Positions 1-64,000 of a DNA stretch of 64,000 nucleotides are shown here, one piece after another. A program made the translations under genes and the position numbers. This DNA is from Escallonia rubra (Eukaryota > Streptophyta > Magnoliopsida > Escalloniales > Escalloniaceae): the NCBI GenBank assembly GCA_033065855.1, contig JAVXUO010002106.1:333712-397711 (forward strand), in the 5' to 3' direction. Every line of letters begins with the position of its first letter. Position 1 is the stretch's first letter. The notes under the pieces are model-generated. The model was not told where the DNA came from. It worked only from the letters and a program-made list of their open reading frames with translations, and searched no databases.

Positions 1-2
1 CT

Positions 3-113
3 ATGGTGATGACATGGGAAAATGCGTCAATAGAAGATTGTGGCATCTATGCTCTAACGTGGTTCATTAATCAATCTCATCGGAACTTCCTCGGTTCGTC
101 CGCCGGCTCGTAG
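3..113 (+). pseudogene. Ulp1-like cysteine protease C-terminal fragment
   Basis: A 36-residue open frame at the window edge contains EDCGIYALTWF around residue 12. This resembles the catalytic-cysteine block (DCGI/V-x-hydrophobic) of C48/Ulp1 proteases. Such proteases are common passengers of plant MULEs and CACTA elements. Nothing after the stop looks coding, and the upstream histidine and aspartate parts would lie outside the window. It may be the last exon of a transposon-borne protease gene or a relic. The match is short, so a chance match is possible. Confidence 0.4.
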
Positions 114-929
114 ACGGTAGATCTAAGCTAGATCTGCCAGATCTGATCTGGCCGGAGTCGCCGGAGTTAGGTAGGGACTGTCCGGAGTTGGGGTGGGGAC
201 CGCTGGACTGGGGAGGGCCTTCGCCGGCTTCGAGCTTCGGAATCGGGGGAAGGGGCTTCGAGACTTCAAAATCACGTGAGAGCTTGACTTGACGCCACGG
301 CGACCGGCATTACCTTACCGATGAGCCGAGCCGATGACCGGTGGCCGTGGGTGGTGCCGGCGTGCAGCGTGCCGCGGTGACTGAGAGAGCCGAGAGAGGA
401 GGAGAGCCTGGAGAGGTGCCGGCGTGTCGTGGTGACTGAGAGTTGACTGTGAGAGCCGAGAGAGGAGGAGAGAGAGAGAGAGAAACGGAAAGTTGCAAAT
501 GAAAAAAAAACACTATATGTGTATATATATATATATATATATTTTTTCAAAATCTGAAGGGGGGCTATAGCACCCCCTCGTACAAGCGTGGTTCCGCCCC
601 TGTCTCTGGGTGACTTGGTGTCAGAGCCACATTTTTAAAGATCATAATCTATGGAATTTGCCAATTTGGAGCCCCCTTCTGATACTTTTTGGACTTCATG
701 TGAGCAAAATTTAGCAGTTTATTCGCTTGGTAATTAGCTTTCCATACGGGCTCTTATTGAACATTTTAGTGCGAGGAAAGTGTGTGATCCTGGCAGCTCA
801 CCTGATAGTAAGTGTCACTCATATTTCTAGGCCATACCACCTCCGAATATTAATGCCAATGAACAAGTGGTGTGGGTTGGTCATCCTAGTGGTGTGTTCT
901 CTATTCACTTGGGTTTGCAAGCCATAAGA
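114..929. other. Non-coding stretch with simple repeats
   Basis: I see no gene here. There are GA-rich tracts around 400-485 and a (TA)n run near 522-541. At 616-629 lies TGGTGTCAGAGCCA, which resembles a retroelement primer-binding site for initiator tRNA-Met, but I could not recognise an LTR next to it. Confidence 0.4.
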
Positions 930-1295
930 CATCGGCATCCTATGGTGCCTTGGTGGATGTTTGGTGTGGTTTGGTTTCCTAGGATAATTTCCAAATGTGC
1001 ATTCATCTTATGGCTTCTTGTTAAGGGAGGTTAAGGACAAAAGACAAGCTAATATATATTATCGGGTGCTACATAGAATGCAGTGGAGGAGCTTCTCCAA
1101 TTTGTGGTCTCACTTTCTTCGGTATATCATCCAAAACTTCAGAAGGTAGAGCTTCAAAATAAGATCAAGTAAACTAGCTTTTGCTATTATTATGCATGTG
1201 ATTTGGTTTGAACGTAATACTAGAATATTTAACATGGAAAAAAAATTGGCTGCTACCCGGGTTGAAGGAATCTTCCTTCTACCCCTCATATAGCA
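930..1295 (+). mobile_element. LINE 3' fragment (zf-RVT region)
   Basis: Translated pieces read PWWMFGVVWFPRIISKCAF, then FILWLLVKGG, and further on IIMHVIWFERNTRIFN. These resemble the zinc-binding region that follows the reverse transcriptase in plant L1-type LINEs (pattern W-x-R-N-x-R-I-F). The frame holds stops and at least one shift, so it is a dead fragment. The solo LTR at 1308 is inserted just downstream of it. Confidence 0.5.
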
Positions 1296-2040
1296 ACAAT
1301 TAATGGTTGATGCCAAGGAAAGTGGGTTCGTACTTACGTGGAGGTGCCACAAAGGCTGCAGTCCGAGTCAGCTTCCAAGTATGTTGATGTGAGACACAGC
1401 AAGGGTGGAACAAGGGCAGAGACCAAGGACTTCCTAAACAGAACTCGAGGGTGGCAGTGCTGCAAGGGCGATAGCGCGAGATGAATACACGATGACAGTC
1501 ACAGTCCGATGCTTAGGTCCAGAGTCAAGGTACTGTATGTTTCTCTCTCTAGAATTCTAGAGTGAGAAAGTGAAATATGTTCTGAAAATGTCCAACCTCT
1601 ATGTGTTCTTTCCGTCCAAATGAATTCTCAAGACCTCTATTTATAGAGATTGAGATGATGATGTCATTAATCGACACGTGGCGCTCCCCGGGAGTGACAC
1701 GTCACCGGGGGGTCCACGGATGCCGGTGCTCCACGGACTGTCGGATCGCATATTCACCCGGCCTGCTCCTCACGGAGTCGCTCCGTCTGTCAGGAAAGAC
1801 TGGCTCCCACCGCGTTAGTGTGGCCAGAGAACCCCCTTGATCTAGCCTCCAATCCAAGCCCTTGCGGAGTCCCACAGGCCTGGCAGCGGTGGGGAAGACC
1901 CGACGCCCAATTGCCAGGTGAACTAGGCGCGATGCCCACCGAAGACCTGCTCCCGTCTCGGAATGACCCGGGGGTCATAGTCCCTAGGGGTGCCGACACA
2001 AGCCCCCAGTGCCGGAGCACGTAGGCCAGTCACGCAGGCA

Positions 2041-2712
2041 CCCTGACGGAGATAGTGTCCCGGAGGAGTCGCCTATTCCGCAGGCCGAGGTAGCATCCCG
2101 GAGGAGCCGTCTACCTGGCCGGCCAAGGTAGCATCCCGGAGGAGCCGTCTACCTGGCAGAAGGGGAGTCTTCGTGCCGGAGCACTTAGAGCTCCCTGGCA
2201 AAGATAGTGTCCCGGAGGAGTCGACTATCCCCGCAGGTGAGTCCTTGTGCCGGAGCACTCGGAACATGTCAAGGTAGCATCTCGGAGGAGCCGTCTACCC
2301 GACTGGCCGAGGTAGCATCCCGGAGGAGCCGTCTACCTGGCGGAAGGGGAGTTGAAGAGCTCCCTGGCAGAGATAGTGTCCCGGAGGAGTCGCCTATCCC
2401 TGCGGGTGAGTCTTTATGCCGGAGCACTCGGAGCGAATCAAGGTAGCATCCGGGAGGAGCCGTCTACCCGACTGGCCGAGGTAGCATCCCGGAGGAGCCG
2501 TCTAACTGGCAGAAGGGGAGTTGAAGAGCTCCATGGCAGAGATAGTGTCCCGGAGGAGTCGCCTATCCCCGCGGGTGAGTCCTTGTGCCGGAGCACTCGG
2601 AGCGAGTCAAGGTAGCATCCCGGAGGAGCCGTCTACCTGGCAGAAGGGGAGTTGAAGAGCTCCCTGGCAGAGATAGTGTCCCGGAGGAGTCGCCTATCCC
2701 CGCGGATGATGT
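2041..2712. repeat. Compound minisatellite in solo LTR
   Basis: Modules around GTAGCATCCCGGAGGAGCCG and GATAGTGTCCCGGAGGAGTC alternate. The landmark GAAGAGCTCC recurs at about 2354, 2523 and 2654, so the larger unit is about 169 or 131 bp, differing by one 38-bp module. The long open frames here are repeat artefacts. Confidence 0.85.
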
Positions 2713-2769
2713 ACACTCCGGAGAGTGGGTTGAAGCATGTTCCATGACCAAGGCAAGGTGCGCATGGTG

Positions 2770-3135
2770 TGATGAATGAGTGTGGTGCCCGGGGGCATGA
2801 TGACATGATTGTGGCGCATGGGCGCGATGAAGTGAGTAAGGTGCCGGGAGCACGTCTATGTCAATGGCGCGGCGCATGGGCGTGACGGAGTGCGTAAGGT
2901 GCCGGGAGAACGTCTATGTCAATGGCGCGGCGCATGGGCGCGACGGAGTGCGTAAGGTGCCGGGGGCATGTTTGTGTCAATGGTGGCGCATGGGCGCGAC
3001 ATAGTGCGTAAGGTGCCGGGGGCACGTTGGTGTCAATGGTGGCGCATGGGCGCGACATAGTGCGTATAGTGCCGGGGGCACGGTGGTGTGACAGAGAGCC
3101 TGGGGGCACGGCTGTATCAGCGGCGCGGCGCACGG
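2770..3135. repeat. Minisatellite of about 60 bp in solo LTR
   Basis: The unit contains GGCGCATGGGCGCGAC, then GTGCGTAAGGTGCCGGG, then a CACG-type tail. About six imperfect copies run through the LTR's U3 part. Confidence 0.8.
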
Positions 3136-3389
3136 GCGCGGCGAAGTGTTGGAGTGTGACGCCCGAACGTCGGTGACGTGGGTCACGGAGACGACGTCCG
3201 GGCGACAGACGGTGAGCGTCGTGGAGTTGGCGCGCGGGCGACGTCCGGACGACGGGCGACGGGGTCACGGAGTTGACGTCCAGACGACGGGCGACGGGGG
3301 TCGCGGAGATGACGTCCGGACGACGAGGTCGCGGAGTTGTGTCTGGGCGACGGGGGTGAAAGGCCTCTTGAAGAGAAGTGAATGTGCTA

Positions 3390-3625
3390 AGGATGGAGGC
3401 CAAAGGCCAACCCTTGGGGGAAGGCCAAGGCCAACCCATAGGGGGAGGCCAAGGCCAACCCCAAGGGAAGGCCGAGGCCGACCCCAAGGGGGAGGCCGGG
3501 GCCGACCCCAGGGGGAAGGGGAAGGCCGAGGCCGACCCCAAGAGGAAGGCCAAGGGCCGACCCCAAGGAGAAGGCCAAGGCCGAGGCCGACCCCAAGGGG
3601 GAGGCCAAGGCCAACCTCCTTGGGC
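3390..3625. repeat. Short GC-rich minisatellite in solo LTR
   Basis: Copies of GGCCAAGGCCGACCCCAAGG-like units of roughly 24-36 bp are arranged in tandem. The U3 of the LTR at 56687-58385 has a comparable but different array built on GGCCGACCCCCTCAC. Confidence 0.8.
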
Positions 3626-3873
3626 AAATGCCATGGCGCATCGACGGACGACGTGCGAAGTGCGACGGTCGAAGCGTGATGCGGCGTCGCACGATGATGA
3701 GTTTCTTGGTGACGAAGTCATGTGACGAAAGTGAGAAGTGCACGTGACTTGAGCGTGCATGCTTTGACCGGTTGTGAGCGTTGAAAATATCTGTTGCTTG
3801 TGCGGACGTGTCATGGAAAATGGGACCCCAGTGGGCCTTTTGGGTGCGACCAGAATAGGTTGGGAACAATGGT

Positions 3874-6800
3874 TATTAAATGTTTCTAGTGGCTTTTATT
3901 TAGTGACGCTAAAAAAGTGTTGTTAAGAGTTATCGCTAAAAGTTTTAACAGAAAAGTCACAGGAAACATTTAGGAATTATTAATTGTCACTATGTAAGGG
4001 GTTGTAGGAAGATTTCTACAACCATGATAGCAGCCAAAGTTTGTTCTTTAACATGGAGCATAAAATTGAGAAAGGAATTCTAAAATGGATCGACTAATGG
4101 AGTATTATTCAGGTAGCGCTTGAAAAGGTTCTTTATTCAATTCTGAAAACTGAAAAACAATTTGCCGTTTAATAGACAGTTTTAGTATTTTTTTTTACTT
4201 CAATTTTATAAACCAATTTCAAAATTATGCTGTTTTTTAAAACTCCATTTTGGAATTTGCAAATTTCAGTTTTGATTTTTTTTCCTTTAAGATTCACCTT
4301 TCATCTTTTGTTGGAAAGATTTTGTGCCTTTTCTTCCTTTAAATCTTCATCACCAACACCTATCACCCGAGAATACCAAACCACCAATGTTCTTATTAGC
4401 CCTATGGTTGGATTACATAGGCTTACATCTTATTTTTGATGATAACTACACATTGATTATGCTCTAATGTGATCTTTGAGTGGATTCTTAGTAGGTATAT
4501 ATATTTGAGAAGTTGGATAGATAGATTAAAACCAAAGAAGCTTAAAGTTATAGTGGACATGCTATGGAACCTTTATCAAGTCCAATGTCAAAGGGCAACA
4601 AAGAATGCATAGGCTAAGTTACTAGAATTATGATTGATCTTTACTTTTATGTAACTAGTCTTCGTTTGATACCTGGATTGATGATTATGACCTAAAATGA
4701 TCTTAGGACACCTTGTGCATTGCATGTGATTCATAATCTTTCAGACAAGTGTGTTTTTTAAAAATGAGTGAATTTTGAAGTTCACTCAGATTTTTTCAAA
4801 AATGTTTTTGATGCTAATCTTTTCATATTTTGATAAAAAAAAATTCATTAGCTTTCCAACGCAAAAAACGGCGCCTCAATGCGATTTTTGTAGAGAAAGT
4901 TATGCCCAAAATAAGAAAATGAGTTTTGTGAATAGTTGAGAAATTGGCATTAAGGGAATGCAGTGGAACCCATTAGGAATGCAGTGCACTACATTGACCG
5001 TTGGTTAAAAAATAACGGCTAGTTTTGCCCAAAATCATGCCAAATCTTTCAATAACGGCTATTTGACATCCACCCTATAAAATTAATTTGAAGCTTCATC
5101 ATACACTATAAAAACCACATTCTAAGCCTCTATTCATTAGAGAAACATCAATACTCATATATTAATTTTTTCTCTCTTTATCTTCATGATTTTACATCAT
5201 GAAATAGAGCATCTTTGTGAGCAATTCTTTGATCAAGAGTAAGTATTTTTCAAGTCATCAATTTTCTCATCTCTCTATTGTTCTAAAGCTTTATTCAGAC
5301 CCATTTCCTTTCAAAAGGGTTTCTTTGTACACACTTTATCTTTGTAAATGATTGTGATCAAAACTTGGGTTTGTCAAGTCTTGTGTGAGCTTTGTGGATT
5401 CAAGGCTTGTGCTTGGTGTGGGGATATTACCAAGTGTTGTAAGAGTTTTGATCTTGACCCGGAAGAAAATTGTTGCTAGTGGATTCCAGTTCTCTTGCAA
5501 GGGACTTTCATGAAGAGGTGGATGTAGGCTTGAGGGTAGTTCAAGCCGAATCATTTAAGTCTCCTTGTCAATTATCTCTAACTCAATCTCTTTACTTACT
5601 GCTCTATAATTGCTTGAGATTGTGCAGTTAGCATCTTCATTGAAGTATTACTTGGTTTGATTGAGATTCATGATTGTGTTTAGTTTAAATTCTTCATTAA
5701 TTTTTAAAAATCATATTCAACCCCCCCCCCCCCCCCACATCTCTCCCTCCTTCAGGGTTGTTTTATTGGTTTCAATTGTCAATCACCATATCCATTGACC
5801 ATCACCACCACCACCAACAATGACCAACACTCCAACACCAAACTATAAACACTGCCAACCACTACAGCCACTGACCACTGATCTGTCACCACCACTAATC
5901 AACACACCCAAACTTGCCAACACCACCAGCCACCACAGCCACTGATAACCACCATCACGACTGACCAATACTGCCGAACACCAAACCCTTTAACATCGGT
6001 CACCACCATGACCCCACCACTCCTCTAAATCCAAATCACCATCATACCGACCACCATTGTCCCTATAACAAACACTACCAAAAAAAATTCCATCCATCAA
6101 GTAACTCTAATATCTTCGATTTGCGTATGTAAATTTTAAACCAATCAAACCAATGAAGCCGTAATTCACAAGTTAGTGTGTTACTAACATAACAATAGTT
6201 GGATGGTGGCAGAGAAGATGTGTTGGTGGTTGTGGGGGCACTTCTAGTTATTGAACATAAGAGATCAGAAGAAGCTCTCAAGTTTTGAAAAATAAAAGAA
6301 AAAAAAAGAAAAGAGGAAAAAAAGAGACAAAAGTAAAGATCAATTATGTAAAACTGTATCAAACAACCCATCAGAATCGTAAAAACAGAAAACTCAAAAA
6401 GGTTTTCGTTTTGATTTTTTTGAAAATAAAAATTGAAAACTGAATGGATTTCAAACATACCCTTAGAGTCCTAAGCTATGGAGAAAGTCCTATGTAAGCA
6501 CACTAACTAGATGCTTTGCTTGGCTTGAAGAATTTTGGAGTTCGTGCTAAACTCCTAGTGTGATTGTGTAAAGTTCTCTATAATCAGATAGGTTGGACTG
6601 TATGCATTAGATCTTATATTGTTCAGCTTACTTATGAATAAAATGACTGTTTACTAAGCACGCGCCGAGCTAGCGCGCAGACGCTTAGAGATCATTATAA
6701 CTGAACAAGTAAATATTGTATGGTCCGAGACCGTTTATCTCACTTTCTCGAATCGTTGGATCATGAAAGCTGATATGATTGAATGGGGGGGGGGGGGGGG

Positions 6801-7091
6801 GGGGCTAAGGGAAGCAGGGGACCATTGTATAATATATTTTTAACAGTTCTTGGTGGTCAACTCTTGGTTTCGAACCATGCAATAATTCTACTGTTGAACA
6901 CACAAAATCTTTTATTCTATTTGGTGTTGCACAAAGAAAAAGGAATATATATATATTTTTTATAAAGAGGATATATAGTACAACTCATATTAATAATATA
7001 GTGACAACTAAGAGTTGTTAAATATGGTTAGTAGCAGTTGTGCAGACACTTTCAACAATAAATCTTAAAAGCACATTTTTAGCGTCACTAA
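3874..7091. other. AT-rich intergenic stretch, mostly unassigned
   Basis: No gene is recognised. It contains a possible old LTR (4437-5719), a poly-C run at about 5721-5736, a CCAACACC-rich low-complexity stretch at 5790-6060 and a poly-G run at about 6785-6803. A motif TTAGTGACGCTAAAA near 3899 recurs inverted as TTTTTAGCGTCACTAA near 7076. Confidence 0.4.
4437..5719 (+). mobile_element. Possible degraded Copia-type LTR
   Basis: The segment starts TGATGATAACTACAC and ends TCATATTCA, followed by a C-run. It has a promoter-like CACTATAAAAACC at about 5104 and then T-rich sequence. The general look recalls SIRE/Maximus LTRs. I found no matching target duplication and no internal domain, so ends and family are tentative. 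Confidence 0.28.
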
Positions 7092-7419
7092 GAGATTGTT
7101 TGTAACTGATTTTCAAAAGTAAATTTTAATTAAATTGGAACCGGTTCTTAAAATCAGGTTTAATCTATTTTATAAACATAATGACTTGAAAGTTGTTGGA
7201 ATGAAAAGAAAAGAAAGTAGGTTTAATGTGATAAAAAAGACCATACAGTGTATTCAAAGTTAAAGGGGGCATCCAAGAAAACGAGGATTCTATATCAAAT
7301 TAGTTTTGAGCACATTAAAGCAGATTTAATTACTTTACTTTTTTGTCAAACACTTCAAATATGATTTAATATGGATTTAATCAAATTTGATCATTTTAAA
7401 ATTGATCTCAAATACTCTC
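7092..7419. mobile_element. Tourist-like MITE (328 bp)
   Basis: Imperfect terminal inverted repeats (GAGATTGTTTG at left; GAGAGTATTTG when the right end is reversed) are flanked by TAA at 7089-7091 and 7420-7422, as PIF/Harbinger-derived MITEs leave. The interior is AT-rich and non-coding. Confidence 0.45.
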
Positions 7420-7422
7420 TAA

Positions 7423-8220
7423 TCGAATGTTACTAACCATATTTAGAAAACATAAATTGCTGTCAAAGGAGGAAAATTCCTTTTCTAGTCAGAGTTTAAC
7501 TACCAAGTCTGCTTGGTACTGGGACCCGGAAGGAGGGATTCATCTGAGGATTATACGAATTGATTTCAAGAATTAAGAGTCGAACATAGTTACCAACCAA
7601 GTCACACCGCCTAGCGTTTAGGTAGTCAACCTTCAGACCTAACGCCTTGCCAAGTTTTATGTAAGAATTAGCTGTGCATGGTACTATTAGCAATTTAAGA
7701 ATAATGATCTTCTACTGTACAATATTTATTTTGTAACAATTTTAGTGATAAAAAATTATCATTAAAAGTGTTTAGTCACTGTTGTTAAAAATTATAATGA
7801 CAACATTTCATTACTAAAATATATTTAGCAACATTTTTTGTTACCGCAAAAGTACGGTACAACAGCGGATACTAATCCCCGCAATTTAGGAGTGCTATCC
7901 CAATTCATATCATCATCATCATTAGACATAACAGCCATAACAACTTTGAGTCGATTTTTTTGGTATATTTCTCATTCTTTCCGGGACAAAATTTTCGTTG
8001 TGAAGAGACAATCGAGTAGATAAAATACGCCAAGCGGTTCAACCAAGCCAAAAAGTTCCCACACGTATAAGCAGAAGACGTTCGCAAGCTCTCACGTGCA
8101 CTTGTGTTTTTTAGCTCTTTTGGACTCATATCTAGTTGGAGACACCTATTCGATTTGGACCGAGTTCCTCCCTATTCGATTTGGACCGAGTTCATGAAAT
8201 TCAAGCTAAATTCGTATTGG
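7423..8220. other. Unassigned AT-rich sequence
   Basis: No gene or clear element is visible. Short TTAGTGATAA- and TAGCAACA-like motifs at 7740-7840 look like remains of an old transposon end. Confidence 0.35.
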
Positions 8221-9556
8221 TTGGAAAATGTTAGGCCCTATATATTTTCGCACCAAAAAATCAGTTCATGAGGGCTCTAGGTTCTAAAGCTGCTGAATGT
8301 CGCTATCTTTTAGATGCTTCAAGTTGTATATAGACCATGGGTTATGCAATGGTTGATATGGAATGTATCGCGCATTATTGCCACTTTTTACTATCAAATA
8401 AGTAAAAATTATGATAAATGTCAAATATTATTACCAGATAATCAAATATAGTAATTTTACAAAATTGACAATATTATGCAAAATCATGGGTGATATTTTG
8501 CTGAACCCACCAATGTAAAATGATCTTTCCTCATTTGGTAGGAATATTTTGACAAGTGAATAGCAAATTTTGACAATTGATCGAGCGGTAAAACAACCGT
8601 TGAAATCAATAACCAGTCAACTTTTTATTTCTATACTAGCTTACGTTGACTGTGGTATTGAATTGTAGTGCAATTAGTCATATGTTATTCTAGTGCACTG
8701 CATTTAATTTTCTTAGCATAAAAGGTAATCAATTAATGTTGTTATGACTATAATAATAATAGGATATATTACAGTGTATTTAAAAAAGTAAATTGAAAAA
8801 TCATAGCCTAGATAGAATTTAAATAAAAATGTCCAATATCAAAATCATAGCCTAGATGACATCTGACGTAAAGCCAATATTAATTAAACTCGTCTCTTAT
8901 GTATCCATATTGGTAGTTTTTTATATTGTTTTGAGAATGTTAGAGCCCATATATTTACGCAACATAAAATCAGCTCAGGCGGGCTCTAGGTTCTAAAGCC
9001 GATGAAGGTCGCTATCTTTTAGACGACTAAAATTGTATATTGACCACGGGTCAGGCAATGGTTGATTCTTGTGATATGGAATGTATCATACAATGCTACT
9101 ATCTTTTACTACCAAACAAGCGAAAGTTATTATAAAAAAATTTCAAATATTTTTACCAAATAATTAAATTGGGTAATACAAGATTGACAATACTATGCAA
9201 AATCATGGGTGGTTGTGTAAAAAGATCTTTGCTCATTGGGTGGTATATTTTTGCAACTGAATATAAAAAAATTTGATCATTGAGCGGTGATCGAAACAAC
9301 CGTTGAAAGCTGCCTATGGTTTAATTCAATCGAGCCGCAACCTCCATTACTTCTTTCTTTTTCTTTGTCTAGTCAATCAAATGTACTCGTTCTATAAAAC
9401 TATATTATGCAAAACTACGGGTGATTTTGTTGAATCCACCAATGTAAAAAGATCTTTGCTCGTTTTTGGTAGTAATAGTTTGACCATTGAATAGCAAATT
9501 TTGATCATTGAACGGTAAAACAACCATTAAAATCGAAGATCAACTGAATCTTTATT
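8221..9556. repeat. Dispersed repeat of about 0.4 kb, three copies
   Basis: Copies lie at about 8221-8620, 8931-9310 and (partial) 9397-9556, all in direct orientation. Shared landmarks are GGGCTCTAGGTTCTAAAGC, ATGCAAAATCATGGGTG and GGTAAAACAACC. The copies are clearly diverged. They stand just upstream of the VIT1 promoter. I see no coding capacity. Confidence 0.75.
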
Positions 9557-9817
9557 GGTCGAAATAACCTCTCGAACCGGATCTTTTATCCATTCTTCTC
9601 AACTCGGGGGGAGGATCAAAATCCGAGCGAGCCCTAAGATATATTGTAAATCCTGACCAAATTAGGTCCCGGAAATCGAGGCCCCTAAAAATTTTAGAGT
9701 ATTTGTGTCCATATCGTAACCAAAGAATCCTGCCCACTTTGCCTCTACATGTAACAAACAAAACCAAAACCCTTGTAGTTTACGTACGTAGTCTATTCTC
9801 TATTTTGTACACATTGC

Positions 9818-9828
9818 CCTTTATAAGG
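9818..9828 (+). promoter_or_regulatory. Probable VIT1 TATA box
   Basis: CTTTATAAGG lies about 80 bp before the VIT1 start codon, a normal TATA spacing for a short 5' leader. Confidence 0.5.
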
Positions 9829-9904
9829 AGAGAAAGCAAAAGGAAGAAGGCTATACTAGATTCAGGTTATTATAATAACTGGGTACACTTCCATACATAT
9901 AGAA

Positions 9905-12335
9905 ATGGCGGAGGATGGGAGTAGGGAGATAGAGAAGTCCTTGTTGCACAGGCATACTGAGAAGCACTTCACCGCAGGCGAGATTGTTCGTGATATTATC
10001 ATCGGTGTGTCGGACGGTCTCACCGTCCCGTTCGCTCTCGCTGCCGGCCTTTCGGGCGCTAATGCGTCGTCTTCCATCATTCTCACTGCCGGTATTGCCG
10101 AGGTTGCCGCCGGCGCCATCTCCATGGGACTCGGCGGGTACTTACGCTTTCTCCTATATATATAGTGGCGTTTTCCCCTACTTTTTCGGGCTTATTAGCA
10201 TTTCTTTTGTTTGATGCATTCCTAGTCATGTGTCTTCCAATGTTATAATTTTAAGTGCAAGAAAGTGCTTAAAATGTGTTAAATCAAGTGGTAACATAAC
10301 ACTATATCAAAGCTCTCGTTGCGCAATGTGTTGAGCTCGATGAATGAGGTGGTAATTCATCACTTAGATGCTTGAGGTATGACTTTCCTGCTTTTATAAT
10401 GATTTGTACTCTGTTTACTTGAGCAAGAGCAAGTGATAACTTAACAAAATAAAAGAATTTTAATGAGGTGCTTGAGGTATGACTCTCCTGCACTAAAGAG
10501 AAACTCGGAGTTCAAAAAAATAACCGAATTTTTATATTGCTTCGGGATCACTTTTTAAAATTTACCCTTTATAGTGTTTTCCAAGGCAGGAGCAATCCCA
10601 GAGTTGCAATGTTGACTACGAGTTTTGTAACATTATAGCTTGAGGAAAATTGAAGGAATAAGTTATGTAAAAGATACTGGATGAGGAGATACATGAATCT
10701 ATATGCATAAGATGTATCCGCACTCTGATTATGTTGAGATATGCAGGTACCTGGCAGCAAAGAGCGAGGCCGATCACTATATGAGAGAGCTAAAAAGAGA
10801 GGAGGAGGAGATCATCACTGTCCCTGATACTGGTTGGAACACATCTTACTGTCCTACATTTTTGCCCGTAAATGCATTCGCATGCAATCTATGTCACAAG
10901 TACTAATTTGAGCCTAAATCGATTCTGGTGCTATTTACAACAGTCAAGCATTTCATTAGTAGGCCCTCCAAATGGAGTTGTATTTTCCGAAAGAACCCGC
11001 TAAATTTTACATTGTTCCATATGTTCATGAACCACGTAAGAGTGAAAGGCCGGGATTAAATGTCTATAGATTTGTGTATCTTGAGAACTTATAACGTCAT
11101 TTTACTAAAAGTGCCTCGGGGTATATTGCAATTTGGAAGTGGGAATTTGAAGGCTATATAGTGATTGAATGTTATTTTATCACGCTATGTAGTGCAATGT
11201 ACGGGCAATATAGATTGTGAAATGTTTATCCGGGTTTGAAATGCAGAGGCTGCTGAGGTTGCAGAGATACTGGAAGAGTACGGGATAGAGCCGCATGAAT
11301 ATAGGCCCGTGGTGAATGCTCTTCGGAAGAACCCGCAAGCATGGCTTGATTTTATGATGAAGTAAGTTGATTTCACAGTACTGATTTTGTGATGAAGTCA
11401 CTTTCCTCTGCAGTTATACTATGTGGAACCAAGTTGGCTACTTGGCTAATTTTGGGGATATGCTATAATTATATAAGCATCCCTTTTAGGTACTTTCTGC
11501 ACCACTTGGGGTTTTGAAAATGGCAATGCACACCGAAAAAGTGCCTTTGCAGGCATCTTAGAACTGTCCCTCCTTACAGTCCAAAACAAGGGCGTGCTGA
11601 CAAATTCAACAGTCTAGATTTATCAGAAATCTATTTGCTAGGCCTGCTATCATGTCAGCCGGAAGCTTGACTAACCACAAGCTCGTGCTTTGTACCTCTC
11701 ACGGGCTGCAGATACCAGTCCTGGCCCTCGTCTCTCTTTCCAAAAATCACAAGTTTCAAATCCACGAAGAAGTTTTTTATAGGATAATGTACGCTTTTGA
11801 AATTTCTGATTCAGAAATTATAGCTCAAACTCGTGAAAGATCGCAATTCTTAAGTAATGAATTAGAGTAAGACCTGAACATTTGTATAGTATAAACTATG
11901 CTTTTCAGGATCTGTTTTCCGAGCTTTCTCCTCCAAAATGATATGATTCACCGTAAATCCAAGCTATTTAAAGTGCTATTAAACGCTTTACCCGGGTTCC
12001 TTTTTCTGTTTAAGAATGCGCCGCTTTATCCATGCAGGTTTGAGCTTGGACTAGAGAAGCCAGATCCAAGACGAGCGCTACAAAGTGCCTTCACAATCGC
12101 CATTGCCTACATTTTGGGCGGACTAGTGCCCCTTCTTCCTTACATGTTCATCCCCATTGCGAGAAAGGCCGTGGTTGCATCGGTGATCTTAACCTTGTTG
12201 GCACTGCTCGTCTTTGGCTTTGCAAAGGGCTACTTTACCGGGAGTAAGCCGTTTAGAAGCGCTCTGCAAACTGCTCTCATCGGAGCCATAGCATCTGCAG
12301 CTGCTTTTGGCATGGCCAAGGCTGTGCAGGGATAG
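9905..12335 (+). CDS. VIT1: Vacuolar iron transporter (VIT1/CCC1 family)
   Basis: Four exons join in frame: 9905-10137, 10747-10832, 11247-11361 and 12038-12335, all with GT-AG introns. They encode 243 residues, close to the roughly 250 of plant VIT1. The family moves Fe2+ (and Mn2+) from cytosol into the vacuole in exchange for protons. The first membrane pair spans about residues 28-82, with Asp37 in GVSDGLTVPF, Glu66 and Met74 in ISMGLGGY. The cytosolic metal-binding domain follows (about 88-147), with Glu96, Glu99, Glu107, Glu110, Met143, Met144 and Glu147. All of these fall at a constant offset of six from the residues I recall for the Eucalyptus VIT1 structure. Three more membrane segments lie in the last exon. 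The start is the first ATG in the frame, after a TATA box. The gene looks intact. It converges with HSFA8, whose stop is 1.4 kb away. Confidence 0.95.
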
Positions 12336-13736
12336 TCTCCTCTCCTCCAGTTTTAGGCTCCTTTGCCAACGTTTTCTGGGTTGTGTTGTTTGTCACTTTG
12401 TTGTCTTTCTCATGGGTGCTTGGGCGTGCGTCCACCAACAGACATCTCGTGCTTTGCTTGTGGACCTGGATCATGAGATGTTACCATCTTTGCTTTTGTC
12501 TTTCCTTCTATCTTGTCTGCGAAGTGCTTTTCTTATCCTATGTCCAAAATGCAACATATTATGTCGCTTAATATCGGGTAGACCTGACAAATAGGTAGCC
12601 GAGTCCGCTCGTAGATTATAACTGCTTATCGCGGGTACGAATAGAATTTAAGCAAATTCTATAATTAGCATTAGTTTGGACTCATGACCAACCAACATTA
12701 GGTTGCATATCCCTGCGAATAATTCAGAGTTTATGTATCTAATATTTATTTTGTAAGCAACAGTACAATACACAGTCATACACATAAACAATACAAACAC
12801 ACAGACTACAGACACGCGCGCACTCACATATTCACATGACACAGAAGCGTGAACGCACACTAGCATAGAAGAAACAACCCAAACAAAACTGACGCACACA
12901 TGGACAGACACATACACAAAGAGTAAACTACACACACATAACAAACGTGTAAACACAAAGGAGCAATCACACACATAGACACGGACAAACACGCATACAC
13001 GCATACCTAGAAGAGGCGGTGGGCTATCATAGTGGCTTGCTTAAAATGACTGAGGTAAAAAGTAAAAATCTTAAGGATAATTTACCCGCAAGTATGTCCA
13101 TGCCCGACTCGCTCTTACTTGGCCTGCGCTAGTACAAGCGAACTCAAAAATTTATGCATTGACAAAATAAATGCCCAGTATATGAATAGTGGGTTTTGCC
13201 AGATCTAACCAGGTCTGCATATGTGAAATTTGCTAAGAATAGGGGTTGGAAGTTTGTAACGATATCTCCATTCCCTTTAAGCTTTTCCATTTTTTTGGAG
13301 GATGAGAATTGCCTCTCCCTGTAAGCTTTTCCAAAATGTTCAGGAAATTACCAAAAAAAAAAGGAGGATTTCCAAGCAGAAGGAGCGCGCAGAGAGATAG
13401 AGAGAGAGAGAGATGGTGTCAAAATATATATATTTGCGGCCAAGTAATGTTATATGAAGGTGGAAGAACCAAACTAAGAGAGAGATGGCGAGATGGTGTC
13501 AAAAAATATATTTGCAGCTAAGTGATGTTTCCCAAAGGCGGAAGAACCAAACTACGTACAGATGCTTCGGAGGAGTTCCAGATATTTTTCAGCAAAAAGA
13601 GAGAATTTGGCTTTCAAAAGCTCAAAATTCGGACTCGTTGACCCACGTACTAAGAACTGGACTTCAAGCGCTCTTGTTTTCTCTTTCCATGCTGAGAAAA
13701 ATCAATCCTTCTGCTAGACATCTGAACTCTGATTTC
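12336..13736. other. Intergenic region between convergent VIT1 and HSFA8
   Basis: It holds the two 3' ends. A CA-rich low-complexity tract runs over about 12760-12990. A direct duplication of roughly 80 bp lies at about 13408-13556, with landmarks GAGATGGTGTCAAAA and GGAAGAACCAAACTA in both copies. No gene is seen. Confidence 0.6.
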
Positions 13737-16700
13737 TCACATCTCCATTACATCGGTAAAATTTTCAGTATCAAGCATATAATCGTCATCTTTATATGTC
13801 AACGGACTAGATAAAAGCTTATCCAGCATACCATCGGCATCGGGAAGATCAGTCAGAACAAGCGGGTCACCATGTTCCGAAGAAGCTTTTTCTTCATTCC
13901 TCGGGCCTCGCATGAAATCGATATTAAAAAGATCTTTCAACTCATCCGAAGAAAAACTCAACTCCATCAACTTTTCAGAATTCGAAGTTGGTTCTGGAGA
14001 TTCATCTACCAAAGGCTGATACCTAACTATCACCCCATCAGAAGGAACTGATCTTTTATCCATTGGACCAGACATTAACTCCACATCACAAGAATCTTTG
14101 TAAGTATCAGAAGAATCATCCGATTCAATGGATTTTTCAGATTTGGAAGATGGGATGCATGTAGACTCTGGTGATTCGTCGATGGATGGCTGATATGGTA
14201 CTATCATCCTATCAGAAGGTACTAGTTCACGATCTTCCGTAACTCGTTTCAGTATTTTCCTACCAGATTCAGCCCTGCGCCAATTAGTTTCTTTTGGCTG
14301 TATTAACTGAACAAAGAACCCTGGGTTTTGCATGGCCATCACTATAAATGAAAGCATCTGCTGTTGATTTTCCTCCATACCTTGTAGTTTCCCTCTAAGC
14401 GATAACAGCTCACCCTGTGAGGTTTCTTGGTGCTGCCTCAGTTTAACCAGCTCCTGCATGAGTGTGTTCTTATCGATCTGAAGAGACTCAACTTCCTTTC
14501 TCAGCCCATCATTCCTACTTGCTTCAAGCACACTGACGTCTTTGGCTTTTTGCTCCAAAGATCTCTGCTGAACCGGGACCTGCTGAGACTTTTTCCTGGT
14601 GATATTCTTCAACAAATGCTTCTGTCCTTTGACAAAACCCTCACAAGCAAATTCCCAGCGATCAGTTTCAATTTTTCTGAAACCCTGAAACCAACAAGGG
14701 TTAGTGACTAGTTAATCAAACTGCAGTACAGAAACGTTAAAATAAAAAAAGAAGGAAATTTCCGAAGTTAAAAAACACTTCAGATTAGCAATGAATCACG
14801 ACATAGCTATCTGTAACGGCCTGGCGTGTATCCATGTATCCACATTCCTAAGAACTCGAGTACAAATGACTAAACGTCTAAATCCAAAAGTTGACATTCT
14901 ATTAGCGAACTTTACAATAGGTTGTCAAAGTATTCGATTAAGCACAGTTAGTCCTTCTATCCAAGTCAATTCAATGGAGCTGTTAAGTGGCTCCATGTTC
15001 TTGGCACATGCAAAGTTGACAGGTATTACCGTTTCCTGAATATATCATAACAATTGCTTACTTAAATGGTTTATCAGAATCAGATGAAGTCCTTAACAGA
15101 AAATCTATAACTCTATAAGTTATCCGCTAAAAATAGTATAATAATTTTTTTATTTTTCCTCATGCCCTGCTGCCGTTGCGACTCAGAATTATTGTAAAGG
15201 AAGCAACCCAAGATCCAACCCTAACCAAAGACATCATGCCCCAACTAAGCCAAGAGGACTAGCATGAGGTTTGAAGACCATGATGCGAAGCTTCAGTGAT
15301 CTTCATAGCTCATAGTCATCAATCATCATCATCATCAGAAGCCATGGTTGGTTTCCCTTTGAAAATCAATTGTGCAGTTTTGACTCAATTAACTGTTTCC
15401 TTTTAACCTAATTTTAATTCATCTGTCCCATCCCCCCCCCCCCTCCCCCTCCCCTCCCCTAACTGATTAGATATAAGTTTAGGTGTAATGGAGGTGAGGT
15501 GAGGAGAGGAAGGAGGCCTTTTCCAGGGGCGATGACAGTGATGGTGATAGGAGGCGGTGAGAGGTAAGGATGTTCGGTTTCTTCACCAAAGGTTTTTGCA
15601 CCAAGGACTGTTTACAAAATGGTCACATGCCCTGCACACGGGGGCTTTAAACGTCTCCCTCAAACCAACTTAGATGAAAGGAGAAATAGTGTAAAATGTA
15701 GATAATTTAAAAACCAACTATGAGATCAGGTAATAGTTTAATGCAATTTGGGTACTTAACGACAATGCAGATAACACCTAGGGAAAATTACAAAAAAGTG
15801 GGTATTGGGGTTAAAAATTAGTGGAAGGTGGTTTCTTTTTGTAAAATTAAGAAAAAGTGGATTATCTTTTGAAAAATTTTGAACAATGGGGGGACTTAAA
15901 AAAAAATGGGTTTTTTCAAAACTTCATCTTTTGTTTACCCAAAATACCCCTCCCCCATCTTCCCTTCCAAATCAGACAAACACATACACATAAAGTAAAC
16001 CACGTTTTCGACTTTAAGTAGAAAACGTGGTTTGAAACCGCGACTTTAAAGTAGAAATCGCGGTTTTAAACAACGTTTTTAGTATATATATATGTTTTCC
16101 ATTTTTAATTACGCAGAAAATGAAAAAAAAATGAAAACATGGCTCTGAACCACGTTTTCTACTTAAAGTCGTGGTTCTAAACCGCGATTTCTACTTTAAA
16201 GTCGTGGTTCCAAACCGCGATTTCTACTTTAAAGTCGCGGTTTGAAACTACGATTTTACTTTAAATCTGATTTTGAGGGGAAGATGGGGAGGGGTACTTT
16301 GGGTAGACAAAAAATGAGGAGTTGAAAAAACCCATTTTTTCTCAACCCCCTCCCTTGTTCAAAAATTCCAAAAAGTAACCCCCTCTTTTCTTAAGTTTTC
16401 AAAACAAACCCACCTTTTATAAAGTTTTAACCCCAAAACCCACTTTTTTGTAATTTTCCCTAACACCTAAGGTGTATAAAAGACTTAGGAATATAAGTCG
16501 AATAATTCACAACATTCCAGAAAGTAACTTCCTTCGTATCTACCCTTCCTCATAATAGGAATGCTACCCAGAGATCTGGTCTTGTGGAACATTTAGGCAC
16601 CGATTGACTAGTGCTTCTATTGCCCAAATTCATTTTCAAATTTATTCCAAGAACAAATGATTGCTTGCTAAAGTGTTTTTGAAAGCGTTTCCGAGGACAG

Positions 16701-19024
16701 TTATCCATAACAATTTTTTATCCCAGGCATAGACAAAAAAACACCTGTCAAATGTGCTAACTGAAATTCTCAGTCAGCAAAAGACTATTTTCAAAACTGT
16801 GAAATATAAATAGGCAACAGAAACACTTGCCAATGCGACTTAGTTGCATACCTTAACAGAAATTATGATACACTTAGTTGAGGTAATTACACAGTTGGAA
16901 GTAAGCTACAGCTACATCCTCAGAATTACAAAATCTTTGTAGAGTTACCTTCCATTTGGGATATTGTATGTCATCCCTGAAATTTGGGTTCTCGTACCTA
17001 CCCCTACCTCCCTGTGGCGGACAGCTATGCAAATTCATATTCTACGTGATCCAACCACCCACCCACCAACACCACTCCCTCAATTCTTCTCCCTCCTCCT
17101 TTCCAGCCACTAACACTGTCCTTTTTGTCAGCGTACAAGTGCACAGATTGCAAAGCATCTCAATGGATTGAAAAGCCTTCCAACAGTTAATCAAAAGGTT
17201 AGTGACAGTTGGGAACTATGTCTGGTGGTGGAGCTTCTTTAACAAAATCCAGATTTAAAAAGGTAAGGAATCATATCAAGACCATTACAGATGTTCAAAA
17301 GTGCTGGAATGCCGCCTAAAGGTAAGACTGATGAAAGATATGCGAGGTCGACCGCGAACGTGTTACCCTAATGCATTGCAAAAAACCAACATCTTACTTT
17401 GCAGCCATGCAGATAATTTTGAAGAGTGAGTTGCAACATCAAGGGGCTTAACTTGAAACTGACAAATTCCTCAAAGCGCCTTAAATAATGAAATACTGAA
17501 TCATTGGGAGTTCCAAATCACATGGATCTACTAAAGAAGGAGAAGAGGAAACAATGGAAGAAACTTAATGTTTGAAGTTGCCACTTGGTATAGTGCACTA
17601 AGCCTGTGACCTCTCTCACTTGATGTTTTCGGTAATTTTCTAAGGGAGCTTATCTAGAAAGTTGGCGATCAACATAAAACATAGTCTAATGCGATGAACA
17701 TGAATTCAAAGAATTATGCATAATACGGGGGCATTCCCTTTACATTGAACCTAAACTTGAGTGTTTGGAAAGATGGGCAAGAAGCTATGTGTCGGCGCCC
17801 AGATGAGATGACAAGAGAGCAAAATTCCCACGCCACACTGTACAATGCTGGTAAAGACGTTAGTCCGGAATCATAGACTTATGTTAGGTAGTTGGAACTT
17901 AGTTTGTAATTGGGTAAGCTGAGAGTAAACATAACGTCTTCAGGAGACTAAGTGATTAGGAGAAAAGTCTAGGGACTTAGAGGAAACAGATTATAACTTA
18001 TGGGAAACGGGGAAACCTACGAAATGATGTTGTAGATGTCAAGCAGAAGGGTGATAGAAGTAATGGGAGATGAGACTGCTAATAGAATCAACACATATGC
18101 CTCTTGGTAGGACGAGCAGACTATATCAAGAAGGAATTTTGGGAGGATAGGAATGGAGTTGTACAATGAATACCACGTTAGTAGACGTCTATAGGAGTAG
18201 TTTAAATCGGCATGTCGGAAGAATTAGTGGAGGCATTGAGAGGGTACACTGAGGATTTGGTTTTGGAAAGAGAAATGATTTAGGAGAAGACATCCCAGAC
18301 TTCACAGCGGCGTTTTATTTGAAGATAGCAAGTACCTTTCTAAAGAAAAGACACTCGCATTATATTACCTTTGGTAGTGAGTCTCATTGTGGAAAGGTAG
18401 ATTACTTACTAGGTAAAGAAACTTCGTGGTGGAAACAAAAGGTCCACAAAGGTTATGTTGAAAGGGAGTTTCATGAAGGAAGCAAATAAGGCAATAAGAG
18501 AGGCTAGAGGTAGGGTGAAAAAGGGATCTACAAGCTAGCTAGGGTAAGAAAAAGGTTGCAACAAAGACTTGTAACACATGAAGTGTACCAAGGCCAAGAA
18601 TCAAAGGCTACTGGTTTAATGGAGAAACCGAAGATAATTTAGGAGAACTCGATGATTCTTTTGACAATACTAATCAAAGGTTGGTTTATAGAACTAGAAC
18701 ATCTAAGGTGAAGGAAGCTTTAAAAATGGTGAAAACAGGAAAGTTGTTGGTCCACATGGTATTCCTATTGAGGTTTGTGATGTGGGCATAGATAGGTTGA
18801 TGTTGATTAAGTTAGTTTCTTAATGGTAAATTGAACTAAAACTCCTGAGGTTCACACCCGGTTCTCACCTAATACCCTGAGGTTTCAATTTAGACTTCTA
18901 ACATCCCAGTGTTGAGAATTGGTTCCGATTGGATTGAAAATCGTATTTCCGTATCAAAAGAGGTGGACAGCCGTCCACCTTGAGGGTCCACCTTGAGGGG
19001 CATTTTGGGTAACCAATATTTGGT

Positions 19025-19070
<46 letters not shown>

Positions 19071-20408
19071 ACACACACTGAAGCACAGATCCACCCACAA
19101 TGGTGCCCCCCTTCCCACCACAAACGCCGCCCTCTCACCACCCCCTAATCACCCCCACACACCCCCAGCATCCCCGCAATCACACAGTGCACTTTTCACA
19201 CACACACACACTATCACAGGCACAATTGCCCAACACACCTCACAACCGTAAACATACCCACACACACACCGCAACACACGCGCGCTACACAGAGTCACGT
19301 ACTATGCATACATGCACTACACGTGCGCACACACGCACACAGTGTATGGCTCTGTGTGTGTGTGGTGTGTGTGTGTGTGTTACAGTCTGCCGCACTGAAA
19401 CCCATTTTGATGAAGACGGGGCTTGTGTCTTTTTATGTGTGCAATTTGCAGAGGAAGACCAACACAAGAATCACCATAGCCCACCACCACCACCGGTGAC
19501 ACACCCCACCTCCTTCCAATAACCAACCCCTTACCACCCCCACCCTAGCGTGTGTTTTGTGTGTCTGGTGTATGCGTGTGTTCTATCACTTCTGTGTGTT
19601 TGGTGGGTTGGGGTATTGGTGCGAAGGTGTGTGCATTTGTTCAGTGTGTGTAGTGGGTGCCTCTGTGTGTGCGTGTGTGTGAGCGCGCGTGTTACAGCTG
19701 CGTATGGCTGCGTGTGTGTGCATGTGTGTGTGTGTATATACCGAATGAGCGCGATCCTGTCCATGGTTCTCGGGAGCCGTCAAATTTTGGCATAACCTAT
19801 CTGAGAAGAAAGGCTCTTTTAGAGAGTGGAACCATGCACGGATTTCGGGACATTGACTTCATCGTGTGGACTAATCGATTTCCTTATCAATATATCAATA
19901 TGGGGTCAGCGGGGCCTTCAAGCATCTGAAATGCGCCGGGGTTGTACGGCTTTTGGGGCGGGAGTGCTTGGTCTCTGGGGTTTCCTTTCCCCAACCAATT
20001 CAGTTGTGTCAGCCGGTTTAACATTTTGTTATGAGCTGGCTAGACAAGATGCTTAGCCAGAAGCAACGAAGGTAATGCAATAGGGAAGGCCGCAAGCAAG
20101 AACGGCTGAGATGTCAGCATGTTAAAACTGAATGGAGTCGACCCACAACAAACGAAGGGGAAAAGCTTGCTTTGCTTGCTGTAGCCCTGTGTGAGTGCGT
20201 GTGTACATCGTGTGTGGGGCTGTGCAGTGTGTGTCGGTGTGTGTGTGTCAGCCATGTATGGTCGCGTGTGTATGTGCGTGTGCGTGTCTATATAGTGTGT
20301 GAGTGCACCATGTGATCAAGGGGATTCTGGGAGGGTGCGTATTTAGGGGGATGGTGTGGTGGGGGGAGGAGGGGGGCAGCACCGTGTGTGGGTGGGTCTG
20401 TGTTTCAA

Positions 20409-20445
<37 letters not shown>

Positions 20446-23400
20446 CCACCAAATATTGGTTACCCAAAATGCCCCTCAAGGTGGAAGGCCATCCGCCTCT
20501 TTTTAAATCGAAAAAACATTTTGGGTCCAATTGGAACCGGTCCTCAATGCTGGGGTGTTAATTGTTTAAATTGAAACCTCAAGGTCTTAGGTGAGAACCG
20601 GGTGTAATCCTCAGGGATTTAGTGCAATTTACCCTTTTCTTAAATACTAAGAAAATGCCCGAGGAGGAACAATATTTTGATACGTACATATAAGAATAAA
20701 GAGATGCCCAAAGTTATATAACAACTAAAGAGGGATCAAGCTAATAATTGAATATAGACAAAGAAGGGTGACTGAAGTATCTTAAAATTAATTTAATTCA
20801 TGCCTGGCAGATCCAATATGAGAGCTATTTTCTTGATTAGACGATATATGGAGAGATCTAGAGATAAGAAAAAGGATCTTCCCATGGTGTTTAGAGGTCT
20901 CAGAAAAGAACACGACAAGGCATAGGAGAGTTATGTCATGGGCTCTAGAGAAGAATGGAGTGCCAACCAATATCTGATTCAGGATATGAAGAGCGGATCG
21001 ACTCCTAGCATAAGAGCAACCAATCTAATGACTAGGGAGTTTCTAAAAGATAATTACAAATGCGCTTACCAAGGAAATTTGAGATGAGGTGCCATTGTGT
21101 ATGTTATTTAAGGATGACGTAAATTTAGGCTCAATTGCACTCTAGGCCTTATGTTTGCCAAAGAATTGCAACCAAAACCCCAAAGTTCACAACTCGACAC
21201 CCAAGACCCCACATTTTGCCATATGTTGCAATCTCAGGATTTACTAACGGGAGTCAATTGTTCCCTTACTTCTAAAGGGTATTTCTGTCTTTTAGGTTAT
21301 TATTTAAAGTTCTCTCACAAATTAAAATTTTCAAGCCACTTAGATGGCTGAGATCAAAGGAGAGGAAGGGTAAGATGGTAACTTCTCATTTCTTCCTTTT
21401 CCTTTCTCTTTTCTTCCTTTTCCTTTCTCTTTCTCCTTCTTCGCCTGCCCTAACCACACTGCCTCTACCTCGGTCCACCATGGTTGTGGCTCCTGCCGCC
21501 ACCACCACCGTTGATCGGCAGTTTTTCCTGCTTCGCCGCTCGGTTTCTCCTCCTCGCCACCTCTACAAGCTCCCCAAAATCACCAAACAACAAACTGTAA
21601 CACCCACACATACACAAACCGTAACACACATAACCTACACCCCGCAACGCGCGCGCACACAGAACGCACCGTAGCGCACGGACACAGAACCCACACCCCA
21701 TAACGCACACACTCACACACACCCAAAATTTGAGTTCACTTGATTGGTTTTACTCAACATGGGTCAATATTTAATTTGAATTTGTTTTTATTAGTTTTGC
21801 TCGGTGTCTGGGTTATTAGGTGGGTGTTAAGGGGTGTGGGCTCTGTGTGTGTGTGTGTGTGTGTGTGGACTACAGGTTGTGGGTTCTGTCTGGGTGTGTG
21901 TGTGTGTTTGGGGGGGAGGGTTGACGGGGGGTGGGTTCTACGTGTGCGCAGGTGTGTGGGTTGGTGGGTGTTACGGGGTTTGCGGAGGGGTTGTGGTGGT
22001 GAAGGGCAGGTTGTGGTGGAGGGGGCCGAGGTGATGAAGAAGTAAGTGGTGGTGGATGTGGATGTGGACGTGGACGAAGAAGGGTTAGGCCAAAGGGGAT
22101 TTGAAAAGACAAAAATATCCCCAACAACTAACGGATTCATTGACCACCATCAGTTAAATCATGAGATTGCAACGGACTGCAAACCTTGGGGTCTTGAGTC
22201 TCGAGTTGTAAAAGTTGGGGTTTTGGTTGCAATTTTTTGGCAAACACCGGGTTTACAGTGCAATTAAGCCTGAATTTAATTAGTGAGACTAGAGCAAGAC
22301 TAACCATTAGGTGAGAGTTGTCGAGCAGTACTTTAGAACCCCAAGGCCTTGGGTTAAGAAGAACCAAGACGGACTTCTTGGAATGCAGTTGTAGTAAAAC
22401 TAGGAGGAGGTCCTTGGGAGGAAGTAAATATAAATAGGCAACAAGTACCAATAATGCATAAGGAGGGGGGGACAGCCCCATACGACCAGAGCACATCGAT
22501 TACAGTAGAGACAACAGTCGGGCCAGCAATGCTGGAAAAATATTAAATTTAAATGAACAAGCAACTACAAGGAGTGGTAGGATAAAAAGGAAGGATTGGC
22601 AACTAGGTGGGCGTCGTGCTAATTGAGGAAAAGATGATGAAACATCGCTTAAGATAGCGCAGGCCTTTAGATGGCCCTATAAGAGGAGGTGATTTGTGCC
22701 CAAGTAGATGGGACAAGATGACGAAAGGGTAAACCGAAGATAACACGGGAGAAGTACTAACAAAAGACTTCATTGCTAAATTTATCTGAGAACGTGTGTG
22801 TTGATTGGAGGGAATGACCCAAACTAGTTTGGGACAGACATAGATGATGATGACCTTATCTAGAGTGAAAAGGACATTACAAATGTAAGCCAAGGAGAGA
22901 TAAAGGAGTGATGCAAGTGATAAGATTCTTCTAAAAAAGCTCCTGAAGCTAGGAAGAGTACCAGCCTTCCATGGTTGGAAAACTGCAAAGGTCAGTCAGT
23001 ATTAAGTCTTAAGTTTGTGTTACACAATCCTTCTAAGAAGATTGAAATTAGCCAGAAGCGAATCTCAAGCTGGTACAACATTATTTTTTTGTCATCTAAG
23101 GCCGGCCTGCAAGGACTTTGACAAGAAATAAATATGGAAAGGTTCAAAAAAGTAAATATGGAAAGGTTCACTCAAATGGGAGTTTTGGCCCACAAAACAA
23201 ATGCTCAAAACACATCAAATATATTGATTTATCGTTACTTGAAATAGAAGAACACCATCCATGGAGCTATTTAAGCAACTCTACAAGATCCAAATCATTC
23301 AACGTGGCGCTTTCCACATTTAATCACAAAAAGTCACGGTTTCGAAGTAGTATTGACATATCCAGCATACCACACTATATTTTTGCTCAAAAAACAGTAT

Positions 23401-26400
23401 AAGGCAATGCATATAATTACTCTTGGCTTTGGGATTATTGAACATGAAATCAACTTACGAAGATTTCGGGTAAGTACTGGATGTTACGCGTAAAAGCACA
23501 ACTTTCTAGCTGACACTACAAAACCCATGATATTTGTCCTTTATACTGTGTAATAACAGTTTGATGTACTCGTTTCTGACATAGATTTGATTGCCAGATC
23601 GACCCTATCAGTCAAGTTTGCTTAACCATTGCATGGGTTAGGTCATGTTTACCCCAATTCAGCACATAGCAAAATACAAGCTTAACTCTTATAGACAAAC
23701 CCTTTCTGAATTAATAAAGTCGCCTACAGTTGTTTAGGCCTTCTTTACTGTATGTATAATCAAATTAATTGAGAATTTACAAGTTCAATTCTCAGGTGTT
23801 GAAGCTTTGGAACTGAGAAGGGATCAATTATCGATCTCTGCTCAAGGATATTTACAGCTTTTACTCATTTTCCTCGAGCAGTGAAGCTCTGAAGGTAGAG
23901 GTATCAGGAATGACAGAGGGTCATGAATAACTCCTCGAAAATTCACTCATCAAAATATTGTCGTAATAAGAACAACTATGACCCCTAACTGACCATTGGT
24001 ACTCTGCTCCTTTCTTTGTAAAAACAGCAGGAGACAAGAAGTAGGAAAAAGAAAGGAAGAGATACAGAAACAATGGCAAATTATCTGCACAAATTTGAGT
24101 ACGTTGAAGTATAGACTCTACGTATCTATCCATATCACCCTACGCAATCCACTGAAAGTACCCAATTAAGTAAGCAAAACAGAAGAAGTGAAGGAAGCAA
24201 AACAAAAAAGAGAAAAACCAGAAAGCAGAGTGAGAGAAGGGATTGAATCGCTATAGTCAGTCTCTAGGGGTGCTCTGCATATTGGCTCAAGCACCCCAAC
24301 TTGTTGTTGCATACCATTAGAAGTGGAAAGGACTATGAAGCGTATTATTCTATCCTGGCATCAAGGAGTTAAATGGAATCTTTTTTTTTTTCCCCTTTAT
24401 AAATAAGCTTATAAGAAAGCAATTCCTTTGGAAGCAATTCAGCCGCAAACACATTTCTTCCCACATTATAAAGCTGTTGTTTACACTCCAAGAAACCAAT
24501 GCATTATAGAGGGTCATCCTCTGTCAATTTTATTATGGCATTATAAGGTTCCATTTAGAAAGTAAATATCCAGGAATTAGGTAGATGGTTGCTAGCCGTT
24601 TTTTCCCTCTTGTTTAAGCTTGTCAACTTCATGATCGCCAGCCATCATTTACTTGGCCAGATTTGATTCTAATTCATAGATTGAATTAGAAAGTGTCAAC
24701 GAGTCAATGCCTTACCTAAACCTATTAATTTTGAGGGAATTTTGACTATAGAGGTGTGACATGTCCGGTGAGGACCGGAGCAAAGAGGACAGAGCGAAAG
24801 AGAGAGTGTGGATACACGTAGTTAAAGTGGTTAAAGTGACACGTAAGCTTAGTACCAGTAATAGATAGACATCTAATGGAACTGTCTTAACATAGGACAT
24901 GGTGCCAAAAAAAAATCATGAGATCAACAATTGTTACAAGCACAAGAAGTTTTTTTGTAACATGCTTGCCCAGCTTTAAAATGTTTCCTACACAACCCGT
25001 AAATAGAATGATGGCCAGGAGGGTTGCTTTTCATCGAACATCTCTCAACTATGCTCATTCACACTCTTTCTACTGTTCTTTCGTTTTTGTCTTCGGTAAC
25101 CAAAGCCCAAGAATTCAGGAGAGATGACAAATGCTATGGACTAATTCACTCTCTCTTGTTCAACCAACAATGAAGAAAAAAAAATGTAATTCAAGTAAAC
25201 CAATGGCATGCAAACATGAAGATTCAAAGTTTAAAAAAAAAAGGTTGAAATGGTCCAAAACTATGGTCAACCATTTCTGGATATCTACTTTACAAAAGTA
25301 ACATTAAAGCAAGGTTCAGAAAAAATCAAAGAAAAGCACAAAGGAAAATTCCCACCTACCGAACCATTGGTACCAAACTGTTCTAGTCAAATTCATCAAT
25401 TCTCCAAGAATTATTGTCCCAGCCAAATATCTAGCCGTCGGCCCGTCGCCCATGCAACAAATGAAACCTCGCAGTGGAAGGCCACCACCATGAAAGCCGA
25501 TTAATATAGATGTTCTTGCAGGCTCCACAAAGGTTCTGACGTGGGCAGCAATCACAAGCTTGAGAGCAACCGATGGAATGACTAGTGAATTTCCAACTAT
25601 GTTCGAACTTCACCAACGGTCAGCTTTAAGCCCATTTCTTTTTACCTTGGTTATTGACAAGCTTGCCAAGAATCTTAAGGATAGAGTCCAGTGTTGTGCA
25701 TTATTAGCGGATGACATAGTTCTAGTCGATGAGACTAGAGAAAGACGAGGGTTAAGGTAGAGGTATGGAGAAGTACTTCTAGAATTCAAAGGATCTAGAT
25801 TAAGGAAGCCTAAAATTGAGTAATTTGAATGCAATTATAGCAAAACTAGGACGGCATCGGAGAATGGAGTTTATATTGATGGAGAACAAGTACTCACCAA
25901 ATACTATCTTTTGTATCTTGGATCACTAGCGCACACGGACAAAGAGATTGACGAGGATCTGGCCCATAGGATGAGAACAGTCTACTTCCAAGGTGTTGTG
26001 GGGAAATTTTACAGGACTGCAGTGAGACCAACAACATTTTATGGTTCAGAAGCGGGCGAACTAAGAAAAAATACATCCATAAGATGAGTGAAGCTGAAAT
26101 GCGAATGCTTATGATCGTGGCGTGTAAAGGATCGACCACCAAGTCACTCCTTCACCACCACCAACCCTGCTCCCCTCACCCCAAATCTCCATTGAACAAT
26201 CCCACTCCCAAACCCTCTCTCCCATCAGCCACTTATACTCTCCTTTATCTCTGAGGTACATAAATATTCTACATGTGCACAGAGCATGTGGGATTTATTA
26301 TTCTCCAACTTAGCTCAAAATTTTAGTGAAAAAAAGTAAGCATGTCACAACCACTTCTGTTGGTGGTAGAATATTCACACGGCTTCTTTAGCAAAGTGTA

Positions 26401-28189
26401 CGTTACAAACATTCAGCTGTATTCAACTGCTGAATTTTTCTTACAATGGAACTGTTTTACAAAAGTTTAGCAATGCCAACTATGGGGATTATGAGAAGAC
26501 TGATGTGAAGTTATGCCAGGACAACTGCAAACTCGGGATACCGGAGAAGTTTTTGGCCATTCCTAATGACATAGAGGGTGGGAAAAAAAAATCTACACTG
26601 ATGCCCAGATATAACAAATGGAGGTGCACATCAACTTTGGAGTGGAAATATCAAATTCGGAGTGGGTTCGTTCAATTTTAATGTGGAAATATCAGTTTCC
26701 CAATTACTTCTGAACAGTAAGCTGAAACATCAAGATTTAATATGCGGCGAAGTGCAACTAACCAACAAGTGCCTTAAAAGCGCCAATGGTTGCCACAGTC
26801 AGCATAAATGACCTTAAAGCACCGTGTTGTCCATGCACAATCAAGAAGAGTTAAGAACAAAATCGCGCTTAAAAATAAGTGGACCCATCTAAAAAAGCAA
26901 AACAGAAACTGATTAAGTTAAAAGCCACATACCCGCTTAATCAAGAAGCATGCAGTCTATGTTACATGGACTCTTCGGTTTGCGTGAAGTACCCGTGTCA
27001 GACACTCAACACTTGGACATGGGTATGGGATATGTGTCCGACACATCTCTTAGGATATGCCATTATGATACTATCTTGTAGTCTTTTGTTTAATTAGTTA
27101 TTGCTTTGAGACAAGACAAATTGTCAATTAAAACCAAATGCATCACATAAAACATCTTTTTGCCTATGAAATAACTAAAAAGCAATAACAAATATGAACA
27201 TTTTGCCGTGTCCCCGTGTCTTGTGTTTTCAAAATTAGACGAATCCGACACTTGGACACGTATCCGATCCGGACACTCGTACCGAGTCCATGTAACATAG
27301 CATGCAGTCGTAATTCCCCATCCCATAATGCTCTGACAACAAAACCTATGACCCTCCACTGAATTGAACCCTTATTGTGTCTAAATACAAAATGAAGAAT
27401 TTTCCAAGAACCTGATTAAGGTAACTCGAACATGACCAACGCCCGATAGTTCAACGAATAATTACATATCATATTTCACGGAATTAACCATCTAAGAAAC
27501 CATAACAAAAGTGAAAAAATTTCAAGAATCGATTCAAACTAACACACCAATCACTATTCCGAGGAATACCGACATATGCAGCTTTACATGAAAAAACTAC
27601 CCATAGGAACCAAAACAAAAACAAAGGAACTTCAAGAATCTGATCAAACCAAAACACCAATCCATATGCCAACAAATGCCCAATTATGCAACCAAGAAGT
27701 ACGCTATCGAACAAAAACTCGATGAATCCTAGCAAACCTGCTTACTTGAAGCACAAAATACCCAATAATTCAGTCAAGAAGTATATAATCATACTAAAAG
27801 AACTAAAAAATCACTAACTCGTTAAAATTTGATTTTACGAAAACATGAGGAAGAATCAAGTAGATGCCCACTTTTCTATGCAATTTTTCCTATGCTCTTT
27901 TACACAAGTCATTTGAAAGGAAAAAAAAGGAGAAATTGGAACACAAACAGAGGATAGAAGATCTCACATAGATATTGAGTTGCCTGACAAAGCTGGCCAG
28001 TGTGTTGGTCTTGAAGTATTTTGGAAGCAGCTGAGCAGCAAAAACATTCTCATCCCATATCACAAAACTGTTGTCATTGTTGGGACTCCAAGAAATCAAC
28101 GCTTCCGTTGACGGGTCATCCACCATATCATAGCATTTCAGCAAAAAGGGTGGTATGGGAATCCCGTCTTCAATCGATCTTCTCACCAT
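13737..28189 (-). CDS. HSFA8: Class A heat-shock transcription factor, HsfA8 type
   Basis: Exon 1 is 28189-27968 (74 codons) and exon 2 is 14684-13737. Splicing GTGAG to TTTCAG joins ...RQLNIY to [10 protein letters not shown] at the position of the intron conserved in plant HSF genes, giving 389 residues (Arabidopsis HsfA8 is about 374). The DNA-binding domain is residues 12-104. A basic stretch (RKK, 104-106) follows, then the HR-A/B coiled coil at about 131-200 with the class A insertion and the HsfA8-like run [12 protein letters not shown]. An acidic tail (about 355-378, DGMLDKLL) may be an AHA activation motif. The start is the first ATG after an in-frame stop. HSFs bind heat-shock elements as trimers in the nucleus. 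Residues 229-286 and 287-344 are an internal duplication ([24 protein letters not shown]). The oddity is the 13.3-kb transposon-filled intron. Whether it is efficiently spliced cannot be told from sequence. Confidence 0.9.
15781..16460. mobile_element. Mutator-type MITE (680 bp)
   Basis: A perfect 9-bp target duplication TAACACCTA stands at 15772-15780 and 16461-16469. The ends are inverted: GGGAAAATTACAAAAAAGTG at left, and CACTTTTTTGTAATTTTCCC at right. The inner part has repeated, mutually inverted modules such as CGCGATTTCTACTTTAAAGT and AACCACGTTTTC. It is non-coding. A 9-bp duplication points to the Mutator superfamily. Confidence 0.9.
18824..20634. mobile_element. MULE-type TIR element inside the LINE (1.8 kb)
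   Basis: Inverted ends GGTAAATTGAACTAAA and GTGCAATTTACC extend about 230-250 bp inward, ending in TC/GA simple repeats on both sides. The flanks GTTTCTTAA (18815-18823) and TTTTCTTAA (20635-20643) are a 9-bp duplication with one mismatch. There is no transposase. The inside is TG-repeat-rich and carries a compact non-repetitive block at about 19740-20190. Confidence 0.8.
19740..20190. other. Candidate captured organellar DNA
   Basis: This block differs from the TG-repeat surroundings. It is balanced in composition and contains AGCCAGAAGCAACGAAGG and GGGAAGGCCGCAAGC. The style recalls plant mitochondrial DNA, and a 76-codon open frame spans 19826-20056. I did not recognise a specific gene, so organellar origin is an inference from texture only. 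Confidence 0.3.
21128..22270. mobile_element. Second TIR element inside the LINE (1.1 kb)
   Basis: Long inverted ends share GGCTCAATTGCACT (left) with GGCTTAATTGCACT (right, reversed), then TTGCAACCAAAACCCCAA on both sides, over more than 130 bp. Flanking GTAAATTTA and CTGAATTTA fit a diverged 9-bp duplication. The inside has TG/AC repeats and no transposase. It is likely a non-autonomous Mutator-type element. Confidence 0.75.
24427..24545 (-). pseudogene. Broken copy of an HSF DNA-binding-domain exon
   Basis: This stretch aligns to HSFA8 exon 1 around 28025-28140 in the same orientation. Shared landmarks are TTTGGAAGCA, ACTCCAAGAAA and GGGTCATCC. Translated on the - strand it still shows [10 protein letters not shown], against [10 protein letters not shown] in the intact exon. 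The rest has stops and small gaps. It sits inside HSFA8's own intron, so it may be a relic of a local duplication of exon 1 or of a second HSF. Confidence 0.7.
25500..26140 (+). mobile_element. LINE reverse-transcriptase fragment
   Basis: The piece [17 protein letters not shown], followed by [14 protein letters not shown], is a LINE reverse-transcriptase signature with the A-D-D active-site motif (about 25625-25740). The following 400 bases continue in LINE-like sequence ([17 protein letters not shown]) with shifts. It is a second, separate copy related to the LINE at 17770-22900. Confidence 0.75.
26957..27300. mobile_element. hAT-type MITE (344 bp)
   Basis: Perfect inverted ends CTATGTTACATGGACTC are flanked by an exact 8-bp duplication CATGCAGT at 26949-26956 and 27301-27308. 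The sub-terminal part holds GTGTC/GACAC-rich sequence. An 8-bp duplication fits the hAT superfamily. It is non-coding and looks young, given the exact duplication. Confidence 0.88.
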
Positions 28190-28481
28190 GTCCAACCTAT
28201 AAATCTGACCGAAGTGGGTGATTTCAGTCTAAAAACTTTGTGGCTTGTTTGAAGGGTACTAGTACTACAAGAGGAACCAGAGAGGTTTCTTTTGAAACGG
28301 GTATGGAATATTACGGGAATCGGGTGTGTGAATATATAGTAGCTCTGGGTGCAACGTCCTGTAAAGGAGGTTCGTGTGATTTGTATGCTCACACGGTCTA
28401 CCAATGGCAAGTGGCCTTGAGGCTTTTTCGGGTTTTGGTTTGGAAAGAAACTGCAAGTTATGACGTTGGAGTATATATACA
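28190..28481 (-). promoter_or_regulatory. HSFA8 proximal promoter and 5' leader
   Basis: On the - strand a TATA-like CTATATATTCAC lies at about 28329-28340, roughly 140 bp before the ATG. The region ends abruptly at the MULE at 28482, so only about 140 bp of native sequence remains upstream of the TATA box. I do not see a canonical nGAAnnTTCn heat-shock element in it. Confidence 0.55.
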
Positions 28482-31400
28482 GGCCCGATCAGAGCCCACC
28501 GGTGGATAATATCCATCGGACCGCACCCCTTATGTGCGGTTTGCACAATTAATTTTTTTTTACACCCACCCACCAACCGTCCGGCATGCGGTCCCCCTTC
28601 CTGCCTGCCACGTGGCAGGGGTCCCCCTTCCTGCCTGCCACGTGGCACCCCTCCGGTCCCCCCCCAAATCCGAGTCACCATTTTGCAGCCCCCCCCCCAA
28701 TTTTGCGGCCCCCCTGCCACGTGCCCGGTTCCCCGTCCTTTTTCCGACTTTTCTCTGCTTGCTTTCTTCTCTCTCCCTCATCTTTTGTTCTTTGTAAACC
28801 CTTCGCCCCGACCCATTTCTTCCTCTCCCCATCATCTTTACCAACACACACTTCATAATCCATATCTCACTTACATAGTCTCCACAACAACCCAAACAAA
28901 AAAATTTACTCTAGAAAATCGGTGGATTTTTCTTGATACAAATATATCAAGTTAAAACAAGTAAGTATTTTAAATTTTCTTATAATTCAATGTTAATTTC
29001 AAATTGTTCTTACCAATGATTTGTTTAAATTGTGTTTAGCTTAAATTGTTCTTATCATAGTCTAAAATTCTTGTTTTTTGAGAGTTTGAAATTAGGGATT
29101 GAACTAGCGTTTATTAGCGAATATTCATTCGAAGTCCAAAAAATAGTCATTTTTTTAGGGCGTCAAAATATGAATTTTTCACGAATTTATAAAAAATAGC
29201 AAGAGCTATATTTTTCAAAAGTGCAAAAAAGAGACCCTAGTTATTTTTAAAAGATCTATATCAGGGAAAAATGGGTCAACTGATACAGGGAACCTTGTAA
29301 CTTCGCAGTGTAATTTAAAATATCAAACTAGCGCGATTTCGCGCGAAACTTTTATGAGAACCCTAGGCTGTTGGGAAGTTCCGTTTCCCCGGAATTTGCG
29401 CCATTCTGATGTCGTTAGCTATTTTTGGCCGAACGGGCTTTTAAGCGCTCGATCCGGACACCGGTTCGGAATTTTTTGGTGAAACTTTTGTAAATACTTT
29501 TTAGATCAAGAATGAATTCATAAAGCTTAAAATAGCATTTCAAAGCACTTTTGAGATTTCCGATGCCAGGGGGCATTTCGGTAATTTGCCACCCCGATAA
29601 GAGTATTTTGCTAATTCTACACTATTAAATTTTTGCAACGACTATAATTAAGTCTAAAATGGTGTTGCGCTTTCGTTTATTTTTTTTCGTGGCCCCCCAC
29701 CCCCTGCCCTTTTTTCTTTTATCTTTCGTACGTGGCCCCCACCCCGCGGTTCCCGTGGCCCCCCCCCAGCCCGAACCGCAACAAGCAGTGGCCTTTTCTT
29801 CGTGGCCCCCATCCCCCCCCCACCCCCTTCCTCCCCCACCCCTGTGGGCCCCCACCCCCTTCCTCTCCCCCGAACCGCAACAAGGACCCCCGGTTCACTG
29901 TACCGTGGCCCCCACCCCCCTTCCTCTCCCGCGGTTCACTGTACCATGGCCCCCACCCCCCCTCTCCCCCGAACCGCAACAAGGACCCCCGGTTCACTGT
30001 CCCGTGCCCCCACCCCCCTTTCTCTCCCGCGGTTCACTGTACCGTGGCCCCCACCCCCACCCCCTTCCTCCCCCACCCCCCTTCCTCTCCTCCGAACTGC
30101 AACAAGGACCCCTAGTTCACTGTACCGTGGCCCCCACCCCCCTTCCTCTCCCGCGGTTCATTGTACCGTGGCCCCCACCCCCTACCCCCTTCCTCCCCCA
30201 CCCCTGTGGGCCCCCACCCCCAACAAGGGGGCGGTTCTCTGTCCTTGCTTTTTTCTTCGTGGCCCCCACCCCGGTTCCCTTTTTGTTTTCTTTTGCTTTT
30301 CTTGTTTTTTTTTTCGTATCCTTTTTTGGTTTCTTGTTTTCTTTTGCATATCCTTCTTTCTCGTGCATGGCCCCCCACCCCCGAACGGCAAGGAGTTGAG
30401 GTTCTATGCGGCCTTCCACTTTTTTCTTCGTGGCCCCCACGCTTGCCTTTCGAAGCCGTTAGCTATTTTTTTCGCCGAAAGGGCTTTTAAGCACTCGATC
30501 TGGACACCGGTTCGGAATTTTTAGGCGAAACTTTTGTAAAATACTTTTGAGATGAAGAATGATTTCAGGAAGCTTAAAATAGCATTTTAAAGCAGTTTTG
30601 AGATTTTTTGAAGTCAGGGGACATTTTGGTAATTTGCCACCCCGAGAGGGGTGTTTTGGTAATTTTTTCGGTACAGTTTTTCAAATGACTTTTTAGTCCA
30701 GAAATGTAAGTAAAACACCTGAAAATGTTGTTTTGAAGCTGATTGCGGGGCGTAATTGTCGCTAAAGGTGAAAACCTAATTATACAACTTTACCAAATTT
30801 ATAAAACATAGCTAGAGCTATATTTTGCCAAAGTGCAAAAAAGAGACCCTAGTTATTTTTAAAAGATCTGTATCAGGGAAAAATTTCAGATTTTTCCAAA
30901 GACTGGAAAGGGGTTAACTGATACGCGGAACCTTGTAACTTTGCAGTGTAATTTAAAATATCAAGCTAGCGCGATTTCACGCGAAACTTTTACGAGAACC
31001 CTAGGATGTTGGGAAGTTCCATTTCAGAGGAATTCGGGCCCTTCCAAAGCCGTTGGCTATTTTTTTGGGCGAACGGGTTTTTAATCGCTCGACCCGGACA
31101 CCGGTTCGGGATTTTTGGGCGAAAAATCCCGAAAAATACTTTTTAGATCACGGATGAATTCAGGAAACTTAACATAGCATTTTAAAGCACTTTTGAGATT
31201 TTCCGAACCCAGGGGGCATTTTGGTAATTTGCCACCCCTAGAGGGGCATTTTGGTAATTTTCCCGGTAAAGTTTTTCAAAGGACTTCTTAGTCCAGAAAT
31301 GTAAGTAAAACACCTGAAATGTTGTTTTGAAGCTGATTGCGGGGCGTTAGGGTGCTAATAGTACCCCGGGGGCATCAGCGGGGTATTTTGATAATTTAAC
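28482..31400 (+). repeat. MULE left arm: TIR plus sub-terminal repeats
   Basis: The outer 1.2 kb is inverted relative to 38040-39283. A block with AGCGCGATTTCGCGCGAAAC, GAACCCTAGG, GGCTTTTAAGCGCTCGA and GGGGGCATTTCGGTAATTTG occurs at 29320-29610, partly at 30450-30690, and again at 30960-31290. Two exact CCACGTGGCA boxes lie near 28607 and 28637. Confidence 0.8.
29685..30440. repeat. C-rich minisatellite in MULE left arm
   Basis: Tandem units mix GTGGCCCCCACCCC, CGAACCGCAACAAGGACCCC and GCGGTTCACTGTACC. The array encodes long Pro-rich open frames on the + strand that are repeat artefacts. It is absent from the right arm. Confidence 0.8.
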
Positions 31401-31828
31401 ATTGTGAAATTTGCCGACTTACTTTTACTTTTCCAGCCGTTCTGAGATGTTTGTTGGGGCGATGGCTGTCAGGGGGTATTTTGCATAAGTTGGGGGTGTT
31501 TTGGTAACTTTCCCCCTTAAAATACCCTGAGGAAATATTTGGTATATAATTGATAGAAATACATTTAAAAAGTGGTTTTAAAGCGATTTTGTGGTGTTGG
31601 CGGTGTAGCGGCCATCGGGGGGGGGTATATTGGTAAATTGTCACGTTGGCTCTAAATTTAAGCGTTCGGAGTGGTGGGAAGTGAGGAATTGTTTTAATAC
31701 ATTTAAATAATGAGATAATGACTATTGCTAACCCGTTGGTAAGCTAGGTTTAAGATCCGGTTATATTTTTGGAATGTAAATATTATGGACGTTAAGTTTG
31801 TTTACGATCATATTTTGTTCTTAGAGAT

Positions 31829-33845
31829 ATGGATTTCAACTCCGGACCTCATGATACATCAATCCTCTACGATGACGATGACCACGTCGCGAGGTACGTA
31901 TTTGACGGTGTCGATAGGGGTGTTTTGGAAACAATTCAAAGCACAACTCACCTCGAAGAGTGGGTACTGAACGAGGAACAATGTCTCGGCATGTTCACTG
32001 ATCCCGGGATTTTGTCTCGGCATGACGATTGCCTTATATCCGCTCTAGTTGAACGATGGAGGGGCGAGACGAACTCATTTCACTTCCGGTTTGGTGAAAT
32101 GACTATTACATTAGAGGACGTCGGATTTATACTTGGAATCCTATGTCACGGCAAACCCATTACTTGGAGCAAAACGTCTGCATCCATATCGTGCATGGCT
32201 AGGCAGTATTTTCCTGGAATTCCGAGGGAAACTTTTACGTCTAATGGCATCAAACTTAAATGGCTGAGAGAGCAGTACGGTGTGCTACCGGATGAATACA
32301 CTCCTCATGATTTCTTGACGTATACGAAGGCATTCCTTCTGTATATTATTGGAGCCATATTACTTCCGACACATTCGAAAAACACCGTGCATCCGAAGTA
32401 TATGGAGTTCTTGGAGGATCTTGAAGAGGTATACTCGTATTCGTGGGGTTCAGCTGTTCTTGCGCACCTATATCGAGCACTGCATAAGGCTACGAGATTG
32501 GATGCCAAGTCTATTGCCGCCTGCTTGACTCTATTACAGGTATGAGCATTTATATTCTTGTTTTGACGTGTCAAAGTATTCGTGATTATTTACTAATTCC
32601 ATATAATGTTTGCATTCACAGGTTTGGTCTTACGAGAGGCTACCCACGGGACGTCCACAACCGCGGGAATATTCCGATGCGGAGTGGCCTAAGGTGTGGG
32701 CCTGGGGGCCGGAGGCCAACCGGAAGAGACGGGTAAACCTTCACCACCATCTACAGTTCTACCGGGGGGAACTAGATATGTTGGATGCACCCCAGGTGAC
32801 GTGGCAGCTATACGGGAAGGTGATGCATCGTTTAGATACGTATTGGTGGCAACTTTCGGTAGCGTACATGCTGGCAGGTTTGGTTCGAGTGCCCCCGTGC
32901 GACTCTCAGCGCCAGAGTGAGGTTCCCCAAGTTGGAATCCAGGCCTCGCGCCCAAGCATCCGGTCGGACAAAAGACAAGCGACGAAGCCATTAAGGCCGG
33001 ACAAGATGGGTTGGATCGACCGGCACTACTTCGAGCATGAGTCTGTCGGTTCAACATACTTTCCGCTGGCGACATTCCTAGGTCATGAGGATATCAGAAC
33101 GTTGGCGCCGGAGACAGATATTTCAAATTTTGTCATGAACGCTTACATAGATCTGCTCCGGATTAGAGAGCAACATTTTAACCGTTCTGAATATTTGAAG
33201 CTTAACATGTATCCCACTCATTTTGTGGAATTAACGCTGAGGGAATTCACAGAATGGAGGGGGCGAGGGGGCAGCAGGGGTAAGTGGAAACCAGGTAGAA
33301 ACGTGTTAGGCATGATGAACGCAAACTATCAATGTCACGCTGCTGATGCGAACCTTATCATGATACATTGTCATCATGCAAACCACTGGTTCTTATTAGT
33401 TCTCCATCCAGCGTTCATAACGGTTCACATATATGATAGCTTAAGGGAGGACAATCATGGACAGCTGCCGGCACAGATGTACAGCGAGTACATAACTTTA
33501 GTGGTTAGTTTTTATTGTTTCACCTGATGACACAGTATGTTCTTCTTGATACTTATTCTTGAGTCTCGTTTTTGTTGTTGGATGTAGATTACTGTCCTCT
33601 CGCTAGCGTGCTCACGGCCACCGGGGGACCCTTGGACAGTCGTGATGATAAAGGACCGACCAAAGCAATATAACGGTCACAATTGTGGGATTTACGTCCT
33701 CAAGTACATGGACTACATTGCTCGCTCGGAAGTGCTCAAACACTCCTCGTGGACTAGGAAGGATGCCTTGACGTTTAGGTATATGATAGCCTGGGAGCTG
33801 AAAAAGAATGAAGCTAGACGCCTTCATTACCATTATCCTGACTAG
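31829..33845 (+). CDS. PMD (aminotransferase-like) - Ulp1 protease fusion, MULE-borne
   Basis: The likely exons are 31829-32539, 32622-33503 and 33589-33845, about 616 residues. The N-terminal part is a plant mobile domain: HFRFGEMTITLEDVGFILGI lies near residues 85-105, in the PMD pattern. The C-terminal part resembles C48/Ulp1 cysteine proteases, with HWFLLVLHP (histidine near 492), IYDSLR (aspartate near 509) and GHNCGIYVL (catalytic cysteine) in the last exon. Introns 1 and 2 have GT-AG ends. I could not confirm by eye that exons 2 and 3 join in frame, so that junction needs checking. Ulp1 proteases remove SUMO or similar tags, and PMD proteins occur in MULEs, Ty3 elements and host MAIN-type genes. 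The substrate here is unknown. Its place opposite the transposase suggests a helper role in transposition or in evading silencing. Confidence 0.75.
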
Positions 33846-34790
33846 CGTGGCTAAGGTGCAATGATGTTACAAAAAACTGCACAAAAAAGAAATGTACATA
33901 ATTTTTCGCATGCTATGAATTTGGCGCTAAAATGTGCGCGAATATACCTTTCATATGACGCATTCGAAAAAATTACGTGTCTCGTTTTTCGCCGAAATTC
34001 ATAGAAATGGGCTAAGTAGCGTGCATGAGGTGCTTTGAGCGGGAAAAAACTGACAAAAAAATTACAACATTTTTCGCAAGCTAAGAACTGGGGCCTAAAG
34101 TGTGCGCGAATAGGGGCGTCGTAGGAAAACCCAAAAAATAATTTGTCTCATTTTTCGCCGAAATTCATAGAAATGGGCTAACTAGCGTGCCTGAGGTGCA
34201 ATGAGCGAAAAAAAAGTGACAACAAAAATTACAACTTTTTTCGCAAGCTAAGAATTGGGCCCTAAAGTGTGCGCGAATAGGGGCGTCGTAGGAAAATCCA
34301 AAAAATAATTTGTCTCGTTTTCCGCCGAAATTCATAGAAATGGACTAACTAGCGTGCCTGAGGTGCAATGAGCGAAAAAAAAGTGACAACAAAAATTACA
34401 ACTTTTTTCGCAAGCTAAGAATTGTTTAAAGTTGCGCGAATAGGGGCGTCGTAGGAAAACCCAAAAATAATTTGTCTCGTTTTTCACCGAAATTCATAGA
34501 AATGGGCTAACTAGCGTGCCTAAGTTGGAATGAACAAAAAAAAAGTGACAACAAAAATTACAACTTTTTTCGTAAGCTAAAAATTGGGCCCTAAAGTGTG
34601 CGCGAATAGTGGCGGCGTAGGAAAATCCAAAAAATAATTTGTCTCGTTTTTCGCCGAAATTCATAGAAATGGACTAACTAGCGTGCCTGAGGTGCAATGA
34701 GCGAAAAAAAAGTGACAAAAAAAATTACAACTTTTTGCGCAACCTAAGCATTGGGCCCTAAAGTGTGCCCGAATAGGCCCTTCCAAAAGT
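33842..34790. repeat. 166-bp tandem repeat between the two MULE genes
   Basis: The landmark AAATTCATAGAAATGG recurs at about 33995, 34161, 34328, 34490 and 34657, giving spacings of 166, 167, 162 and 167. Units also share CTAGCGTGCCTGAGGTGCAA and GTGCGCGAATAGGGGCGTCG. The first unit begins at the stop codon of the PMD-protease gene and the array ends about 100 bp short of the transposase stop. It may hold the 3' ends and terminators of both genes. Confidence 0.88.
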
Positions 34791-34890
34791 ATCAATAATC
34801 CACAAACCAAATCACAAATTAAAGATTTCACAAACCAAATCACAAATATAAACATTATAAAGTTCAATTTATACAACTGAAACATTAATC

Positions 34891-37182
34891 CTAACACTCT
34901 TCCTCGTCATCGTCCTCCTCGACCACACTGCCAGGTTCGATACCTAGCACTTTATAATGATTTCTCTTGTCATGGTCAGTCATCTTATTACACAACGCAC
35001 ACTTTCGCAATTTTTTTTGACCCGTTGCTTCTTCAATCGGATTCTTCATACGTATTGCTCGTTTTCGCCCTTTTGTTTGAGAAATAATTGGATCAAAAAT
35101 GTCGTCCTCCTCACCTTGCATGCTAGTGCTGTCAATGACTGGCTGTGAAGCTTGATTGAATCTACCGACTGGAGTCGTCTGAGGGTCCCGGCTTTCTGGT
35201 AATGCCATCCTAAACTGTGCATGCTTAGCCTTATCCCGTGCGGCTGCTTCAACTTGATACATGTACCCATCAAATGTTGACGCTGCATCCATTGATAAAC
35301 CGTGCATGATGTTACAAAGGTGATTATATCGCAGCGTCTCAGATTGCTCGAAATCGACTGAAACATTGGGCACGTAAGGAATGTGACCGTGGACTCTATT
35401 GGCTTCCTTCGTCCACCGATCCAAGATATACTCTGGAGGGATTTCACGAGCATTCTTGGCGCTAAAATACCTCGAAGCGTGTCGACATAGTATACCTTCA
35501 TGCTCAAACAGTTGACAGTTGCAATTAACAAACCCGGTGTCCATACAAACTGCTACGGTAAAATGTCTTCTGTTCCTCGGAGCCGACGAAGAGCACGGAT
35601 TCGCGAAATTCGTCACATTTGTCAAAGCATAAACCTTGAGCTCCCTGGTGGAATACTTGTGCATCTTTGCCATGCTATATTGATTCGACTTTAGTAGTTC
35701 ATCCTGAAACTGTCTAAACATTTCCTTGGTATAGACTTGAGCCGCATGAGCCTCCAAAGGTGAAAAAACTAATATTTGTCTTTCTCTGTAAACTGTAGCC
35801 GCGTCGGCTTCTCTCTCAAGGTGAAATTGCCTGTCAAGGGCTTTCTGCATCTCTAGTACGAAATCTCTTAAACTTGAAGAAGAGCGTACGTACCCATCAA
35901 AGAATGAATTCATACCTTCGCTTCTCGAGGTCGTAGTCATTCCGACTGCAAAAAACTTTTTTGTGTAGGCACCGATCCACTGTGTCCTGATCTCATACAA
36001 CGCTTGCAGCCATTCATGACTGTGCAAATAGTAGTCATCCATTAACTTGGCCCACCTCTCCTCGAACACGTCTACCGTCAACGATTTCTTCACACATGTA
36101 TTAAAGTTACTTTTTAATGTCGGATGGTTTGCATATATATTGTGAAGCCGTTCGGGATATTTGTTGCTTATGTGCCATGTGCACAGGCCATGGTGAGTAT
36201 CTGGAAGGACCTTAGCAATTGCATTTTTCATTGCCAGATCTTGGTCGGTGATGATGGTCTTTGGAGGAATATGATACATTGCTTCAAGCCACGTTTCAAA
36301 TAACCATGTAAATGACTCCTCCGTCTCATCCCTAAGCAGGGCAAAGCCAAACAAGATTGACTGATAGTGGTGGTTCACCCCGGTGAACGGCGCAAAAGGC
36401 ATAGAGTACTTATTTGTGCGGTATGTGGTGTCAAACGTCACAACATCGCCAAAATTTTGGTAAGCAGCTCTAGAACGGGCATCCGACCAAAATATATTAG
36501 TAATGCGGTTCTCGTCATCAAGTTGGAGACTATAGAAAAATCCAGAATTCTCACTCTGAAGGCGCCTGAAGATATCAAGTGTAGCTTGAGAATCACTCCT
36601 ACAGGAAGACTCTCTCCTCTGAGCACGAATTTTATTTTGGAGGTCAACTTCGTTGAAGCTCAACTTGTCAACCCCCCCCCCCCAGCTTGAGAAAACCCCC
36701 ATCATTTTAGAAGGTTGAACTTTAGCCTCGGCTGTTGTAAATATCAGTTCTCTGTGTGCCGCGCTTATTTCTCGGTGCTGATGAATTTGACCAATCTTAC
36801 TAGGGGTCATCAACTGATGGTTATGGCTCAACTCCACTCCCGTCACAACCCAATGGTTTTCATTTTTCCGGTGTACTGCATACACATGGGCCTTGCAGCC
36901 GGTACCCGGAAATGTGTCCCGTCTTCTTTGTCTTGATGGCCCTTCGTCACTGATCCGAACAACCGGGGGTACATGCGGGGCTCCTCTATGACACTCAAAT
37001 AGTCTTCCACAAATTTGATCTGTATTGACCCGTTTTCTAGTCGTCTTAATTCTAATACCGAAACCTATCGTTTTTGAATATGCTCTATAGTATGCTTCAA
37101 CTTCGTCCAGTGTTTGATAAACTTGACCCAAGTAAGGTGGATCAGAATCTTCACAAAAAATATTTCCTCCAGTTGCATCCAT
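34891..37182 (-). CDS. FAR1/FHY3-type MULE transposase
   Basis: A single uninterrupted frame of 763 residues. The N-terminal FAR1 DNA-binding zinc finger uses Cys58, Cys64, Cys96, His120 and His122. The MULE transposase domain follows, with Asp251 (VVTFDTTYRTNKY), Asp313 (TIITDQDLAM), CTWHISNKYP at 334-343 and Glu374 or Glu375 (FEERW) as the likely acidic triad. A SWIM zinc finger lies at Cys554, Cys556, Cys566 and His568. A C-terminal CALCNKMTDHDKRNH and an acidic tail (EEDDDEEE) close the protein. The enzyme cuts and rejoins the element ends. The host light-signalling factors FHY3 and FAR1 derive from such transposases. Placement inside TIRs with a target duplication argues for a transposon gene rather than a domesticated one. 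All visible key residues are present. Confidence 0.93.
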   Translation of the reverse strand: MDATGGNIFCEDSDPPYLGQVYQTLDEVEAYYRAYSKTIGFGIRIKTTRKRVNTDQICGRLFECHRGAPHVPPVVRISDEGPSRQRRRDTFPGTGCKAHVYAVHRKNENHWVVTGVELSHNHQLMTPSKIGQIHQHREISAAHRELIFTTAEAKVQPSKMMGVFSSWGGGVDKLSFNEVDLQNKIRAQRRESSCRSDSQATLDIFRRLQSENSGFFYSLQLDDENRITNIFWSDARSRAAYQNFGDVVTFDTTYRTNKYSMPFAPFTGVNHHYQSILFGFALLRDETEESFTWLFETWLEAMYHIPPKTIITDQDLAMKNAIAKVLPDTHHGLCTWHISNKYPERLHNIYANHPTLKSNFNTCVKKSLTVDVFEERWAKLMDDYYLHSHEWLQALYEIRTQWIGAYTKKFFAVGMTTTSRSEGMNSFFDGYVRSSSSLRDFVLEMQKALDRQFHLEREADAATVYRERQILVFSPLEAHAAQVYTKEMFRQFQDELLKSNQYSMAKMHKYSTRELKVYALTNVTNFANPCSSSAPRNRRHFTVAVCMDTGFVNCNCQLFEHEGILCRHASRYFSAKNAREIPPEYILDRWTKEANRVHGHIPYVPNVSVDFEQSETLRYNHLCNIMHGLSMDAASTFDGYMYQVEAAARDKAKHAQFRMALPESRDPQTTPVGRFNQASQPVIDSTSMQGEEDDIFDPIISQTKGRKRAIRMKNPIEEATGQKKLRKCALCNKMTDHDKRNHYKVLGIEPGSVVEEDDDEEEC

Positions 37183-37289
37183 ATTTATACTGAAATCTAA
37201 AAAATAAAAATTATATCATTCTCAACAAGTCATAGAATTAAATAAAATATGTATAAAAATTATTTCCTGCAGTTGTGTGGAAACTTTTG

Positions 37290-39281
37290 ACAGGAAAATT
37301 ACCAAAATACCCCCGATGAGCGGCAAATAACCGAAATGCCCCCGGGGGTTCATTATCACCCACTCCGAACCCCAAATCAGCTTCAAAACAGCCTTTCAGG
37401 TGTTTTACTTAGGTTTCTGGACAAAAAAAGTCGTTTGAAAAACTTAACATTGTAGAATTACCAAAACACCCCTATCGGGGTGGCAAATTACCGAAATGCC
37501 CCCTGGCATCGGAAAATCTCAAAAGTGCTTTGAAATGCTATTTTAAGCTTCCTGAATTCATTCTTGATCTAAAAAGTATTTTTCGGGATTTTTCGCCCTA
37601 AAATCCCGAACCGGTGTCTGGATCGAGCGCTTAAAAGCCTGTTCGGCCAAAAAATAGCTAACGACATCGGAATGGCGCAAATTCCGGGGAAACGGAACTT
37701 CCCAACATCCTAGGGTTCTCATAAAAGTTTCGCGCGAAATCGCGCTAGCTTGATATTTTAAATTACATTGCAAAGTTACAAGTTTCCCCGTATCAGTTGA
37801 CCCCTTTCCAGCCTAAGGAAACATCTCAGAACAACTTTAAAATAAATTTTCAGGTGTCTTACACCCATTCCCGAACTAAAGGCCATTCGGAAAATTTTGA
37901 CAGGAAAATTACCGAAATGCCCCCGATGGGCGGTAAATTACCGAAACGCCCCCGGGGGTTCAATAGCATGCTATATTATCGCGCAACTTTTTCATGCTAT
38001 ATTTTGGCGCAATTTCAGGTGTTTGACTTAACTTTTTGGAAATTATAGTCGTTGTAGACTTAACAGTGTAGAATTAGCAAAATACCTATATCGAGGTGGC
38101 AAATTACCGAAATGCCCCATGACATCGAAAAATCTCAAAAGTTCTTTGAAATGCTATTTTAAGCTTCATGAATTTATTCTTGATCTAAAAATTATTTTAC
38201 AAAAGTTTCGCCCAAAAATTCTGAATCGGTGTCCGGATCGAGCGCTTAAAAGTCCATTTGGCCAAAAAAATAGCTAACGACATCGGAATGGCGCAAATTC
38301 TGGGAAAACGGAACTTCCCAACATCCTAGGGTTCTCATAAAAGTTTCGCACGAAATCGCGCTAGTTTGATATTTTAAATTACATTGCGAAGTTACAAAGT
38401 TCCCCGTATCAGTTGACCCCTTTCTAGTGCAGGAAAAAATCTGAAATATTTCCCTGATATACATCCTTTAAAAATAACTAGGGTCTCTTTTTTGTACTTT
38501 GGCAAAATCTAGCTCTAGCTATTTTTTATAAATTCGTGAAAAATCCAAATTTTGACGCCCTAAAAAAATGACTATTTTTTGACTTCGAATGAATATTCGT
38601 CAATAAACGGTAGTTCAATACCTAATTTCAAACTCTCAAGAAGCACGAAGTTTAGACTATGGTAAGGCCAATTTAAGCTAAACACAATTAAAACAAATCA
38701 TTGCTAAGAACAATTCGAAATGAACATTCAATTATAAGAAAATTCAAAATACTTACTTGTTTTAACTTGATATATTGCTCAAAAAAAATCCACCGATCTT
38801 CTAGCGTAATTTTTTTTGTAAGTGAGATATGAAGTGTGTGTTGGTAAAGATGATGGGGAGTGGAAGAAAGGGTTGGGGGAGAAAGGCTTATAAAGAGGAA
38901 AAATGAGGGAGAGAGACGAAAGAAAGCAGAGAAAGGTCGGGGAACCGTGCACGTGGCAGGGGGGCCACAAAATGGGGGGGTGGGGGACCGCAACAATGTT
39001 GCGAATTTGGAGGGGGGGACCGCAATAAGGCTTTGCGGTTTGGGGAGGGGGGACCGGAGGGGTGGCCACGTGGCAGGCAGGAAGGGGGAGTGGGGGACTG
39101 CCCACCACGTGACAGGCAGGGAAGGGGGAGTGGGGAACCGTCGCATGCCACATGGTAGGCAGGAATGGGGGCAGGTAAAGGACGGGTGGGTGGGTGGGTG
39201 TAAAAAAAAACAAATCATACAAACCGCACATAGGGGGTGCGGTCCGGTGGATATTATCCACCGATATATCCTAATCGGGGC

Positions 39282-39283
<2 letters not shown>
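37290..39283 (-). repeat. MULE right arm: TIR plus sub-terminal repeats
   Basis: This is the inverted counterpart of the left arm. Two copies of the sub-terminal block lie at about 37480-37760 and 38100-38370. Repeated GAAATGCCCCC-type stretches and a CCACGTGGCA box near 39068 are present. It ends in GGTGCGGTCC, GGTGGATATTATCCACC and CGGGGCCC. Confidence 0.8.

Positions 39284-39337
<54 letters not shown>
39284..39337. repeat. (TA)n microsatellite
   Basis: A pure TA run of about 54 bp lies between two transposons. It doubles as the target site of both, and (TA)n resumes at about 40964-40982 on the far side of the second element. Confidence 0.9.
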
Positions 39338-39339
<2 letters not shown>

Positions 39340-39664
39340 AGTTGATCCGTTGAGAGCGCTAGCAAACTGGGTTAGGTTGCTAGCTCGATTTGGCCGCTAC
39401 ACAATGTAGCGGACTATTTTTTGACAATAATACCCTCCAATTTACAAAGAGTCCGCCAGCTACATTATGTAGCGGACAAGTTTTCAGACATTTTTTCTCT
39501 TTATGTAATTAATGTTCAGACAGAAATGACAGAGTCCGTTGCGTCCGCTACATAATGTAGCGGACGAGTAGCACCATTTTTTTCTCAATCTGTCATTAAT
39601 TTTTCTGACATCTCTCTTTCTCTTTCTCATCAATTTCTGATTGTTTCTTATGTCTCTTTCTCTC

Positions 39665-39960
39665 TCACCCAACTCAGCTTCCGCAACTCGAGCTGCTTGA
39701 ACCGGCGCCAGAGACGGGCCGCCGGGCCGGCGTCACCGTGTAGCACAGCGCGATTCCGACGTCATCGACTCGCGTTCCATTCCTCCATTCGCCGGAGAGC
39801 ACCGACCACGCTGCGAAGCTGAACGGAAAAAAGAAATTCAGTAGAAGAGGAGTCAAATAGACGGAGGACCGAATTCCCGGGGGATCGAGTCTGAAAATTC
39901 AGGCGAGAAAATCGGAGGGATCGGATCCGGCGTCATCGTGGTGAGAAGGGGAGTTGAAAA
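39665..39960 (-). pseudogene. GC-rich captured segment, unidentified
   Basis: A sharply GC-rich stretch inside the TIR element reads on the - strand as an open frame with LNFFFPFSFAAWSVLSG, then SGAGSSSSSCG. Composition and codon use are unlike the arms, so it was probably captured from a host gene's 5' region. I do not recognise the source. Confidence 0.35.
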
Positions 39961-40144
39961 AGAGGGGGGCGGGGGTGCGAGCGGGATCAAATAGTGTGTG
40001 GTGATGGGAATGAGCGGTGGGAATCGAAGGAGATTTGATTCGTGTATGCATAGATACAGCTTTATAGTGGAATTTTTGAGATTTGATTCAGGATGCACTC
40101 CCATAGTGGAACCGTTTGTCATTTGTTTCATGTGCTTGTAATGT

Positions 40145-40500
40145 TTTGGTGCTAATGGATGAGTCCTTGCAGCTGCTTCCTGCTATGGAAACCCTTGATC
40201 TAAGTAGGAACAAGTTTGCATAGGAGATCTAAATCAAGAAGTTAATGACGATTCCCTAGAATCAGATGAGGAAAGTGATCCTGTAGATGGATACCCTTTT
40301 GAAGATTTAGTAGAACCCAACCAAAACTCGAATACAGATAAAGGTTTAGCATCAAATAAGGCTAGAGAATCTGCTTTGGGCTTCTCTCCAAATAATATTG
40401 CTCCTACATCAGAAAACATTGGAAGCATAGTTCCTGCCACTTTTGTATCAGTGCCTAGCAGTTCTCCTTCTCCTTCGACCTCTCCAGAAATTATGGGCAC
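40145..40500 (+). pseudogene. Captured host-gene fragments (LRR repeat and Ser-rich segment)
   Basis: At 40145-40220 the frame reads VLVLMDESLQLLPAMETLDL followed by SRNKFA, a leucine-rich repeat of the SDS22-like type found in plant proteins annotated as outer-arm dynein light-chain-like. From about 40223 another frame reads DSLESDEESDPVDGYPFEDL and then an SSSPSPSTSP stretch up to the right arm. The two are in different frames and look like exons or exon parts brought together without their introns. The fusion is probably not a working gene. Confidence 0.55.
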
Positions 40501-40963
40501 AAACATAGCAAAGAGAGAAAGAAGAAAAAAGGAGAGAGGAGGGAGAAAACAGAAAAGTTGTGAGAAAAGAGAAAAGAGAGAGGAAGGAGAGAGAAAGAGA
40601 CAAAAGAAACAGTCAGAAATTGATGAGATAGAGAGATGTCAGAAAAATTAATGACAGATTGAGAAAAAAATGGTGCTACTCGTCCGCTACATAATGTAGC
40701 AGACATAACAGACTCTGTCATTTTTGTCATAACATTAATGACAGAAAGAGAAAAAAGCTCGTCCGCTACGTAATGTAGCAGACAGACTCTTTTTAAGTTG
40801 GAGGGTATTATTGTCAAAAAAAATAGTCCGCTACATAATGTAGCGGACGGACTTAAAAAAAATGAAAAAAAAAGATCTGGACTGTCCACAGATCGCGCGT
40901 AGACGGCCAGATCGTGCTAGCAACTTAAACCAGTTTGCTAGCGTTCTAAACGGATCAGCTACC

Positions 40964-42036
40964 ATATATATATATATATATAACTTCACCCCTCTCTTGT
41001 CATTTTATCTTCCCTGTTAGAGAGACTCCATTGTAGATTGAAATCGCCAACGGATGACCTGTTCATTTATCTTATAATTCCTTTTTTAGAACATTCCACC
41101 GTAATGCTCTCTTTGGGTTTGCTCTTTTTTTTTTTTTACTTTCTGCATTTTTTTTCAACTGAGGGTATTGTGCATTTTTTTTTTCTTCTGTTCATGCATC
41201 TCTAGTTTTCCATATTTTAAACTTTTTCTTCTCTGCATTTCCTTCTCCCTTAACGACTCTGCAACTATAGAGTGGTTGTGCGATTGGCGATGGATAAACT
41301 TCTAGACTCGGGGGTCGTGGGTGGATGGATGGAGGCCTAGTGGCGATTCATGAGCCACGGCTGTCGTGGGTGGGCTGATCGATTTAGGCCGGAGATGGGT
41401 GGTCGATTGGTGGCCCTTGGCGTGTGACCAGGTGTGCGGTCGGTGAATCGCCGCGGCGGCGTGTTTGGGCCTGGTGGCGGGAATCGACCGACGGCGGCCG
41501 TTGGTGGGCTGAGCGATGGAGGCCGGAAATGGGACTCGACCGAGTGGCTGCCCACCAATAACACCATCAGGTACTGCACCCTTTTTCTCCCTGTGAAAAA
41601 CTCATGTTTCCGTTTCTGGAAACAGTTGCTTATTTGCGTCTGTTTTTACAGGTAAAATGCAAAGCGCAGGCACTGGCGCCGCACCACTAATAATGAAAAC
41701 GAACTTATTCTATGATTTGTGGAAATAGTTGCTTATTTGCGTCTGTAACATTTTTATGCGTGTACCATATTTTGTTGTATGAATGGATGCGTGCCACGTG
41801 TTTGTGAAAAGTGCTAAACGGCTTGAGCATTGTATATCCACGTTAAAACAATGATATTGGTATATAGCTTACTTCATATGTTCTTCCCCTGTTAGTTGTG
41901 CGTGGTTTCTGGGATATCTTCACTGGCAGTGTGATGCTAATGAATGGGACTTGAGTCCATGGACGGCATGTGAAGGCTTTATGATTTGGCTGCTGGTTGG
42001 TGATTAAACATAATGTCTGCTTTGATCTTTATGCAG
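40964..42036. other. Unassigned sequence upstream of the L13 pseudogene
   Basis: No gene is recognised. T-rich tracts occur at 41080-41230 and a G-rich, CG-rich stretch at 41280-41560 (GGCGGGAATCGACCGACGG). It might be the remains of the L13 gene's 5' region, but I could not find its first exon. Confidence 0.35.
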
Positions 42037-42860
42037 AAAGCACTTGTCGGGTTAAGGCGCATCAATTTGGAAAGTTTACGGTGAAGAATATCTGAGGCTG
42101 AAGGACAAATTGTACTGTACTTTATTGCATGATATCTTCCGATAGGTTATTGACTTAAATCCTGTTGACAATCCAGCTAATTAGAGTTAAATTAAATACA
42201 GTCTTTGTTTATGTAATGGTTTTCTCTATTTTCCAAGGCATGAAGTGAATATAACAGTTCCTTACTTTTTCTTTAGGTCCTAGGGAGGTTTGCATCACAA
42301 ATATCTACTGTTGTTCAAGGCAAAGATTAGCCTGAATAGGCACCTAATCGCAATGTTGGGGATATGTGCATTGTGCTTAATGCTAAGGATGTATGTCTCA
42401 CAGGGAGGAAACTTACTGGCAGGTTTTATGTTGGCATACTGGGCAAGTATTTTCGTCTTCAGATTGCATTTTTGTTGATCGAACTAGTTGATGTTTTGTT
42501 GGAAAACCACATGAACTCAATTATTTTGTTGTTTTAGTTTCCTGTAGCTTGATCTTTTATGCTATAGTAAACGAAATAGGGATAGACTATAATTTCAATC
42601 ATGCAGTTGTCATGTGCGCTGATGTTAGTCACTTACCTATAAGAGACTTATCTCACTTCCTGAGAAGTCTCTTGCCCATGTTGGACTATATCTCTTTTGT
42701 AGGTATATCGACCACCTAAAGGACAGGAGTCTTAAAGACCAGATGGCTAAGGATCCCACATAAGTCATTCCCAAAGCTGTCCTTCGGATGCTTCTGAGAA
42801 ATAAACCGCATGATGTTTGTGCCATGATAAATTGTTATGCATCTGTTAAATCTTTTGAGA
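42037..42860 (+). pseudogene. Mitochondrial ribosomal protein L13 pseudogene
   Basis: Three exon-like blocks are still bounded by AG and GT. Block 42037-42111 reads KALVGLRRINLESLR. Block 42277-42446 reads VLGRFASQISTVVQGKD and then GDMCIVLNAKDVCLTGRKLT. Block 42703-42860 reads YIDHLKDRSLKDQMAKDP, then VIPKAVLRML and RNK. These match plant uL13m, a protein of the mitochondrial large ribosomal subunit. Stops occur after ESLR, after QGKD and nearby, and after AKDP, and the rest of the protein is missing. Because introns are kept, this is a duplicated gene that decayed, not a processed copy. The working gene must be elsewhere. Confidence 0.85.
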
Positions 42861-44840
42861 CTTCCCTTGGTTCATGAATGAATTGACATGTAAACGTTAC
42901 TAAGGATTAGTTAACAACATGTTTATATGTGCAAGAATATTTGTGCTTACTTATATGAAAGTGTTTATGTTTGATATGATGTTATATCTATCTTTTGAAC
43001 TTTCATCGAATCTTGCATAAGTAGGTTATTTTACAAGTTATACAGTAAATGAGTCATAGATGCGACGCGTATGCAAAGTTGTTAAATTAAAATTTGTTAA
43101 AAATCAAGCATAATATATAAGTGTTTTAAAATATGAAAACCAAATATGTCCTTAAAGTAGTTATCTGATATTTCATATTATTATATCAAATAAAGTTAAT
43201 GTTATCATAACTGAATTGTTACACTATCAGATTCCTAATTCACATCTCTATTTATTTATTTTCCTTTATTTATTATCGTAAAGTATATTATATTTAATAT
43301 TATTATATCAAATAAAGTTAATGTTATCATAACTGAATTGTTACACTATCAGATTCCTAATTCACATCTCTATTTATTTATTTTCCCTTATTTATTATCG
43401 TAAAGTATATTATCCATATAATTGTGATTTTATTTGTGATAAATGAGAGAAGGGGTGGATATAGAAAAATATAGTTATACTGCTGTGACAAAAAAAGAAC
43501 TAGATTCAAAGTCATGTGATGACTTCAATAAGTTCGTTTTCATTATTACCGGTAAAATTTAATCTCCAATGAATATTATTTTCTCAGTTCTAGATATCGC
43601 TCTTTAGTTAATGTTTATGATAGATACTATCACATGATCAGTAATATTGTTATTTCTTCGTTCACTTATATTTGAAATCTAAAGACTTTTTTCTTAAGAT
43701 ATTACAAAATCTATGGAATCATTTGTTACGTTACATAAATAGTTAGTAATTTTTTTTTTATAAAAAAATCATAGTCGTCACACATAATGCATGTGCAATT
43801 ATAAAAAATATATGTTAATCTGAAGGATAATAATATCAAGAAAATATGCAATGAATTATGAGTTTACCATGAGCATGGGGACCGAGAGGGAAAGAGTACA
43901 CACCTTTTTTAATGTTACACAAATATTTACTTATTTGACGGCACACCTGACGAGTAAATATCGCGTAGAAAGTGATCAGGAGTTATATAATAACAGAATC
44001 GCACATGCGTGCGCACACGGCAGCTCTTAGATATATACGCATACATAAAACATAGATGTTGTTTGCTTGCTATTACTATTAAGCCTTGAAGGTTGTATTA
44101 ACTAAGACAGGGCTGCGCAGGTCCAGAGGAAGTCGGCGACTTAGTGGCTTACAGACGAAGAAGATTACAAAGTATACGACGGTGGCGATGGTGGTACGAT
44201 CACAATAAGATCCGCATCAGCTACGATGATGGGAATTGATTCAGGCTTTAATGTAGAACAACTCCATCATCAATGATGACGAGATTTCTTTGGGGCGTCA
44301 TTGGGATGACTACAGCCACGACAATGGCGATGGTGGTCGCTCTCTGGAGATGGCAATGTAGTGATTTCCTGGAGAAAATGGTGACGGCAGCCATCTGCAG
44401 TAGCAGGGGCTGTTCAATGTGGACAACCTCGATGCGTTAAACCAGACTTTTGATGGGCAAAGCTTGGCAGTGATAAGAGAGATCTATGAGTGACTCCGGC
44501 ACTTAGTCATATGAGAATCGAAAAGTCGATGTCCGAAACATGGCCGTGATTATAACCAACGAATGATTACGACAACAGCAAAAGGGTAAATTTATCTCAT
44601 AGGTCGACGATGTCACGTTACCTATGAAGAAGGTAAGTGATTTCTGTACATTTACATCTGAAAAATACATGACAATTATATGCATTAATATATGTGCAGA
44701 TGCAATAAGAATTTGGGGGCTATAGCCTATGGCATATAGTAAGCTATAATTGAACATCTTGACTATGATTATTGACATGAAAATCCGGTCGATGAGTATA
44801 CTTGACTTTAACAGAAATGTCGAGAGATTTGGGAAAGAAC
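42861..44840. other. AT-rich intergenic stretch
   Basis: No gene is seen. It holds a 122-bp tandem duplication (separate entry) and, at 44100-44470, a GGCGATGGTGG-rich stretch with no frame I recognise. Confidence 0.4.
43172..43414. repeat. 122-bp tandem duplication
   Basis: Two nearly identical copies start at about 43175 and 43297, both containing ATATTATTATATCAAATAAA and GATTCCTAATTCACATCTC. The few differences suggest a recent event. Confidence 0.9.
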
Positions 44841-44980
44841 TTGCCACACTAATGTCATATTGTAAAACGATCAATATTCAATTTAAGAGCTGTAGGCACA
44901 CACTTTTTGTGAATTGGAATGCTTTTCTCTTTGCTCAATCTCTTCGTAGGAGAGAGTGATAAAGGGACTGTTGTCTCTAA

Positions 44981-47900
44981 GGGTCCGATTGGCAAACGGA
45001 ATTGAAATTGGAATTGAGAATTGTAATTCAATTCCAATTCCCATGGAATTGGAATTGACTTGGAATTGAGTAGAATTTGTAATTCCATTGATTGGTTAGC
45101 ACAAAAAATGAGATTAAGAATTGAAATAACTAAAAAAAAAAAAATAAGAGGTAAATATGCAAAACAAGAGTTTTATATTTTTCTTATCAAATCATACCCA
45201 ACAACACTCCCCCCCCCCATAGAACAAAAGAAAAAGAAAAGGAAAAAAAGTACACACACGATGACTTAGGTACAAAATGTAAAAATACAACTAATTGATA
45301 AAAAAAACTTGAATTTGCAATCTAACAGCTGAATATTATAATTATAATGACATGCTAGTACTTGACAACAAGAAAATATTCTCAAAAATAAAAACGTGCT
45401 TAGACTTAAAAAAATGAAATGGCTCTTAAACGTAGCAAGCGATTAACAAGTTAGATATCTACCAGTAAATAAGATAATAGCTCCTAAAAAACTAAGCTTG
45501 AAAACAATTCAAAGTTCATAAATTCTTTGTAGGCTCCATATCTTAAGTCTTATGAGTGCTGATTTGCATCATTAACCATGGCTTCCTCAAGTGAAACGGA
45601 AGAGACATGAATGACTCAAACTTCCTCGCGTTGCCAGTCAGCACATCATAAGCTTTGAGCAACTCAACCTGATCCAAATCTGGCACCTCTGCTAACTTCT
45701 CATAAATAAAATCCGCACTTGCAATTGTAGCTTCTGATGCACATACTTTGTCAATGGCACTAGCCATTGAAGTAACGGCTGTAGCAAGTGCATCACTAGT
45801 CCGACTTCTCTTTCTCGATAGTTGTAACTTAGTTGTAGAGGTTGCCTTTTGACGGTTCGTGTTATCAAGATCTTCACTAGCCTCCTCTATGTTAGAATTA
45901 GATGCCAGCTCATTGTAACCTTCAACACCAGTCTCAGTTCCTTCCCCTGTTGCTCGATCTTGTCCACATATAGCTGATAAATCTTCCCAATTTTCAATTA
46001 CATTTCTTCTATATGGCTTTGCATCGGAATGATCCTACAAAAAGTAAATATAAAACTATATAAGTAGAACGAAGAGATTACTGAAAATGAAAGCATGTCA
46101 GTAACTGAATGAATAATGAAGCTAGTACTTTAGGAAAGGTGCTTGCATAATAAAAACAAAGAAGGCCTCTGTCCACCATGCTATGAATCTACAAATTTAT
46201 CAAAATTCATCGGTTTCCAAGAATGGTTTATGCTAGTGCTAGTATATTATGGTCAAAAGTCAAGTTTGTTTCCTCCATTCTCTTTAAGGACATGTGGATC
46301 ATTCACTGCTCAAGAAATTGAAAAAGTACCATCAACAAAAAAGGCCTCATCATCACTCTCTGTATACTCTCACTCTCTCAGTACTCACTATCATTCATCA
46401 AATGGTCAATGGCACCCCCAACAGCCAACATGTAAAGAATTAAACCCACCAAAATAGTACTGCATTTAACTAATCATCTTAACCAGAAAATTGAGCTTGA
46501 AATAAAAGGTGTCTACTAGACTACATTCGATCGGGTCCGAATTCTGAACTAGAAAAGTTCAGGTGCAGTGTGCCTAAGAAACACTTAATAGTGCAGGTTA
46601 AGTTTGTTAAGAATATTCAATTATTGCTAATTAACCTGGTGTTGTTAGATTAGAAGGTTTAAAAGTAAGGCCAATTGACAAGAAATGCTGAATATGCTTT
46701 GCAGCTAAAATTGGTACTTCACCTTGTGTGACCTTGTTCAGATATATGTAGACGATGGAGAAATGTGCAAAGCTTCCACTTTTTCCTTATATCTGCACTT
46801 TCAGCAACGAATAAGTGACCAGAAACGATCTGGAACTTTCCTACCTACTATCTACATGACATTTTTGTGGAATTCACCCCCTGTTTCCACCGTTTTTCAA
46901 ATAAAATTCAGAATTGGTAGCTCAATTGACATCCCTGCTGACCCATCCAGTTCTTAAGTTGAATTTCAACGTGTAAAAACCCAGTAGGAAACACTCAAAA
47001 GAATCAAACAAAGTGTCAGACCCACTAAAACGAAGCATTCAGAAACCCACATGGCATTCCAAGAAATGCAGCCCAAAAATAATGTTTCTGAACATAGATA
47101 AACCCCATAAATACGAGGGGCTGAAAACATATATGCGTATAAGACACACACAGAGAAAGAAGCGTAAAGGGGAACCTGTAATTGTCGATAGCGAAAGCGA
47201 GACAGAGAAGCAAAGTAGCCATGGGAGAAAGCTCTCACAGCAGAATTTTGATGTAGTTTGCCAACTCGGTTCAGTCGAGAAAATCAAAATTAAAATAGTA
47301 AAAAGAAGTTTTAAATATCAAAATTCAATTAAAAACTTTTTAAAAGTTAAAACAACATCCTATATCCACCCAATTTATGCCAAGTCCAACAATCAGAAAG
47401 TACTGGAAGCACAACACCCACTTTAGGTTTGGTCTTTCATTCACTCTTCTTATATCTTCTATCATACTATTTCTTTGAACACCAAAGTGAACCGGCAATC
47501 ACATGAACTGTAGTTGTTACACCATAATTTCTTGGTATGCACAATGAAATCACCAGTCAATCACTAAAGCAAGTCAGTTAATCTAATGACCCCAGTCACT
47601 AGCCAATTTGCAGATGAGACGGAGGCATTCAACCTTCAATGGAGACATGGGCTTTTAACGATGGCCAGTACCGTGCTCTTCAGAAATCGCCATCCGTTAC
47701 TTAAACACCCATTTCGAAAAAATGCATCCAAGCTATTATTAAAACACCCATTTTCGCAAAAATGCGAAAATCAGCGAATTCCAGGAGACAAAATATTTGT
47801 CAGGCATTTCGTCGAACAGTTGGTGTGCATTTTTAGAGCATCCTAATTTGGCGGCGAAAAAGAGTTATTGAAGAGCGGATTCAGGGTTGGAGCTTGGTTA

Positions 47901-48534
47901 GGTATGACAACTGTGTTCTAAAGGAGCGAAGATCACAGAACATCTTCCCAAGACTGGCATTATAATCATGAACAAGCAAGAGAAGAAATGCTGAAAATTA
48001 TCTCCAGGCTAAATCCATTTGAAATTGAAATGCAAAGCAAACTTCCTTTTGAAAATTAAAATCAGAATCAATAACAAAGTAAACCGAGACAAACCAACCT
48101 AAAAACCAAAGCAAAATGATGTTTGACTAACCTAGATAGCGATTGTTGTTGCGAAAAAGCGTAGTTACTGCCGTCGTCGATAACAAGTTGCCTTCGCCGC
48201 CGTCAAAATTGTAGATGGTAGCCGCCACCGTTTGTATAATAGATTGTCGTTGCTTTGGTTGCCATGGCGGGGTTGATCAAAGAAAAGAGAGGAGGAAGAT
48301 AGCTCGGACAGGCAGAGTCGGGCAGAGGCTGTATAATGGGCTAATGGGCTGGAATTCTAATTATGACACTGGGCCTTAAGAATTGTTATAGTGCATTTTA
48401 AATTCCTTAGAATTGGGCTTGAATTGTAATTCCAATTATAAATAAGCGGTCCAATCAACAGAATTATAATTCTTAAGGTCCAATTTCAAAATCTATCTCA
48501 ATTCCAAAACTAATTCCGTGATCCAATCGGACCC
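44981..48534 (-). mobile_element. PIF/Harbinger-type element with ORF1 remnant (3.55 kb)
   Basis: Inverted ends GGGTCCGATTGG are flanked by TAA at 44978-44980 and 48535-48537, the 3-bp duplication of PIF/Harbinger. Both arms repeat GAATTGGAATT-type motifs. A Myb/SANT-like ORF1 end lies at 45543-46034. I see no DDE transposase, so it is probably a deletion derivative that depends on another copy. It interrupts a KNOX-like exon. Confidence 0.8.
45543..46034 (-). CDS. Harbinger ORF1 (Myb/SANT-like), last exon
   Basis: An open frame of 163 codons follows an acceptor (TTTTTGTAG at 46035-46043 on the - strand). It begins DHSDAKPYRRNVIENWEDLS and continues with ICGQDRATGEG, the conserved block after the Myb/SANT domain in plant Harbinger ORF1 proteins. 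A Lys/Arg-rich nuclear-localisation-like stretch (SRKRSRTSD) follows, then the C-terminal helix VPDLDQVELLKAYDVL and KFESFMSLPFHLRKPWL. ORF1 proteins bind DNA and partner the transposase in the nucleus. I could not find the Myb-bearing upstream exon intact, so the gene is likely partial. Confidence 0.65.
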   Translation of the reverse strand, partial: DHSDAKPYRRNVIENWEDLSAICGQDRATGEGTETGVEGYNELASNSNIEEASEDLDNTNRQKATSTTKLQLSRKRSRTSDALATAVTSMASAIDKVCASEATIASADFIYEKLAEVPDLDQVELLKAYDVLTGNARKFESFMSLPFHLRKPWLMMQISTHKT

Positions 48535-48537
48535 TAA

Positions 48538-48692
48538 TTGAAGTAACTTTTTTCCCGAAGAGTGGAAGTGGACTCTAACTCGACATGAAGCTCACTTAGT
48601 TGAACGTACATGTTGTTGATGAAAGACGTTGTTTCTTGCAGTGGTTGCACCATGCCTTCCTTCAGCTTGTTTAGTGCTGTGCAGTAATCTTC
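48538..48692 (-). pseudogene. KNOX2-like exon fragment, split by the Harbinger element
   Basis: After an acceptor-like GTGCAG the - strand reads EDYCTALNKLKEGMVQPLQE and then TTSFINNMYVQLSELHVELE. The spacing and residues resemble the KNOX2 half of KNOTTED-like proteins (YC-x-K-x(4)-P-x-E-A-x-x-F-x(5)-QL). The frame runs into the element's TTA duplication and is open again beyond the other end (44977 downward: ETTVPLSLSPTKRLSKEKS). I do not see a KNOX1 half or a homeodomain. It may be a KNATM-like gene relic. The family call is moderate. Confidence 0.4.
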
Positions 48693-50599
48693 CTGCACAT
48701 TTGTACATTAACCCTATATGTGTGAGTATGCTGCTCAAACTATGTAGCTGCACTTTAGAATCTAAAATGACTTGACCGCCATGGATGATTTCAATACATG
48801 TATGGATATGATCATATAATGTGTATCGCTTATGGAAATCACAGACAACGAATATGGTCATATTAAACTTATCCTTCCTCATTCTTATAATTAAGCGAGA
48901 GTCTCTATATCTAATACCGATAGCTTCTTTGTTCCTAACAGAGCATTTCGATTATGTCTACGAGAAGGATTTCCCAAGGTAATTAACAACATATGTACTT
49001 ATGATTGCTTGTTTTAAAAATCAGAATTGGTGAATCCACTTTAATTACCTTTGGCACGCATTTACTGTGCATATTCTGTATTTTTTACATCTGGGCATAT
49101 GCTTGGCAAGAGCGGGCTTGTCCCAATGCACTTGAACGCAATACTCCTTTGTTTGCGAGTCTTTGAACTTACGGTGAGTCCAACATGCAAATAGCTGAGT
49201 TCACAGCAACATATATTTTCTTATGTGATAGGGAACAACGAGAGAAATTAACACTGATATTTAATAAGCTCCATCCCCTTTACTTTGAAGAAGGAATGTC
49301 CTTGGTCAAGCTTTGGCATTGGCATCCCTTATGTACACACTTATACACTTATTCGTACACTAAGATCATCTTGTGTACATCCAGCTCAATTTAAGCTTGA
49401 CGTAATTAGGGTAACACAAATACCGCATTCCTCGTAATCAAAGAAGGCAAAACAAGCTTTGAAGGTAATGCTTTAACCAGCGGAGCATGATTAAGTCTCC
49501 GAATACTCCATCTGTCCCAAATAATTTATCGAAATTGACATGCACAATGTTTAAGGAGCTTGGTCATCTCGATTGATCCTTAATTCTTACCCTTTGTCTC
49601 TAAGATAATGTAAAGTGACCACTCATTATTTTCTCACTTCATTCTTCTCTATGCACGTGAGTACTTATTTGCTGAAGCATTTCCCCCCTCTCTTCTGTGT
49701 CTTCTTCTTATGAATGAAAGAAGAATACCGATGAAAGAAAGATAAACAGGCAACCACTTCCACTACATTCTTCCAACATAGTCGAAGACAATACAGTATC
49801 AGTTTGATAACCATTGGTCTTATGATTCGTCATCTTGAAAAATCCTCAAGTACTTCAACTTAGCGAACTCCTTGGGATCTAATCAAACTTCAATGCATCT
49901 CAAATAATACCAAAAAAAGAAGAAGGAAATATTGATTAAACGATAAGTTCAAAACCACAACGACTGTACGCCTCAACTCTCACAGAATTATGCATAATTA
50001 TGTGTAATTAAACCAACCACGCCTAGCCAATCGCATCAACCACTCCTAATCAAATGCTAGCCATGCCTAGTCAAATGCATCAATGCCTAATCGATCTCCT
50101 TGACGCATAATCTATTGTCCAGTGATCTACCACTGTCAATTTTATTCTTTAATTGTTAGATTAATTGATCTTCTGGCATGGTAACCGTATTAACTAATCG
50201 ACGATGGTCAACTTGGTTCATGGACTGGGTTGTTGGCGAAGGGAGTAAGATCTGTGATTTATTAGATCCGGGGGTTAAAAGAGGTACACAGTGGTTATGG
50301 TCATAGATCTAGGAAGTAATATCAGGAAAAGAAGGGTGGGGGGGGGGGGGGGGGGGGTGGGGGCAGGGGGGGACCAAAAATGATCATTTGTAGTGCATGT
50401 ACAACCTAATAATCTTGCATGAGAGAAGCTTATATGTATGTATATGCGTGTGCACGCGGGGGTAGTAATATGATTATTAAATTATGTGATGACAATGGTT
50501 TACATATAAAGTAGTAATAGAATAACTTATCTAGAGAGAGACTTCTAGAATGTAAAATATACAATAAAATAAGTAAACTAACCTTAATTTGTTATTGTA
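48693..50599. other. Unassigned intergenic stretch
   Basis: No gene is recognised. A long poly-G tract lies at about 50337-50357, and CCTAGCCA/TCAAATGCAT-type motifs repeat at 50020-50100. Confidence 0.35.
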
Positions 50600-53500
50600 G
50601 ACAACCCATTTTTGTTGTTTTGTTTTATCTTTCTTATTTGTTTTATTGAACTTTATTGATAATTTATTATTATGGGGTTTAGGCCGACTAATATAATGAG
50701 CATAATCTAATTAATTAAGTCAAATAGTTAACTTAAGTCCAGTTGTCTAGTCCGGTCTGGTCTAGTTGGTTAAACCAGTTCAGTTAGTTAAGTTTAACTC
50801 AAGTTAAGGTCAAGAGATTAGATGACTTGGAAATATCTTGCATTTTATCCTTGATACATATGATTAGTCCTTGATTTATATGAGATATTGAGATAATTTT
50901 TGAATTCGGTATACCCCCCTAATAAAATTAGAGATAACTACCAAATTAGGATTAGATAATGTTTCAAAATTCAAGAAAAAATATTTTAACTTATGGGATC
51001 AAACCGATGAATTTTTTACAAACCGTCCGGTTAGTTGACTTTTCTCAGTCTACGATTTTTATCAAGTATTCTATCTCATATCAAATCAAAGATTGATATG
51101 GCCTTTTATCATTTCAAGCATCCTAGACATCTATAAATAGGGCCCTTGGCTTACATTGTTAGGGATCCAACTTGTTTTTCCTAGAGCTTTTACACCATTT
51201 CTCCTCGAAGTGGTGTATCATCTCTGAAGAGAAATTAGACCTTCATAATTCACTCTAACAAGAGTCTCAAGTCTCTTGCATCGACAAAGAGGCTCACGAG
51301 ATATTTTGTACAGCTTTCTAGTCTAGCTCAGTAGTCTAGGATCGATTTCCATTTCCTGTGATCACAATTCATTTCTAGTATTGAAATTATAAAAATGAGT
51401 GTTTTCATTTCTTAGGTCGAGTTTAAAACTAAAGTGTAGGTCGCCTTCTATAGGATCAGAGTTGAACTACGATAGTTTTGATTCCGGTTTGTCCAACCAG
51501 ATACGTAGGTCATTCGACCCCTTTTGTTGAATTCAAGCAAACAATATAGAAATAAAATTAGGATTTATTTTGTGCTTATTTATGTGTTTAAATGTTAAAA
51601 AGGGCAAAAACAATAGAAATAAAGTAGAGACACCGAAAAAGCATGGCGGGTGTCTAGCACCTTTCATCATATAACTTAGTCACTGAACCTATTTCCCTAT
51701 TTTCAATAGATTAGCTGTCCGCCAGACAATTTAGAGCCATCTTCAAGTTTTTTCTTTATTTCCTTTGTTTTGACTATATAAGATTGCTTCTCCTAAAACC
51801 CGTTAGTTGAATATTTTTTGAGGCTATTCGTGAGGGCAATGGCTGAAACCTTTAAGCTTCCTAATTATGAGGCGAATTTGACTGTACCCTCAGCTTCGTT
51901 ACCTTGTACTAAAGGGATCTCCTGATTTCTTGGTATATTAAACGACTATGCGTACTGGTATTCAATTAACTATCTAGGTTACGGGTGGGAGGTACATGGT
52001 ACAAGTCCAGCCGAGTAAGTGACTTTATATCGACGTTTAGAGAAACCACATACTCAGACTATTTCAGTTTTCTATCCGTTTTTTTTGTTGGAGAATACCT
52101 GTTTTGGCCTATGGCATATTGGCAGGGGAACCAATCAAAATTCATTAAGCTAGCATGTAATCTTGCAAAGGAAGGAAGACTCTGACTAAGCGGCCGATTT
52201 TTTGCGCTCTTAATCTGACGGTTAGTCAGTAAGTGCTATACTTGAAAATTCAAAAATGGCTGGCTTATACCCTAAACCCACTGACCAAACAGTTGGTTCA
52301 CCCTCTGAGTAACCGAACGGTTAGTTAAAACCCAAACCTTCCCAAATCTTAAAGTTCCAACATTGACCAACTGGCCAGTTAACTCCCTAGGTTACCAGAC
52401 GGTTAGTCAGGACTCTAACATTCCAAGAATTTTTCAAATGTCCAAATCGCCCCATTGATTAACTGGTCGGTTAACCCATAAGGTCACTGAACGGTTAGTC
52501 AGCACCTTCACTTCCCCACAAATTTTCAAACATCCATGACTATTTCGCTGACTAACCAGCCTGTTAACCCACAAGGCCAACCGGACGGTTGGTACCCTAC
52601 TTTTCCAAACGTTCTCCGAAAATTCAAGAATCACCAAAAGAACAAGCGGAAGGTTAATCCACAATATCACCTAGCCAGTTAATTAGTGTCCAGTATGGGT
52701 GTAAATCAACCGGATTAATGTTTTAGACATTAGTGTGCTCTGATTGTGTTGTCCAATCTAGGCAATAGTTTCCTAACTTGAGTCAAATTTTTTTTTCAGT
52801 TCCCTTTAATCTTTAGGATAAAAAACGAGAAAAGAAAAAGAGTATGGAAATTTTTTTACCTGAAAGAGTTTAAAATATTTTCCTTTTCTCTCTTAGAAGA
52901 TAAGAAATTCTGTGATCAATCCCAGGGGTAACCAAAAATTAATAATAACAATTATCTAAAAAAAAAAAAATAATACTCCCTCTCTTCCACATAATTTGAT
53001 CAACCTTTTTTTTGCACACAAAGTAAGAATTTAAGTGATGTATGGGGTGTGGTCCTATGTGAGCATTTAGAGATAGGAGGGGAAACAAGTAGGTCAGGAG
53101 AGAGAAATTGATTAGTGGAGTGTTAAATGTCGAGAGAGAAATAAATAAAAAAGTATAAGAAAGAGGGTCAGAAGAGAGAAAATGAGTTGATGGAGATTTC
53201 AATGTGGAAAGAGAAATAGAAATAAAAAAAGTGTAAAAAGGGTGTATATGTAAAACTACTTATAAAACCTTTCTTAATTTGAAAATGAACAATTTTGGTG
53301 GGACGGTCCAAAAAAGAAAAATGAAAGTTGATCAACTTATGTAGGACGGATTCCTTTTCCTCTCTTAGAAGGTAACGAGCTTTGGCATCGGTGCCACTCT
53401 TTGGTATCAGGACTACTCTGAAGAATTTTCTCAGACCCCAATGGTTGAAGATTACCCTCAGACCTACGACATTGCCCGAATCCTTAGATCTATGCAGAAA

Positions 53501-55800
53501 GGTTTCCAAAAAGGTTTAACTGCCTTGGTCGCTCAACAGGCAAGGACGACTAAGGAGTTAGAATCGCGGAAAGCGGACCTCGCCGAGCAGAGAAGATACA
53601 TCGATACCACATTCACAGCATCAATAGATTCTCTCACTCAAATGAAAGACACATTAATAGAGGAAAAATAATCAAGGACGGGAAGTCAATACACAATACT
53701 AGTAGAAATTGTTATGCTCGACCAAGGTTGTTTGCAGATAATGATACGGTTAGATCTTAAGAAGTCGTTTCGTGGGAGCCGATTGTCACTAGGCAAAAGT
53801 TCTTCAATCTGCATGACCCTATAACCAAGGTGTTTGAACAGCTGTCAGTAAAGATATAATCACCAAGATTACCCCCCAATCTACACCCAAAGCACCCGAC
53901 ATGCAAGCTCGATATGAATATCACTAAGCATTTGGATAATGTAGGGGGAAATGTATAACCTTGAGGCTCGCTATTCAAGATCTAATCGACAATGGTTTGA
54001 ATAGCCCTCTTGTCGAGTCCAACGTGAAAGAAGAACTTCCGCCAGTTTACCAAGTAAGAAGGGGTGAGACATCTCTTCAGGCGCTAGATCCTTCTACGTC
54101 CGTTCAGCAAAAGGATATCATATATTCAGCTTGAGACAAGACATATGGTCAAAGACTCCTAATGCCGAGTTGAGCACGATTCCAAGCCGGAACCTTAGTT
54201 TTAGTTTTATCTCAATTGATTTTCCTAGCATTTCCTAGGTCATCTTTTTAGATTTTTTTGATTGGTAATATAGTCAATGTTTTTGCTTAGTCTGATTCGA
54301 TTGATAAAAAAAAGAAGATAAAAGTCAAAAAAGAAAATAAGTGGAATATTCAAAAATTTTGAAAAACTCCAAACTTTTTTCTTTTAGAAGGTAAAAAGCT
54401 CTGGCATTAGTACGAAGTTCTGGTATTTGGATACGTTCCTTAAGGGGATTCAACGATTGAAGGATTCCCTCAGCCCAATCATCTCGTCCAATTTTTTAGC
54501 GTTCTATAAAAGGATTTTCAAACTAACCTCACAGCTCTAGCTGCTCAACATACCAAAATACCTCTAATGTAGGATTACTCATGGAAAAAGAGTAAAACAA
54601 AAAATCTGAAGAGGAACCGAAGATCGAAGAGAAAAAAGGAAAGAAAAGCGGAATGCTTGAAATCGAAGCAGATGGGTAGTATGAGTATAATGATGAAGGA
54701 GAGACAATTGCCATAGAATGGGAGGAAAAATTAGCTACACTTGAGTCCCACATCGTTAAGATGGGAAGGACCGATGGACCTCAGTACCCTTATTGTGAGC
54801 CTGGAGGATAGAATCCCCCCGAAGTCTAAAATGAAGGATATGGACAAATTTGATGGGACGACGGATCCATAGATCCATGTGAAGATGTATATGTATGCAT
54901 TAGCTCTTCATGGAATTAACAAGAATCAGTTAGCTTTTTTCTCAGACCTTGATTGAATCTGCCGCCCGAGAGTTCTTCACTCTCGACGACTCAAGAGTGC
55001 AAACCAGGGAAGATGTGGTGCGAGATTTTTCAATCAATACCAGCACAACGTTGATTTGGATATTACTCGAAGTGACTTTGAGACTACCAAACATAAGCCT
55101 AACAAGTCAGTCTCAACCTGTATAATGTGATGGAAGAATAAGGCCGTTCAGAGGGTTAATTGTTTGTAAAAAAGGAACTGATTAACATGATTATGAACAA
55201 CCTGCTACGGTCGTACCATGAGTATCTTTTTGGGTACTGTCACTTTTCCTTTAAAACACTAATGGGATGCCCAATACAAATTGAGTACGCTGTTAATAAG
55301 GGAACCATACCTCGAGAAATTAAACTGAGAGGATACCAAGACAGTGGGAGGAACGTTAATAGTTTATCAAAGCCAATTAATGTAAATAACGTGAAAAGTG
55401 CGAGGTCTCACTAGGTTGTGTCACGGGAAGCCATTCCTAAGCCACGATGATGGTTCACCCTTTCAAACGCCCGACTGACAAAAGTCTTTGAATAGTTGTT
55501 ACAAGGAGGTCTGATTGCCAAGTTGCCACCAACTCCTGCATTGGTTCTTTTTCCCAATGCCGAGCCTAAATCTTGGATGGCTTTCCTAGCATTTTTTAGA
55601 TTATCTTTTTCCTACTTGTTCTTTTGATTGTTATTGTGTTGTTGTTTCTGCTTATCTTTTGATGGCCGATTTAGTCTGATGCGGCTGATGATGAATACAA
55701 AGAAATAAAAAGTCAAGAATTTTCCCATTTCTAAAAAGTCGCTTTTAGAGTATGAGTCAAATAGAGTTTGTGTTTTCAGTAACTCTAGGAGTCCATCCTT
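50600..55800 (+). mobile_element. Old Ty3/gypsy fossil (gag region and LTR-like end)
   Basis: An LTR-like part shows CTATAAATAGGGCCC at about 51132 and CAGATACGTAGGTCATTCG at about 51500, typical of Tat-lineage LTRs. Further in, translated pieces resemble gypsy gag (MKDMDKFDGTTDP at about 54834 and DLDITRSDFETTKHKPN at about 55057). Two diverged copies of a gag-linker segment lie at 53370-53540 and 54370-54560. The element is broken many times and no pol is seen before 56687. Ends are approximate. Its decay suggests it is much older than the element at 56687. Confidence 0.6.
52200..52680. repeat. Diverged tandem repeat of about 90 bp
   Basis: ACGGTTAGTCA or close variants recur near 52218, 52316, 52399, 52490 and 52583, each followed by a C-rich half with CTTCC. 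About five decayed units lie within the gypsy fossil. Confidence 0.6.
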
Positions 55801-56686
55801 AGCAAATTGAGAGCATAACAATTTTCAAAGTAAGAGAGAGTTGCCCGATCTCGTACTTATTGAATTCATAATTGACTAATCACTTCGGAATGATTTTGAA
55901 TTTGATTCAGTATCTTTGATATACAATCTCAAATATCATAATTTCAGTATCTTTGAAATTGTATATCAAAAAACCTAATGGAAGAATTTGGTTTGAAACT
56001 TAAACATTCGAGTGAGAATATAAGAGACTATCAAGAGAAGGCCGTGACTTCCTTTCTTGGCCAACCCCTCGTTCGTCATAAACAAGCCAAATCCTCAAAG
56101 ATTGAGGTATCATATAGATGTCAAGAGTTCCTCCTATCCAAAACTCACTCACTCACTCTCCTAACTTGGACCATTCATCTTCAAACCTCAGAGTGGGTAG
56201 TCTCCTTGTGTGTGCCTATGTCTCAAGTATTGCTACAAAGTCAACTCAACATGGAAAGCGTTTTCCTTCATAAGAACCAAAGTCTTGAAGATAAATGATG
56301 ATTGGAATCGTGATGATCATCTGTTCTATTTTAGAAAGAAAGAAGAAGTATTGAAGGCAAAAAAAAAAAAAATAGAAAGGTTGGAGAATAATTATTAAAA
56401 TTTGATGCATAGAACTGCCATTGATTAAGTTCGAAGGATGATATTCGACTTTGAACTATGTCTAACTTGATTCCCTTAATAGGGGGGATACTTAGGTAGC
56501 TTAGTCACATTCTTGGCTCGGTCTACATTGGCACACACTAGGGGCTTTGCTATCATGTTTGGGTTCGTGAACCTTATTACCAGTCGTTTTCTTAGCCCAT
56601 ACCCTGGCCTACATTGTGTCCCATATACAAAGTCCTCCATGAGGTTATGCTTATTCAAGATAGACAAATGATCTTTTACATTTTGT
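55801..56686. other. Unassigned sequence left of the Tat-type element
   Basis: A 106-codon open frame (55978-56298) has no features I recognise. On the - strand at 56490-56690 the frame HLSILNKHNLMEDFVYGTQC continues with RPGYGLRKRLVIRF, unidentified. The poly-A tract at about 56361 may mark an old insertion. Confidence 0.3.
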
Positions 56687-57021
56687 TGGTGCGTAAGAGG
56701 GTCCGTTGCCACGTCGAGGTGCCACAAGGGATGCAGTCTGCGTTGGCTTCCAAGTAGACAAAGTGGGAGACAACAAGGATGGCGTAAGGGCTGAGAGCAA
56801 GGCTCCTCAGGCAGGTCGCGAGGGCTGGCAGTGCCGCGCAGGCAGGGTGACGACGAACAGGGCCAACGGTCGACAGTCTGTGTCAAGGGTGCAACGTCGA
56901 GAGTTCGAAGTCGTAAGTCCAAATGTCTTTCTCTCACTAGAAATCCAGAGAGAATGGGTTGTAGAGAGAGAAAGTGAAAATGTCAAATGAGGCAGAAGTC
57001 CTTGAATAAGCTCCAGAATCC

Positions 57022-57075
57022 ACTATATATAGGCACAAATATGTGCGTGTCATCAGCCGACACGTGTCGTCCTCT
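57022..57075 (-). promoter_or_regulatory. LTR promoter: TATA box with upstream ACGT boxes
   Basis: On the - strand CCTATATATAGTGG (57022-57033) is the likely TATA box. Just upstream lie GACACGTGTCG (57059-57069) and a GACGTGTCACTCCC block. The same order is kept in the solo LTR (TATA near 1640, CACGTGGCG near 1676, GAGTGACACGTCACC near 1693). Confidence 0.65.
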
Positions 57076-57529
57076 GGGAGTGACACGTCGCCGTAGGGGG
57101 TCCCGCAGTCTTGATTGTCCGTCGAATTGCCGGTCCCCGAGTTCGTGTCGTCCTGCCCTTGCGGCGTCCCTTTGCCTGTCTGAGGAGACTGACCACACTG
57201 CGGTAGCATGGTCAGAGTAGCCCGTTGCCCCAGCCTCCAGTCCAAGCCCTTACTGAATCCCACGAGATGCGTCAAGAGACGCGCCGAGATCCTGGCAGCG
57301 GTGAGGGTTGCCCTTGCAGCCAACTGCCAGGCGTGCCGGACACGATGCCCTCTGAGGACCTGCTCCCGTCCCGGAGTGACTCGCGGTTCATTGCCCCTGG
57401 CGATATTAATGATCAATGGTGATATGAGTGTGCATGCTCACAGCTCGATACCCAGAGTCCGTGGCGAATGGTCCTCGTGCTGGGGCATTGCGAATGGAGC
57501 CCCCCCCATGAGTCTGTCGGGTGATTGTG

Positions 57530-58130
57530 TCGGCGGTGGCCTTAGGGCTGTGAGTCCAAACCCCCGCTGCGGGGGCCGGAGCCCCGGTTGATTGTGCGGA
57601 CGAGGGCCGGAGCCCCCGGTTGATTGTGCAGGCGAGGGCTTTAGGGTTGTGAGCCCGTCCCGTCGCGAGGGCCGGAGCCCCCGGTTGATTGTGCGGGCGA
57701 GGGCCGGAGCCCCCGGTTGATTGTGCCGGCGAGGGCTTTAGGGTTGTGAGCCCGTCCCGCCGCGAGGGCCGGAGCCCCGGTTGATTGTGCGGGCGATAAT
57801 GGGCGTCACGCGACCACTAGCGATGAGTGAGCATTGCTAAATGCGTTGAGTGAGGTGATATGCCGACCCCCTCACAAAAAGGGGTGGCCGACCCACTCAC
57901 AAGGTGCTTGGCCGACCCCCTCACAAAAGGGGTGGCCGACCCCCTCACAAAAGGGGTGGCCGACCCCCTCACAAGGTGGTTGGCCGACCCCCTCACAAAG
58001 GGGTGGCCGACCCCCTCACAAAAGGGGTGGCCGACCCCCTTACAAGGTGGTTGGCCGACCCCCTTCTCAGGGGGGTGGCCGACCCCCTTGTCAGGGGAGT
58101 GGCCGACCCCCTTTCAAATTGGGTGGACGA
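57530..58130. repeat. Two minisatellites in the LTR U3
   Basis: At 57540-57795 units of GCGAGGGCCGGAGCCCCCGG followed by TTGATTGTGCGGGC recur. At 57860-58125 units of GTGGCCGACCCCCTCACAAA recur about eight times with a period near 30-36 bp. A two-copy 54-bp repeat (TGACATGTCGTGCCACTGG) follows at 58267-58374. Confidence 0.85.
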
Positions 58131-58385
58131 CCCCTCGGGGGGGAGGTACTTTCGATCTGTCTCAATGTTTTAAGGCGCGGAGCGCTTTGATCAAGCATGG
58201 CGATGTTTGAGCATCTGAGCGTTTTGACCGAGGAATGATGTTGAGCAAATTTGACTACCGAGTGGATGACATGTCGTGCCACTGGAGTCTTATAGTGGGC
58301 CCTGGGGTGCGGTCCGCGGGTGACATGTCGTGCCACTGGAGTCTCTTAGCGGGCCCTGGGGTGCGGTCCAGATAGGTTGTGAACA

Positions 58386-58397
58386 TAAGCCCCCTGC
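58386..58397 (-). other. Polypurine-like tract
   Basis: On the - strand GCAGGGGGCTTA directly precedes the LTR start TGTTCAC, where a retroelement's plus-strand primer is expected. Confidence 0.5.
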
Positions 58398-58577
58398 GTG
58401 CGGGGTGCGCGGAGGGGCAACCCGAGCGGGCATCGCATGCATAAACGATGTTGAATGCGCTTAGGGAGTGAAACATTAACGTTGGGAATATGCGTAAGTA
58501 GCGGGAAAAGAAGAGCGGTAAAAAAAAAATTTGTTGAGATTTGAAAAAAAAAGGGTGGTTGAGATTGGATGGCCCAC

Positions 58578-58590
58578 CTCTATAAATAGG
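58578..58590 (+). promoter_or_regulatory. Antisense promoter TATA box inside the retroelement
   Basis: CTCTATAAATAGG lies 85-95 bp before the ATG at 58675 and about 195 bp inside the LTR edge. It faces the integrase, so it would drive the antisense gene independently of the LTR. Confidence 0.6.
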
Positions 58591-58674
58591 AAAGGGGTGG
58601 AGGGTGGTTTGCTAAGAAAGAAAAAAAAAACATTTCACATTTGGAGAAGTTGAGAGTGGAGAAAAAGAGAAGAA

Positions 58675-61600
58675 ATGGTGAGAGAGGGAAATCAAATGGC
58701 CGAGGGGTCGGCCGCAGATGGGGGTCGGCGTGGCCAAGGGGTCGGCGGGGGTGGAGAGAAGGAAAGAAGAGGGGAAGGGGGAATGAGGGAAGAAAGAGGG
58801 GAAAGGGGAGGGGGTCGGCGGGTGCAGGGGGGTCGGCCGGAAGAGGAGGGTCGGCAGGAGATGCTGCCGTGGGGGAAACAGGAAGAGAAGGTAGGAGAGA
58901 AGAAGGGGGTCGGCGGGGCCGAGGGGGTCAGGAGCTGGAGGTGGGTCGGCGGGGCCGAAGGGGTCGGGATCGGGAGGTGGGTCGGCGGGGCCGAAGGGCT
59001 CTGGAGCTGGAGGTGGGTCTGCGATGCCGAAGGGGTCGGGAGCTGGAGGGAGGTCGGCCGGGGAAGGGGGTTCGGGAGCTGGGGGGAGGTCGGCGGGGGC
59101 AGGGGGGTCGGGAGCTGGAGGGGGGTCGGCGGGGCCAAGAACCGGGGGTAAGGTCACGCCCGCCGAGCCGGTGCCCGTTCTGAAAAAGTTGAAGCAGCAG
59201 ATATGGGTGAAACCACGAGGTGGGGCGGCGAGCGCGGCGCGGCCACCGCGAAATGTGACAACGGAATCGGTGCCGCCCCCGCCGAGAGATGAAGCCGAAG
59301 CCGCGGGAGGTGGTGGGACGGGAGTGCCACTTTCATTTGATGATGCGTTGGTGAGGATGTATGATCCGGACCCGGATAAGACGACCACGCCGTTGAGAGT
59401 AAAAAGGGAGTACCGGCCGTGCCTGGCCGGGAGTTGTGGAGGGAGCTGGCCATCCGGGTAGCAGATGGTGCGTTCACAGTGCCTTGGAGTGGTGCGTCGA
59501 TAGGGGAGGAGCCACGAGTGCCATCACCATATGTGCGGGCTGTGAGCTGGGAGGATGCGTCCGTGCCGTCACCGAGGTATGTGGCGGGGTTGTTGATGGA
59601 GCGTGAGGATATACCCTGGGCACCTGTGGTGTTCAAGGGTCACGGTGCGATGCCGATTGTGTGGGACTTCTGGTGTGAGCACATGATGGAGGTGCCGAGG
59701 TGGTCGGCATTATTGGAGGTGTTGGGGTTGGTGCCGGCGATTGACATTACGGCGAGGGGGGTGGAGCTGTACAGAGACACGCCTGGGATGACTTTGCTGT
59801 TCTCGCGATGGAGTACTCAGACACATACCTTTGTGACTGAGTTCGGAGAGTTTGGGCCGATGCTGCTAGATGTGATGATGTTGACGGGGCTGCCGTCGCA
59901 TAGAGAGGAGGATGCACGTGTGACGCGGCTGACTAATGAGGAGCGGTTGTTGCAGACGCAGCTAATTGATATTTTGGCGGAGACGAAGCAACATCGGAAG
60001 GCGACATATAGCGGGTGGCTCCGATTGTTCTATGGCACGCCGCAGGTGAGGTCGGGGCAGAAATTGGGTAATGCGGCCCATTTCGTGTTGGGGCCTTATC
60101 ACAAGGACGAGCGGTACGAGATGGTGGCCTTTTTGACGATGTACTTGTCGATGTAAGTATGATGCGTTCCATTGTTTGTATGCTTGTAGATGTGATGTGA
60201 GTTGAGGTTGTATATAATGCGTTGGCGTGTTGTTTTGTTTTGCAGATTCGTGTTTGAAGGGACGCCGGAGGACGGCATATCTGCGTAGGTGATTCCCCTG
60301 GCGATTCGGATGGCGCGGGGGAAGCGCGTTGGGCTAGCTCCCGTGTATCTGGGCACCATGTATTCACGGTTGGATCAGTTTGTGAACGACGTGAAGAGGT
60401 CGCACGGGCGGTACCAAGTGGCGACCTACGTGGATTGGATGTTTCTGCAGCGGTACTTGTATGAGTGTTTTCCAGACTATTGTCCGACAGGATATCCGCT
60501 TGAGAATCCAGAACCGAGGACGAGGACAGTGATGCACAGCGGCAGATCGCGGGAAGTGGCACTGTGGTGCCCGTTGTCGCGGTTGATAGATGCGAGGGAG
60601 GCATGCATAGCACGACCGTATAGAGAGATGCATGCGTCATACGGAGTACCCCCCTGGTTGCACGGACATGAGATGACGATAGATTTGACCAAGGGGGGGG
60701 GGGGGGGTTGCCACCGACGGACGTTGTGCTCTTGGTGGCCTTCTTTCCAGGTTGGCTGCCAGTGATGACTGATGATGGCGGGAAGCTTGCAGAGAAATTA
60801 TAGTACGTGGCTTGGTATTGCCCAGACCGGTTGTCGCGAACATTTGGTTATAACTTGGAGCCGCCGTGTGGGTATCGTAGCCCGTGGAGTATGATGACCG
60901 CATTCGGATACACGTGGTATGACAGAGTTCGTGAGTGGCCGGTACCGGTGCTAGCGTGGATGAGGCCGGGGAGAGCGTTAGTGGGGGCGGTGACGGTGGA
61001 GTATGCACAGTGGTGGGAGCGTCTGCGGGCGGTCTGGGTGGAGTGGTTGGCACAGCCATCGGGGACACGACGACTGGTTGATGTGTTCGCCTGTGACCGG
61101 GCATTGAGCTTGGTATCGATGACAGCGGCGAGGCAGGCTGGCATGCTGGTGTTAGTGACGGGGAGTGCGGTTGTGAGTTCGGAGAGGGATCCCGACGAGG
61201 AGGGCGAGGAGTCTGAGGAGGATGCTCCAGAGGAGGACCATGGGGAGGAGCCAGTGGTGGCGGTATCGCGGGTGCCAGGGGCCGGTAAGGGGCCGCTGTC
61301 GTTATTGCGAGTTGGGATGATGGAGGGGGCTCGAGGCGAGCGCGGGCACTTCAGACTTGCGGCTGACAGGATCAAAGAGGCCGTGAGATGCGTCGGAGGA
61401 GCTAGTGGTTGAGGTAGGCCGCACTGTGGTCACTTTTGATTTAATCTCGTTTATTGATGTCATTCAATGAAAAAAAATTGATATGCTAATGGTTGTTTTT
61501 TTTTTTGACAGGGGTACGGGGGACAAGCGGTGGAGAGCGACAGCGATGCAAATATGGCGGTCGAGACAGAAGAGGCGAGAGTAGCCGAGGTTGATGAGCC

Positions 61601-62643
61601 AGCAGGCAGGCAGGGATGAGCCGGTAGCGGCCGGGGCGAGCGGCAGGGTGAGTCCACCACCAGATGTCGATGAGGGGGTGGATGATGTGTATGGGGGCTT
61701 GGTTGACGAGTCGTTGATGTTCGATGCCGGTGGCTACTGGTGGACAGGCGCGGCGACGAAGGCCACAGTGGTTGAGCGGGGGGATTTGATGGAGTTGGAG
61801 CCTGCAGTGGCGGTCCCGATTCAGGAGGTAGAGATCCCGGTGCAGGCTGTTGTAGTGGTGCCGTCAGGGTCGGCTGTTGAGGCGAGTGCGACGTTGATGG
61901 CGATGCACTCGATGACCGTCGGTGTACAGGCAGCCGGAGAAGTGCGTGAGAGGCCTGTGATGGTGTTGAGTGGCACAGCAGCCGGGGAGGCGAGTAGGGG
62001 ATCGTCGAGTGGCCAGGCCGATGTGGTAGTATGGGAGAACCTCCAGCTACCTTTGGAGACAGTGCGTCGGTTAGAGATGGTGAAGGCGGCGTACCCGCAG
62101 ACGTTTGAGGGGGTGAATCTGGAGAATTTGGTGCTGCAGAGATGGGTGTACTCAGGGTTTGTGGAGTGGCTGCTGTCGATTGCGAGTGTTCCCGCGGCGG
62201 GCTGGACGACAGGGTTTATTGAGCGGTCGCTGACAGAGTTCGCGGCGTTCACCTCTTTAGGTGTGCAGCTAGATTGGTTGGCCGAGTTCTTTAGGTCGAG
62301 GAGCGAGGGTGGTGGTGTGGGCGAGAGGATGGCCTTGGTACGTATGGAGGAGATGCTGCTCGAGAGGCGCCGCCAAGGGTTGGAGGTGGAACGATCAGAG
62401 ATCAACGGAGAGTTGGTCGTGACCGACAGAGAGGTGGCGGAGATAGAGAGGCAGTTGTCGAACTTGCAGAGACGTCTGAGTGATCTCCAGAGGCGGCGGA
62501 CGGATGTGGAAGTGCGAGAGGCTGAGCGTTTGAGGCGACAAGCTGAGTTTGAGGCGGAGCGGTCGGCGCTACAGGTTCAGCGTCAGGCATTGCAAGCGTT
62601 TAGCGCTCACCCGGTAGCCGCTTTGTTATCTAGCTTCCGGTAG
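58675..62643 (+). CDS. Antisense PMD-bearing gene region of the Tat-type element
   Basis: This region holds several long open frames on the strand opposite to pol. Its first part is a repeat-rich Gly/Arg leader. The segment near 59419-60156 has a plant mobile domain (FWCEHMMEVPRWSALLEVLG, then FGPMLLDVMMLTGLP). The segment near 60807-61412 continues it (DRLSRTFGYN, PSGTRRLVDVFACDR) into an acidic stretch (DPDEEGEESEEDAPEEDHGE). The segment near 61591-62643 ends in a long charged coiled coil (REVAEIERQLSNLQRRLSDL). Introns such as that starting GTAAGT at 60153 are likely. PMD genes of unknown function are known as extra genes in Ty3 elements. The region shows a few interruptions, so it may be a decayed copy. 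Confidence 0.7.
58700..59145. repeat. GGTCGG-rich minisatellite
   Basis: Units containing GGGTCGGGAGCTGGAGG and GGTCGGCGGGGCCGA repeat roughly every 36-39 bp at the start of the antisense gene. They give a Gly/Ala/Arg-rich leader in the coding frame. Confidence 0.75.
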
Positions 62644-63116
62644 GTTTATCATAGATTTGATGTCTAGGGAGTGCCCGATAGTGGCCAAAGATGTTTTATG
62701 TATGTATAAACATCTATTTTGTTGGTACATGAAGTGTAATTGCATGCTGCTTTGTTAACACCTGTCGTGGATGTATGGTATAAGCGTTGTATGTTACGAT
62801 TGTGTGTACGTCTGTTGGATGTCTGTCTATGTCCCCCCCCCCTTTTCGTTTCTTTTTTCTGCTTCTTTTTTTTTTGTAATCGAGGACAAACACTTGATAA
62901 CTAGAAATGAATATAAAAGTAGAGGCAAAGCATAGAGGTAGGGAGTGAAAAGACCGTATATTGATAGTGCGTGGATCAGAGAAATGTCTTTACACAAAAG
63001 GAACTCGTAACAAGAAACAAAACTACAAGCTAGTACATGTGCGTATATACACAAAATGCTGGGTCGTGGGGGGGGGGGGGGTGACATGCCGCAAGCTGAT
63101 CATGCATAGTACTTCT
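62644..63116. other. Spacer between antisense gene and integrase
   Basis: No gene is seen. A C-run at about 62832 and a G-run at about 63070-63081 are present. The convergent antisense transcript and the pol transcript would overlap here. Confidence 0.4.
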
Positions 63117-63995
63117 TCAGATAGCGACCATTGACAGGGGCGGTAAGTTGCCCGTCGTCTGGATTGAACAGGAGGTACAAGCCATTGCTCCTGGCAGTAT
63201 GTATTTCGAATGGCCCCTCCCAGTTAGGTGTAAACTTAGGAGCTGACAATTGGCCCGTACGTGCTTGGCGGCCTGGAGCACAAGGTCTCCTGCTGCGAAG
63301 GAGCTTGGTTTGACGGTCTTCCCGTAGGCTTTGACAAGCTTCTCATGATATGCTTTCATTCGTCGTATGGCATTAGCTCTCTTTTCATCAAGGCTCTCAA
63401 GTGCCACCATCCTGGTTTCCTCCTCCCCAAGACCACTGTTGAGGGATAGACGCGCCGAGGCGACTGCGATCTCGGCCGGCACTACACATTCGTCCCCGTA
63501 GACGAGGGAGAAGGGTGTGGCCTTCGTAGCTGTGTGTCTGGAAGTTCTGTAGGCCCAGAGGGCATGACTTAGCTTTTCGGACCAAGAGTTGCTCGCGTCA
63601 TGGACCATGCGCGACAAAACGCGCAACAGAGTTTTGTTGGAGGCTTCAGCCTGACCGTTGCCTTGCGGATAATAAGGAGTCGATGTGGCATGATTGATAT
63701 CGTCCGCTTCCATGAGAGTCTGAACATCCCGATTGATGAATGGCGTGCCGTTGTCGGAGATAATACATCGGGGGATGCCGAAGTGACATATGATGTGATT
63801 GCATAAAAAGTTGGCGATGGCACCTCCTGTGGCTTTTCGCAGAGGTATGGCTTCAACCCACTTTGTGAAACGCTTTGTTGCGACCATGATCCAAATGTGA
63901 CCTTTTGATGGTGGATGTATGGGGCTGATAAGGTCGAGAGCCCAAGAGTGGAATGACCAAGGGGCAGCGATCATACGTAGGTCGGATACTGGCAT
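63117..63995 (-). CDS. Ty3/gypsy integrase (C-terminal part of pol)
   Basis: The open frame starts beyond the window edge. The catalytic core is recognised from FHSWALDLISPIHPPSKG, ISDNGTPFINRDVQTLM and YYPQGNGQAEASNKTLLRVL, which give the D-D-E order of retroviral-type integrases. WAYRTSRHTATKATPFSLVY and the VVPAEI block follow, typical of plant Ty3 integrases. The final residues contain the C-terminal DNA-binding part. The enzyme inserts the element's cDNA. Lineage (Tat) is inferred from the integrase style together with the antisense PMD gene. Confidence 0.9.
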   Translation of the reverse strand: MPVSDLRMIAAPWSFHSWALDLISPIHPPSKGHIWIMVATKRFTKWVEAIPLRKATGGAIANFLCNHIICHFGIPRCIISDNGTPFINRDVQTLMEADDINHATSTPYYPQGNGQAEASNKTLLRVLSRMVHDASNSWSEKLSHALWAYRTSRHTATKATPFSLVYGDECVVPAEIAVASARLSLNSGLGEEETRMVALESLDEKRANAIRRMKAYHEKLVKAYGKTVKPSSFAAGDLVLQAAKHVRANCQLLSLHLTGRGHSKYILPGAMACTSCSIQTTGNLPPLSMVAI

Positions 63996-64000
63996 GTGCA

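Follow-up and report, generated by a model that had tools for sequence, protein, structure and literature searches.

A FAR1-type Mutator-like element in a TA tract of Escallonia rubra pairs its transposase with a PMD-Ulp1 protease gene, a candidate anti-silencing factor

The window, here the whole 64,000-nucleotide stretch of Escallonia rubra DNA that was analysed, contains at 28480-39283 a complete-looking FAR1/Jittery-type Mutator-like element (MULE) of about 10.8 kb lying in a (TA)n tract. The limits of the whole element (28480..39283) were placed by termini common to other copies and by the TA repeats beyond both ends, (TA)4 on the left (28472..28479) and (TA)27 on the right (39284..39337); a terminus resembling GGGGCCCGATC is found at both 28480 and 39283. 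The element is bounded by terminal inverted repeats (TIRs) of about 1.2 kb, an imperfect one on the left (28480..29643, forward strand) and its partner on the right (38060..39283, reverse strand), both drawn from inverted pairs I3, I7, I8, I11, I13 and I15-I18 and sharing 76-94% identity over ungapped pieces. Further subterminal repeats lie in the left arm (30448..31343, forward strand; D3, D9-D12 and D15 with I1, I2, I4, I5 and I19), where they represent the inner portion of the TIR in diverged form, and in the right arm (37279..37968, reverse strand; D6, D7 and D20). Allowing up to 2 mismatches, the motif GGGG-(C/T/G)(A/G)-TTT-(C/T)-GGTAATT occurs in 8 same-strand copies in the left arm (29570..31638, forward) and 7 in the right (37297..38118, reverse), with 0 copies in the other 53 kb of the window; a looser variant gave 7 forward and 6 reverse copies in the element and 1 outside. 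This motif array is partly a consequence of the arms being repeats of one another.

The transposase is encoded by a single intact exon on the reverse strand (34891..37182; the 763 codons run from 37182 to 34894), identified as an open reading frame with Pfam domains. FAR1, MULE and SWIM domains were found without an internal stop, the MULE domain (PF10551) scoring 114 bits against a cut-off of 27.6. Since the FAR1 domain is present and the MuDR DNA-binding model is absent among the Pfam hits, the protein is by sequence of the FAR1 type and not of the MuDR type; we take the FAR1 type to be equal to the Jittery clade, an assignment set by domains. The first-pass annotation had called the element MuDR-like, a likeness that extends to its layout alone.

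Convergent with the transposase is the PMD-Ulp1 gene, which comprises three exons on the forward strand and is open once spliced, encoding 616 aa (Pfam matches: PMD, 1.5e-57; Peptidase_C48, 3.7e-14). Exon 1 (31829..32539) encodes the N-terminal part of the PMD, a region that also matches DUF1985; exon 2 (32622..33503) completes a shortened PMD and opens the Ulp1 domain, including its catalytic His and Asp; and the last exon (33588..33845) supplies the other two catalytic residues of C48, Gln and Cys, and the stop codon. Between the two genes lies a tandem array of 5.6 units of 167 bp (33841..34777). Structure prediction for the PMD exon 1 from the single sequence was unusable (mean pLDDT 38.9).

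The window gene is a deletion form, as sister copies encode proteins of about 830-880 aa with a full PMD, a linker with tandem repeats and a C48 domain with SENP2-like catalytic residues. Compared with the sister copy L023, 866 bp are missing at the deletion point (32893..32894, forward strand), of which 771 are coding and keep the frame while the rest form one intron, and exon 1 is a further 21 bp shorter, so that relative to L023 the window protein is without the PMD model positions after 261 (the C-terminal PMD) and without the linker. The shortened PMD, standing beside a whole transposase, suggests that the second protein of this copy is probably impaired. The first-pass annotation, which described the element as intact-looking, missed this truncation of the PMD. 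The C48 region aligns with SENP2 (E 3.9e-10), and in the family at large the catalytic His, Asp and Gln are kept in 20 of 21 copies and the Cys in 18 of 21, with Tyr in its place in 2. Stops interrupt the PMD-Ulp1 gene in 12 of the 19 copies that are free of frameshift. Of 20 fetched copies, 19 likewise hold the 167-bp array, with 2.6 to 7.6 units each, and it is present also in C1738, a member of a second family. Linker repeats with units of 57-120 bp were detected by TRF in 12 of the 20 fetched copies and in C1738, and were not found by that program in the remaining 8 or in the window copy.

Eight other copies were chosen for the reading of ends, and the terminus was located at 7 right and 7 left ends; in 6 of the 8 both ends were located, with both genes between them in each. 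The terminus adjoins TA repeats at 7 of 8 right ends and at 13 of the 17 left ends tried (window included), the other four consisting of two read at misplaced positions and two without a terminus at the site. With (TA)n on both sides of the window copy and beside the other ends that were read, a target duplication of the 8-11 bp typical of MULEs is neither demonstrable nor excluded, and the 9-bp duplication reported by the first-pass annotation dissolves into the TA-repeat DNA on either side. A candidate empty site is C1580, which agrees with the left flank at 99% identity as far as window position 28438, stopping 42 bp before the element starts; a TA tract of some 20 units follows there, with no element in it. 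Beyond the tract, C1580 bears no relation to the right flank of the element, and no clean empty site was obtained from it. None could be had from the right side either, since the flank at 39345-39945 is itself repetitive (64 matches).

Other copies with both genes had been suggested as worth seeking in the same genome, and a convergent transposase stands beside 19 of 20 fetched PMD-Ulp1 loci, drawn from 54 such loci outside the window. Among the matches listed, 145 loci with a DUF1985 match (window included) comprise 39 with a convergent transposase within 9 kb, 1 with a divergent one and 105 with none; 23 of the 59 transposases listed have a convergent partner and none has a partner solely in another orientation. 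One PF10536-transposase pair in another orientation was also seen among the matches listed. Because the pairing recurs in one orientation, chance is excluded as its source. The pair is present in at least one other family: in C1738 the architecture is kept, the transposase is 12-15% diverged and PMD-Ulp1 is open over the 872 aa read. In a more distant FAR1-MULE, C2846, with a transposase about 50% identical, no PMD-Ulp1 was found in the about 4.2 kb fetched downstream. Beside a distant FAR1-MULE, L048, the convergent ORF of 203 aa had no Pfam match. A high-copy PMD family also adjoins transposases, at C84 and C85.

Between the window family and C1738, dN/dS was 0.45-0.48 for the transposase, 0.48-0.52 for the PMD, 0.56-0.63 for Ulp1 (upper confidence limits 0.88-1.00) and 0.90-1.10 for the linker, values which show purifying selection on the PMD and Ulp1 parts of these sequences between families and an unconstrained linker. 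Lying between two constrained domains, the neutral linker serves as an internal control for selection tests. Within the family the two genes have nearly equal values (transposase 0.66, PMD-Ulp1 0.65) and the transposase has decayed as far as PMD-Ulp1; the Ulp1 part taken separately is indistinguishable from neutral (0.85, CI 0.60-1.24). Of the protein's parts, the PMD shows the strongest conservation, both within and between families (0.48-0.55). The distances of the two genes correlate across 18 copies (r 0.65), a value reached in 0 of 5000 permutations. Since its constraint is close to that of the transposase, these data support the PMD-protease as a genuine second gene and not cargo.

DUF1985 is the domain of VANC anti-silencing proteins (PMC5735166). 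It is matched by the whole PMD-Ulp1 proteins with E values of 2e-6 to 5.5e-6 and by the N-terminal 244 aa of L023 with 2.3e-7, the element's own proteins scoring 26.8-31.3 bits, under the Pfam curated cut-off of 35.1 bits. At two related loci, C949 and C2034, the curated thresholds for PMD and for DUF1985 are both exceeded by a single stretch, the latter with neighbours in frame. Pfam searches of two full-length PMD-Ulp1 proteins, read down to E 1, gave no DUF287, and hence we liken PMD-Ulp1 to VANC and KIU at the level of sequence and do not claim membership.

The explanation that we favour, at roughly even chances, is a joint one, in which a Mutator-like, TIR-bearing element of the FAR1/Jittery type targets TA microsatellites and carries two genes of its own, the second encoding a VANC/KIU-like anti-silencing factor. 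PMD-Ulp1 is read in this way because of its DUF1985 match, Ulp1 domain, variable repeats, constraint and systematic pairing. The PMD and linker part would find the element's own repeated non-coding DNA, that is, the subterminal arms and the 167-bp array; the Ulp1 part would free silencing or chromatin factors at those repeats of SUMO or of a related tag; and both genes, starting just inside the arms, would then stay expressed. The element appears to need its second gene, and escape from plant silencing is probably the purpose. Several observations point the other way: the sub-threshold DUF1985 matches and missing DUF287, the near-neutral Ulp1 part within the family and the Tyr-for-Cys copies, the 8 of 20 copies and the window copy without linker repeats, C2846 without PMD-Ulp1 downstream, and the one divergent DUF1985 pair and one odd PF10536 pair. 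Published work adds that VANDALs, unlike this element, are described as without TIRs or with degenerate ones (PMC13317346, PMC10398659), and that KI proteases were judged unlikely to act on SUMO (PMC6117577).

Other readings of the second gene were weighed against the anti-silencing one. That two adjacent insertions are involved, or that PMD-Ulp1 lies outside the transposon, has a negligible chance: both possibilities, named beforehand by the first-pass annotation as fatal to its single element, were checked on the fetchable copies and neither was found. Both genes lie in the same layout inside one matching TIR pair wherever the two ends could be located (6 of 8 copies), nothing was found in favour of either arrangement, and the reading was rejected. 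A helper role is supposed for the second gene of MuDR, and PMD-Ulp1 could likewise help the transposase directly, whether by removing SUMO from it or from host factors for repair or replication, or by acting as an additional subunit that binds DNA. The constant pairing, convergent layout, evolution matched to that of the transposase and mostly kept catalytic residues all agree with such a role, which we nevertheless consider rather unlikely, as the PMD/DUF1985 link suggests silencing and not transposition chemistry, and the TA-targeting, Jittery-like AutoMuTAnT is putatively autonomous with a single ORF (PMC4486113), so that a helper may be needless.

Somewhat less probable still is that the PMD is a decoy aimed at the host's PMD silencing complex (MAIN, MAIL1, PP7L), the Ulp1 domain being secondary. 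It has been proposed that transposon PMD proteins may counter silencing (Ikeda et al. 2017, PMC5418596, and a 2021 review, PMC8616336), and the PMD is the best conserved part here (dN/dS 0.48-0.55); a decoy, however, would need neither the constraint on Ulp1 between families nor the largely kept catalytic residues. Lastly, a piece of a host PMD-Ulp1 gene may have been captured once by transduplication and carried along unused, which would fit the frequent capture of genes by MULEs described in PMC2528002 and the stops in 12 of 19 frameshift-free copies. We regard such passive carriage as improbable: PMD and Ulp1 are under purifying selection between families with the neutral linker as inner control, the architecture is kept in a second family with 12-15% transposase divergence and an open frame over 872 aa, nearly all linked pairs share one orientation, and within the family the transposase decays equally. 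Passive cargo was rejected as the main reading on constraint within and between families.

A broader form of the anti-silencing reading, which we put forward tentatively and think may well prove wrong, is that a broad class of FAR1-type TIR-MULEs has PMD-Ulp1 as its second gene, with a product that resembles VANC in fold and in job, being a self-targeted SUMO protease that un-silences the element's own repeats. If so, the host PMD silencers (MAIN/MAIL1) and the VANDAL DUF1985 anti-silencers would be two sides of one domain family. If the favoured reading is right, anti-silencing of the VANC/KIU type would extend beyond the degenerate-TIR VANDALs to FAR1-type MULEs that target TA and have long TIRs, and what the Ulp1 domain does in VANC/KIU-type proteins would become testable; the PMD/DUF1985 link would join the literature on silencing by host PMD proteins to that on transposon anti-silencing.

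Among known systems, maize MuDR has two convergent genes starting at its terminal repeats, and VANA, the VANDAL transposase, is of the mudrA type. The element here resembles MuDR in that layout only; it differs in a second gene with PMD and C48 domains by Pfam and in a FAR1-type transposase. The first-pass annotation's "undescribed system" is too strong: published accounts already report ULP sequences from Jittery-like MULEs (PMC2528002), PMD genes carried by MULEs (PMC5418596), Jittery-like MULEs that target TA (PMC4486113) and, in a review, anti-silencing genes of the VANC/KIU type that carry Ulp1 (PMC13317346). Searches of open-licence papers did not turn up PMD-Ulp1 in this exact combination with a FAR1-type transposase, TIRs and TA targeting.

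The comparisons that follow hold for the accessible parts of the cited sources. Grapevine has two multi-copy Jittery-like families, Jitvine-1 (11.9 kb) and Jitvine-2 (14.4 kb), and its Jittery-like MULEs share with this element a Jittery-type transposase, a ULP sequence downstream in some families and a similar size, but, compared by description only, are given no PMD, TA targeting or TIR and target duplication entries (PMC2528002). In rice, too, a PMD gene is borne by a MULE, whereas PMD-C is fused to transposases in grasses and Amborella and the PMD here belongs to a separate convergent gene, fused to Ulp1 (PMC5418596). AutoMuTAnT shares the Jittery-like transposase (PMC4486113), and insertion into (TA)n is common to AutoMuTAnT/MuTAnT, SaTar, Micron and TAFT (PMC4486113, PMC5907723), with end-to-end arrays of elements a further likeness listed for SaTar (PMC5907723); AutoMuTAnT, however, is 4.9 kb long with one gene, and no PMD or ULP appears in those accounts of TA-targeting MULEs. 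As in Kaonashi elements, where the KI ULP is in reverse orientation to the transposase, the protease gene here opposes the transposase gene. The FAR1-type transposase and long TIRs keep the element from being filed as a VANDAL, and the differences from VANC and the VANDALs are its TIRs of about 1.2 kb, FAR1-type transposase and TA targeting, together with a PMD-Ulp1 protein that has a full Pfam PMD, is without DUF287 and whose anti-silencing activity is only predicted. The likeness is that VANC and PMD-Ulp1 are each the second gene of a MULE with a DUF1985-type domain, matched in PMD-Ulp1 below the curated cut-off (PMC5735166, PMC13317346, PMC2528002 for VANC and KIU), that Ulp1-carrying VANC genes (KIU) exist according to the review PMC13317346 and share this domain with PMD-Ulp1, and that both systems combine variable regions with tandem peptide repeats and repeated motifs in their non-coding DNA.

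The genome was searched as 566 Mb in 3222 contigs, the window corresponding to C1514:333712-397711. The transposase runs from 37182 to 34894 on the reverse strand as a single open frame of 763 aa with FAR1, MULE, RNaseH-like and SWIM matches. The PMD-Ulp1 gene lies on the opposite strand (exons 31829-32539, 32622-33503 and 33588-33845, with GT-AG introns) and when spliced gives an open frame of 616 aa that matches PMD (1.5e-57) and Peptidase_C48 (3.7e-14). Both genes of the convergent pair proposed in the first-pass annotation are therefore present as open frames, and the inverted arms it described were also borne out: they consist of TIRs of ~1.2 kb and, inward of each, diverged repeats of the inner TIR parts that extend to 31343 on the left and begin at 37279 on the right. 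The transposase starts ~100 bp and the PMD-Ulp1 gene ~490 bp inward of these arms. There is very little doubt about this structure, which we regard as settled. The left arm also contains a C-rich low-complexity block of GGCCCCCACCCC repeats (29640-30440) in which several frames are open.

Copies carrying both genes, for which the first-pass annotation had suggested a search, recur in the genome. The protein search scored at least 59 transposase matches (4682 candidates) and at least 55 PMD-Ulp1 loci (6098 candidates), window included in each case, and up to 10 kb was fetched around 20 of the 54 non-window PMD-Ulp1 loci. A convergent transposase, complete or partial, lies downstream of PMD-Ulp1 in 19 of these 20 loci, and the remaining stretch, L034, stops at a contig end. 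Conversely, all four of the closest non-window transposase copies among the matches listed (fetched as L010-L013) have an Ulp1 end in their flank. By coordinates alone and among the matches listed, at least 23 of the 59 transposases have a convergent partner and none has a partner solely in the other orientation, while a convergent transposase accompanies at least 13 of the 55 PMD-Ulp1 loci and at least 7 of 112 PF10536 loci (one of the 112 has it in the other orientation), and at least 15 of 150 MULE matches have a convergent partner. Coordinates alone also place a convergent transposase beside at least 27 C48 matches out of 129, after some genes' second pieces had been removed from the set. 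When DUF1985 was used as the anchor (145 loci including the window), a transposase within 9 kb was convergent at 39 loci, divergent at one and absent at 105, among the matches listed; the distance was 4.3-5.6 kb in 36 of the 39 convergent pairs.

Several other arrangements were observed outside this family. Four tandem PMD genes lie on one strand at C922:1278226-1296817, each a single open frame covering the complete PMD profile (1-347). Another PMD family is represented by dozens of matches with an equal score of 168.7 bits, and two of its loci, C84:15571 and C85:82273, have convergent MULE transposases 6.2-6.5 kb away. In another fetched stretch, a 203-aa ORF (L048:228-836) with no match in a Pfam search is convergent with a distant FAR1-type transposase and is perhaps a different second gene.

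Selection within the family was estimated from 18 copies with both genes readable, with L032, L034 and L038 excluded. The transposase had a pooled dN/dS of 0.66 and PMD-Ulp1 one of 0.65 (PMD 0.55; Ulp1 0.85, CI 0.60-1.24), values that are raised because copies decay after insertion. The pairwise distances between copies in one gene correlate with those in the other (r 0.65; none of 5000 permutations was as high). Against C1738, a contig carrying another family whose transposase is 86-88% identical, dN/dS was 0.45-0.48 for the transposase, 0.48-0.52 for PMD, 0.56-0.63 for Ulp1 and 0.90-1.10 for the linker, the upper CI for Ulp1 being 0.88, 0.93 and 1.00 in three comparisons with one side in common. 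These between-family values speak for both the PMD and the Ulp1 domain being in use, and it is very probable that the PMD-Ulp1 gene is the element's own and that the element uses it.

The window copy has an intact transposase and a shortened second protein. In the sister copy L023 the second gene has four exons and encodes 880 aa; in this protein a linker bearing tandem repeats joins a PMD (15-346 of the 347 model positions) to a C48 domain (7-210 of 217). Aligned copies free of frameshifts span 829-881 codons, against 616 in the window, which relative to L023 lacks 866 bp as well as 21 bp in exon 1 with the frame kept. Among 21 aligned copies including the window, 19 have no frameshift and seven of these 19 no stop; of the seven, one lacks an ATG start and one has Tyr replacing the catalytic Cys. 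TRF detected linker repeats in 12 of the 20 fetched copies and in the C1738 copy, and none in the other eight or in the window. Between the genes lies a 167-bp array, which numbers 5.6 units in the window copy and 6.0 in the C1738 copy; it ranges from 2.6 to 7.6 units across 19 of the 20 fetched copies, TRF finding none in L032. The catalytic His, Asp and Gln are kept in 20 of the 21 copies and the Cys in 18, the exceptions for Cys being two copies with Tyr and L032, which was not alignable. The solved structures nearest to the C48 region by sequence are SENP2 and SENP1, and the domain is predicted to be active as a protease.

The sequence taken for a 9-bp target duplication in the first-pass annotation is TA repeat, which occupies both flanks (four units at the left end, 27 at the right), and it therefore neither shows nor excludes a duplication. 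Eight copies selected for their right ends share a common terminus in seven cases on the right and in seven on the left, and six have both ends, adjoining TA repeats. In a left-end survey of 17 copies, window included, 13 had the terminus adjoining TA repeats; of the other four, two were wrongly placed stretches and two had no terminus there. A second TIR element (39338-40963, ends GGAGTTGATCCGTT.../...AACGGATCAGCTACC) lies between (TA)27 and (TA)9 and adjoins the main element's right end, so that together they form an end-to-end array in microsatellites, as passages of PMC5907723 describe for SaTar elements; sequence related to it at ~78-92% occurs elsewhere in the genome. The left flank recurs on contig C1580 at 99% identity up to window position 28438, beyond which a TA tract of ~20 units follows and the element is absent; beyond that tract, no match to the window's right flank was found. 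The sequence behind the tract (L049:76-501) resembles, at 72-75%, an inverted pair found within the window (15779-15972 and 16263-16466), and could be a further small element occupying this TA site. The start of an HSF-type gene lies at 27890-28228 on the reverse strand (PF00447, 2.2e-18, profile 1-59 of 100), and as its likely ATG at 28189 is ~290 bp from the left end, the element may sit in the promoter region of this gene.

The separate parts of the element are already in print: passages of the respective papers report ULP in Jittery-like MULEs (PMC2528002), PMD in MULEs together with the anti-silencing idea (PMC5418596, PMC8616336), PMD from angiosperms only (PMC8616336) and a TA-targeting Jittery-like MULE (PMC4486113). 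No paper describing the combination (PMD with Ulp1, PMD with a peptidase, or Mutator-like with Ulp1) was found in the open-licence literature.

The second gene was also compared with VANC. Passages of PMC5735166 describe VANC proteins as having DUF1985 and DUF287, with variable regions containing tandem peptide motifs, and as binding motifs arrayed in non-coding repeats. In this element DUF1985 also gives a match over the PMD region, with E 2e-6 to 5.5e-6 when whole proteins are searched and 2.3e-7 when the search is limited to the N-terminal 244 aa of L023, in each case below the curated cut-off. On contigs C949 and C2034 one stretch exceeds both the PMD and the DUF1985 cut-offs, for DUF1985 when taken together with the neighbouring matches in that frame. 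DUF287 was not found in a Pfam search of two full-length PMD-Ulp1 proteins, and we therefore claim likeness to VANC and not membership. A motif containing GGTAATT occurs eight times on the forward strand of the left arm, seven times on the reverse strand of the right arm and nowhere else in the window (a looser variant: seven, six and one); this distribution is partly built in because the arms are repeats, and the motif is no more than a candidate site. According to sections of a 2026 review (PMC13317346), some VANC genes carry Ulp1 (KIU) and act on their own kind, and the review states that what the Ulp1 domain does is unknown. We put the chances at about even that the PMD-Ulp1 gene works as a VANC/KIU-like anti-silencer.
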